A stretch of DNA of 42,611 nucleotides from assembly GCA_029068505.1 (NCBI GenBank), contig JAIECN010000024.1, forward strand, positions 31,961-74,571. Reading direction: 5' to 3'. Of this stretch, positions 1 through 42,611 are shown one piece after another (positions within the stretch are counted from its first letter, which is position 1; the number at the start of each line of letters is the position of its first letter). The notes under the pieces were generated by a model. It made no database searches. It was not told the DNA's origin and was given only the letters and a program-made list of their open reading frames with translations. A program made the position numbers and the translations under genes. The stretch is from Alistipes sp. (lineage in GTDB: Bacteria > Bacteroidota > Bacteroidia > Bacteroidales > Rikenellaceae).

Positions 1-60
1 AACACCTTTCCCCCACCCCCCGGGGGCGCGGCCTGGGGGGCGCCCCCCCCGGGCGGGGCG
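1..60. other. low-complexity C/G contig end
   Basis: The first ~60 bases are almost only C and G in homopolymer runs (runs of C and G up to 8 long), unlike the rest of the window. From about base 62 the sequence becomes normal rnr coding sequence in one frame. The frame stays open back to base 2, but the predicted residues are Pro/Gly/Arg-rich and do not look like RNase R. I infer poor-quality sequence at an assembly end rather than biology. Confidence 0.6.
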
Positions 61-2269
61 CCGCGAGACGCTGGAGATTCTCGGACGGCTCTACGACGAG
101 GGGATCGTCGAGGAGTGCGCCCGCGAGAAATACCGCCTCACGCGCATGCACCTGCCCCAGTACGAGGGTGTGGCCGAGATGACCTCCGGCGGCTCGGTCT
201 ATGTGCGGGTCGAGGGGTTGGAGAGCGACATTTTCGTCAATCCGCGCAACGCCGCAACGGCGCTCGACGGCGACCGCGTGGAGGCGGTGGTCGTGCACCG
301 CAGTTCGGACGGCAAGCTGGAGGGCGAGATCACGCGCATCGTCGAGCGGAGCCGCAGACCCTATGTCGGCGTGGCCGAGGTGGGGGCGCACCAGATTTTC
401 GTGCGGGTCGACTCGCGGCGCATGCCGATGGACATCTATCTGTCGAAGCGCACCTATCCCGAGGTGCACGACGGCGAGAAGGTCGTGGTGCGCATCGCCG
501 ATTGGCAGCCCGGCAGCAAAAGCCCCGTCGGCGAGCTGGTCGAGGTGCTGGGCATGGCCGGGCGCAACGACACCGAGATGCACGCCATCCTTTCGGAATA
601 CGAACTCCCTTACCGCTTCGAACCCGAGGTCGAGCAGGCCGCCCGGGCCATCGACGGACGCATCGCCGCCGAGGAGATCGCCGCGCGGCGCGACTTCCGG
701 CAGACGACGACCTTCACGGTCGATCCGGCCGATGCCAAGGATTTCGACGACGCCCTTTCGGTGCGCCGCATCCGCGACGGCGTGTGGGAGGTGGGCGTGC
801 ATATCGCCGACGTGACCCATTACGTGCATCCCCATTCGATCATCGACGAGGAGGCCGTCGTGCGCGGCACGTCGGTCTATCTGGTCGACCGCACCGTGCC
901 GATGCTGCCCGAGCGCTTGTCCAACGAGTTGTGTTCGCTGCGTCCCGATGAGGACAGCCTATGTTTTTCGGCGGTCTTCACGCTCAACGAGAACCTGGAG
1001 ATTCTCGACGAGTGGTTCGGCCGCACGGTGATCCATTCCGACCGCCGCTTTACCTACGCCGAGGCGCAGGAGATCATCGAGACGGGCCGCGGCGACTTCG
1101 CCGAGGAGGTCACGACGCTCAACCGGCTGGCGCAGGAGCTGCGGCGCCAGCGTTTCAAGAACGGCGCCATCGGTTTCGACCGCGAGGAGGTCAAGTTCCG
1201 GCTCGACGAGGAGGGGCGGCCCGTGGGGGTCTACTTCAAGGAGCAGACCGATTCGAACCGGATGATCGAGGAGTTCATGTTGCTGGCCAACCGCCGCGTG
1301 GCGGAGTTTTGCAGCAGCCGCATCGCCGAGAACGGCCGCAAGGTGCCGCGCACGATGGTCTATCGCGTCCACGACGCCCCCAGCGAGGAGAAGTTGGATC
1401 GTTTCCGGCAGTTCATCCTGCGCTTCGGGCTGGTGTTCAAGGCTTCGAAAGGCCGTGCCGTGGCCCGCGAGATGAACAAACTCTTTACCAAGGTAAAGGG
1501 CGCGAGCGAGGAGAACGCCGTGACGACGATGGCCGTGCGATCCATGGCCAAGGCGTTCTACACGACCGACAACATCGGCCACTACGGGTTGGCGTTTCCC
1601 TACTATACGCACTTCACGTCGCCCATCCGCCGCTATCCCGACATGATGGTGCACCGGCTTCTGGCCCGCTATCTGGCGGGCGGCAAGTCGGCCGACAAGC
1701 AGTCGGTCGAGGAGCTGTGCGCCCGGGCTTCGGAGCGCGAAGTGATCGCGGCCGAGGCCGAACGGGCTTCGATCAAGTACAAGATGGTGGAGTTCATGAA
1801 GGAGCGTATCGGCGAGGAGTTCGAGGGCCATATTTCGGGCTTGACCGAGTGGGGCGTCTATGTCGAGCTGGACGAGACGCACATCGAGGGCATGGCGTTC
1901 CTGCGCGACGTGGAGGGCGATTATTTCGATTTCGACGAGCAGCGCTACGAGGTCGTCGGCCGCATGACGGGGCGTCGCATGACGCTGGGCGATCCGGTGC
2001 GCATCCGCATCAAGCGGGCCGACCTGCAAAAGCGGCAGCTGGATTTCGAACTCCTGCTGGATGGCGTCGCGCGATCGGGGAGAGCCGCGAAATTGGGGGA
2101 GAGTCCGAAATCCGATTACCCCAAGGGTGCCGGCTCCGTCCGTGCGGGCAGTCGCAAATCGGATGGGCGCAAATCGGGCAGTCCCTCGCGCGGTAAGAGC
2201 GCCAAAGTATCCGCAGAACCTCGGGGGAACAAAAGAACCAAGGTCTCCCGGGCTTCCCGCAGACGATAA
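2..2269 (+). CDS. rnr: ribonuclease R (5' truncated)
   Basis: This is a 3'-to-5' processive exoribonuclease of the RNase II/RNB family, which degrades structured RNA in the cytoplasm. Coding similarity is clear from about base 62 (RETLEILGRLYDEGIV, the end of the N-terminal winged-helix domain), so the gene starts before the window and the ATG at 146 is internal. Cold-shock domains come first. The RNB catalytic motif DPADAKDFDDAL follows, at about residues 193-204 counted from the ATG at 146, with its metal-binding aspartates. A C-terminal S1 domain starts near FEGHISGLTEWGVYVEL. The last ~65 residues are a Lys/Arg/Ser-rich tail with internal repeats (RKSDGRKSG), typical of basic RNase R tails. 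The bases before ~60 are probably unreliable. Convergent with the DUF2723 gene. Confidence 0.93.
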   Translation, partial: TPFPHPPGARPGGRPPRAGRRETLEILGRLYDEGIVEECAREKYRLTRMHLPQYEGVAEMTSGGSVYVRVEGLESDIFVNPRNAATALDGDRVEAVVVHRSSDGKLEGEITRIVERSRRPYVGVAEVGAHQIFVRVDSRRMPMDIYLSKRTYPEVHDGEKVVVRIADWQPGSKSPVGELVEVLGMAGRNDTEMHAILSEYELPYRFEPEVEQAARAIDGRIAAEEIAARRDFRQTTTFTVDPADAKDFDDALSVRRIRDGVWEVGVHIADVTHYVHPHSIIDEEAVVRGTSVYLVDRTVPMLPERLSNELCSLRPDEDSLCFSAVFTLNENLEILDEWFGRTVIHSDRRFTYAEAQEIIETGRGDFAEEVTTLNRLAQELRRQRFKNGAIGFDREEVKFRLDEEGRPVGVYFKEQTDSNRMIEEFMLLANRRVAEFCSSRIAENGRKVPRTMVYRVHDAPSEEKLDRFRQFILRFGLVFKASKGRAVAREMNKLFTKVKGASEENAVTTMAVRSMAKAFYTTDNIGHYGLAFPYYTHFTSPIRRYPDMMVHRLLARYLAGGKSADKQSVEELCARASEREVIAAEAERASIKYKMVEFMKERIGEEFEGHISGLTEWGVYVELDETHIEGMAFLRDVEGDYFDFDEQRYEVVGRMTGRRMTLGDPVRIRIKRADLQKRQLDFELLLDGVARSGRAAKLGESPKSDYPKGAGSVRAGSRKSDGRKSGSPSRGKSAKVSAEPRGNKRTKVSRASRRR

Positions 2270-2390
2270 ATAGGAGATTCGGATGCGATGATGAAAGGGG
2301 GCGGTCGTGTGCCCTGCTGGCGTTTTTCCGGGTCGCAGGCCGCAGAGGGGCATTTTACCCTCCTCATAATCGTTCGGCCCATAATTAATT

Positions 2391-2428
2391 ATTCGCCCCT
2401 GCTGCAAATGCTTGCAGCAGGGGCGAAT
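2391..2428. terminator. bidirectional terminator, 17-bp perfect stem
   Basis: ATTCGCCCCTGCTGCAA and its exact reverse complement flank a 4-nt ATGC loop between the convergent rnr and DUF2723 genes. On the minus strand the stem is followed by an A/T-rich stretch (TAATTAATTAT). On the plus strand there is a weaker CGTTGTTTT tail. It probably serves both genes. Confidence 0.8.
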
Positions 2429-2477
2429 CGTTGTTTTCAGGGCGCTGGCCTGCGCCCTTTTCCGCCATGGTCCGATC

Positions 2478-5400
2478 TTATCCGATTCGGGCGCTGTCGT
2501 CTGCGTGCGGTTTGTCGCCCGCGTCGATCAGGTTCTCCTCCGCCACGCCCAGGCTGCGGTAGTAGGCGTTCAGTTCGGCCAGCACGTCGCGGCGTTGGGC
2601 ATAGGAGGCCAGATAGTAGAGGTCGCCCAGTTCGTCGAGCTTGTCGTCGATGATGTCCGATACCATGTCGCCTTGAATGCCCTCGAAGCGCAGGTAGTAT
2701 TCGATGTACTCGATCAGCGTGTGCGCATATTCCAGCAGCAGGGCGTCGCCCTTCTCGAAAGCTCCTTGCGCACCCAGCGCTCCGGCAGCATAGTAAGCCT
2801 CAAGGAACGGGTAGGTGTTGGCGTCGGTGAACCGGATCTGCGACGTCGGCAGGCGTTCGAGTCCCAGGTCGAGCAGTTCGACGGCTTCGTCGGCCCGGTT
2901 CTGCCGCAGCAGTTCCTTGGCTACGCGGGCGAACGAGTCGCGGGTGTGCGCAGCGGCAAGGTTGTATTGCAGGAAGTAGTCGACGTAGACCTTCGGATCG
3001 GCCAGGTTGCCGTAGCGGAACGTCTCCTTGAGCAGCGGCACCGCACGGTCGGGATCGATGCGTCCGATCTCCCAGGCGCTCTGCATGGGGGTAAGGATCG
3101 GCACGAAGCGGTAGGCGTAGCCGTCGAATTGGAGGTAGTCGAGCAGCCCGAAGTCTTGGAGGATGTAGACCTGCGTCATGTAGATCGGGCGCTTCCAGTC
3201 GAAGTTGGCCAGCATGTCCAGAATCATCAGCTGGCTCTTGTCCAGGGCGTTCTTGCGCAGGTTGATGTATACGGTGTCGACCATCAGATCGCGGTCTTTC
3301 TCGGCCACGATGCCCGAGGCGATGGCGTTCTCCTTGTCGACAGGCAGCGCGATGCGCTTGGTGGGGATGTAGTCGGTCTGGGTGCCGTCTTCGAGGGTCA
3401 GTTTCGTGCGGGGGTCGTCGCTGCGCACGAAGTCGATCACTTGGCCGATCTCCACCGCACGGTCGATGCGGTTGTTTACCGGTATCCAGTCGTTGGTGTA
3501 GGTATACTTGCGCTTGGGCAGCGAGAAAGGCACGCCCGCGGCGTCGTTGGCCTTGGTCTTCATTTCGTCGATGTACCATTCGCCGCCCAGATAGGAGGTG
3601 TTCATGATCCGCACGTCGGGACGTACGCCGTAGACCTCCTGGTTGTTCCACAGCGGGAAGGTGTCGTTGTCGCCGTAGTTCAGGATGATCGAGTTCGGCA
3701 GCGTCGACATGAGGTAGTTCCAACCGATGTCGCGGGCCATGTAGCGGCCCGAGCGGTCGTGGTCGTCCCAGTTTTCCGCTGCCAGAATCGTCGGTACGCC
3801 CAGGCAGATCACGGTGGCCGCCGCGGCTACCGCCCTGTTGTCGCGTCGGGCGATCCGGGCGATCAGGTCGCGCAGCGCCAGCACGCCCAGTCCGATCCAG
3901 ATGCAGAACGCATAGAACGAGCCGGCGTATACGTAGTCGCGTTCGCGCGGCTCGGAGGGCGACGAGTTGAAGTAGACCACCAGCGCGATGCCCGTCATGA
4001 TGAAAAGCCACATGACGATCGAGAAGTTGCGCTGGTCGCGGTTGAGTTGGTAGAGCAGCCCTACGAGTCCCAGCAGGAAGGGGAGGAAATAGTAGGTGTT
4101 GCGGCCGCGGTTTTCGGCTATTTCGCGCGGCAGCCCGTCCTGCGGGCCTACGAATTTCTCGTCGATCCACCGGATGCCCGAGAGCCAGTTGCCGTCGGTG
4201 AGGGTCGTCGAGGTGGGCTGGATGTCGCTCTGGCGCCCGACGAAGTTCCACAGGAAGTAGCGCCAGTACATGTAGGAGAGCTGGTAGTTGAAGAAGTAGT
4301 TCAGGTTCTCCAGGAACGTGGGTTCCACCACGGTGCGCATTTCGTAGCCGTCGTCGTAGGCACGGCGTCGTCCGAAGTCGAGCACTTCGCCGCGTACGGG
4401 GCGTCCCTGCTCGTCGCGCAGGATTTCGCCCTTCTCGTCGCGCAGGGTCTCGATCTTGGTGCGGTAGGCGGCCCATTGCTTGTATTCCTTTTCGCCCTTG
4501 CGGTAGTCCCACATGCGGGGGAAGAGGTGCATGAATTCCGGTGCGTGGGTATAGCCCGTGATGACGCTGGCCGGCTTGTACTTGCCGTCTTCGTCAAGAT
4601 AGTAGAAGTGCTTCTCCTTGTAGTTTTGCGGCGGTGCCGAGTAGTAGGCGCCGTAGAGCAGCGGGCGGTCGCCGTACTGGTCGCGGTTGAGCACCGAGAG
4701 CAGCGCGTGGGGGTTGTCGGGTTTGTTGGAGTTCATCGGCGGATTGGCCGCGGCACGTATCGTCACCGAGGCGTAGGACGAGAATCCCACCAGGATCATG
4801 GTCGTCGAGAGCAGGATGATGTTCCACACCGCCTTGCCGCGCTTGTGGGTCTGCCACGAGGCCCAGCCCAGCCCGGCGATGAGGGCCAGTGCGAAGAGCG
4901 CCATGCCCGAGTTGACCGGCAGCCCCAGCGTGTTGACGAAGAAAAGGTCGGACATCGCGCCTACGTAGACCGTGTAGGGGATGATGATGCCGTTGATGAC
5001 CAGCAGGATGGCACCGGCGATCAGCGTCGCATAGACCAGGCCGCGCCACGTGACGGTCTGCGTGGTGCGGAAGTAGTAGATGAAGACCAGTGCCGGAATG
5101 GTCAGCAGGTTGAGGATGTGCACGCCGATCGAGAGTCCCATCAGGTAGGCGATCAGCACGATCCAGCGCGAGGCATGGGGTTGGTCGGCCTGTTCCTCCC
5201 ACTTGAGCATGAGCCACACCACCAGGGCCGTGAACATCGACGAGAGGGCGTAGACCTCGCCCTCGATGGCCGAGAACCAAAAGGTGTCGGTAAAGGTGTA
5301 GGCCAGCGCCCCGACGGCTCCGGCGCCCAGCACGGCCCACACGTCGGCCGTCGTCAGTTCATGGCCGTTGCGCGTGACCAAGCGGCGGGCCAGGTGGGTA

Positions 5401-5693
5401 ATCGTCCAGAAAAGGAACAGGATGCAGAATGCGCTGGCCAGGGAGTTCATGGCATTGACGGCCATGCCGACATACTCCGGATTGCCGAAGGCGAAGAGCG
5501 TAGCCAGGCGTGCCAGCATCATGAAGAGCGGTGCTCCGGGCGGGTGCCCCACTTCGAGTTTGTAGCTCGTGGCGATGAACTCCGAGCAGTCCCAGAGGCT
5601 CGACACGGGTTCCATCGTCAGCAGATAGACCGTCGCCGCCACGGCGAATACGGCCCAGCCGACGATGTTGTTCCAGCGTTTGAAAAAAGTCAT
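2478..5693 (-). CDS. DUF2723 family large membrane protein (GT117/GT-C-like)
   Basis: This 1071-residue protein belongs to the DUF2723 family (glycosyltransferase family 117, related to protein O-mannosyltransferase-like GT-C proteins), which is widespread in Bacteroidota. The N-terminus gives TM1 (about 10-27). The family hallmark SLWDCSEFI (D35, E38) follows in the first external loop, where GT-C enzymes carry acidic catalytic residues. Many further hydrophobic helices run to about residue 340, with another membrane block near 555-650 (LPFLLGLVGLLYQL, SFYAFCIWIGLGVLAL). A soluble C-terminal region contains YGDNDTFPLW, and alpha-helical repeat-like segments lie near the end. The likely role is transfer of sugar from a lipid carrier at the inner membrane, possibly in protein O-glycosylation. 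That role is family-level inference; substrate is unknown. Confidence 0.85.
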   Translation of the reverse strand: MTFFKRWNNIVGWAVFAVAATVYLLTMEPVSSLWDCSEFIATSYKLEVGHPPGAPLFMMLARLATLFAFGNPEYVGMAVNAMNSLASAFCILFLFWTITHLARRLVTRNGHELTTADVWAVLGAGAVGALAYTFTDTFWFSAIEGEVYALSSMFTALVVWLMLKWEEQADQPHASRWIVLIAYLMGLSIGVHILNLLTIPALVFIYYFRTTQTVTWRGLVYATLIAGAILLVINGIIIPYTVYVGAMSDLFFVNTLGLPVNSGMALFALALIAGLGWASWQTHKRGKAVWNIILLSTTMILVGFSSYASVTIRAAANPPMNSNKPDNPHALLSVLNRDQYGDRPLLYGAYYSAPPQNYKEKHFYYLDEDGKYKPASVITGYTHAPEFMHLFPRMWDYRKGEKEYKQWAAYRTKIETLRDEKGEILRDEQGRPVRGEVLDFGRRRAYDDGYEMRTVVEPTFLENLNYFFNYQLSYMYWRYFLWNFVGRQSDIQPTSTTLTDGNWLSGIRWIDEKFVGPQDGLPREIAENRGRNTYYFLPFLLGLVGLLYQLNRDQRNFSIVMWLFIMTGIALVVYFNSSPSEPRERDYVYAGSFYAFCIWIGLGVLALRDLIARIARRDNRAVAAAATVICLGVPTILAAENWDDHDRSGRYMARDIGWNYLMSTLPNSIILNYGDNDTFPLWNNQEVYGVRPDVRIMNTSYLGGEWYIDEMKTKANDAAGVPFSLPKRKYTYTNDWIPVNNRIDRAVEIGQVIDFVRSDDPRTKLTLEDGTQTDYIPTKRIALPVDKENAIASGIVAEKDRDLMVDTVYINLRKNALDKSQLMILDMLANFDWKRPIYMTQVYILQDFGLLDYLQFDGYAYRFVPILTPMQSAWEIGRIDPDRAVPLLKETFRYGNLADPKVYVDYFLQYNLAAAHTRDSFARVAKELLRQNRADEAVELLDLGLERLPTSQIRFTDANTYPFLEAYYAAGALGAQGAFEKGDALLLEYAHTLIEYIEYYLRFEGIQGDMVSDIIDDKLDELGDLYYLASYAQRRDVLAELNAYYRSLGVAEENLIDAGDKPHADDSARIG

Positions 5694-5795
5694 ACCTATT
5701 TATTAATCTGTTTCGTACCGATTGCCGCCGCCGATTCCTCCCGGTACTGCGTCGTGCGGCGAGCGTGCGGGGGTGGTTATCGGGATTCCGATTTG

Positions 5796-5803
5796 CAAAA
5801 GTA
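5796..5803 (-). promoter_or_regulatory. putative -7 box for DUF2723 gene
   Basis: The minus strand reads TACTTTTG, matching the Bacteroidota -7 consensus TAnnTTTG, about 100 bp upstream of the DUF2723 start. The -33 element is only weakly seen. Confidence 0.45.
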
Positions 5804-5921
5804 ATCATTTAACGTTGAATTGCAAGGGTTATTGCGTGCTGGGTTGCGTCTTGCATCCGATCTGTTCGGATCGAACAAAGAAAAGATTCGGTTTTTTTAT
5901 CCCGGTTATTACAATAATTGC

Positions 5922-5929
5922 TAATTTTG
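5922..5929 (+). promoter_or_regulatory. putative -7 box for cysS
   Basis: TAATTTTG matches TAnnTTTG and lies 16 bp before the cysS ATG, with a T-rich stretch upstream in the -33 area. The implied leader is very short (about 10 nt). Confidence 0.55.
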
Positions 5930-5945
5930 TGAAAAATTTTCGGTT

Positions 5946-7421
5946 ATGGAATCCAAACTCACGCTTTATAATACGCTTTCCCGGCGCAAGGAGGAGTTCG
6001 AACCCCTGGTGCCCGGACGCGCAGGCATCTACGTGTGCGGCCCCACGGTCTACGGCGATCCCCACCTGGGCCATGCGCGCCCGGCCGTGACGTTCGACTT
6101 GTTGTTCCGCTACCTCAAGGCCGCAGGTTACAAGGTGCGTTACGTGCGCAACATCACCGATGTCGGCCACCTGGAGCACGACGCCGACGAGGGCGAGGAC
6201 AAGATCGCCAAGAAGGCGCGGCTCGAGGAGCTGGAGCCTATGGAGGTGGCGCATTACTATACCGAGCGTTACCACCGCGCCATGGAGGCGCTCAACGTCG
6301 AAAGCCCCTCCATCGAACCCCGGGCTTCGGGGCACATCATCGAGCAGATCGCTTTCGTGCAGCGCATTCTCGACGAGGGTTTCGCCTACGTTTCGAACGG
6401 GTCGGTCTATTTCGACGTCGAGAAATACAATGCCAAGCATAACTACGGCCGCCTTTCGGGCCGCAACCTCGACGACATCGTGGCCAACACGCGCGAGTTG
6501 GACGGTCAGAGCGACAAGCGCCATTCCTACGACTTCGCCTTGTGGAAAAAGGCGTCGCCCGAGCATATCATGCGCTGGCCCTCGCCCTGGAGCGACGGAT
6601 TCCCCGGCTGGCACATGGAGTGTTCGGCCATGTCCACCCGCTACTTGGGCGAGCGTTTCGACATCCACGGCGGCGGCATGGACTTGATGTTCCCCCACCA
6701 CGAGTGCGAGATCGCCCAGTCGACCGCGGCCCTCGGCCACGATTCGGCACGTTATTGGGTGCACAACAACATGATCACGATCAACGGCCAGAAGATGGGC
6801 AAGTCGTTGGGCAACTTCATCACTTTGGAGGAGTTGTTCACCGGCAGCCACAAGTTGCTGGCGCAGGCCTATTCGCCCATGACGATCCGTTTCTTCGTCT
6901 TGCAGGCCCACTACCGTTCGACGCTCGACTTTTCGAACGAGGCGTTGCAGGCCGCCGAAAAGGGTCTCGACCGCCTGATGAAGGGCATCGAGGCGCTCGG
7001 CAAGATCAAGCCCGCCGACTCCTCGACGGTCGATCCGGCGGAGTTGGAGCAGCGCTGCCGTGCGGCGATGGACGACGATTTGAATTCGCCGATGGTCATC
7101 TCGGCCCTTTTCGACTGGGTACGCATCATCAACCAGCTCGTCGACGGAGCGCAGCGCATCACGGCGGCCGATCTGGAGATGCTGGGGGCCACCGTGCGCC
7201 GCTATGCGTTCGACATCCTGGGCCTGAAAGACGAGAAGGCGGCCGGCGCGGCTTCGGGGCGCGATTATGTGACCCCGCTGGTCGAAATGTTGCTCGCCGA
7301 GCGTTTGCAGGCCCGCGCCGCCAAGGACTGGGCCGCTTCCGACCGCATCCGCGACGGACTGGCTGCCGCCGGCATCCGCGTCAAGGATCGCAAGGACGGC
7401 AGCGACTGGGAGTTGGAATAG
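5946..7421 (+). CDS. cysS: cysteinyl-tRNA synthetase
   Basis: Class I aminoacyl-tRNA synthetase that charges tRNA-Cys in the cytoplasm. The 491-residue length is normal. C31 in [15 protein letters not shown] begins the zinc site. The HIGH-type signature is HLGH at residues 40-43. WHMECSAMS and HHECEIAQS supply the remaining zinc ligands. The KMSKS loop reads KMGKS (residues 283-287), with Gly in the third position. The C-terminal part is the DALR-like helical domain. The start is the first ATG after a promoter-like box. The gene is followed by a MATE exporter 38 bp downstream, probably a loose operon. Confidence 0.96.
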
Positions 7422-7459
7422 CCGTTTTTTAGTTTTTCGGGTCTTAATTTTCGAACAAG

Positions 7460-8869
7460 GTGTCTGAATTCAAGTCGGCAGCTGCGGAATTGGGAACGGA
7501 GCGTATCCGCAAGTTGTTGGTGCAGTATGCTGTGCCGGCCATCATCGCCATGACCGCGTCGTCGCTCTACAACATGGTCGACAGCATCTTCATCGGTCAT
7601 GGTGTGGGGCCGCTGGCCATTTCGGGTCTGGCGTTGACCTTCCCTCTGATGAACCTCGCCGCCGCTTTCGGTTCGCTCGTCGGCGTCGGTGCCGCGACGC
7701 TCGTTTCGATGCGTCTGGGGCAGCGCGACTACGGTACGGCCAAGGCTGTGTTGGGCAACGTCGTGGTGCTCAACACCATCATAGGCGTAGGTTTCGGGTT
7801 GCTGGCTTTGGCGTTTCTCGATCCGATTCTCTATTTCTTCGGCGCCAGCGATGCCACGATCGGTTATGCCCGCGAGTATATGGTCATCATCCTCGCCGGC
7901 AACGTCGTCACGCACATGTATCTGGGGCTGAACGCCGTATTGCGTGCCGCCGGCCATCCCCGCAAGTCGATGTACGCCACCATCAACACCGTGGCCATCA
8001 ATACGCTGCTCGATCCGTTGTTCATCTTCGGCTTCGGCTGGGGCATCCGCGGCGCCGCGATCGCCACCATCCTCGCGCAGGTCGTGTCGCTCCTCTGGCA
8101 GTTCCGGATCCTCTCCGACAAGAGCGAGCTGCTGCATTTCAGCCGCGGCATCTACCGGCTGCGCAGCCGCATCGTGCGCGATATCCTGGCCATCGGCATG
8201 TCGCCGTTCTTGATGAACTTGGCGGCCTGCTTCATCGTCATCCTCATCAACAAGGGGTTGAAGCAGTACGGCGGCGACCTGATGATCGGCGCCTACGGCA
8301 TCGTCAACCGCTTGGGTTTCTTCTTCGTGATGATCGTCATGGGCGTCAACCAGGGCATGCAGCCGATCGCCGGCTACAACTTCGGCGCCCGGCAGTACGA
8401 GCGCGTCTTGCGCGTGCTGCGGCTCACGATCATGGGCGCCACGGCCGTTACGACCCTCGGTTTCTTGATCGGCGAGTTGGCTCCGCGGCTGGCCGTGTCG
8501 CTCTTTACCAAGGATGAGGAGCTCATCGGGTTGGCTGCCACGGGCATGCGCATCGCTTTCCTTTTCTTCCCGATCATCGGATTCCAGATGGTCGCCACCA
8601 ACTTCTTCCAGAGCATCGGCATGGCCGGCAAGGCGATTTTTCTGTCGTTGTCGCGGCAGTTGTTGTTCCTCTTGCCCGGGTTGTTGCTCCTGCCGTCGCT
8701 TTTCGAGCGGTTCACCGAGTGGAACGGCGGCTGGGGCGTGTGGTGCGCCATGCCGATGTCCGATGTTTTGGCGGCCTTGGTCTCGTTCTTCATGCTGACG
8801 GCCCAGTTGCGCAAGTTCCGCACGATGATGTCCACGCAAACTCTCAACGACTCGTTCGATGGAAAATAG
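7460..8869 (+). CDS. MATE family multidrug/Na+ (H+) antiporter
   Basis: A 469-residue inner-membrane exporter of the MATE family, which expels cationic drugs or metabolites using Na+ or H+ gradients. Twelve hydrophobic segments can be followed in two related halves, beginning with RIRKLLVQYAVPAIIAMTASSLYNMVDSIFIG, the family N-terminal signature. The second half begins near DILAIGMSPFLMNLAACFIVILINKGL. The start is GTG at 7460; no earlier ATG fits. The end overlaps the next gene by 11 nt, so translation of the kinase-like protein is probably coupled. Substrate cannot be told from sequence. Confidence 0.9.
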   Translation: MSEFKSAAAELGTERIRKLLVQYAVPAIIAMTASSLYNMVDSIFIGHGVGPLAISGLALTFPLMNLAAAFGSLVGVGAATLVSMRLGQRDYGTAKAVLGNVVVLNTIIGVGFGLLALAFLDPILYFFGASDATIGYAREYMVIILAGNVVTHMYLGLNAVLRAAGHPRKSMYATINTVAINTLLDPLFIFGFGWGIRGAAIATILAQVVSLLWQFRILSDKSELLHFSRGIYRLRSRIVRDILAIGMSPFLMNLAACFIVILINKGLKQYGGDLMIGAYGIVNRLGFFFVMIVMGVNQGMQPIAGYNFGARQYERVLRVLRLTIMGATAVTTLGFLIGELAPRLAVSLFTKDEELIGLAATGMRIAFLFFPIIGFQMVATNFFQSIGMAGKAIFLSLSRQLLFLLPGLLLLPSLFERFTEWNGGWGVWCAMPMSDVLAALVSFFMLTAQLRKFRTMMSTQTLNDSFDGK

Positions 8870-9500
8870 ATTCGTTATCAACATAGGCCGCCAGTTGGGC
8901 AGCGGCGGACGGGAGGTCGGCGAAGTGCTGGCCCGGCGCCTGGGCATCGAGTTGTACGACCGGAGACTCATCAACATGGCAGCCCAGCAGAGCGGTTTGT
9001 GCCCCGAGGTCTTCGAGCGGGCCGACGAGAAGGAGTCGCACAACCGTTTGGCGACTCTCTTGAGTTACCTTCGCGCGCCTTTCGCCGGCGAGGGCGGCGC
9101 TACGACCGATGTCTTGTCGGGCGATGCGCTCTTCAAGATTCAGAGCGACGTCATCCGTGAGGTCGCGGCCCGCGAGTCGGCTTTGTTCGTGGGGCGCTGC
9201 GCCGACTACATCCTGCGGGAGCATCCCCGCATGGTCAGCGTCTTCATCACGGCCGACGATCCGGATCGCATCCGGCGCATCTGCGCCCGTACGGGGTGTT
9301 CGGAGTCCGAAGCGCGGCAGATCATGGCGCGCGGCGACGCCCGGCGCGCCGATTACTATAATTACTTCAGTTTGCGGACTTGGGGCGCTGCGGCGTCCTA
9401 CGATCTGTGCGTGAGCACTTCGGCGTTGGGCATCGAGTCTACGGCCGAGTTGGTGCTCCGCTTCGCCGCCCGCAAACTCGATTTGAAAGTGGATTTATGA
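8859..9500 (+). CDS. cytidylate kinase-like family protein
   Basis: A 213-residue P-loop protein of the cytidylate-kinase-like family (Cytidylate_kin_2), distinct from canonical Cmk. The N-terminus INIGRQLGSGGREVGEVLARRLGIELYDRRLI holds a glycine-rich phosphate-binding loop followed by the conserved YDRRLI segment. LFVGRCADYIL and an Arg-rich lid-like segment (DDPDRIRRICAR) fit a nucleotide/small-molecule kinase fold. The true substrate of this family is not established. It starts inside the MATE stop region and its TGA overlaps the prfB ATG (ATGA), forming a translationally coupled three-gene run. Confidence 0.82.
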   Translation: MENRFVINIGRQLGSGGREVGEVLARRLGIELYDRRLINMAAQQSGLCPEVFERADEKESHNRLATLLSYLRAPFAGEGGATTDVLSGDALFKIQSDVIREVAARESALFVGRCADYILREHPRMVSVFITADDPDRIRRICARTGCSESEARQIMARGDARRADYYNYFSLRTWGAAASYDLCVSTSALGIESTAELVLRFAARKLDLKVDL

Positions 9501-10609
9501 TTGTCGACGAACAGATCAAGGAGTTGTCCGAGCGTCGCCGGACGCTGGAGCGCTGCCTGAATATCGGGCAGAAGCGGATCGACCTCCAGAACGAGGAGGA
9601 GAAGACCCAGGTGCCGGATTTCTGGGACGATCCCGCCGCCGCGCGCGAGCAGTTGCGCAAGGTGGCCGTCATCAAGGCATGGGTCGAGGACTACGATGCC
9701 GTGCGCAAGGACGTCGAGGATTTGGAGCTGATGCCCGACTTCGTGAAGGAGGGCGTCGTCAGCGAGGCCGAGTTGGACGAGCACTACGCCCGCACGCTCG
9801 ACCGCATCGAGAAGTTGGAGATGCGCAACATGCTGCGCCGCGACGAGGACAAGCTCGGCGCCATTTTGGACATCAACGCCGGCGCCGGCGGCACCGAGGC
9901 CCTCGACTGGGCTTCGATGCTCATGCGCATGTACACCCGTTGGGGCGAGGCCCACGGCTACAAGGTCAAGGTGCTCGACTTCCAGGCCGGCGACGAGGTG
10001 GGCGTCAAGTCGTGTACGCTCGAATTCGAGGGCGAATACGCCTACGGTTACCTCAAGAGCGAAAACGGCGTCCACCGCATGGTGCGGCTCTCGCCGTTCA
10101 ATGCCAACAACAAGCGGCAGACCACCTTCGCGTCGGTCTTCGTTTCGCCGGCCGTCGACGACACGATCGAAATCACGGTCAACCCCTCCGACATCGAGTG
10201 GGATACGTTCCGTTCGTCGGGTGCCGGCGGTCAGAACGTCAACAAGGTCGAGACGGCCGTGCGGCTGCGCTACCACGGCAAGGATGCCGACACGGGCGAG
10301 CCGGTGGAGTTCTTGATCGAGAACATGGAGACCCGTTCGCAGCTCATGAACCGCGAGAACGCCATGCGCATCCTCAAATCGAAGCTCTACCAGCGCGAGC
10401 TGGACAAGCGCATGGCTACGCAGCAGGCGCTCGAAGCCTCCAAAAAGAAGATCGAGTGGGGGTCGCAGATCCGTTCCTACGTCTTCGACGACCGCCGCGT
10501 CAAGGACCACCGCACCGGCTGCCAGACTTCGGCCGTTGAGGCCGTCATGGACGGCGACCTGGATGCTTTCATCAAGGCCTATTTGATGGAGTTCGGGGCC
10601 GAGGCGTAA
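9497..10609 (+). CDS. prfB: peptide chain release factor 2
   Basis: RF2 recognises UGA and UAA stop codons and triggers peptide release on the ribosome. The 370-residue protein has the RF2-specific SPF tripeptide (residues 199-201, RMVRLSPFNANN) and the catalytic GGQ (residues 244-246, SSGAGGQNVNKVETAVR). I start it at the ATG overlapping the previous stop (ATGA), not at the 9380 start in the ORF track. The 39 extra residues from that start lie inside the kinase gene and do not resemble RF2. The reading frame runs straight through the place (ERCLNIGQ) where many bacteria have a +1 programmed frameshift, so autoregulation by UGA is absent here. Confidence 0.96.
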   Translation: MIVDEQIKELSERRRTLERCLNIGQKRIDLQNEEEKTQVPDFWDDPAAAREQLRKVAVIKAWVEDYDAVRKDVEDLELMPDFVKEGVVSEAELDEHYARTLDRIEKLEMRNMLRRDEDKLGAILDINAGAGGTEALDWASMLMRMYTRWGEAHGYKVKVLDFQAGDEVGVKSCTLEFEGEYAYGYLKSENGVHRMVRLSPFNANNKRQTTFASVFVSPAVDDTIEITVNPSDIEWDTFRSSGAGGQNVNKVETAVRLRYHGKDADTGEPVEFLIENMETRSQLMNRENAMRILKSKLYQRELDKRMATQQALEASKKKIEWGSQIRSYVFDDRRVKDHRTGCQTSAVEAVMDGDLDAFIKAYLMEFGAEA

Positions 10610-10639
10610 ATCCGTTTCCGCTCCGAACGGCGGACGACT

Positions 10640-10692
10640 TCACCCACGCGCCACCCACGCTCCATCCACGCTCACCCACGTGTCATCCACGC
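10640..10692. repeat. imperfect ~11-bp CAYCCACG direct repeats
   Basis: Five copies of CAYCCACG (CACCCACGCG, CACCCACGCT, CATCCACGCT, CACCCACGTG, CATCCACGCG) follow each other with 10-11-bp spacing just after prfB. Function is unknown. Confidence 0.7.
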
Positions 10693-10838
10693 GCGGCCGG
10701 CCATTTCTTGTGTGCCGGCTGCGCGGTCGATTCTTTCTGCGCATCGGCCGGGTGCGCGCGGTCGATTGTTTTTTGCATGCCGGCCCCGGCCGCATTCTTC
10801 TCCTCCCGGTGTTTTCCGCCGCTTCGTCCGCTATGCAG

Positions 10839-10916
10839 TTAGCGTAAAAGACGGCTGCTCCGAATCGGGCGTACAGCAGGGTGACGGGGCGAAGCCGCCG
10901 ACACTTAGCGTAAAAG
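10839..10916. promoter_or_regulatory. pair of TTAGCGTAAAAG sites, candidate regulator operators
   Basis: The 12-mer TTAGCGTAAAAG occurs exactly twice, at 10839-10850 and 10905-10916, 66 bp apart, directly upstream of the promoter of the NUDIX regulator gene. The second copy is embedded in CACTT-N7-AAGTG, a short dyad. Position and duplication suggest operators, perhaps for autoregulation by the regulator. That is inference. Confidence 0.5.
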
Positions 10917-10927
10917 TGGCGATAAGG

Positions 10928-10958
10928 TTGTTTTTTCGGCGAAAATTGCTTAATTTTA
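10928..10958 (+). promoter_or_regulatory. putative promoter of the xylose regulator operon
   Basis: TTGT (10928-10931) and TAATTTTA (10951-10958) are separated by 19 bp. They resemble the Bacteroidota -33/-7 pair (TTTG and TAnnTTTG, last base off) and lie 30 bp before the ATG. Confidence 0.45.
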
Positions 10959-10987
10959 CAATCACAACCTAACCGCGCCGACCTTTC

Positions 10988-11734
10988 ATGTCTCTCCAGA
11001 TGAACCAATCGCTCTCGGTCGACTGCGCCGTCTTCGGATTCGACGGCCGGTCGCTCAAGGTCTTGCTCGTCGAGCGGCGCGATTACGATCCCGACACCCA
11101 CCTCGACCGGCTCAAGCTGCCCGGCGCCATGATTCAGGAGAACGAGACACTCCCCGCTGCGGCCAGCCGCGTGCTCGCCGAGGCGACCGGGTTGCGCGAA
11201 ATCTACCTCAAGCAGATGGAGATATTCTCCGACCCCGCCCGTGTGGCCGGCAAGGAGTTGGAGTGGATCAACCGTTACCATGGCATCCGCACCGAGCGCG
11301 TGGTGACCGTGGGTTACTATGCCTTGGTCAAACTCGACGGCCGCGTGGTCGCCTATACCGACGGCAAGGGCGCCCAGTGGGTCGAGGTCGAAGCCATCCA
11401 GCGGTTGGCGATGGATCACAAGCAGATTCTGGCCGCCGCCCTGGCTCATCTGTGCCGCGAGATGTTGCAGTCGCCCGTGGCGTTCGAGTTGCTGCCCCGC
11501 AAGTTTACGATCCGCGAGTTGCAGAACCTCTATGCGGCCGTGTTGGGCATCGAGATCGACAACCGCAATTTCCGCAAGAAGATTCTTTCGTCGGGATTCC
11601 TCGCGCCCACCGGCGAGCAGGAGCAGGGCGTGGCGCACAAGCCCGCGCAATATTATACGTTCGATCGGCAGGCCTATAAGAAGGCCCTCAAGCAGAAGCT
11701 GCGGTTGGATTTCATCAACAGTTGGCGTTATTGA
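10988..11734 (+). CDS. NUDIX-fold transcriptional regulator of xylose genes (NrtR/AraR type)
   Basis: A 248-residue two-domain regulator. The N-terminal part is a NUDIX fold (VDCAVFGFDGRSLKVLLVERRD), and the C-terminal part is the winged-helix DNA-binding domain typical of NrtR-like proteins (LLPRKFTIRELQNLYAAVLGIEIDNRNFRKKI). The Nudix box GAMIQENETLPAAASRVLAEATGL has lost most catalytic glutamates of GX5EX7REUXEEXGU (RVLAEATG in place of REUXEEXG). It should therefore sense a ligand rather than hydrolyse one. Related Bacteroides proteins control arabinose and other sugar genes. Because xylB, xylA and a sugar symporter follow, I infer xylose control. It ends 8 bp before xylB and is probably autoregulated through the paired upstream repeats. 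Confidence 0.85.
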   Translation: MSLQMNQSLSVDCAVFGFDGRSLKVLLVERRDYDPDTHLDRLKLPGAMIQENETLPAAASRVLAEATGLREIYLKQMEIFSDPARVAGKELEWINRYHGIRTERVVTVGYYALVKLDGRVVAYTDGKGAQWVEVEAIQRLAMDHKQILAAALAHLCREMLQSPVAFELLPRKFTIRELQNLYAAVLGIEIDNRNFRKKILSSGFLAPTGEQEQGVAHKPAQYYTFDRQAYKKALKQKLRLDFINSWRY

Positions 11735-11742
11735 AACAAATC

Positions 11743-13242
11743 ATGAATACGAATATGAAAACTTTAGGTATCGATATCGGTTCTTCGTCGGTCAAGGTCT
11801 CGTTGTTGGACGTGGAGAGCGGGCGTTGCGTCGCGTCGTCGACCAATCCTTCGCAGGAGATGCCCATCGACGCTCCGCAGTCCGGCTGGGCCGAGCAAGA
11901 CCCCGAAATGTGGTGGCGCTACGCGGTGGAGGGTATCCGCAGCATCGCCGCGGCAGGCCATTCCATGCAGGAGGTGCGGGCCGTCGGCATCACTTACCAA
12001 ATGCACGGTCTGGTCTGCGTCGACAGCTATGGAGCGCCCTTGCGCAAGGCGATCATCTGGTGCGATTCGCGCGCCGTCGGGATCGGCGCCGAGGCGCTGG
12101 AGGCTGTCGGGCGCGATTTCTGCCTGGAACATGCGCTCAATTCGCCGGGCAACTTCACGGCTTCCAAGCTGGCATGGGTCAAGCGCAACGAACCCGATGT
12201 GTTCGCCCGCATCGACAAGTTCATGTTGCCGGGCGATTACATCGCTTATAAGCTCTCAGGCGAGGTTTCGACCACTTGCAGCGGCCTTTCCGAGCAGATT
12301 CTCTGGGATTTCAAGGAGGAGCGGCGCGCCGATTTCGTGGCCGATCATTACGGCATTCCCCATGCGATGATCCCCGATGCCGGGGTTTCGATCGGTGTCG
12401 GCGGCCATACGGACAAGGCGACGGAAGATGCGCTCGGCATCCCCGCCGGCACGCCCATCAGCTACCGCGCCGGCGACCAGCCCAACAACGCCTTTTCGCT
12501 CAATGTCATGGAGGCGGGCGAGATCGCCGCTACGGGCGGCACCAGCGGCGTGGTCTACGGCGTGGTCGACACGCCCGAGGCCGATCCCAAGTCGCGCGTC
12601 AATACGTTCGTCCACGTCAACCATACGGCGCAGAACCCGCGTTACGGGATTCTGCTCTGCATCAACGGCACGGGCATCCTCAATTCATGGGTGCGGCGCC
12701 ATATCGTCCAGCAGACGGTCGACTACGCCGAGATGAACCGCCTGGCCGAGCAGGCGCCGGCCGGTTGCGACGGCTTGTCGATGCTGCCGTTCGGCAACGG
12801 CGCCGAGCGCATGCTCGAAAACCGCTGCATCGGCGCTGCGGTCGAGGGGATCGATTTCAACCGCCACACGACGGCCCATTTGTTGCGTGCGGCGCAGGAG
12901 GGCATCGCTTTCTCGTTCCGCTATGGCATCGACATCATGCGGTCGCTGGGTTTGAAGCCCGACGTGATCCGTGCCGGCCGGGCCAACCTGTTCCTTTCGC
13001 CGCTTTTCCGGCGCACGCTGGCTACGCTTACCGGTGCCCGCATCGAGTTGTTCGACACCGACGGCGCGTTGGGCGCGGCCCGCGGCGCCGCTCTGGGGGC
13101 CGGGTTGTATCGGTCGCGCGAGGAGGCGTTCGCGTCGCTTACCCGTCTGGAGGTCGTCGAACCTGCGGCTGCCGACCGCGAAGCCTTGGAAGAGGCCTAC
13201 GCACGATGGAAGCAGGTGCTGGAAACAAAAATCGGGATTTGA
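11743..13242 (+). CDS. xylB: xylulokinase (FGGY family)
   Basis: Phosphorylates D-xylulose to xylulose 5-phosphate for the pentose phosphate pathway. It is a 499-residue sugar kinase. The N-terminal FGGY domain opens with LGIDIGSSSVKVSLLDVESG (phosphate-1 ATP motif), and MHGLVCVD and the CDSRA segment match the xylulokinase substrate loop. The C-terminal domain contains AGDQPNNAFSLNV, GTSGVVYG and the late GAARGAALGAGL motif. I choose the ATG at 11743 instead of the TTG at 11722, which would overlap the regulator; the ATG at 11755 is equally possible. The substrate is assigned mainly from adjacency to xylA; other FGGY kinases are possible but less likely. Confidence 0.9.
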   Translation: MNTNMKTLGIDIGSSSVKVSLLDVESGRCVASSTNPSQEMPIDAPQSGWAEQDPEMWWRYAVEGIRSIAAAGHSMQEVRAVGITYQMHGLVCVDSYGAPLRKAIIWCDSRAVGIGAEALEAVGRDFCLEHALNSPGNFTASKLAWVKRNEPDVFARIDKFMLPGDYIAYKLSGEVSTTCSGLSEQILWDFKEERRADFVADHYGIPHAMIPDAGVSIGVGGHTDKATEDALGIPAGTPISYRAGDQPNNAFSLNVMEAGEIAATGGTSGVVYGVVDTPEADPKSRVNTFVHVNHTAQNPRYGILLCINGTGILNSWVRRHIVQQTVDYAEMNRLAEQAPAGCDGLSMLPFGNGAERMLENRCIGAAVEGIDFNRHTTAHLLRAAQEGIAFSFRYGIDIMRSLGLKPDVIRAGRANLFLSPLFRRTLATLTGARIELFDTDGALGAARGAALGAGLYRSREEAFASLTRLEVVEPAAADREALEEAYARWKQVLETKIGI

Positions 13243-13326
13243 CCGCGGTGCCGGCTTCCGTGAGGGCCGCATCGAATATGCAGTTGCGAATCATGATTTA
13301 AAATATCTTTAAAAAACATTATTATT

Positions 13327-14637
13327 ATGGCAAAAACTTATTTCCCCACCGTGGGCAAGATCGCGTTCGAGGGCGCAAGTTCCAAAAATCCGATGGCATT
13401 CCGCTATTATGAACCCGAACGTGTGGTCAAAGGCCGCAAGATGAAGGATTGGCTGCGTTTCTCGATGGCCTGGTGGCATACGCTCTGCGCCGAGGGCGGC
13501 GACCAGTTCGGCGGCGGCACGAAGAAGTTCCCTTGGAACGAGGCGGCCTGCCCCATCGAGCGTGCCAAGGCCAAGATGGACGCCGGTTTCGAGTTCATGC
13601 AGAAGATGGGCATCGAGTACTACTGCTTCCACGACGTCGACCTGGTGGACGAAGATCCCGATCCCGCCAAGTACGAGGCGAACCTCAAGGAGATCGTAGC
13701 CTACGCCAAGCAGAAGCAGGCCGAGACGGGCATCAAGCTGCTGTGGGGTACGGCCAACGTCTTTTCGAACGGCCGTTACATGAACGGCGCTTCGACCAAC
13801 CCCGATTTCGACACGGCGGCCCGCGCCATGCTTCAGATCAAGAACGCCATCGACGCCACGATCGAGCTGGGCGGCGAGAACTACGTCTTCTGGGGCGGCC
13901 GCGAGGGTTACATGTCGCTGCTCAACACCGACATGAAGCGCGAGAAGGAGCACATGGCCACCATGCTGACCATGGCCCGCGACTACGCCCGTTCGAAGGG
14001 TTTCAAGGGCAACTTCCTCATCGAGCCGAAGCCCATGGAGCCGATGAAGCACCAGTACGACGTCGACACCGAGACGGTCGTCGGCTTCCTGCGCGCTCAC
14101 GGCTTGGACAAGGATTTCAAGGTCAACATCGAGGTCAACCACGCCACGCTGGCCGGCCATACGTTCGAGCATGAGTTGCAGTGCGCCGTCGACGCCGGCA
14201 TGCTGGGGTCGATCGACGCCAACCGCGGCGACTACCAGAACGGCTGGGACACCGACCAGTTCCCCATCGACCTCTACGAGATGGTCCAGGCCATGATGGT
14301 GATCGTACGCGGCGGCGGTTTGCAGGGCGGCGGCACCAACTTCGACGCCAAGACGCGCCGCAACTCGACCGACCCCGAAGACCTCTTCATCGCCCACATC
14401 GCTGCGATGGACATCATGGCCCGCGCCTTGTTGATCGCTGCCGATCTGTTGGAGAACTCGCCCTACGAGAAGATGCTCGCCGAGCGCTACGCTTCCTACG
14501 ACAAGGGCGAGGGCAAGGCCTTCGAGGAGGGCAAGCTCACCCTGGAGCAGGTGGCCGAGTATGCCCGCAAGCACGAACCCGTTCAGCACAGCGGCAAGCA
14601 GGAGCTGTACGAGGCGATCGTCAACATGTACATCTAA
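13327..14637 (+). CDS. xylA: xylose isomerase
   Basis: Interconverts D-xylose and D-xylulose in the cytoplasm, using two divalent metal ions. The 436-residue TIM-barrel protein shows the catalytic FHDVDL (H102, D105), the metal-binding region [30 protein letters not shown], and [17 protein letters not shown]. Length and motifs fit the class II isomerases of Bacteroidota. It lies 84 bp after xylB. That gap contains a TATCTTTA sequence (13304-13311), one base from the -7 consensus, so a secondary promoter is possible. A strong terminator follows immediately. Confidence 0.97.
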
Positions 14638-14643
14638 ATCCCG

Positions 14644-14685
14644 TTCGGAGCGGAGGGCGTGCAGCTCTCCGCTCCGAATTTTTTT
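14644..14685 (+). terminator. intrinsic terminator inside the xylose operon
   Basis: TTCGGAGCGGAG (14644-14655) and its exact complement CTCCGCTCCGAA (14667-14678) form a 12-bp stem with an 11-nt loop, followed by seven Ts. It begins 6 bp after the xylA stop and precedes the transporter ATG by 30 bp. It either ends the xylA transcript or attenuates read-through into the symporter gene. Confidence 0.88.
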
Positions 14686-14714
14686 ACAACCCTACCTTTA
14701 AAACTCCGACCAAA

Positions 14715-16127
14715 ATGACCGATCCAAAAACCGGCAGCCGCCTTTATCTGTTCTCCATCGTCCTGGTGGCGATCATCGGCGGTTTGCTCTTCGGCTACGA
14801 CACCGCTGTGGTGTCGGGTGCCGAAAAAGCTCTCGAAAACTTCTTCCAAGGCGGCTTGGGCGCGCTCTACACTTCGGGTTGGCACGGCTTCACGGCCTCC
14901 AGCGCGTTGCTGGGCTGCGTGATCGGCGGTGCGATCTCCGGTCTGCTCGCCTCGCGCTTCGGCCGCAAGCGTTCGCTGCTCGTCGCCGCGATGCTCTTTT
15001 TCGTCTCGGCCCTCGGGTCGTGGTGCCCCGAAAGCGGGGTGCTGCCCTACGGCGAGGCGTCGAAAACCCTGCTCGTGGTGTTCAATTTCTACCGCATCCT
15101 CGGCGGCATCGGCGTGGGTCTGGCTTCGGCCGTGTGCCCGATGTACATCGCTGAGATTTCGCCCGCCCGCATCCGCGGCACGCTCGTGTCGTGCAACCAG
15201 TTCGCCATCATCTTCGGCATGCTGGTGGTGTACTTCGTCAATTACATGATCCGCAATTCGTTGGGCGAGAGCACCGAGGCCATCCAGTCCGCCATGAACG
15301 CCATCGGTTGGCGCCGCATGTTCGTCAGCGAGGCTTTCCCCGCCGGCATCTTCGGGCTGCTGGTGCTCTTCATCCCCGAGACGCCCCGTTTCCTGGCTCT
15401 GAAGGGCCGCGACGAGAAGGCCTATTCGATCCTCGCCCACATCAACGGTGCGGACGAGGCCCGTTCGATCCTCGACCAGATCAAGGCTACGGTGCACGAG
15501 AAGCGCGAGCATATCTTCGCCTACGGCATCGCCGTGGTCGTCATCGGCGTTCTGCTGTCGTTCTTCCAGCAGGCCGTGGGCATCAACGTCGTGTTGTACT
15601 ATGCGCCCCGCATCTTCGAGAATATGGGCGCTTCGGGCGACGCTTCGATGATGCAGACCGTGGTCATGGGCGTCGTGAACATCATCTTCACGGTCGTCGC
15701 CATCTTCACGGTCGACCGCATGGGCCGCAAACCGTTGCTCATCATCGGCTCGGTCGGCATGATGGTCGGCATGATCGCTCTGGCCGCGTTGTCGTTCACC
15801 GATTCCATCGGCATGGCGGCCTTGGTTTTCATCATCATCTACACCGCTTCGTTCATGATGTCGTGGGGGCCGATCTGCTGGGTGTTGATCGCCGAAATCT
15901 TCCCCAACACCATCCGTTCGCAGGCCGTGGCCATCGCCGTGGCGGCGCAGTGGATATCCAACTTCCTCGTCTCGGCCACGTTCCCTTCGTTGAGCGCCTG
16001 GAGCGTCGGCGGCACTTATTGCATCTATGCGTTGATGTCGTTGCTTTCGGCACTCTTCGTGTGGCGTTGGGTCCCCGAGACCAAGGGCAAGACCTTGGAG
16101 GAGATGTCGCAGTTGTGGAAAAAATAG
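14715..16127 (+). CDS. xylE: sugar:H+ symporter, probable D-xylose transporter
   Basis: A 470-residue MFS sugar porter (XylE/GLUT type) that imports sugar with protons through the inner membrane. Twelve TM helices can be traced. Family signatures are visible: GGLLFGYDTAVVSGA in TM1, RFGRKRS in loop 2-3, PETPRFLALKGR after TM6, QQAVGINVVLYYAPRIF in TM7, DRMGRKPLL in loop 8-9 and PETKGKTLEEM after TM12. I use the ATG at 14715 (MTDPKTGSRL); the long upstream extension in the ORF track is a shadow of xylA. Xylose specificity is inferred from the operon. The xylE symbol reflects this, not a proven orthology. Confidence 0.88.
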   Translation: MTDPKTGSRLYLFSIVLVAIIGGLLFGYDTAVVSGAEKALENFFQGGLGALYTSGWHGFTASSALLGCVIGGAISGLLASRFGRKRSLLVAAMLFFVSALGSWCPESGVLPYGEASKTLLVVFNFYRILGGIGVGLASAVCPMYIAEISPARIRGTLVSCNQFAIIFGMLVVYFVNYMIRNSLGESTEAIQSAMNAIGWRRMFVSEAFPAGIFGLLVLFIPETPRFLALKGRDEKAYSILAHINGADEARSILDQIKATVHEKREHIFAYGIAVVVIGVLLSFFQQAVGINVVLYYAPRIFENMGASGDASMMQTVVMGVVNIIFTVVAIFTVDRMGRKPLLIIGSVGMMVGMIALAALSFTDSIGMAALVFIIIYTASFMMSWGPICWVLIAEIFPNTIRSQAVAIAVAAQWISNFLVSATFPSLSAWSVGGTYCIYALMSLLSALFVWRWVPETKGKTLEEMSQLWKK

Positions 16128-16152
16128 CTCGTCGCATTTTTCCGACTTACCG

Positions 16153-16189
16153 AAAGTTCCGGTGCCGCAAAGGTTCCGGAACTTTTTTT
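16153..16189 (+). terminator. intrinsic terminator after the sugar symporter
   Basis: AAAGTTCCGG (16153-16162) pairs with CCGGAACTTT (16176-16185) across a 13-nt loop and runs into a T tract, 26 bp after the transporter stop codon. Confidence 0.8.
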
Positions 16190-16326
16190 GCGGATGCGCA
16201 TGCGTACCATACGACGTCGATGCCCGCGGCCTGCGTTTTTTCGGCGCCGGACCGCCTGCCGGGGCTTTGCGGCGCCGGTTCGGGCAGGAATATCGGTTTA
16301 AGTTTTCTTTTTTTGATTATTAGTTC

Positions 16327-16334
16327 TATCTTTG
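16327..16334 (+). promoter_or_regulatory. -7 box of the thiamine uptake operon
   Basis: TATCTTTG is a perfect TAnnTTTG match preceded by a T-rich tract. Transcription would start about where the riboswitch P1 stem begins. Confidence 0.65.
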
Positions 16335-16341
16335 CCCCCGA

Positions 16342-16420
16342 TATTTCGAAGGGGTGCCTTACTATCAGGCTGAGATTATACCCATTGAACCGGATACGGG
16401 TAATGCCGAAACCGGGAATA
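16342..16420 (+). ncRNA. TPP riboswitch (THI element) aptamer
   Basis: The conserved THI-box strings occur in the right order: GGGGTGCC, CAGGCTGAGAtTATACCC, TTGAACCGGATACGGGTAATGCC, then GGGAATA. P1 can form between TATTTC (16342-16347) and GGAATA (16415-16420). P2 pairs GGGT with ACCC around the CTGAGA motif that binds the pyrimidine ring of thiamine pyrophosphate. It controls the outer-membrane receptor gene downstream, as known for thiamine transporters of Bacteroidota. High TPP should repress expression. Confidence 0.95.
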
Positions 16421-16439
16421 CGCGTAATCGACACACATA

Positions 16440-16484
16440 CCCCTTTTCATTCTTTAACCCAAAATTAAAGTATCTATGAAAAGG
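16440..16484 (+). promoter_or_regulatory. start-codon-sequestering expression platform
   Basis: CCTTTTCAT (16442-16450) is the exact reverse complement of ATGAAAAGG (16476-16484), which includes the receptor's start codon, so a 9-bp hairpin can hide the ATG. CCCCTT (16440-16445) is also complementary to AAGGGG (16349-16354) in the aptamer's P2 strand. The two pairings exclude each other. That fits a translational switch in which ligand-bound aptamer frees the sequestering strand. The mechanism is my inference. Confidence 0.6.
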
Positions 16485-18866
16485 TTTCTACTACCCATCG
16501 CGGCCTTGGCCTTGTGCCAGGTTGTCCATGCCGGGCACTTCGCCGTGTCCCGATGCGAAGAATTGCCCGAGGAGAGGGGCGTCGCCGCGCCGGCTTCGCA
16601 GGACGTATCGTTTTCCGAGGGGCTGCCGGCTTCCGATGCCGTGCATCCCGACGATTCCGTGCGCATGTACCGGCTCCAGGAGATCGAGGTGACCGCCACG
16701 CGCGCCACCGGGTCTACGCCCGTGGCCTATTCTTCCGTTTCGCGCGAGGAGATCGCCCGCAACAGCTTCGGTTACGACATCCCCTCCGTGCTGGCCCTCA
16801 CGCCCTCGATGATCGCCACCAACGAAACCGGCATCGGCATCGGCGGCACTTCGATGCGGCTGCGCGGCACGGACGCCACGCGTCTGAACGTGACCATCAA
16901 CGGCGTGCCGATGAACAACCCCGATTCCCATTCGATGTATTGGTACGATACGCCCGACCTCGTCTCGGCCGTCGGCGACATGCAGATCCAGCGCGGCGCC
17001 GGCATCTCGACCAACGGCACCGGAGCGTTCGGCGGCGCCATCAACATGACCACCGAGACGCTTTCTACCCAATTCGGCGGTTCGGCGTCGCTCTCCTACG
17101 GGTCGTATAACACCAACAAGCAGGCCGTGCATTTCTCGTCGGGGTTGTTGGGCGGCCATTGGGCGCTCGACGGACGCCTCACGCACATCGGGTCGGAGGG
17201 TTACATCGACCGCGGCTCCACCGATCTGTGTTCCTACATGTTCCAGGCCGGTTACTACGGGGGCAGCACGATGGTCAAGTTCGTTTCGTTCGGCGGCAAG
17301 GCCAAAACCTACCTCACTTACAACGGCGTCTCCAAGGAGGATATGGCCCGGTACGGGCGTCGTTATCACGACAGCGGTCAGTATGCGACTTCCGACGGCC
17401 CGTTCACGCTCTACGACAAGAAAGGCAATCCCTATCATGTCGACTATTACGACGACCAGACCGACAACTATCTGCAAATCAATAACCAGTTGCTTTTCAA
17501 CCATACGTTCAACAAGGAGTGGTCGATGAACGCCACCGCGTTCTATACCTACGGCGACGGTTTCTACAAGCAGTATAAGGACGACGCCAAGCTCGTGGAG
17601 TACGGCTTCGCCGACGACGTGGCGTTCGACAGCGAGGGCAACAAGGTGCGCAAGGACTTGATCCGCAAGAAGGTGATGCGCAACCACCTGGGCGGTCTCA
17701 ACGCCGCGGCGCATTATCATGCCCGGACGGTGGATGTGTCGTTCGGCGGTTCGTACAGTTATTATTCGTGCCCGCATTGGGGCGAGTTGGAGTGGATCGA
17801 CGGCGGTGTAGAGTTCGACCGCAATGCCGCCTGGTATTATAACGATGTCAACAAGCACGATTTCAACATCTTCGGACGTGCCAACTGGACGGTGGCCGAG
17901 GGGTTGAACCTCTTCGCCGACTTGCAGTACCGCTATGTGAGCTACGAGGCTTGGGGCGTGAACGACAACTATGTCTCCTCGTCGGTCGGCATGCAGCCCA
18001 TCGACGTGGACAAGCGCTACCACTTCTTCAACCCGCATGCCGGTCTGACTTACAGCTTCGCCAAGCACCACACCCTTTTCGCGTCGTTCGCCATCGCGCA
18101 GAAGGAACCCACGCGCGGCGACTTCACGGATCGCTACATGTATGCCGACGACGACAGCTATCCCTCCTCGGAGAAGATGTTCGACTATGAGATCGGCTAC
18201 CGCTTCGAGCTGCCGGCCGTGACCGTCGGGGCCAACCTCTATTACATGTACTACAAGAACCAGCTGGTCAAGACCGGCCGCATCAACGACAACTACGACG
18301 CGTTGAACATCAACGTGCCCAAGAGCTACCGCCGCGGCATCGAGCTTTCGGCCGCCTGGCGCGCGCTGCCTTGGTTCACGGTCGGCGCCAACGCCACTTT
18401 CTCGCAGAACCGCATCAAGAATTATGTGGACAAGGTGGTGGACTACGCCGTCGAGGGCAACGTCACGGACGACGGCTACGGCTACCACACCCGGGAAATG
18501 GGCACCACGCGCATCTCCTATTCGCCCGAGACCATGGGGTCGCTGTTCCTCGATTTCCACATCCGGGGTTTCGAGGCTTTGTTGCATACGCAGTATGTCG
18601 GCGAGCAGTATTTCACCAACTTTGCCAATCCCGACATGCGGTTGGACAGCTATTGCGTCACCAACCTCAATCTGGGCTACACGCTCCGCACCCGCGCGGC
18701 CCGCAGCGTGCGTTTCGGCGTGGCGATCTACAACTTGTTCGACGCCCGCTACGAGAGCAACGGCTACGGCTGGTCGGAGTCTTACGAGGGCGTGCGCACC
18801 GACCATGCGTTCTACTTCCCGCAGGCGCCGCTCCATGTGCTGGCCAACGTGACGGTCAAATTCTGA
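16476..18866 (+). CDS. TonB-dependent outer-membrane receptor, probable thiamine transporter
   Basis: A 796-residue TonB-dependent receptor that imports a substrate across the outer membrane with energy from TonB-ExbBD. It has a signal peptide (MKRFLLPIAALALCQVVHAG), a short extension, and a TonB-box-like start (LQEIEVTATRA). The plug domain reads RNSFGYDIPSVLALTPSM through IQRGAGISTNGTGAFGGAINMTT. A 22-strand barrel follows, ending in the typical aromatic-terminated strand (VLANVTVKF). The TPP riboswitch directly upstream and the PnuC-type transporter downstream indicate thiamine or a thiamine derivative as substrate. This matches the riboswitch-controlled receptors (OMR1 type) known in Bacteroidota. 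No SusD partner is present. Confidence 0.9.
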   Translation: MKRFLLPIAALALCQVVHAGHFAVSRCEELPEERGVAAPASQDVSFSEGLPASDAVHPDDSVRMYRLQEIEVTATRATGSTPVAYSSVSREEIARNSFGYDIPSVLALTPSMIATNETGIGIGGTSMRLRGTDATRLNVTINGVPMNNPDSHSMYWYDTPDLVSAVGDMQIQRGAGISTNGTGAFGGAINMTTETLSTQFGGSASLSYGSYNTNKQAVHFSSGLLGGHWALDGRLTHIGSEGYIDRGSTDLCSYMFQAGYYGGSTMVKFVSFGGKAKTYLTYNGVSKEDMARYGRRYHDSGQYATSDGPFTLYDKKGNPYHVDYYDDQTDNYLQINNQLLFNHTFNKEWSMNATAFYTYGDGFYKQYKDDAKLVEYGFADDVAFDSEGNKVRKDLIRKKVMRNHLGGLNAAAHYHARTVDVSFGGSYSYYSCPHWGELEWIDGGVEFDRNAAWYYNDVNKHDFNIFGRANWTVAEGLNLFADLQYRYVSYEAWGVNDNYVSSSVGMQPIDVDKRYHFFNPHAGLTYSFAKHHTLFASFAIAQKEPTRGDFTDRYMYADDDSYPSSEKMFDYEIGYRFELPAVTVGANLYYMYYKNQLVKTGRINDNYDALNINVPKSYRRGIELSAAWRALPWFTVGANATFSQNRIKNYVDKVVDYAVEGNVTDDGYGYHTREMGTTRISYSPETMGSLFLDFHIRGFEALLHTQYVGEQYFTNFANPDMRLDSYCVTNLNLGYTLRTRAARSVRFGVAIYNLFDARYESNGYGWSESYEGVRTDHAFYFPQAPLHVLANVTVKF

Positions 18867-18936
18867 ATGGAACGCTGAAAGCAGGGGGCGGCTGCTATCC
18901 GCACCGCTTTCTGCTTTCGATTTTTACCTTGTCGAA

Positions 18937-19506
18937 GTGGACATAAAATTGTTTTTGCAAATCGTCGGCGTCGTGCTCGGACTGCTCTACCTTTGGTTGG
19001 AGTACCGCGCCGACATCCGGTTGTGGATCGTGGGACTCATCATGCCCGTGGTGCATGGCGCGCTTTATTATAAGGCGGGGCTTTATGCCGACTTTTCGAT
19101 GCAGGTCTGCTATGTCTTGGCCGGATTGTACGGGTGGGCCGTGTGGCACAACGCGCCCCGCCGGGGAGCTTCGGCCGTCGCCGTCGCCCATACGCCTTGG
19201 AGGTGGCTCCCGGCGCTCGTCGTGGGCTATGCCGTGCTGCATGCCGCGATCTATGGGCTGCTCGTGCGGTTCACCGACAGCACGGTGCCGTTCTGGGACA
19301 GCCTCACTACGGCGCTTTGCATCGTGGCCTATTGGATGCTTTCGCGCAAGTGGGTCGAGCAGTGGCTCGTGTGGCTGGCGGTCGACATCGTGACGGTGGG
19401 GCTTTATTTCTACAAGGGCATCTCCCTCACAGCCGGTCTCTATGCGCTCTATTCGGTGCTCGCCGTGGCCGGTTACCTGCGCTGGCGCCGCATGGTTGCA
19501 AGATAA
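18937..19506 (+). CDS. pnuT: PnuC-family transporter, probable thiamine importer PnuT
   Basis: A 189-residue inner-membrane protein of the PnuC family with about seven hydrophobic segments. It is rich in Trp and Tyr in the membrane segments (GVVLGLLYLWLEYRADIRLWIVG, YGWAVWHN, KWVEQWLVWLAVDIVTVGLYFYKG). PnuC members carry nicotinamide riboside, and the PnuT branch carries thiamine. Its place behind a TPP-controlled receptor gene argues for thiamine, by facilitated diffusion trapped by phosphorylation. The start is a GTG at 18937, 70 bp after the receptor stop. Thiamine pyrophosphokinase, often the third gene of this cluster, is not next to it here. Confidence 0.82.
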   Translation: MDIKLFLQIVGVVLGLLYLWLEYRADIRLWIVGLIMPVVHGALYYKAGLYADFSMQVCYVLAGLYGWAVWHNAPRRGASAVAVAHTPWRWLPALVVGYAVLHAAIYGLLVRFTDSTVPFWDSLTTALCIVAYWMLSRKWVEQWLVWLAVDIVTVGLYFYKGISLTAGLYALYSVLAVAGYLRWRRMVAR

Positions 19507-19510
19507 GCGA

Positions 19511-19543
19511 AGCGGCCCGCCGATGAAGGCGGGCCGCTTTTTT
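19511..19543. terminator. terminator after pnuT, likely bidirectional
   Basis: AGCGGCCCGCC (19511-19521) and GGCGGGCCGCT (19528-19538) form an 11-bp perfect stem with a GATGAA loop and a run of Ts. It lies between the convergent pnuT and yjbR-like genes. Confidence 0.88.
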
Positions 19544-19927
19544 CTATTCGGGCAGTCCGTGCTGTTCGACGTAGGCCAGGATTTCGTCGCGCAGCGCCTT
19601 GGGCGCGACGTTCCGCCGCAGCACCAGCAGGTAGGAGTTGCGGATCTGTTCGCGCAGGAACGAGTCGGGCAGGTCGCCGTCGGTGCGTATGCCGTTCCAG
19701 TGTTGTTTGTTGAAGTGGTGCGCCGTGCCGATCTCGGCGTAGCGTTCGCGCAGGCGCAGCGCCTCGTCGGGGTCGCATTTCACGGCGAAGTGCGCGAATT
19801 CGGCCATGTCGGCGCAGGCATACATCTTGCCCCCGATCTTGTAGACGAGCGTCGTTTCGTCGAACGGGGTGCTCTCCTCCGTGAGCGGCAGCGAGAGACA
19901 ATAATCGCGGAATTCCAATACGTCCAT
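19544..19927 (-). CDS. MmcQ/YjbR family protein
   Basis: A 127-residue protein of the MmcQ/YjbR family, a small fold with a CyaY-like shape often described as DNA-binding, of unclear role. Visible family features are the N-terminal LEFRDYCLSLPLTEESTPFDETTLVYKIGGKMYA, the central CDPDEALRLRERY, and the conserved HFNKQHWNGI with a following LREQIRNSYLLV. Length is normal. It is a single gene between terminator-bounded neighbours. Its promoter box sits only 4 bp before the ATG, which suggests a leaderless mRNA or a slightly later start. Confidence 0.85.
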   Translation of the reverse strand: MDVLEFRDYCLSLPLTEESTPFDETTLVYKIGGKMYACADMAEFAHFAVKCDPDEALRLRERYAEIGTAHHFNKQHWNGIRTDGDLPDSFLREQIRNSYLLVLRRNVAPKALRDEILAYVEQHGLPE

Positions 19928-19931
19928 AGGG

Positions 19932-19939
19932 CAAAGATA
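19932..19939 (-). promoter_or_regulatory. -7 box of the yjbR-like gene
   Basis: The minus strand reads TATCTTTG, a perfect TAnnTTTG match, ending 4 bp before the ATG. The transcript would begin at or within the start codon. Confidence 0.6.
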
Positions 19940-20081
19940 GTGTTTTCGATCCGCAATCTACGCTTTTTTCGCAGGATCGTCGTTTTTCCGGGGCGGCCGG
20001 CAGCTTATGGCCGGGGATTCCGGTTGTTTGGCACATGGATTGCGGAACGGCAGGAAAGTAAAACCAAAATCGAGGTAAACA

Positions 20082-20657
20082 ATGAAAAAAATTCTCCTCT
20101 GCCTGCCCCTCCTTGCCGTGATGGCCGCAGGACTGATGGGCTGCTCGCAACGCCGCCAATGGAACCACGAAGAACGCAAAGCCATGCGCGAAGCGCTGCG
20201 CGACTACCGCCAGATGGCCTATCTGGACGACCTGACCGACGACGAATACGTGGTCTTCACCGACGGCGTGGCCACCGATCTGGAAGCCGATTATCCCGTT
20301 TATACCACCTTCATCCAGATGCCCGGCGTCAACGACACGGTGGACATGGTGGTCGTGACGGCCATCGTCGACGAACTCAACGCCGATGCCCGCAACATGC
20401 GCCACATCTATCCCTATCCCTACCTGGTGGCGCAGGGCGTGCTGCCGGCCGGGTTGGATCACGAGCAGCAGCGCCAGTTCTACAACTGCTTCGCCTACAA
20501 GGTCAACGGGGCCTACCAGACCATGACGCAGTTCTTCAACGCCGTGCTGGCCGACACGACCGACCATTCGCGCATCCGCCGCATGGAGAGCGAGTGCGCC
20601 AACGATCTGTTCAGCTGGACGGTGACCGAGGTCGACGTGATCGAGACCGTCGAGTAG
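20082..20657 (+). CDS. putative lipoprotein of unknown function
   Basis: A 191-residue protein I do not recognise. The N-terminus MKKILLCLPLLAVMAAGLMGC is a lipoprotein signal with cleavage before C21. The mature protein begins SQRRQWNHEERKAMREALRDYR, a charged helix, followed by an acidic mixed domain (YLDDLTDDEYVVFTDGVATDLEADYPVY). The DDEYVVF and CFAYKVNG segments suggest a compact soluble domain facing the periplasm or cell surface. It stands alone between divergent yjbR and a convergent lipid kinase. Nothing around it points to a pathway. Confidence 0.75.
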   Translation: MKKILLCLPLLAVMAAGLMGCSQRRQWNHEERKAMREALRDYRQMAYLDDLTDDEYVVFTDGVATDLEADYPVYTTFIQMPGVNDTVDMVVVTAIVDELNADARNMRHIYPYPYLVAQGVLPAGLDHEQQRQFYNCFAYKVNGAYQTMTQFFNAVLADTTDHSRIRRMESECANDLFSWTVTEVDVIETVE

Positions 20658-20685
20658 CGTCCTGCCATTCTGCTGAAAACCGCGC

Positions 20686-20717
20686 GGGCGGGGCTTCCAC
20701 GATCGGAAGTCCCGCCC
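20686..20717. terminator. hairpin between convergent genes
   Basis: GGGCGGGGCTTCC (20686-20698) pairs with GGAAGTCCCGCCC (20705-20717) with one G-U, around an ACGATC loop. It is stable but lacks a clear T tract, so it may act as a transcript-end barrier rather than a classic intrinsic terminator. Confidence 0.6.
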
Positions 20718-20762
20718 GAAGCGTAACTGATGGTGCCCGATGCGTGCCGCCGGGCATTTGTC

Positions 20763-21722
20763 CTACTCGTTTTTTTTCAGGAAGTCCGCGCCCACAACGA
20801 TGCGTATCGCCTTGTGCAGCACCGAGAACTCCAGCGGCGTTTCGCCCAGCAGTTCGCCGTCGGCTTCGACCGACACTTCGGGCGACGATTCGATCCGTAT
20901 GCGGCTGCCGCGCTGCCGGAGCACGTGGCGGATGCGGTAGATGCCGCCGTTGAACAGATAGCGGAAGCGGAAGAGGATGTGCCAGAAGTGGATCGGGCGG
21001 ATCAGCGACACGTCCAGCATGCCGTCGTCGGCCACCGCGTCGGGCAGCTGCTGCATGCCGCCGCCGTTGTACTTGCAGATGCCGATCGCCACCGAGAACA
21101 GCAGGTCGTTGTAGACCAGGCGGTCGTCGACCCACACCTTCACGCCCGTCGACTTGTAGCTGAAGTACGACCGCACCAGGCCCCACGTGTAGCGCCAGCG
21201 GCTCTTGTGGCCCTTCTTCTTCATGTGGGTCAGCCTGCGGATCACCTGCGCGTCGAACCCCGCGCCGGCCACGTTGGCTATGTAGCGTTGTTGGCGGTAG
21301 TGCGATTCTTCGTACGAGACCACGCCCACGTCCTGGAGGAACGAGTGCCCCGCGGCGATCGCGGCGATCGCGTCTTGATAGCGGTTCGAGATGCCGAACG
21401 TGCGCACCCAGTCGTTGCCCGTGCCTACGGCCACCACGGCCAGCAGCACTTCGTCGGGACGCACCTCCTGCTGGATGAAGAGTCCGTTCACCGCTTCGTG
21501 CAGCGTGCCGTCGCCGCCCACCACGATGATGTGGCGGTAGCCTTCGCGCACGGCCGTGACGGTCAGTTCCGTGGCATGGAACTTATGTTCGGTGAACACC
21601 GGTTCGCAGCATATGTGCGCGTCGCGCAGATGCTTGGATATCTGCGGGAAGTCGTCCAGTCCGCGTCCGCCGCCCGCCACCGGGTTGACGATCGCGAACC
21701 ATTTCGTTCGGGTCTGTTCCAC
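20763..21722 (-). CDS. diacylglycerol/sphingoid-type lipid kinase (YegS/BmrU-like)
   Basis: A 319-residue soluble lipid kinase of the DAGK catalytic family, which phosphorylates a diacylglycerol or long-chain base using ATP. The N-terminus has FAIVNPVAGGGRG, then the nucleotide-binding GGDGTLHEAVNG (GGDGT at 69-73) and VGTGNDWVRTFGI. The C-terminal beta-sandwich carries GGGMQQLPDAVADDGMLDVSLI and the terminal VEADGELLGETPLEF motif. It starts 6 bp after the pepD stop and should be co-transcribed with it. In Bacteroidota such kinases could act on diacylglycerol or sphingolipid precursors; the substrate is open. Confidence 0.9.
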   Translation of the reverse strand: MEQTRTKWFAIVNPVAGGGRGLDDFPQISKHLRDAHICCEPVFTEHKFHATELTVTAVREGYRHIIVVGGDGTLHEAVNGLFIQQEVRPDEVLLAVVAVGTGNDWVRTFGISNRYQDAIAAIAAGHSFLQDVGVVSYEESHYRQQRYIANVAGAGFDAQVIRRLTHMKKKGHKSRWRYTWGLVRSYFSYKSTGVKVWVDDRLVYNDLLFSVAIGICKYNGGGMQQLPDAVADDGMLDVSLIRPIHFWHILFRFRYLFNGGIYRIRHVLRQRGSRIRIESSPEVSVEADGELLGETPLEFSVLHKAIRIVVGADFLKKNE

Positions 21723-21728
21723 GGACGG

Positions 21729-23192
21729 TTATTTTCGGGGTATGTTGCCCAGCGTGCGTACCAGGAAGTCGTAGAATTTCGCCACCGAGGCGATCTCCAC
21801 CTTCTCGTCCGGCGAGTGGGGGTAGCAGATCGTCGGACCGAACGAGATCATGTCCAGCCCCGGGTAGTTGCCGCCGATGATGCCGCACTCCAGACCCGCA
21901 TGGATCGCCGTCACCGACGGCGCCGTGCCATAGAGTTGTTCGTAGGAGGCCGTCATCGCCTTGAGGATCGGCGACTGCATGTCGGGGTTCCAGCCGTCGT
22001 AGCTGCCCGTCAGTTCGGTCGCGGCGCCCGCCAGCGCGAAGACCGCCGCGATCGCTTCGCCCAGGGCTTCCTTTTCGCTGCGTACGGAGCTGCGCAGCAG
22101 GCATTGCAGTTTGATCGTCCGGCCGTCCGACACCACGCGGGCCAGGTTGGTCGACGTCTGCACCAGCCCGGGCATCGACAGCGACATGCGCACCACGCCG
22201 TCGGGACAGCCGACTACGGCTCGGGTCAGCTTCGAGGCCACGTCGGCCGGAATGCCCTCCGCCGGCGCCGCGCAGGCTTCCAGACGGATCGATATCGAGT
22301 CCTCGATGCCGGCGAATTCCGCCGTCACGGTTTTTTCATAGGCATCCACTGCTTCGGCGAAAGCGGCACGCTGCGCCGTGGGGATCAGGATCATCGCCTC
22401 GGCTTCGCGCGGAATGGCGTTGCGCAGTCCGCCGCCGTCGACCGAGGCCAGGCGAATCCCCCGTTTTTCCGCTTCGGCGTTCAGCAGCCGGAACAGCAGC
22501 TTGTTCGCGTTGGCGCGCTGGGCTACGATCTGTATGCCCGAGTGGCCGCCCTTGAGGCCCTTTACCGTCAGGCGCATCGCTTCGTAGCCCTCGGCCGGCA
22601 TCGGCGCCGGCGTGTAGTCGAATACGATGTTGGCGTCCAGACCTCCGGCGCAGCCTACGTAGAGTTCGCCCTCGGTCTCCGAGTCGAGGTTCAGCAGGAT
22701 GTCGCCTTGCAGAAGCCCCGCCTTCAGACCGAAAGCGCCGTCCATGCCGGTCTCCTCGGTCGCCGTGAAAAGCGCTTCCAGGGGACCGTGCGCCAGCGTG
22801 TCGTCCTCCAGCACGGCCAGAATCGCCGCTGCGCCGATCCCGTTGTCGGCACCCAGGGTCGTGCCGTCGGCCGTGACCCATCCGCCGTCGACGTAGGCGT
22901 CGATCGGGTCGGTCGTGAAGTCGAACTGCTTGTCGTTGTTCTTCTGCGGCACCATGTCCAGATGGGCTTGCAGAATCACGCCCTTGCGGTCTTCCATGCC
23001 GGCCGATGCTGGTTTGCGCACATAGATGTTGTGCGCCTCGTCCTCCTTGCACTCCAGGCCCAGCGAGCGGGCGAAGCCGAGGACATATTCGCGGATTTTC
23101 TCCTCATGTCCCGAGGGGCGCGGGATGCGTACGATTTCGGCGAAGTGTTTCCACACCAGTGCAGGTTTCAAAGCGGATAAGTTTCTTTCCAT
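21729..23192 (-). CDS. pepD: aminoacyl-histidine dipeptidase (M20 family, PepD)
   Basis: A zinc dipeptidase of family M20 that hydrolyses Xaa-His and other dipeptides in the cytoplasm. The 487-residue length is typical. Metal ligands are readable: LQAHLDMVP (H77, D79), LGADNGIG (D116 bridging), TATEETGMDGA (E146/E147, catalytic base and ligand), LNLDSE and a late LECGIIGGNYPGLDMISFGP region. The inserted dimerisation (lid) domain lies between. The opening MERNLSALKPALVWKHFAEIVRIPRPSGHEEKI is the family N-terminus. The downstream lipid kinase is in the same operon. Confidence 0.94.
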   Translation of the reverse strand: MERNLSALKPALVWKHFAEIVRIPRPSGHEEKIREYVLGFARSLGLECKEDEAHNIYVRKPASAGMEDRKGVILQAHLDMVPQKNNDKQFDFTTDPIDAYVDGGWVTADGTTLGADNGIGAAAILAVLEDDTLAHGPLEALFTATEETGMDGAFGLKAGLLQGDILLNLDSETEGELYVGCAGGLDANIVFDYTPAPMPAEGYEAMRLTVKGLKGGHSGIQIVAQRANANKLLFRLLNAEAEKRGIRLASVDGGGLRNAIPREAEAMILIPTAQRAAFAEAVDAYEKTVTAEFAGIEDSISIRLEACAAPAEGIPADVASKLTRAVVGCPDGVVRMSLSMPGLVQTSTNLARVVSDGRTIKLQCLLRSSVRSEKEALGEAIAAVFALAGAATELTGSYDGWNPDMQSPILKAMTASYEQLYGTAPSVTAIHAGLECGIIGGNYPGLDMISFGPTICYPHSPDEKVEIASVAKFYDFLVRTLGNIPRK

Positions 23193-23270
23193 GACGGTAT
23201 CGGGTTTTTTTGTTGTTTTCGAAAAGAGGTGTTGTTCCAGCAGATATTCATGGAGCGGCGGACGTTTCTT

Positions 23271-24233
<963 letters not shown>

Positions 24234-24236
24234 AGG

Positions 24237-24827
24237 CTAAAACAGATAGCCCACGCTCAGGGCCACGTTGTAGGTGCGCAGCTTGTCCATGCGGCTGCCG
24301 TCGGGCAGCTCCACGTCGGTCTTGGCCTTGAACTGGCCGTTGTAGCGCAGGTCGACCAGCAGATGTTTGAACAGCGTGACCCCGGCGCCCACCGAGTAGG
24401 AGAGCGTGGGCCGTATGCGGCCGAAGTCGATCTTGTCGCCTCCCGACTTCTGCTTGCAGTCGTTCATCACCGTGAAGACCGGCCCGGCGTAGATGCGCAC
24501 GATGCGGATCGGGCGGAAAGCCGCCAGCACCGGCACGTCGATCGAGTTCGACTTGAGGTTGATTTCGTCGCCCCCTTCCTGCCGGATGCGCAGGCCCTGA
24601 CGCACGTAGAGGATTTGCGGATCGACCGAGAACCATCCGATTTTCAGCGAGGTGACCAGTCCGGCCTGCCAGCCGAGTTTGTTCTTGATGTCGGCGCGGT
24701 CCATGTTGGTGGTGTAGTCGGGCACGTTGATGCCGCCCATCACGCCCCATTCCACCTTCACCGGCTGGGCGTCGGCAGCCGCGGCTGCCGAAACGAGAAG
24801 AATCGTAAAAAGAAGTTTGCGAAGCAT
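24237..24827 (-). CDS. small outer-membrane beta-barrel protein (PorT/OMP_b-brl_2 type)
   Basis: A 196-residue protein with a signal peptide (MLRKLLFTILLVSAAAAADAQ) and alternating hydrophobic strands, beginning VEWGVMGGINVPDYTT and ending YNVALSVGYLF with a terminal Phe. This is the pattern of the 8-strand outer-membrane barrels common in Bacteroidota. A central segment (SIDVPVLAAFRPIRIVRIYAGPVFTVM) is typical of the porin family domain. The specific function is unknown. It lies between an MFS gene (14 bp upstream) and phoH (3 bp downstream) in the same orientation. Confidence 0.85.
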   Translation of the reverse strand: MLRKLLFTILLVSAAAAADAQPVKVEWGVMGGINVPDYTTNMDRADIKNKLGWQAGLVTSLKIGWFSVDPQILYVRQGLRIRQEGGDEINLKSNSIDVPVLAAFRPIRIVRIYAGPVFTVMNDCKQKSGGDKIDFGRIRPTLSYSVGAGVTLFKHLLVDLRYNGQFKAKTDVELPDGSRMDKLRTYNVALSVGYLF

Positions 24828-24841
24828 TTCGATTTATTGAG

Positions 24842-25996
24842 TTATGAATTGTTGTTTTCCAGTTTGCATGCCGCCCACAGCATGTAGGCGATGCACGCCG
24901 CTACGAAAAGCATGCCCGCATACGCATGGCCCGACGCCCGGATGATGGCGCCGCATACCGGCCCTGAGAGCGCGCCCGCGGCGATGGCCATGATCATAAG
25001 CCCCGCCACGCCGTTGGCATGCGCCGCTTCGGCCTTGGTCGCCGCAGCATAGAACGTGGCGAAGACGCACGACATGGCGAATCCCAGCGCGCCCACGGCA
25101 GCATAGATCGCCGTTTCGTTGCGCACGAAGAGCAGCAGCAGGGCCAGGGCCAGCGCGCCGGCCATGTTCCAGCGCAGGTAGCGCACGTCGGAGTAGCGCA
25201 CCAGCACCCATGCGCCGACCAGCGTGCCGACGATGCGGCAGGCGTAGAACCCTGTGGTGGTGAGTATCGACGAGGGGGCGTCGATCAGCCGCACCGACAA
25301 AAATCCGATGCCCACGTCGGCCGCGATGAAGCAGGCCACGCCCAGCGTGGCGAGCAGCACGGTGCGGTTGCGCAGCAGGCCGAAGCACTCCGCGAGTCCG
25401 GCCGCGTCTGCGGCTTTCGGCGGTTCGGGCACGGAGGTCAGTTGCAGCCACACGCCGCCGGCCACGGTCAGCGCGGCATAGATCGGCAGCAGCAGGCGCC
25501 AGGAACCCGTCGCGGCGACGAGTCCCGTGACAATGGGCGCGAGCAGCAGCAGCGAGGTGTTGCGGAAGATCTGCCCCACGGTCAGGTAGCTGGTCATGCG
25601 CTCGCCCGGCACGATGGTGGCCAGCAGCGGGTTGACCGCCACCTGCACGATGGTGTTGCCGATGCCCAGCAGGCCGAAGCCGGCGAAGTACCAGCCCAGG
25701 GCGCACCCTTCGCCTGCGGCGAACGGCACCAGCAGACCGATGCACGTGAATCCGTAGCCCAGCAGGGCGGTAGCCTTGCGGCCGATGCGGTTCATGAGTG
25801 CGGCGACGGGTGCCGACAGCACCAGGAACCACAGAAAAACCATCGTGGGCAGGAAACTGACGGCCTCCTGCCGCCCGGCCGGAAAATCCGCTGCGATGCG
25901 GCCCGTGATCGGAGCCACGATGTCGCAGAACCCCATGATGAAGAACCCCGCCAGAACGGGGGCCAACAAACGTTTGTCTACTTTCTTGTGTTGCAT
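24842..25996 (-). CDS. MFS transporter, unknown substrate
   Basis: A 384-residue major facilitator protein with 12 hydrophobic segments. TM1 is LLAPVLAGFFIMGFCDIVAPITG, and the loop 2-3 MFS motif reads MNRIGRKATALLGYG. I start it at MQHKKVDKRLL (25996) rather than the longer ORF, because the extra 51 residues cross the promoter and look non-coding. The GFCDIV opening resembles the FHS/fucose-permease-like group, so sugar or metabolite transport is possible but not shown. The first gene of a likely MFS-OMP-phoH transcript. Confidence 0.86.
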   Translation of the reverse strand: MQHKKVDKRLLAPVLAGFFIMGFCDIVAPITGRIAADFPAGRQEAVSFLPTMVFLWFLVLSAPVAALMNRIGRKATALLGYGFTCIGLLVPFAAGEGCALGWYFAGFGLLGIGNTIVQVAVNPLLATIVPGERMTSYLTVGQIFRNTSLLLLAPIVTGLVAATGSWRLLLPIYAALTVAGGVWLQLTSVPEPPKAADAAGLAECFGLLRNRTVLLATLGVACFIAADVGIGFLSVRLIDAPSSILTTTGFYACRIVGTLVGAWVLVRYSDVRYLRWNMAGALALALLLLFVRNETAIYAAVGALGFAMSCVFATFYAAATKAEAAHANGVAGLMIMAIAAGALSGPVCGAIIRASGHAYAGMLFVAACIAYMLWAACKLENNNS

Positions 25997-26372
25997 TTTT
26001 ACAAAGATACATTTTTTTTGCAAAACGGCATTCGGCCGACCGAAAATTAAAAGTACTTGTCCGCAAAAACGCCCCGGAGAACTGCGGCTGCCGATCTGCG
26101 GATTTTCTGCAATTGTCGGAATGCTTCGCGGCCGATCCGACCATTCCACAATCCGTCCGACCGGTTGTCCGACCGAGGCCTACATTCTGTTTCGACCGAT
26201 TATCTGTCCGTCCGTTCGTTTGGGTGCTTCGACCAAAAATCCGGCCGCAACGTGCATTTTTGTGCTTCGCCGGCGAGTTTTTCGGTTCCGCGTGCGGAGG
26301 TTTGCGCAATTATGGTTATCTTTACCCAACGAACCGGATTCCGGTTCCTATAAAGGCGAACAGGTTGTTTCT
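25997..26372. other. 376-bp divergent intergenic region
   Basis: This lies between the divergent MFS and antiporter genes. It contains the MFS promoter at its left end, a cluster of six CGACC motifs between about 26035 and 26235, and a TATCTTTA box (26317-26324) that may serve the antiporter. The reading frame of the antiporter stays open through it, but the residues do not look like protein. Confidence 0.6.
26002..26009 (-). promoter_or_regulatory. -7 box of the MFS gene
   Basis: The minus strand reads TATCTTTG, ending 5 bp before the MFS ATG (25996). The transcript would start at or next to the ATG. Confidence 0.6.
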
Positions 26373-28481
26373 ATGTTTTTTTTGCTGTCCTTTCCTTCGA
26401 TCACTTTGCCGCTGGAGGATCCCATCCTCAAGTTCATGCTCATCATGGCCATCGTGCTGGGCGCGCCGCTCGTGTTGAACCGGCTCAAGATTCCCTATCT
26501 GCTGGGACTCATCATCGCCGGCGCCGTCATCGGCCCCAACGGGCTGAACCTCGTTCTGCGCGACAGCAGCATCATCCTTTCCGGCACGGCAGGTCTCTTG
26601 TATATCATGTTCCTATCGGGGTTGGAGATGGACATGAACGACTTCCGGCGCAACGGCTGGCGCAGTCTCGTTTTCGGACTCTATACCTTTTCCGTGCCCA
26701 TGGCGTTCGGCATCGTCGCAGGGCATTATATCTTGGGTTACCCGATCTATTCGTCCATCTTGTTGGCCGGGTTGTTCGCGTCGCAGACTTTGATCGCCTA
26801 TCCCATCGTCAGCCGCCTGGGCATCACGCGCGACCGGGCCGTGACGATCGCTGTCGGCGGTACGATCATCACCGACATCCTGGCCCTTATGGTCTTGACG
26901 GTCGTCGTCGGACTCGCTACCGGCCAGGCCGACCAGGCATTCTGGTACCGGTTCGGCTTCTCGGTCGTCGCTTGCGTGGCGGTCATTCTGGTGTGCTTCC
27001 CGTTGTTGGGCCGTTGGTTCTTCAAGCGGTGCAGCGACAGCGTTTCGCAGTATGTTTTCGTGCTGGTCATGGTCTTCTTGGGGGCTTATCTGGCCCAGGT
27101 CGCCGGTTTGGAACCCATCATCGGAGCCTTTCTGGCCGGTCTGGCCATGAACCGCCTCATCCCCGGCACTTCGCCCCTGATGAACCGCATCGAGTTCGTC
27201 GGCAACGCCATCTTCATCCCCTTCTTCTTGATCGGCGTGGGCATGTTGATCGACTACCGCGCGTTTTTCCAGAGTTGGGAGAGTCTCGAAGTCAGCGTCG
27301 TGATGATCGTCATGGTCACGGCCGCCAAATACGTCGCCGCCTGCCTCACGCAGAAGACTTTCCGCCTATCCCGCGACCAGCGCACGCTGTTGTTCGGTTT
27401 GAGCAGCGCCCACGTGGCCGCCACGCTGGCCGCTGTGATGGTGGGTTATAGCGTCGTGCTGGGCCATACGCCCGAGGGCGAGCCGATCCGGCTGCTCAAC
27501 GAAGCGGTGCTCAACGGTACGATCCTCATGATCCTGGCTACCTGCACCATTTCGACCTTCGCGTCGCAGCACGGCGCCCACAACATCGCTATCAAAGGGG
27601 CGCAGGGCGCCTCCGGGCGCGGTTCGGGCGAGCATGTGCTGATCCCCGTTTCGCGCAAGGAGGGGATCGGCGAGCTGGTGGGGTTGAGCATCGCCTTGAC
27701 CAAGCAAAAATACCGCAGTCTCTATGCCTTGAATGTCATCGACAACCGCACCGACGATCCCGAGATGAAGAAGCGTTCCGAGGCGCTGCTCGACACGGCC
27801 GCCGTGGCTGCCGCTGCCGCCGACATACACATGCACCGCCTGCTGCGCTACGATGTGAACATCGTCAACGCTATCGTCAGCGCCGTGCGCGAGCGCAACA
27901 TCACCGATCTGGTGTTGGGCATGCACGAGAGCGGCGCGGGGGCCAACCTCCCCATTCCCGGCATGTTCGGCGCCGCGACCCCTTCGGCGCTGGGTAAGAC
28001 GTTGTCCGCCGTGCTGGGGCAGTGCAACGTGACGACTTTCATCTACCGCCCGGCCCAGCCGTTCCCCACCATCCGGCGCCACATCGTCGTGGTGCCGCGC
28101 CGCGCCGAACTCGAAGCCGGCTTCCAGGCCTGGCTGCTGCGCATCCGCCATCTGGCCCACGACACGGGCGCGCAGCTGATCTTCTATGCTCCGGCCCGTA
28201 CGCTCGACCATCTGCGCGGCCGGCGCCGCAAGGACATCGCCGGATATGTCGTGCGGGAGCAGGGTTGGGACAATCCCGCCGAGCTGCTGCCCGAGCTGCG
28301 TCACGACGATTGCTTGTGGGTGGTCATGAGCCGCCGCGACCGCCTTTCCTACCAGGCGGGCATGGGCCGCATGCCGGCCTACCTCGACGAATCGCTCGCC
28401 GCAAACAGCTTCGTGCTGGTCTATCCGGTGCAGGCCGGCAATGCCGAGCAGCAAGGCATATTCAACATGAATATGGGATAG
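26373..28481 (+). CDS. CPA2-type cation:proton antiporter with UspA-like C-terminus
   Basis: A 702-residue protein. The first ~400 residues form the Na+/H+ exchanger (CPA2, KefB/NapA-like) membrane domain with 12-13 helices. Family signatures include LNRLKIPYLLGLIIAGAVIGPNGL, GLFASQTLIAYPIVSRLGI and EPIIGAFLAGLAMNRLIP. The C-terminal half is soluble and resembles universal-stress-protein domains (HVLIPVSRKEGIGELVGLSIALTK, ITDLVLGMHESGAG, TFIYRPAQPFPTIRRHIVVVPRRAELEAG), probably a regulatory nucleotide-binding part. I start at the ATG 26373 (MFFLLSFPSITLPLEDPI). The ion (Na+ or K+) is not determined. Confidence 0.9.
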   Translation: MFFLLSFPSITLPLEDPILKFMLIMAIVLGAPLVLNRLKIPYLLGLIIAGAVIGPNGLNLVLRDSSIILSGTAGLLYIMFLSGLEMDMNDFRRNGWRSLVFGLYTFSVPMAFGIVAGHYILGYPIYSSILLAGLFASQTLIAYPIVSRLGITRDRAVTIAVGGTIITDILALMVLTVVVGLATGQADQAFWYRFGFSVVACVAVILVCFPLLGRWFFKRCSDSVSQYVFVLVMVFLGAYLAQVAGLEPIIGAFLAGLAMNRLIPGTSPLMNRIEFVGNAIFIPFFLIGVGMLIDYRAFFQSWESLEVSVVMIVMVTAAKYVAACLTQKTFRLSRDQRTLLFGLSSAHVAATLAAVMVGYSVVLGHTPEGEPIRLLNEAVLNGTILMILATCTISTFASQHGAHNIAIKGAQGASGRGSGEHVLIPVSRKEGIGELVGLSIALTKQKYRSLYALNVIDNRTDDPEMKKRSEALLDTAAVAAAAADIHMHRLLRYDVNIVNAIVSAVRERNITDLVLGMHESGAGANLPIPGMFGAATPSALGKTLSAVLGQCNVTTFIYRPAQPFPTIRRHIVVVPRRAELEAGFQAWLLRIRHLAHDTGAQLIFYAPARTLDHLRGRRRKDIAGYVVREQGWDNPAELLPELRHDDCLWVVMSRRDRLSYQAGMGRMPAYLDESLAANSFVLVYPVQAGNAEQQGIFNMNMG

Positions 28482-28515
28482 AAAGAAATAATGAACATGG
28501 GGTGGGAAGAAATAA
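28473..28515 (+). repeat. 24-bp-spaced 19-bp duplication over the antiporter stop
   Basis: ATGGGATAGAAAGAAATAA (28473-28491) is repeated as ATGGGGTGGGAAGAAATAA (28497-28515), with 16 of 19 bases identical and all three changes A to G. The first copy contains the antiporter stop codon. Confidence 0.7.
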
Positions 28516-28606
28516 ATATCCGGCCGGCAATCTTCGGATGCAGACCGGAAAAAGGATTTAAATCGATGTTTAAAACGTTTTAATCCCGCGATTTTCCCTT
28601 TTCGGC

Positions 28607-28637
28607 TTTTACCTTTCGCCGAATAAGCGTATCTTTG
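28607..28637 (+). promoter_or_regulatory. promoter of der
   Basis: TTTT (28607-28610) and a perfect TATCTTTG (28630-28637) are 19 bp apart, 30 bp before the der ATG. Confidence 0.65.
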
Positions 28638-28667
28638 CGCTCTGAACCGCAAAAAAGCAAGGATACC

Positions 28668-29972
28668 ATGAGCCTCGTAGCAATCGTCGGGCGCCCCAAC
28701 GTGGGCAAGAGCACCCTTTTCAACCGCTTGGTCGGCCAGCGCAAGGCCATCGTCGACTCTACGGCCGGCACCACGCGCGACCGCCACTACGGCAAGACCG
28801 ACTGGAACGGCAAGGAGTTTTCGGTCATCGACACGGGCGGCTACACGGTCAATTCGGACGATATTTTCGAAGACGAAATCCGCCGGCAGGTGCTGCTGGC
28901 CATCGACGAGGCCGACGTCATCCTCTTTCTGGTCGAGGTTTCGACCGGGGTTACCGACCTCGACGCCCTGATGGCCGATTTGCTGCGCCGCACCTCCAAG
29001 AAGGTCATCCTGGTCTGCAACAAGGTCGACAACAACGACCAGATCTACTCCTCGCACGAGTTCTACTCGCTGGGGCTGGGCGATCCGTTCTGCATCAGCT
29101 CCATGTCGGGCAGCGGCACGGGCGATCTGATGGATGCGATCCTCGAAGCGTTGCCCGCCGATCCCACCTCCGAGCACGACGACGACCTGCCCCGCATCAC
29201 CATCGTGGGGCGCCCCAACGTGGGCAAGTCGTCGCTGACCAACGCGCTGCTGGGCGAGGAGCGCAACATCGTGACCTCGATCGCCGGCACGACGCGCGAT
29301 TCGATCCATACGCGTTACAACAAGTTCGGCATGGACTTCTATCTGGTTGACACGGCCGGCATGCGCAAGAAGGGCAAGACGATGGAAGACCTCGAATTCT
29401 ATTCGGTCATGCGGTCGATCCGCGCCATCGAGAGTTCGGACGTCTGCATCCTGATGCTCGACGCCCAGCAGGGGCTGGAGTCGCAAGACCTCAACATCCA
29501 CAACCTGATCGTCCGCAACCGCAAGGGATGCGTCATCGTAGTGAACAAGTGGGACTTGATCGAGAAGTCGAGCAACACCATGAAGGAGTGGACGGAGTTC
29601 CTGCGCAAGAAGCTCGCGCCGTTCAACGACATTCCGATCATCTTCACGTCGGTAATCAACAAACAGCGCATTCTCGACGTCTTGCAGACGGCCATGCGGG
29701 TGTTCCAGTCGCGTAAGCGGCGCATCGCCACCTCGGAACTGAACGAGTTCTTCCTGCCGCTGATCGAGAATTACCCGCCCCCGGCGACCAAGGGCAAGTA
29801 TATCAAGATCAAGTATGTGACCCAGCTGCCGACTCCTACGCCGCAGTTCGCGTTCTTCGTCAACCTGCCGCAGTACATCAAGGAGCCGTACCGCCGTTTC
29901 TTGGAGAACAACCTGCGCGAACGTTGGGATTTCTCCGGCGTGCCGATGCAGATCTATTTCCGGCAGAAGTAA
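28668..29972 (+). CDS. der: ribosome biogenesis GTPase Der (EngA)
   Basis: Essential GTPase with two tandem G domains, needed for 50S ribosomal subunit maturation. The first G domain opens with [18 protein letters not shown], with DTGG (G3) and NKVD (G4). The second has [23 protein letters not shown] and NKWD. The C-terminal KH-like domain ([30 protein letters not shown]) completes the protein at 434 residues, the normal length. I start at the ATG 28668 (MSLVAIVGR). The 11 residues ahead of it in the ORF track overlap the promoter. Confidence 0.96.
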
Positions 29973-29990
29973 CGGTGCGGCGCCGGGCGC

Positions 29991-30010
29991 TCGGGAAAGG
30001 GTTTTCCCGA
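29991..30010 (+). terminator. hairpin after der
   Basis: TCGGGAAA and TTTCCCGA form an 8-bp stem with a GGGT loop 19 bp after the der stop. There is no long T tract. Confidence 0.45.
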
Positions 30011-30050
30011 AATTCTCCCGGCCCGAAACAGCCGCTTTCCGGATAAAATT

Positions 30051-30078
30051 CGCCCCGACAGTAGATGCTGCCGGGGCG
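30051..30078 (-). terminator. terminator of the gltX-galM unit
   Basis: CGCCCCGACAG and CTGCCGGGGCG pair with one mismatch around TAGATG. On the minus strand the stem runs into AATTTTAT, a modest T tract, 50 bp beyond the galM stop. Confidence 0.6.
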
Positions 30079-30127
30079 AGACATTTCGTATCCGAGGAAA
30101 TTCCTCCTTTTCTGAAGAAATCTTTCT

Positions 30128-31183
30128 CTAATATGTGCTGAATTTATAGACCGTTTTCTGGCAGTAGAGTTCGCCCGGGTGCAGCAGCGGCGAGGGGAAC
30201 TCGGGGCGGTTGACCGCATCGGGGAAGTTCTGGCACTCGATCGCCACGCCGGCGTGGTCGGCATAGCGGCCGCCCGATTTGGTCTCGGGGCATCCGCCCG
30301 AGAGCCAGTTGCCCGTGTAGATCATCACGCTGGGCTGCGAGGTCAGCACTTCGACCTGCCGGCCCGAGCGCGGGTCGCGCAGGCATCCCGCTTCGCCCAG
30401 GATGCCGGCCTGCCAGCCGTCGAGGGCGAACGGGTGGTCGTAGCCCCGGAAGTCGCGGATATGGTTGAACTCCGAGCCGATGCCGTCGCGCAGGGGGCGG
30501 AATTGCCTGAAATCCTGCGGCGTGCCGGCCACGTCGAGCAGGCGGCCCGTGGGTATCTGCCGCTCGTTCATCTCCGGCACGCGGCTGCTCCGGAGCCGCA
30601 GTTCGTGGTCGAGCACCGAGCCGGAGGCTTCGCCCGAGAGGTTGAAGTAGACGTGATTGGTCAGGTTCACCGGCGTCGTGCGGTCGGTGCGGGCCAGGTA
30701 GGTGATCTCCAGCGCATTGTCGTCGTCGAAGTCGAAGATCGCCTGCACGTGCAGTTCGCCCGGATAGCCTTGGTCGCCGTCATCCGAGAGCAAGTCCATC
30801 ACGATGCGGTTGGTCTCCACGCTGCTTTCCCACACCCGGTCGGCGAAGCCTTGCGTGCCGCCGTGGAGGTGGTTGCCGTTGTTGTTGCGTTCGAGCCGGT
30901 ATTCCTGGCCGTCGACCGTCATGCAGCCGTCGGCTATGCGGTTGGCTACGCGGCCCACGCTCTTGCCGCAGGCGGCGCTGTCGCGGAAGTAGCATTCGGG
31001 GCGTTTGTAGCCCAGCGCCACGTCGGCCATGCGCCCTTCGCGGTCGGGCACCGTCACGGCCACGACCGCGGCGCCGTAGTTGGTGAGCTTCACCTCGGCG
31101 CCCTGCGCGTTGCGCAGGGTGTAGAGGACGATCGCCTCGCCCTCGGGCGTCATGCCCCACAAATCCTGCTCGATCTCGATCAT
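30128..31183 (-). CDS. galM: aldose 1-epimerase (mutarotase)
   Basis: A 351-residue mutarotase that interconverts alpha and beta anomers of galactose, glucose and other aldoses. Family motifs are [40 protein letters not shown], the catalytic histidine in [14 protein letters not shown], and the catalytic glutamate in [12 protein letters not shown]. No signal peptide is present, so it should be cytoplasmic. I start at the ATG overlapping the gltX stop by 4 nt. The 799-aa ORF in the track extends out of frame through gltX and is not a real fusion. Co-transcription with a tRNA synthetase gene is unusual in function but clear from the overlap. Confidence 0.93.
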
Positions 31184-32718
31184 GCCTCCGCCGGTTGCAG
31201 CGTTTCCAATATCCGGTCGATGCGGCGCAGGCACTCCTCCTTGCCGATGAACGCCGTCACGTCGTACATGCCGGGGCCTTTGCCGGCGCCCACGAGCGCC
31301 AGCCGCAGGGTGTTCATGACCTGGCCCATGCCGTAGCCTTTCTCTTCGATCCAGCTGTGGACGATGCGCTCGGTGTTCTCCAGCGAGAAGTCGTCGATCG
31401 AGGCCAGCACGCCGCGCAGTTCGCGCAGGATCGCCGGGTTGTCGCCTTTCCAGTATTTGCGGGTCTGCTTCTCCTCGTATTGGGTCGGCGCCACGAAGAA
31501 GAACGAGGTCAAATCCCACAAGTCGGTCGTGAGCGTGGCGCGCTCTTTCATGATGCCCGCCGCACGGCCTGCCAGCTCGTCCGACACCTCGATGCCGTGT
31601 TCGCGCAAGACAGGTTGGTAGAGCGCAGCCAGCTCGGCGTCGCTCTTGCGGTGCATGTGCTGGGCGTTGAACCATTTGGCCTTGTCGGGCTGGAAGCGGG
31701 CGCCCGATTTCGAGACGCGCTCCAACGAGAAGCTGCCGATGAGTTCGTCCATCGAGAACAGCTCCTGCTCCGTACCGGGGTTCCAGCCCAAGAGGGCCAG
31801 CATGTTGATGAACGCCTCGGGCAGGTAGCCGTCTTCGCGGTAGCCGCGGGCCGTTTCGCCCGTGGCGGGCGACTTCCAGAAAAGCGGGAAGACCGGAAAG
31901 CCCATCTTGTCGCCGTCGCGCTTCGAGAGCTTGCCGCCGCCCGTGGGCTTCAAGAGTAGGGGCAGGTGGGCGAAGGCGGGCTGCGTGTCGCTCCAGCCGA
32001 ACGCCTTGTAGAGCAGGTAGTGGAGCGGCAGCGAGGGGAGCCACTCCTCGCCGCGGATGACGTGCGAGACCTCCATCAGGTGGTCGTCGACGATGTTGGC
32101 CAGGTGGTAGGTGGGCAGTGCGTCGGCCGACTTGTAGAGCACCTTGTCGTCGAGCGTCGAGGTGCAGACCTCCACGTGGCCGCGGATCAGGTCGTCCATC
32201 TTTACCACCTCGTCTACGGGCATCTTGAAGCGGATGACCCACTGGTCGCCGCGGTCGATGCGCGCCTTGACCTCCTCGGCGGGCAGCGCCAGCGAGGTGG
32301 CCAGTTTTTCGCGCACCCGGTGGTCGTAGGCGAACGCCTCGCCGCGGGCCTCGGCCTCCTTGCGCAGGGCGTCGAGTTCCTCGGCCGAGTCGAACGCATA
32401 GTAGGCCCAGCCCGCGTCGACGAGCTGGAGGGCATATTTCAGATAGATTTCGCGCCGCTCGCTCTGGCGGTAGGGGGCGTGGGGGCCGCCGACACCGACT
32501 CCCTCGTCGATCCCGATGCCGCACCACTTGAGCGACTCCATGATATACTCCTCGGCACCCGGCACGAAGCGCTGCGAATCGGTATCCTCGATGCGCAGGA
32601 TCATCGTGCCCCCATGCTGGCGGGCGAAGAGGTAGTTGTAAAGCGCCGTGCGTACGCCGCCGATGTGCAGCGGGCCGGTGGGGCTGGGGGCGAAACGGAC
32701 TCTGACAGGTCTTTTCAT
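31180..32718 (-). CDS. gltX: glutamyl-tRNA synthetase
   Basis: Class I synthetase charging tRNA-Glu (512 residues). The HIGH region reads [21 protein letters not shown] near the N-terminus. The KMSKS-type loop is [11 protein letters not shown], and a C-terminal helical anticodon-binding part follows. I start at [15 protein letters not shown] (32718); the 25-residue extension in the ORF track precedes the conserved start. The stop overlaps galM (ATGA). No adjacent GatCAB genes are visible, so whether the enzyme also misacylates tRNA-Gln cannot be judged here. Confidence 0.96.
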
Positions 32719-32850
32719 CGTTTTTTTCGTTAGTATATTTTCATCGGGCCGCAGCCCGCGGAGCGCGAGCACCGGAGTTGCGAGCCTCCGCATCCGGGGA
32801 GTGCGGCTCGCCCGGCTCTGCCGGAAGTTCGACAGTAAATAAAGCGTCCG

Positions 32851-33570
32851 TTATTTTATTCGGTATTCGATCCGCATGGTGATGCGGGCTTTCTTGTTGC
32901 GCGACGAGGTGTTGAACGACCCGCCGGCCGAGAACTCCTCGTTGGAGTTGGCGCCCGTGATCTGGAAGACGCCCATGCGTGCCGAAGCCACGCGGCCGAT
33001 CTTCGTGCCGGCATTGGCGGCGATCTTCTCGGCGCGCGTGCGCGCATCGGCCGAGGCGGTTTCGATCAGCCCCATTTTCACGTCGTCGAGCTTCGTGTAG
33101 TAGTAGTCGGGGGCGTAGGCCTCGATCGAGACGCCCTGGGCGATGAGCGACGAGATTTCGCGCGAGATGGTCTCGACCTTCTCCACCTCCTTGGACTCGA
33201 CGGTGAAGCGCTGGCGCAGCTGGTAGCCCGAGAAACGGTTGCCGGCCCACTTGCCGTCCTGGTAGACGGTGGTGTACTGCTTGTCGACATTCACGAACTC
33301 GAAGACCACGGCGTCGTCGTCCAGACCTTTCGAGGTCAGATACTGCTTGACCTTGGCCTTGCTTGCCTCGATCTGGGCGTAGCCTGCGGCCACGTTGGGC
33401 GCCTCGGCCGTCAGCGTGCCCGTCCAGACGATCAAGTCGGAGGTGAACTCCGTCTCGCCGAGACCCGTCACGACGATGGTGTCCTGCGAACGATACTTGT
33501 AGGTGTAGGAGCGACCCAGAACAAAGGCGCAGACGATGGCTGCAGCAGCGATGATGATGTACTTTTTCAT
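32851..33570 (-). CDS. SIMPL domain-containing envelope protein
   Basis: A 239-residue protein with an N-terminal hydrophobic signal/anchor (MKKYIIIAAAAIVCAFVLG) and a SIMPL (DUF541) domain. Visible features are TIVVTGLGETEFTSDLIVWTGTLTAEAPN, a long central helix-rich part, VSIEAYAPDYYYTKLDDVKMGLIETASADARTRAEKIA and the last strand ARITMRIEYRIK. It should face the periplasm. Family members form oligomeric rings, and their role is not settled. I start at the ATG 33570. It ends 132 bp from gltX and starts 74 bp from the ychF stop. Confidence 0.87.
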   Translation of the reverse strand: MKKYIIIAAAAIVCAFVLGRSYTYKYRSQDTIVVTGLGETEFTSDLIVWTGTLTAEAPNVAAGYAQIEASKAKVKQYLTSKGLDDDAVVFEFVNVDKQYTTVYQDGKWAGNRFSGYQLRQRFTVESKEVEKVETISREISSLIAQGVSIEAYAPDYYYTKLDDVKMGLIETASADARTRAEKIAANAGTKIGRVASARMGVFQITGANSNEEFSAGGSFNTSSRNKKARITMRIEYRIK

Positions 33571-33644
33571 GGTACGATATTTTTTAAGTTTCTGAAATCC
33601 GATGTCGTGTTGCGGCCACGCCGCTGCCCCGCGCAAATCGATCT

Positions 33645-34745
33645 TTATACGTTGAACAGGAAGTGCATGATGTCGCCGTCCTGGACGATGTATTCTTTGC
33701 CCTCGATGCCGATCTTGCCCGCGTCGCGGCAGGCCTTTTCCGAACCCAGACTCACGTAGTCGTCGTACTTGATCACTTCGGCCCGGATGAAACCCTTTTC
33801 GAAGTCGGTGTGGATGATGCCGGCCGTCTGGGGGGCTTTCATTCCGCGCGAGTAGGTCCAGGCACGGGTTTCGTCGGCTCCCGTGGTGAAGAACGTTTCG
33901 AGATCGAGCAATTTATAGGCCGATTTGATCAGACGCGCCACGCCCGACTCCTTCAACCCGAGGTCTTCGAGGAAAAGCTGCCGCTCCTCGTAGCTCTCCA
34001 GCTCGGCGATGTCGGCCTCGGTGGCTGCCGCGATGATGAGCATTTCGGCTTTCTCGTCGGCGATGGCCGCACGCACGGCTTCGGTATGGGCGTTGCCCGT
34101 GGCGGCGCTCTTCTCGTCGACGTTGCAGACGTAGAGCACCGGTTTGTCGGTCAGCAGGTTGAGGTCGGCGACCAATTTGCGGTCTTCCTTCTCCAGCTCC
34201 ACGGTGCGGGCCGAACGTCCTTGTTCGAGCACCGCCTTGTACTGCAGCAGCAGCTCGACCTGCCTCTTGGCGTTCTTGTCGCCGCCCGAGGTGGCCTGCT
34301 TCTGCGTCTTGGCCAGGCGCCCCTCGACGGTCTCCAGGTCTTTGAGCTGCAACTCGGTGTCGATGATGCCCTTGTCGCGCACGGGGTCGATCGAACCGTC
34401 GACGTGGGTGATGTTGCCGTTGTCGAAGCAGCGCAGCACGTGGATGATGGCGTGGGTGTTGCGGATGTTGCCCAGGAACTTGTTGCCCAGACCCTCGCCC
34501 TTGGAAGCGCCCTTTACCAACCCGGCGATGTCCACGATCTCGATGGTCGTCGGGACGACGCGCTTGGGGTTGTCGATCTCGGCCAGCTTGACGAGCCGCT
34601 CGTCGGGCACCGTGATGACGCCCACGTTAGGCTCGATGGTGCAGAACGGGAAGTTGGCCGCCTGGGCCTTGGCGTTGGACAAGCAGTTGAAAAGGGTCGA
34701 TTTACCGACGTTGGGCAATCCTACGATGCCGCATTGAAGTGCCAT
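33645..34745 (-). CDS. ychF: redox/ribosome-associated ATPase YchF (OLA1 family)
   Basis: A 366-residue OBG-family P-loop protein that prefers ATP over GTP and binds ribosomes. It shows [19 protein letters not shown] (G1), DIAGLVKGASKGEGLGNKFLGNIR (G3), an altered G4 NVDE in YVCNVDEKSA (typical of ATP preference), a coiled-coil insertion, and the C-terminal TGS domain ending IVQDGDIMHFLFNV. I start at MALQCGIVG (34745). The 92 extra residues in the ORF track extend across the promoter and have no family similarity. The mobile element lies just upstream. Confidence 0.96.
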   Translation of the reverse strand: MALQCGIVGLPNVGKSTLFNCLSNAKAQAANFPFCTIEPNVGVITVPDERLVKLAEIDNPKRVVPTTIEIVDIAGLVKGASKGEGLGNKFLGNIRNTHAIIHVLRCFDNGNITHVDGSIDPVRDKGIIDTELQLKDLETVEGRLAKTQKQATSGGDKNAKRQVELLLQYKAVLEQGRSARTVELEKEDRKLVADLNLLTDKPVLYVCNVDEKSAATGNAHTEAVRAAIADEKAEMLIIAAATEADIAELESYEERQLFLEDLGLKESGVARLIKSAYKLLDLETFFTTGADETRAWTYSRGMKAPQTAGIIHTDFEKGFIRAEVIKYDDYVSLGSEKACRDAGKIGIEGKEYIVQDGDIMHFLFNV

Positions 34746-34771
34746 ATGATAGTTGTTTTCGTTTCGGAGGA

Positions 34772-34779
34772 CAAAGATA
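34772..34779 (-). promoter_or_regulatory. -7 box of ychF
   Basis: The minus strand reads TATCTTTG (perfect TAnnTTTG), ending 26 bp before the ychF start codon. Confidence 0.65.
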
Positions 34780-35147
34780 CGAAGAATTTCGGAGAAAGTA
34801 AGGTTATGGGGAGGAATAAGGTTAAGTATTTGAGAGGCAGAAATGTTACCCGCTGATTCTCGTCGAGTTGCGAAAAGGCCGAAAAGCAGGATTTCGAGGA
34901 GTTGAGCGAGGTTTTCATTACTTATCCGCTGCCTTTTTCGGGTCGGTAAGGAGGTCGCAAAACCTTGTTTTCGCTTTTGGGAAACGGGTCTGCACTTCGA
35001 GGGACGCCGGTTTTCTCGCATGAGTTCACGACAAAGGTAGTCGTTTTACTCGGAGTTTCGCGAAAAGACGGCTTCGGAGGTGATGACATAGTATCTTATT
35101 CTATGTTCCGCTTTGTTTTTCACGGCTTCAAATAACTCTATATCAGT

Positions 35148-35155
35148 TAATTTTG
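35148..35155 (+). promoter_or_regulatory. -7 box of the first integrase gene
   Basis: TAATTTTG matches TAnnTTTG and ends 3 bp before the ATG at 35159. This makes the in-frame ATG at 35174 a credible alternative start. Confidence 0.5.
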
Positions 35156-35158
35156 TAA

Positions 35159-36469
35159 ATGGTTAATAGAGTTATGAATCACGAGGATGTAAAGGTTGCG
35201 TTCTACCTCAAAAAGAACGTTTTCAGTAAGCCGAGGGCAGAGGCGAACTCGTTCGCACTATGCAGAGGCGAGAAAAGGTGCACGAACGTGAACGAAACGA
35301 ATGCCGAGGGTCGTTGCCCCGTCATGGGCCGATTGACCGTCGGAGTGTCGGAATGCGTGTTCAGTGCCAAGATGCTTGCGCCGCGTTCGCTGTGGGTGTC
35401 GGGTCGTGCCAAAGGCAAAAGTGCCGAAGCAGTCGAAATCAACCGTCGATTAGACGAGCTGCGGGCTTCGGCGCTGGCGATCTATCGCGAGCTGTCTGCT
35501 GTTCGCGAGCGGGTAACGGCCGAGGAGGTCAAATGTCTGCTGCTGGGTATGGCTTTCGGTCAAGAGACGCTGCTCGATTACTTCTGCTCGTTCATCGAGC
35601 ATTTCGAGAAACGGGTCGGTGTGAATCGGGCTGCTAAATCGGCACGCACTTATCGTTGCGCCTACGAACACGTCGAACGGTTTTTGTCGGAGCGATTGCG
35701 GCTGTCGGATGTTCCGTTCTCCGTCTTGGATCGGTCGTTCATCGGCAAGTTCGATCTGTATCTGCGCACGGAACGGAAACTGGCTCCGAACACCGTCGTT
35801 CTCTACATGTCGCGCCTGCATACGGTCATCAACAAGGCTATCGCCGCAGGAATCATCACTGCCGATCCGTTCTCTGGGTACGAGCCTCCGCGTCCCGAAC
35901 GCAGACGACGTTATCTCACGCGCGAGGAGTTGCAGCGGCTGATGACAACGCCGCTCCCTTCATCGAGGCTTTACCTCGTTCGCGACTTGTTTTTGTTCTC
36001 CTGCTATACGGGTATCAGCTACGGCGATATGTGCCGCTTGACTGCTGCGAACCTCGAAACGGCCGAAGACGGAACTACGTGGATTAAGGCGACGCGCGAA
36101 AAGACCAACGTGGAGTTCGAGATACCGCTGCTCGACCTGCCGCTCCGTATCATCGACAAATACCGCGATACGACCTCGGACGGCAAATTGCTCCCGATGT
36201 ACGGAAACTCGGAATTGAACAAGGGACTGAAACACCTCGCCGCCACCTGCGGCATCGACCGCAAGCTGACCTTTCATATGGCCCGCCATACCTACGCGAC
36301 GGAAATCACACTCTCGCATGGTGTGCCGATGGAGACGGTCAGCCGGATGTTGGGGCACAGCCGCGTCGATACGACGCAGATCTACGCCCAAGTAACCGAC
36401 AATAAAATCGACATTGACACGCAGTCGCTCGACGAGCGGATTGCAGAACGATTTACTGTCGCTATTTAA
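35159..36469 (+). CDS. tyrosine recombinase / integrase 1 (IntDOT-like)
   Basis: A 436-residue site-specific tyrosine recombinase with an N-terminal arm-binding region, a SAM-like core-binding domain (about 150-255) and a catalytic domain. Catalytic residues are H373 and R376 (FHMARHTY), H400 (LGHSRVDTT) and nucleophile Y409 (QIYAQV), with a likely Lys in TREKTNVEFEIPL. The usual first arginine is replaced by Ser287 in CYTGISYGDM, as known for the CTnDOT integrase. It probably catalyses integration and excision of the element with the adjacent second recombinase, whose gene starts 14 bp downstream. The start at 35159 or 35174 is undecided. Confidence 0.92.
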   Translation: MVNRVMNHEDVKVAFYLKKNVFSKPRAEANSFALCRGEKRCTNVNETNAEGRCPVMGRLTVGVSECVFSAKMLAPRSLWVSGRAKGKSAEAVEINRRLDELRASALAIYRELSAVRERVTAEEVKCLLLGMAFGQETLLDYFCSFIEHFEKRVGVNRAAKSARTYRCAYEHVERFLSERLRLSDVPFSVLDRSFIGKFDLYLRTERKLAPNTVVLYMSRLHTVINKAIAAGIITADPFSGYEPPRPERRRRYLTREELQRLMTTPLPSSRLYLVRDLFLFSCYTGISYGDMCRLTAANLETAEDGTTWIKATREKTNVEFEIPLLDLPLRIIDKYRDTTSDGKLLPMYGNSELNKGLKHLAATCGIDRKLTFHMARHTYATEITLSHGVPMETVSRMLGHSRVDTTQIYAQVTDNKIDIDTQSLDERIAERFTVAI

Positions 36470-36483
36470 TCACTCTTTGAGTT

Positions 36484-37773
36484 ATGACGATAGTGAAAGC
36501 TACGAATACGGAAAATAGAGTGCGCCGCAGCACGTTCGCCGTGCTGTTCTATATCAACCGCACGAAAGTCCGTAAGGACGGCTTGTGCCAGCTCTTGTGC
36601 AAGGTGAGCATCGACGCCGAGGCGGCACAAATCGGGATGAAAGTCGCGGTCGACCCTGCAATCTGGAATCCCAAGACGGGGCGTGCCGACGGTCGCAGCC
36701 GCAATGCCGGTGAGGTGAACCGTGCCATCGACGCGCTGACGGAGGAAATCAAGGCGCACTACAAGCGAATCAACCTCTCTTTGGGTTTCGTAACGGCCGA
36801 GCTGGTAAAGAATGCCGTGAAAGGCATCGGACAGAAGCCGCTGACGCTGTTGGCATTGTTTCGGGAGCATAACGAGGAGTTCCGCAAGCGCATCGGCATC
36901 GACCGCACGAAAGAGACCTATAAGTGCTATGTACGCTCGTACAACCATCTGCGGGAGTTCGTGCAGCGGAAATGCGGGCAGGAAGATATAATGCTCCGCA
37001 ACCTCGACCGTGAGTTCTACGATGCGTTCGACCTGTTTCTGCGGACGGAACGCCGGCTGCAACAGAAGTCGGTGCACGAGCACCTCTACCGTTTGAAGAA
37101 GATGACCATGCGGGCGGTTAATCAAAGGACATTGCGTCGCGACCCTTACGCCACGTTGCACCCCGAACTGCCGAAGCGCAAGAGCCGCCACTTGAAACTC
37201 GACGACTTGAAACGCTTGCTCGCCGAGCAGGTCGCCGATCCCGAACTGCGACGGGCGAGGGACTGGTTCATCTTCTCGACCTTTACGGGGCTGGCGTATG
37301 CAGACCTGAAACAGCTGTCGGAGAAACACATTACGCAGGACGCAGAGGGTGTACGGTGGATACATATCCGACGGCAGAAGAGCGGTACGGAATCGGTCGT
37401 GCGACTGCTGGACGTACCTCTACGGATTATCGAGAAGTACCGGGCCGAACGCACCGACGAACGACTGCTGCCGATTTGCTCCTACCATAAGTTACAAAAA
37501 CTTATGCCACGACTGGGAAAAGTCTACGGAATTGAAAATCTGACATTCCACAGAGCAAGGCATAATTTCGGGACGCACATCACGCTCTCGCTGGGTGTAC
37601 CGATCGAAACCGTCAGCCGCATGATGGGACACAGACGACTGATGACGACCCAAATCTATGCTCACGTAACGGACAGAAAGGTGGACGAGGATACGAAGCA
37701 ACTGCGAAAACTGTCTGCAAGCCGAAAAATCGAACTCTATGAAGAACCGAAAACCGAGCAGGCGAACGACTGA
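36484..37773 (+). CDS. tyrosine recombinase / integrase 2
   Basis: A second 429-residue tyrosine recombinase in tandem with the first. The core-binding part has LALFREHNEEFRKRIGIDRTKETYKCYVRSYNHL. The catalytic residues are H356 and R359 (FHRARHNF), H383 (MMGHRRLMTT) and Y392 (QIYAHV). The first-arginine position holds Ala271 (TGLAYADL), common in Bacteroidota recombinases. The two proteins differ enough that they are not a recent duplication. Tandem integrase pairs are known in Bacteroidales elements and may act together or on different steps. The gap to the first gene is too short for a separate promoter. Confidence 0.92.
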   Translation: MTIVKATNTENRVRRSTFAVLFYINRTKVRKDGLCQLLCKVSIDAEAAQIGMKVAVDPAIWNPKTGRADGRSRNAGEVNRAIDALTEEIKAHYKRINLSLGFVTAELVKNAVKGIGQKPLTLLALFREHNEEFRKRIGIDRTKETYKCYVRSYNHLREFVQRKCGQEDIMLRNLDREFYDAFDLFLRTERRLQQKSVHEHLYRLKKMTMRAVNQRTLRRDPYATLHPELPKRKSRHLKLDDLKRLLAEQVADPELRRARDWFIFSTFTGLAYADLKQLSEKHITQDAEGVRWIHIRRQKSGTESVVRLLDVPLRIIEKYRAERTDERLLPICSYHKLQKLMPRLGKVYGIENLTFHRARHNFGTHITLSLGVPIETVSRMMGHRRLMTTQIYAHVTDRKVDEDTKQLRKLSASRKIELYEEPKTEQAND

Positions 37774-37802
37774 TATAATGACTTTACTAAACGAATGAAA
37801 TT

Positions 37803-38162
37803 ATGACGATACAACCTATAATGATCGAAAACGGACGGGTAACGATTCGTCCCGCAGCAAACGAAATTTGGCTTACGCAAAGCCAAATCGCCGATCTATT
37901 CGGAGTATTCTCTGCTGCCGTAAATGCGAATATCAGAGCGATACGCAAAAGCGGAGTTTTGCATGAAGACCGCGTTATCCGCCGCACCCGCTGCCGAAAC
38001 GGCAACATCGTCGAGAGGTACAGCCTCGAAATGATTGCAGCATTGGCATTCCGGCTCAAATCCGAGAACGCAGAAGTATTCAGACGATGGATCGTAGAAC
38101 GAGCGACGACACCAGCTATCGTCTGGAAAATGCCGACGAGTAAGGACAGAATGCTGAACTGA
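37803..38162 (+). CDS. short RhuM-like (virulence RhuM family) protein
   Basis: A 119-residue protein matching the N-terminal part of the RhuM family: IRPAANEIWLTQSQIADLFGVFSAAVNANIRAIRKSGVLHEDRVI, then the EMIAALAFRLKSENAEVFRRWI segment. RhuM proteins are usually around 300 residues, so this is either a truncated copy or a short variant. The winged-helix-like start suggests DNA binding. It follows the integrases by 29 bp and ends at a strong terminator, so it closes the integrase transcript. Function on the element is unknown. Confidence 0.75.
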   Translation: MTIQPIMIENGRVTIRPAANEIWLTQSQIADLFGVFSAAVNANIRAIRKSGVLHEDRVIRRTRCRNGNIVERYSLEMIAALAFRLKSENAEVFRRWIVERATTPAIVWKMPTSKDRMLN

Positions 38163-38177
38163 AACCCCGAAAAGAAA

Positions 38178-38207
38178 AAAGACGGCTCATACAGCCGTCT
38201 TTCTTTT
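38178..38207. terminator. bidirectional terminator between integrase and HTH operons
   Basis: AAAGACGGCT (38178-38187) and AGCCGTCTTT (38193-38202) form a 10-bp perfect stem with a CATAC loop. A runs on the left and Ts on the right allow it to work on both strands, between convergent units. Confidence 0.88.
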
Positions 38208-38212
38208 ACCTA

Positions 38213-38524
38213 TCATACCAGATTCCGATTATCGAAAAGAGGTCGGTATGCCTTTTCTAACATCTGCTGAACATCGGATTCTTTGTAAAGAGCCTTGCCT
38301 GAAATCAGGTAATAAGGCAGTATGCCCGCGCTCCGATAATCCTGTAATGTCCGGCGACTGATTTTCAATACGCGTGACAGTTCGCTGTCGGAAATGAAAC
38401 GTTCGCCGTTGAACGTCCGTTTTATGCTTTTGCTCAACCTATCGAGCACCTTGTCCGTATGCTCCAACCGTTGAAGAATATCCTTTATGCAGGGGTCTTG
38501 CTGCCCCATCAGATAGTTTTTCAT
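38213..38524 (-). CDS. small HTH (MerR/excisionase-like) protein A
   Basis: A 103-residue protein with an N-terminal helical segment (IKDILQRLEHTDKVLDRLSKSI) and a helix-turn-helix of the HTH_17 type: RFISDSELSRVLKISRRTLQDYRSAGILPYYLISGKALYKESDVQQML. This architecture is typical of small Bacteroidales element proteins next to integrases, some of which act as excisionases or regulators (compare Xis2d-like proteins of CTnDOT). Its ATG overlaps the stop of protein B by 4 nt, so the two are co-translated. Which role it plays is not decided by sequence. Confidence 0.85.
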   Translation of the reverse strand: MKNYLMGQQDPCIKDILQRLEHTDKVLDRLSKSIKRTFNGERFISDSELSRVLKISRRTLQDYRSAGILPYYLISGKALYKESDVQQMLEKAYRPLFDNRNLV

Positions 38525-38814
38525 TTCGTTCGATTTTGCTGATGATACGATGATTTCAGAAGGGCTTCGACATCTTCGGGCTTGTAGAAGATTTTGTGCT
38601 TGATGCAGCTATACGCCAACAGTCCCTTCTCCCGATAGGTTTGCAGGGTACGCAGGGATATTCCCAGCACTTCACATACCTCTTGATTGTCCATCCACTT
38701 TTTCAACCCCAAGTCCTCTTGACTTCGGCATAAGGCGACCGCTTTTTCTTCGACGGATTTCACCCGTCGGATCATTTCGTCGAAGAGCCTTGTATCTATA
38801 CTTACGATTTCCAT
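38521..38814 (-). CDS. small HTH (MerR/excisionase-like) protein B
   Basis: A 97-residue protein with the same plan as its downstream partner: an N-terminal coiled-coil-prone segment (RLFDEMIRRVKSVEEKAVALCRS), then KKWMDNQEVCEVLGISLRTLQTYREKGLLAYSCIKHKIFYKPEDVEALL. I start it at MEIVSIDTRLF (38814). The 92-residue extension in the ORF track lies across the promoter and is not protein-like. The two proteins could form a heteromeric DNA-bending or regulatory complex on the phased TGGC repeats upstream, which is speculation from position. Confidence 0.85.
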   Translation of the reverse strand: MEIVSIDTRLFDEMIRRVKSVEEKAVALCRSQEDLGLKKWMDNQEVCEVLGISLRTLQTYREKGLLAYSCIKHKIFYKPEDVEALLKSSYHQQNRTK

Positions 38815-38844
38815 ATTTTGATTCGTTTTTGCTTCCCGGACGTT

Positions 38845-38852
38845 CAAATATA
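38845..38852 (-). promoter_or_regulatory. -7 box of the HTH operon
   Basis: The minus strand reads TATATTTG (TAnnTTTG), ending 30 bp before the start of HTH protein B. Confidence 0.55.
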
Positions 38853-38890
38853 GCCAAACGAGTGTTCGTATCCTACGCGTCATCATGCTA

Positions 38891-38925
38891 TGGCCGCATG
38901 TGGCATTGAAGTGGCCACGAGTGGC
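38891..38925. repeat. four helically phased TGGC repeats
   Basis: TGGC begins at 38891, 38901, 38912 and 38922, spaced 10, 11 and 10 bp, about one helical turn each. Three of them are GTGGC. They lie 40-75 bp upstream of the HTH-operon promoter box. Same-face phasing suggests cooperative protein binding. Confidence 0.65.
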
Positions 38926-38958
38926 ACAGCCCCATATTTCCGGTCGTGCCGATATGAT

Positions 38959-38988
38959 GCCGTGAACGAGTATATATACGTTCGCGGC
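38959..38988. repeat. dyad GCCGTGAACG-N10-CGTTCGCGGC
   Basis: Ten-base arms with 9 of 10 complementary bases flank AGTATATATA, so the centre also reads as the palindrome GTATATATAC. A related GGTATATATCGG occurs at 39058-39069. This may be an operator or recombination/transfer site. Confidence 0.6.
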
Positions 38989-39137
38989 ATTGCTTTTTCT
39001 CTCCGAGCTTCTCTTCCGTAACCTTTTCCTCATCTTTTCGCCAGCCGGCGCAAGACCGGTATATATCGGATGAATCTGTTGCAGTAGCAAAGGTATTTCC
39101 GGGCTTTACGCTCGTGCAAGATCGAGCCGGCGGGCGG

Positions 39138-39190
39138 TTTTGCGGGAAATCTTCCTTGCGCCTTACGGACGAAGCGTATTTCCCGCAAAA
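39138..39190. other. candidate oriT: perfect 13-bp inverted repeat with TTGCGCCTTACGG loop
   Basis: TTTTGCGGGAAAT (39138-39150) and its exact complement ATTTCCCGCAAAA (39178-39190) enclose 27 nt that contain CTTGCGCCTTACGG. From memory, the loop resembles the TAAGTGCGCCCT(TA)-type nic regions of R1162/pSK41-like oriTs, though shorter by one C. No relaxase gene is in view to support it. Confidence 0.4.
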
Positions 39191-39283
39191 ATCTTGTCGT
39201 GAGCTAACCCCGAACCTTTCAAGCTACTGAAACAGATTCCATCCATACCGGCTCCGCTACGGCATAAAAAAAAGTCAAAGGTT

Positions 39284-39535
39284 ATGAGAAGCATAGAGAA
39301 AAATAAACGGAAACAGAAATCCTCCAACCTTCCACTTGGCATAGGGTCGAGTTGGACGACGTGGGTGCAGGTCGGCGCGGTGGCGTTAGGCTTCTACACG
39401 TGGGGCGAGGGCTTCCTTTGGGTCGTTTTAGGCTTCGTATTCTGTCGTAATATCCTGCTGGGTATTCTTCGGGGGCTTGTTTCTCTCGTGGCTCTCATCG
39501 GCTTTTTCCACTTCCTTTTTACTCGCATCTTCTAA
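39284..39535 (+). CDS. small two-helix membrane protein of the element
   Basis: An 83-residue protein I do not recognise by function. The N-terminus is basic (MRSIEKNKRKQKSSNLP), followed by two or three hydrophobic segments (WVQVGAVALGFYTWGEGFLWVVLGFVFC and ILRGLVSLVALIGFFHFLFTRIF). The Lys-rich start predicts a cytoplasmic N-terminus. It is the first gene of a rightward operon and lies 11 bp before the next gene. A role in the transfer apparatus or in entry exclusion is possible but unsupported. Confidence 0.65.
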   Translation: MRSIEKNKRKQKSSNLPLGIGSSWTTWVQVGAVALGFYTWGEGFLWVVLGFVFCRNILLGILRGLVSLVALIGFFHFLFTRIF

Positions 39536-39546
39536 TACTTACAGAC

Positions 39547-40551
39547 ATGGCAAAGTACATTTCATTATTCGGCGGCACGACGACGGACACGACCGTGCAG
39601 GTAGTCAAAGAGAACCAAATCGTCATCGGTTACGGGCCTTACATGGCGATGAACCGATATGTAGTCTACAAAGTGGAACACACCGACGACGGCTACATGT
39701 ATCATCTGCTGAACCTCGACACGAAAAAGACAGACCGCACGGACATTCTGCAACCTCTTTCCCGCAAGCACGGTATCGGCCGATACTACGACGACGTGAA
39801 CCCTCAGTTTATGGACGCTTTCGAGGTGGCATTACTCGTAGAGGAGGCGGAGAAGCAAGCTGCCGAAGAAGCACGGCAGGCCGAGCAGGAGCGGCAGCGT
39901 GTGGAGTGCGTCAAGGCTGTCGGGCGCGAACGCTTCGCCGCACTCCTGCCCCCGACGGCAAAGGCCGTCATCGTCGCGGAACTCCGTCAGGACGAGAGCG
40001 ACCACATGACGGATTACTTCGCCTATCGTACCGTCCGCACCGTCATCTTGGGTTTCTCCTCGCATACGCGGGACTTGTTTTCCGAAATGCGGAAATGCGC
40101 CGCCAACTTCCCCGAAACGGCCTATCTGGCCGAGCCGTGCGAGGAGTACGAACACCGCGAGAAATACTCGATGGGCGCGGGCTACTACCTCGGGCAAAGC
40201 AAATACTACGGTTGGATTATCCACAAGTCGCCGATATACAACCGCGAACGGGCAATCGAGGATTTCGCCTACATCGCAGGCGACGAAGCCAATATCCGCC
40301 TGTCGAACGCGACTGCGGAGCGGTCGGATAAGCGTCCCGAAACGGTCGTGCAGGGTGATTTTATCCTCGTGGACTACTCCGACAAAGCGATTGCCGTATT
40401 CGGCGATACGAAGCCTATCAAGACGGAGTTATCCGCCCTCGGCGGACGCTTCAACAGCCGACTGACCCACGAGGGGCAGAAGACGGCGGGCTGGATATTC
40501 CAAAAGAGCAAAGAGGAACAAGTGCGCCGACTTATCGGCATGAACGAATAG
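39547..40551 (+). CDS. 334-aa mobile-element protein of unknown function
   Basis: I do not recognise this protein's function. An N-terminal beta-rich part (MAKYISLFGGTTTDTTVQVVKENQIVIGYGPYMAMNRYVVYKVEH) leads to an acidic, Glu/Ala/Gln-rich predicted coiled coil (about 95-120, VEEAEKQAAEEARQAEQERQR). A central domain with FAYRTVRTVILGFSSHTRDLFSEMRK and YYGWIIHKSP follows. The last ~50 residues (VFGDTKPIKTELSALGGRFNSRLTHEGQKTAGWIFQKSKEEQVRRLI) form a small module I have seen attached to plasmid and phage proteins, which may bind nucleic acid. It is part of the operon with pcfK- and pcfJ-like genes. Confidence 0.78.
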   Translation: MAKYISLFGGTTTDTTVQVVKENQIVIGYGPYMAMNRYVVYKVEHTDDGYMYHLLNLDTKKTDRTDILQPLSRKHGIGRYYDDVNPQFMDAFEVALLVEEAEKQAAEEARQAEQERQRVECVKAVGRERFAALLPPTAKAVIVAELRQDESDHMTDYFAYRTVRTVILGFSSHTRDLFSEMRKCAANFPETAYLAEPCEEYEHREKYSMGAGYYLGQSKYYGWIIHKSPIYNRERAIEDFAYIAGDEANIRLSNATAERSDKRPETVVQGDFILVDYSDKAIAVFGDTKPIKTELSALGGRFNSRLTHEGQKTAGWIFQKSKEEQVRRLIGMNE

Positions 40552-40562
40552 ATGTTGAACAA

Positions 40563-40580
40563 GGGGCGGGAAACCGCCCC
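40563..40580 (+). promoter_or_regulatory. GNRA-capped hairpin upstream of pcfK-like gene
   Basis: GGGGCGG-GAAA-CCGCCCC is a perfect 7-bp GC stem with a GAAA tetraloop in the 45-bp gap before the pcfK-like ATG. No T tract follows, so mRNA stability or processing control is more likely than termination. Confidence 0.6.
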
Positions 40581-40596
40581 GCAAAAGAGACAATAT

Positions 40597-41019
40597 ATGG
40601 CACGAGAGAATAAAGCAACGGACTACTTCAAGCAGACTATCCGCACCTATTTGGAGCGTCGGGCGGAGACGGACGAACTTTTCGCCGAGCGTTACGCCGA
40701 CCCGCAGAAGAACATCGACGACTGCACGACCTACATTCTGAACCAAGTGCAGGCGAGCGGCTGCCATGGCTTCGCGGACGAGGAAATCTACGCTATGGCA
40801 CTCCACTACTACGACGAACCCGACATCGAGGTCGGCAAGTCCATCGACTGCCGCGTGGTAGTCAATCACACCATCGAACTGACCGAGGAGGAGAAACAGC
40901 AGGCACGCCGCGATGCCATGAAGCGCGCCGAGCAGGAAGCCTATGCAAAACTTACCCAGCGCAAGCCCGCCGCCAAGAAGCAGACCGACGCAGACAAGCA
41001 GATGAACCTATTATTCTAA
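40597..41019 (+). CDS. PcfK-like protein
   Basis: A 140-residue protein of the PcfK-like family, named after a gene of the enterococcal conjugative plasmid pCF10 and common on Bacteroidales elements. It begins ARENKATDYFKQTIRTYLERRAETDELFAERYADPQKNIDDCTTYILNQVQASGCHGFADEEIYAMALHYYDE, the family core. A Lys/Arg/Glu-rich helical tail follows (LTEEEKQQARRDAMKRAEQEAYAKL), which ends in MNLLF. I start at the ATG 40597, after the GC hairpin, not at 40552. It is encoded 17 bp before its usual partner PcfJ. Function is unknown; a link to conjugation is only by association. Confidence 0.85.
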   Translation: MARENKATDYFKQTIRTYLERRAETDELFAERYADPQKNIDDCTTYILNQVQASGCHGFADEEIYAMALHYYDEPDIEVGKSIDCRVVVNHTIELTEEEKQQARRDAMKRAEQEAYAKLTQRKPAAKKQTDADKQMNLLF

Positions 41020-41036
41020 TTCAAAAGCAGAACACC

Positions 41037-42326
41037 ATGAAACCGAAGACACAGATACAAATCGAGGTCGCACGATTGAGCCGTCGTTTGCCCCATATTA
41101 CCGAAGCGCAGAAAAACCATGCGTTCCGCCATTGCTTCGACCACATCGGCCGCAGGTCGGCAAAGGGTGTCATCTCCTGCACGGAGTGCGGCCACTCGTG
41201 GCAGGGCGACGGAGCATTGGCCGACATCCTTTGCGAATGCACCTGCCCCCACTGCGGCACGGAGTTGAAGCTGTTGCAGACCCGCAGACGGGTATTCCGC
41301 ACCATATCTTATTACTCCGTCATTACGACCTGCAAGCAGTATCAAGTCATTCGGTTCTATTATGTCAAGGCGACCCACAAGGTCGGGCAGTCTGCCGACT
41401 ATTCGATTAGCGAGGTCGTGCAACGGTGGATTGCTCCCGACGGCAAGGTCGTAACCGTCGCCCGTCCGCGCGCCATGTCGTTTTGCTATTACGATTTGTG
41501 GTATCTCTACGGAGATATGGAGGTGCGCGGTAAAAACAACGTCAAAGCCTACGATATAATCCCGTGCGCCACCTATCCGCACCAGCGTACTATCCCCGAA
41601 CTGCGCCGCAACGGATTTACGGGCGAGTACCACAATATCCTGCCGTTCGACCTCTTTACGACCGTCCTTCGCTCGCCGCAGGCCGAAACGCTCTTGAAGG
41701 CGGGACAGATTGCACTATTGTCTTATTATGCGAACCGCCAATCGTGGAATATCGCGAACTATTGGTCGGCAATCAAAATCTGCCTGCGCAACGGTTACAT
41801 CGTATCGGACGCTTCCGTGTGGCGCGACTACATCGACCTGCTCCGTCATTTCGGCAAGGACACCAACAACGCGAAGTATGTTTGCCCCGCTGACCTGCAA
41901 ACAGCCCATGACCGCCTTGTCGAAAGGAAGCGAGCACGGCAGGAGCGCGTGCAGCTGCTGGACCGCAAACGCCGCGCCGCCGAGGAGGAACAGCATTATC
42001 GCGACCTCAAATCCCGTTTTTTCGGGCTGGTCTTTGTCGATGGCGACCTCTCCGTGCGCGTATTGGAGAGCGTGCAGGAGTTCGTCGAGGAGGGCGACGC
42101 CATGCACCACTGCGTGTTTACCAATGCCTACTACGAAAAACCGAACTCGCTTATCTTCTCGGCGACCGTCTGCGGCAGGCGTGTCGAGACGGTCGAGGTG
42201 GCATTGGATACCCTCAAAGTCGTGCAAAGCCGCGGCGTGCACAACTCGCAGACTGAGCACCACGACAGCATCGTGAACCTCGTAAGACGCAACATGCCGC
42301 AAATCGAGCAGCGAATGACCGCATAA
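41037..42326 (+). CDS. PcfJ-like protein with zinc ribbon
   Basis: A 429-residue PcfJ-like protein. The N-terminal part contains a zinc-ribbon pair, C48-x2-C51 and C70-x2-C73 (CTECGHSW ... CTCPHCGTEL), which suggests nucleic-acid binding. The central domain includes ILPFDLFTTVLRSPQAETLLKAGQ and SWNIANYWSAIKICLRNGYIV. The C-terminal region has the family-typical segment LESVQEFVEEGDAMHHCVFTNAYYEKPNSLIFSATVCGRRVETVEV, with conserved His-His-Cys. It is always found next to PcfK-like genes in related elements, so they may form a complex. The molecular activity is not known. Confidence 0.87.
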   Translation: MKPKTQIQIEVARLSRRLPHITEAQKNHAFRHCFDHIGRRSAKGVISCTECGHSWQGDGALADILCECTCPHCGTELKLLQTRRRVFRTISYYSVITTCKQYQVIRFYYVKATHKVGQSADYSISEVVQRWIAPDGKVVTVARPRAMSFCYYDLWYLYGDMEVRGKNNVKAYDIIPCATYPHQRTIPELRRNGFTGEYHNILPFDLFTTVLRSPQAETLLKAGQIALLSYYANRQSWNIANYWSAIKICLRNGYIVSDASVWRDYIDLLRHFGKDTNNAKYVCPADLQTAHDRLVERKRARQERVQLLDRKRRAAEEEQHYRDLKSRFFGLVFVDGDLSVRVLESVQEFVEEGDAMHHCVFTNAYYEKPNSLIFSATVCGRRVETVEVALDTLKVVQSRGVHNSQTEHHDSIVNLVRRNMPQIEQRMTA

Positions 42327-42350
42327 CAAACCGCATAAAATACCCTAACT

Positions 42351-42608
42351 ATGAACGTAACGATTGAATCTTTCTTCTGTCCCTATTGCGACGAGGTGGC
42401 GGAAATTTTCCTCCGACTGATAGACACGATACTTCTCGCCGGCAGCGAAACCGAACTGCGGCAGGGCATCGAGAATCTGAAAAACCGAGTTCCGCTCGAC
42501 GACTATTTCGTGTACGGATTCGGTGCACACCACTTTTGGGTGCACCAGCGCAAGGCCAGCGACCCGACGCAGCAGTTCAGACACAGACTATTGAAAACTG
42601 AATTTTAA
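42351..42608 (+). CDS. 85-aa hypothetical protein of the element
   Basis: A short complete ORF 24 bp after the pcfJ-like gene and in the same operon. The protein starts MNVTIESFFCPYCDEVAEIFLRLIDTIL with a single CPYC pair, continues with a predicted helix (SETELRQGIENLKNRV) and ends FVYGFGAHHFWVHQRKASDPTQQFRHRLLKTEF. The aromatic and histidine-rich C-terminus is distinctive. I do not recognise a family with a known role. Codon use and operon position support that it is real. Confidence 0.7.
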   Translation: MNVTIESFFCPYCDEVAEIFLRLIDTILLAGSETELRQGIENLKNRVPLDDYFVYGFGAHHFWVHQRKASDPTQQFRHRLLKTEF

Positions 42609-42611
42609 CCC

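Follow-up and report, generated by a model that had tools for sequence, protein, structure and literature searches.

How a thiamine pyrophosphate (TPP) riboswitch might shut off a gene that lacks a Shine-Dalgarno (SD) sequence is the question raised by a leader in Alistipes, a genus of a phylum that initiates translation without SD pairing and in which TPP riboswitch function was called uncertain in 2017 (Costliow & Degnan, PMC5613172). In that study, RNA levels of the B. thetaiotaomicron thiamine transport operons were unresponsive to thiamine. Genes of F. johnsoniae, a member of the Bacteroidetes, show a depletion of base pairing around their start codons, which is stronger in those that are well translated (PMC6847099). 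An earlier note on a 42,611-nucleotide stretch of Alistipes DNA (the window) had proposed a simple ON/OFF model in which TPP folds the aptamer, frees a complement of the start codon and hides the ATG. Comparative evidence largely supports this model, whose OFF direction and ligand binding we infer, and we consider it very likely that the leader is a translational OFF riboswitch of an SD-less gene, worked by exchange of a strand between aptamer helix P2 and the start codon.

The locus and its aptamer

A match to the RF00059 TPP riboswitch aptamer (THI element) lies at positions 16340–16436 of the plus strand and spans model positions 1–105 of 105 (cmscan, 49.8 bits, E 7.3e-9); this full-length match indicates that the aptamer read in the earlier note is real. 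Its score is 4.5 bits below the Rfam gathering score of 54.3, and a default whole-window Rfam scan returned no match. It is the sole RF00059 match in this genome. Orthologous receptor leaders score up to 57 bits (e.g. L033), and in the genus 153 of 180 genomes contain a match, which exceeds the cut-off in 56 of the 180. Helices P2–P5 contain all listed model pairs but three, and CTGAGA and the rest of the core are kept (core consensus GGGGUGC, CUGAGA, GAACC). In the TPP-bound fold, as given by the cmscan structure line and pair list, the native 3' strand of P2 (CCC, 16381–16383) pairs with GGG at 16351–16353. P1 is weak, with three of five model pairs formed and two broken, and the alignment fold yields no consensus P1 pair.

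Downstream on the same strand is the regulated gene, encoding a TonB-dependent outer-membrane receptor of 796 aa (16476–18866; Pfam Plug and TonB_dep_Rec_b-barrel), followed by a gene for a PnuC/PnuT-family inner-membrane transporter (18937–19506; Pfam NMN_transporter, E 8e-50; NCBIfam TIGR01528). The riboswitch thus precedes thiamine-related uptake genes, as expected of its class. By context the receptor is probably of the thiamine-receptor (OMthi) type, its specificity being deduced from the riboswitch and from the OMthi and pnuT genes described in PMC5613172. The nearest database records of the window carry the name Alistipes. Among the genes scanned after the receptor and PnuT (18937–20654), no homologue of tnr3 (thiamine pyrophosphokinase) was seen; those genes encode a YjbR-family protein (minus strand) and a 191-aa protein without assignment. 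On the 5' side, open reading frames at 10988–16127 of the plus strand give translations resembling a NUDIX-type regulator, xylulokinase, xylose isomerase and a sugar transporter, and this apparent xylose cluster stops about 200 nt before the riboswitch.

Just 5' of the aptamer, TATCTTTG (16327–16334, plus strand) matches TAnnTTTG, which we take to be the Bacteroidetes −7 promoter box. Because this motif is present in 61 of 65 orthologous leaders, nearly always 18–26 nt 5' of the P2 GGGG, the mRNA probably starts with the aptamer, just ahead of its first bases. Pairing of GCCCCC (16334–16339) with GGGG, which appears in the unconstrained fold, was set aside, as the conserved TAnnTTTG puts the mRNA start at or after GCCCCC.

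Two mutually exclusive pairings

Between the aptamer and the receptor lies a single strand with two possible partners. CCTTTTCAT (16442–16450) is the exact reverse complement of ATGAAAAGG (16476–16484), which comprises the start codon, codon 2 (AAA) and codon 3 (AGG), while CCCCTT (16440–16445) is the exact complement of AAGGGG (16349–16354), the 5' strand of P2 together with two bases of the P1/P2 junction. The two pairings exclude each other because both use 16442–16445. These complementarities had been correctly placed by the earlier note, which overlooked an inner stem, CTTTAA (16452–16457) with TTAAAG (16464–16469), that lengthens the sequestering hairpin in the fold of 16332–16500. The gene had also been rightly described as lacking an SD sequence: across 65 leaders, the 12 nt 5' of the ATG are A/T-rich, with no SD-like block.

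Taken alone, the 9-nt match is only mildly unusual. Of 222 Alistipes gene starts, that of the window included, 2 (about 1%) have in the preceding 140 nt an exact complement of 9 nt that includes the ATG. A chance hairpin could thus be suspected, since A-rich gene starts often meet U-rich complements upstream, and the riboswitch would then have no defined platform. The single-sequence match being no rarer than this, the case rests on comparison, and it is conservation among the aligned leaders that gives the start-codon complement its significance. The comparison contradicts the chance reading, to which we give hardly any credence: all orthologs conserve the elements despite a variable spacer, and the partner-swap test described below points the same way.

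Conservation and synonymous constraint in Alistipes

In 65 orthologous Alistipes leaders, the receptor begins with ATGAAAAGG without exception, and CCCCTTTT is found upstream in 64, the remaining leader having CCCTTTTC. A second retrieval (GTDB r220), which overlaps the first, gave CCCCTTTTC (16440–16448 in the window), ATGAAAAGG and the aptamer CTGAGA in 58 of 58. The spacer between the two elements measures 19–34 nt except in one leader, where it is 233 nt, and the flanking bases vary in the 65 leaders; the conserved blocks start and stop at the complementary bases. The long spacer belongs to L060, which has about 200 extra nucleotides between intact CCCCTTTTC and ATGAAAAGG and may represent either a tolerated insertion or a broken switch. 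A further ortholog, L050, starts with GTGAAAAGG in place of ATGAAAAGG; its CCCCTTTTC is intact, and the paired G and codons 2–3 are kept.

The RNAalifold consensus of 64 leaders contains exactly a 7-bp helix, CCUUUUC/GAAAAGG, with pair probabilities of 0.99–1 and none for the A and U of AUG. As judged from this alignment, the conserved sequestering helix is therefore one of 7 bp, covering the G of AUG and codons 2 and 3, of which the 9 bp of the window are an extension. The proposal that a 9-nt complement sequesters the start codon must be modified to this extent: complementarity to the ATG region, whose loss in orthologous leaders had been named as grounds for abandoning the model, is retained, but the conserved helix reaches just the G of the start codon.

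Constraint on this region extends to the choice of codons. Among the 65 aligned receptors (median identity 66%), 111 near-invariant columns have degenerate codons, and a single codon is used in all 65 just at codon 2 (AAA) and codon 3 (AGG). Nine other invariant arginine columns use 3 to 6 codons each; AGG makes up 2.8% of the remaining arginine codons as against 100% at codon 3; and the seven gene starts encoding MKR in sampled Alistipes DNA, that of the window included, show five different spellings. This contrast between a single spelling and varied codons elsewhere argues that the nucleotide sequence of codons 2–3 is under constraint, a synonymous-level constraint on receptor coding sequence that is most simply ascribed to the riboswitch.

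The same invariance leaves room for a reading without mutual pairing, in which CCCCTTTTC would be a protein or sRNA site, or a partner of P2 only, and ATGAAAAGG would be kept for its signal peptide or for efficient initiation. A-rich starts generally favour initiation, and, with both elements invariant in Alistipes and no compensatory change in the clade, sequence-specific binding by something else would be compatible with that clade taken alone. We nevertheless regard such a reading as very improbable: the limits of the conserved blocks are those of the complementary bases, neither the rarity of AGG elsewhere nor the variety of codons at MKR starts suits it, and in other families the strands have changed yet still match.

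Covariation in other families and in ThiD-type leaders

The earlier note had looked to covariation of the two helices as a check, and both are indeed conserved in Alistipes and co-vary across other families. The covariation comes from those families and from the ThiD-type leaders of the genus; within the Alistipes receptor leaders, where the two 9-mers are invariant, it is absent. A partner-swap test was used in preference to a pair-by-pair count, since the Alistipes pairs are constant and any alignment across families would have been fitted to the structure. TPP receptor leaders were taken from other Bacteroidales families, which are distinct but related, so that the p-values given here come from samples that are not fully independent.

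In these leaders the P2 5' strand and its best platform partner change together: CAATGGGG occurs with CCCCATTG, TGAATAGGGG with TTCCTATTCA, AATCAGGGG with CCCTGAT, and CCAATAGGGG with CCTCTGTTGG. For this arm, comparison with shuffled platforms gave a combined Fisher p of 1e-14 (37 leaders from related families). In the swap test, which corrects for base composition and for the GGGG shared by many strands, a foreign P2 strand paired better than the leader's own in 26% of comparisons, as against 50% expected (p = 1.7e-5). The second arm behaves likewise: the P2-partner strand, extended by the next 10 nt, pairs with the surroundings of the ATG, roughly −20 to +11 (combined Fisher p 1e-14, 34 leaders). 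Changed but matching letters reach into the coding sequence, CCCCTTTTTT with ATGAAAAAGG in L121, L175, L178 and the Dysgonomonas record L296, and CCTCTTTTTCAT with ATGAAAAGAG in L158. A minority of other-family leaders (e.g. L138, L150) have neither helix by the shuffle and start-region tests. In three leaders of other families (L163, L171, L181), the receptor start codon falls inside the aptamer match or right where it ends (distance −11 to +1), and there the aptamer may block the start codon directly.

A phylum-wide scan of 395 other Bacteroidota genomes for the exact two-part pattern gave 4 matches, against 2 for a reversed-pattern control, which is chance level; the exact two-part sequence is therefore an Alistipes feature.

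Within Alistipes, ten leaders of ThiD-type genes have P2 5' strand GAATGGTGG, partner CCACTATT and a hairpin of that partner with AATAGTGG directly 5' of the ATG, so that all three strands have changed together relative to the receptor leaders. In these ten (L071, L077, L079, L081, L082, L088, L091, L101, L105, L110) the TPP aptamer is a variant one and is followed, at about 20–60 nt, by a long hairpin, ACCACTATTT...AAATAGTGGT, that ends at the ATG, so that the switch logic is the same and only its spelling differs. In a second class of ThiD-type leaders (L005, L012, L020–L024, L027, L028, L030, L031), a terminator-like hairpin, AACGCATACC...GGTATGCGTT, is followed by a T-run. A single genus thus seems to possess both terminator-type and start-codon platforms, and, to go by these leaders, the P2 5' strand seems to be the one contested in platforms of more than one kind.

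That the Bacteroidales share a TPP riboswitch platform for SD-less mRNAs is a proposition for which we see even chances. In such a platform, one short strand would pair either with the P2 5' strand or with the initiation site, be it the start codon and the codons that follow or the bases immediately 5' of it. In Alistipes, the nucleotide sequence of receptor codons 2–3 would thereby be fixed and the platform would lie partly inside the coding sequence.

Folding and a model for the switch

In the folding comparison suggested in the earlier note, 16478–16484 is fully paired with aptamer helices P2–P5 imposed; the unconstrained RNA prefers the OFF hairpin too, pairing 16478–16484 and forming the inner stem 16452–16457/16464–16469. 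For the complete leader RNA of the window in the absence of ligand, OFF is the predicted state (P 0.79–1.0 for the anti-ATG pairs). Over 62 leaders, the predicted energies of ON minus OFF have a median of −1.4 kcal/mol, which favours ON, and range from −7.9 to +4.9, the window lying 1.3 towards OFF. Binding of TPP would contribute energy in favour of OFF. When the RNA is cut before the AUG region, the helix between P2 and anti-P2 has a median probability of 0.997, and in the full-length RNA the anti-ATG helix has a median of 0.91. With full-length, ligand-free RNA predicted to prefer OFF, ON probably depends on co-transcriptional folding and kinetic trapping, the P2:anti-P2 helix being already in place by the time the AUG arm is made; these predictions suggest a co-transcriptional decision like that in E. 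coli thiC (PMC5234074).

These data lead us to propose a model whereby transcription would begin just 5' of the aptamer. Without TPP, CCCC(UU) at 16440–16445 would capture the P2 5' strand, (AA)GGGG, immediately on being transcribed, opening the aptamer core and keeping CCUUUUC from its second partner; AUGAAAAGG would then be exposed and receptor translation could proceed. Once TPP is bound, as we presume, P2 (GGG/CCC) would be locked in the aptamer, leaving CCUUUUC free to pair with GAAAAGG, the G of AUG with codons 2 and 3; in the window, 9 bp and the inner 6-bp stem would form, and initiation would be blocked. The two exclusive helices, which are conserved and co-vary across families, are those of a sequestor/antisequestor switch, the first formed with the aptamer and the second spanning the initiation region, and the OFF logic and mutual exclusion agree with the established role of TPP as a repressor of thiamine genes. 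A start-codon-directed platform also fits the sensitivity of initiation to structure near the start in this SD-less phylum (PMC6847099).

The block could instead fall mainly on the transcript, through intrinsic or Rho-dependent termination or RNA decay, with the start hairpin secondary or serving to uncouple translation for Rho. In E. coli thiC, TPP-dependent sequestration of the ribosome-binding site and start is coupled to Rho termination (PMC5234074), and other Alistipes TPP leaders, before a thiD-type gene, do have a terminator-like hairpin, AACGCATACC...GGTATGCGTTTTC, with a T-run (e.g. L012, L020). In the receptor leader, however, no terminator-like site was found in 16250–16550, a range that includes the aptamer-to-receptor interval; the OMthi and pnuT transcripts of B. 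thetaiotaomicron are unchanged with thiamine (PMC5613172); and the constraint sits on codons 2–3 and stops there. We therefore hold action on the transcript to be unlikely, and prefer control at translation, which offers a reason why transcripts of uptake genes need not change with thiamine. A single 9-nt strand that trades its aptamer partner for the start codon and codons 2–3 makes for a concrete, easily mutated model.

Comparison with known systems

Neither the aptamer nor the gene nor the overall logic of the switch is new, and the exchange between P2 strand and start codon may be partly known as well. Costliow, Degnan and Vanderpool reportedly dealt with transcriptional or translational control by TPP riboswitches in Bacteroides in a preprint of 2019, whose title names a translational mode for some of them. 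The Bacteroides riboswitches of OMthi, pnuT-tnr3 and thiSEGCHF-tenI (PMC5613172) resemble the present one in aptamer class, kind of gene (outer-membrane thiamine receptor, PnuT) and phylum; the locus described here differs in belonging to Alistipes and in having receptor and pnuT adjacent.

E. coli thiC (PMC5234074) shares the OFF logic, its TPP-bound fold sequestering the start codon. Its ligand-free ON fold contains a long-range helix, anti-P1, with the 5' strand of the aptamer, and its full-length RNA drifts to the sequestered fold while nascent RNA locks ON, both of which recall the Alistipes switch. In contrast, thiC sequesters SD and AUG and competes for P1, whereas the Alistipes strand, in a leader without an SD sequence, covers the AUG and codons 2–3 and contests P2 and the P1/P2 junction; with AUG and codons 2–3 as the sequestered part, the switch falls outside the SD-sequestering type of E. 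coli thiM and thiC. The sequestor/antisequestor class of Barrick & Breaker (2007, PMC2258182) likewise has mutually exclusive helices and OFF logic, but there the ribosome-binding site is sequestered and P1 is the usual switching helix, whereas in Alistipes it is mostly coding sequence that is sequestered and P2 that switches. What is added here is the identity of the two helices, the comparative support for them and the synonymous constraint on codons 2–3.
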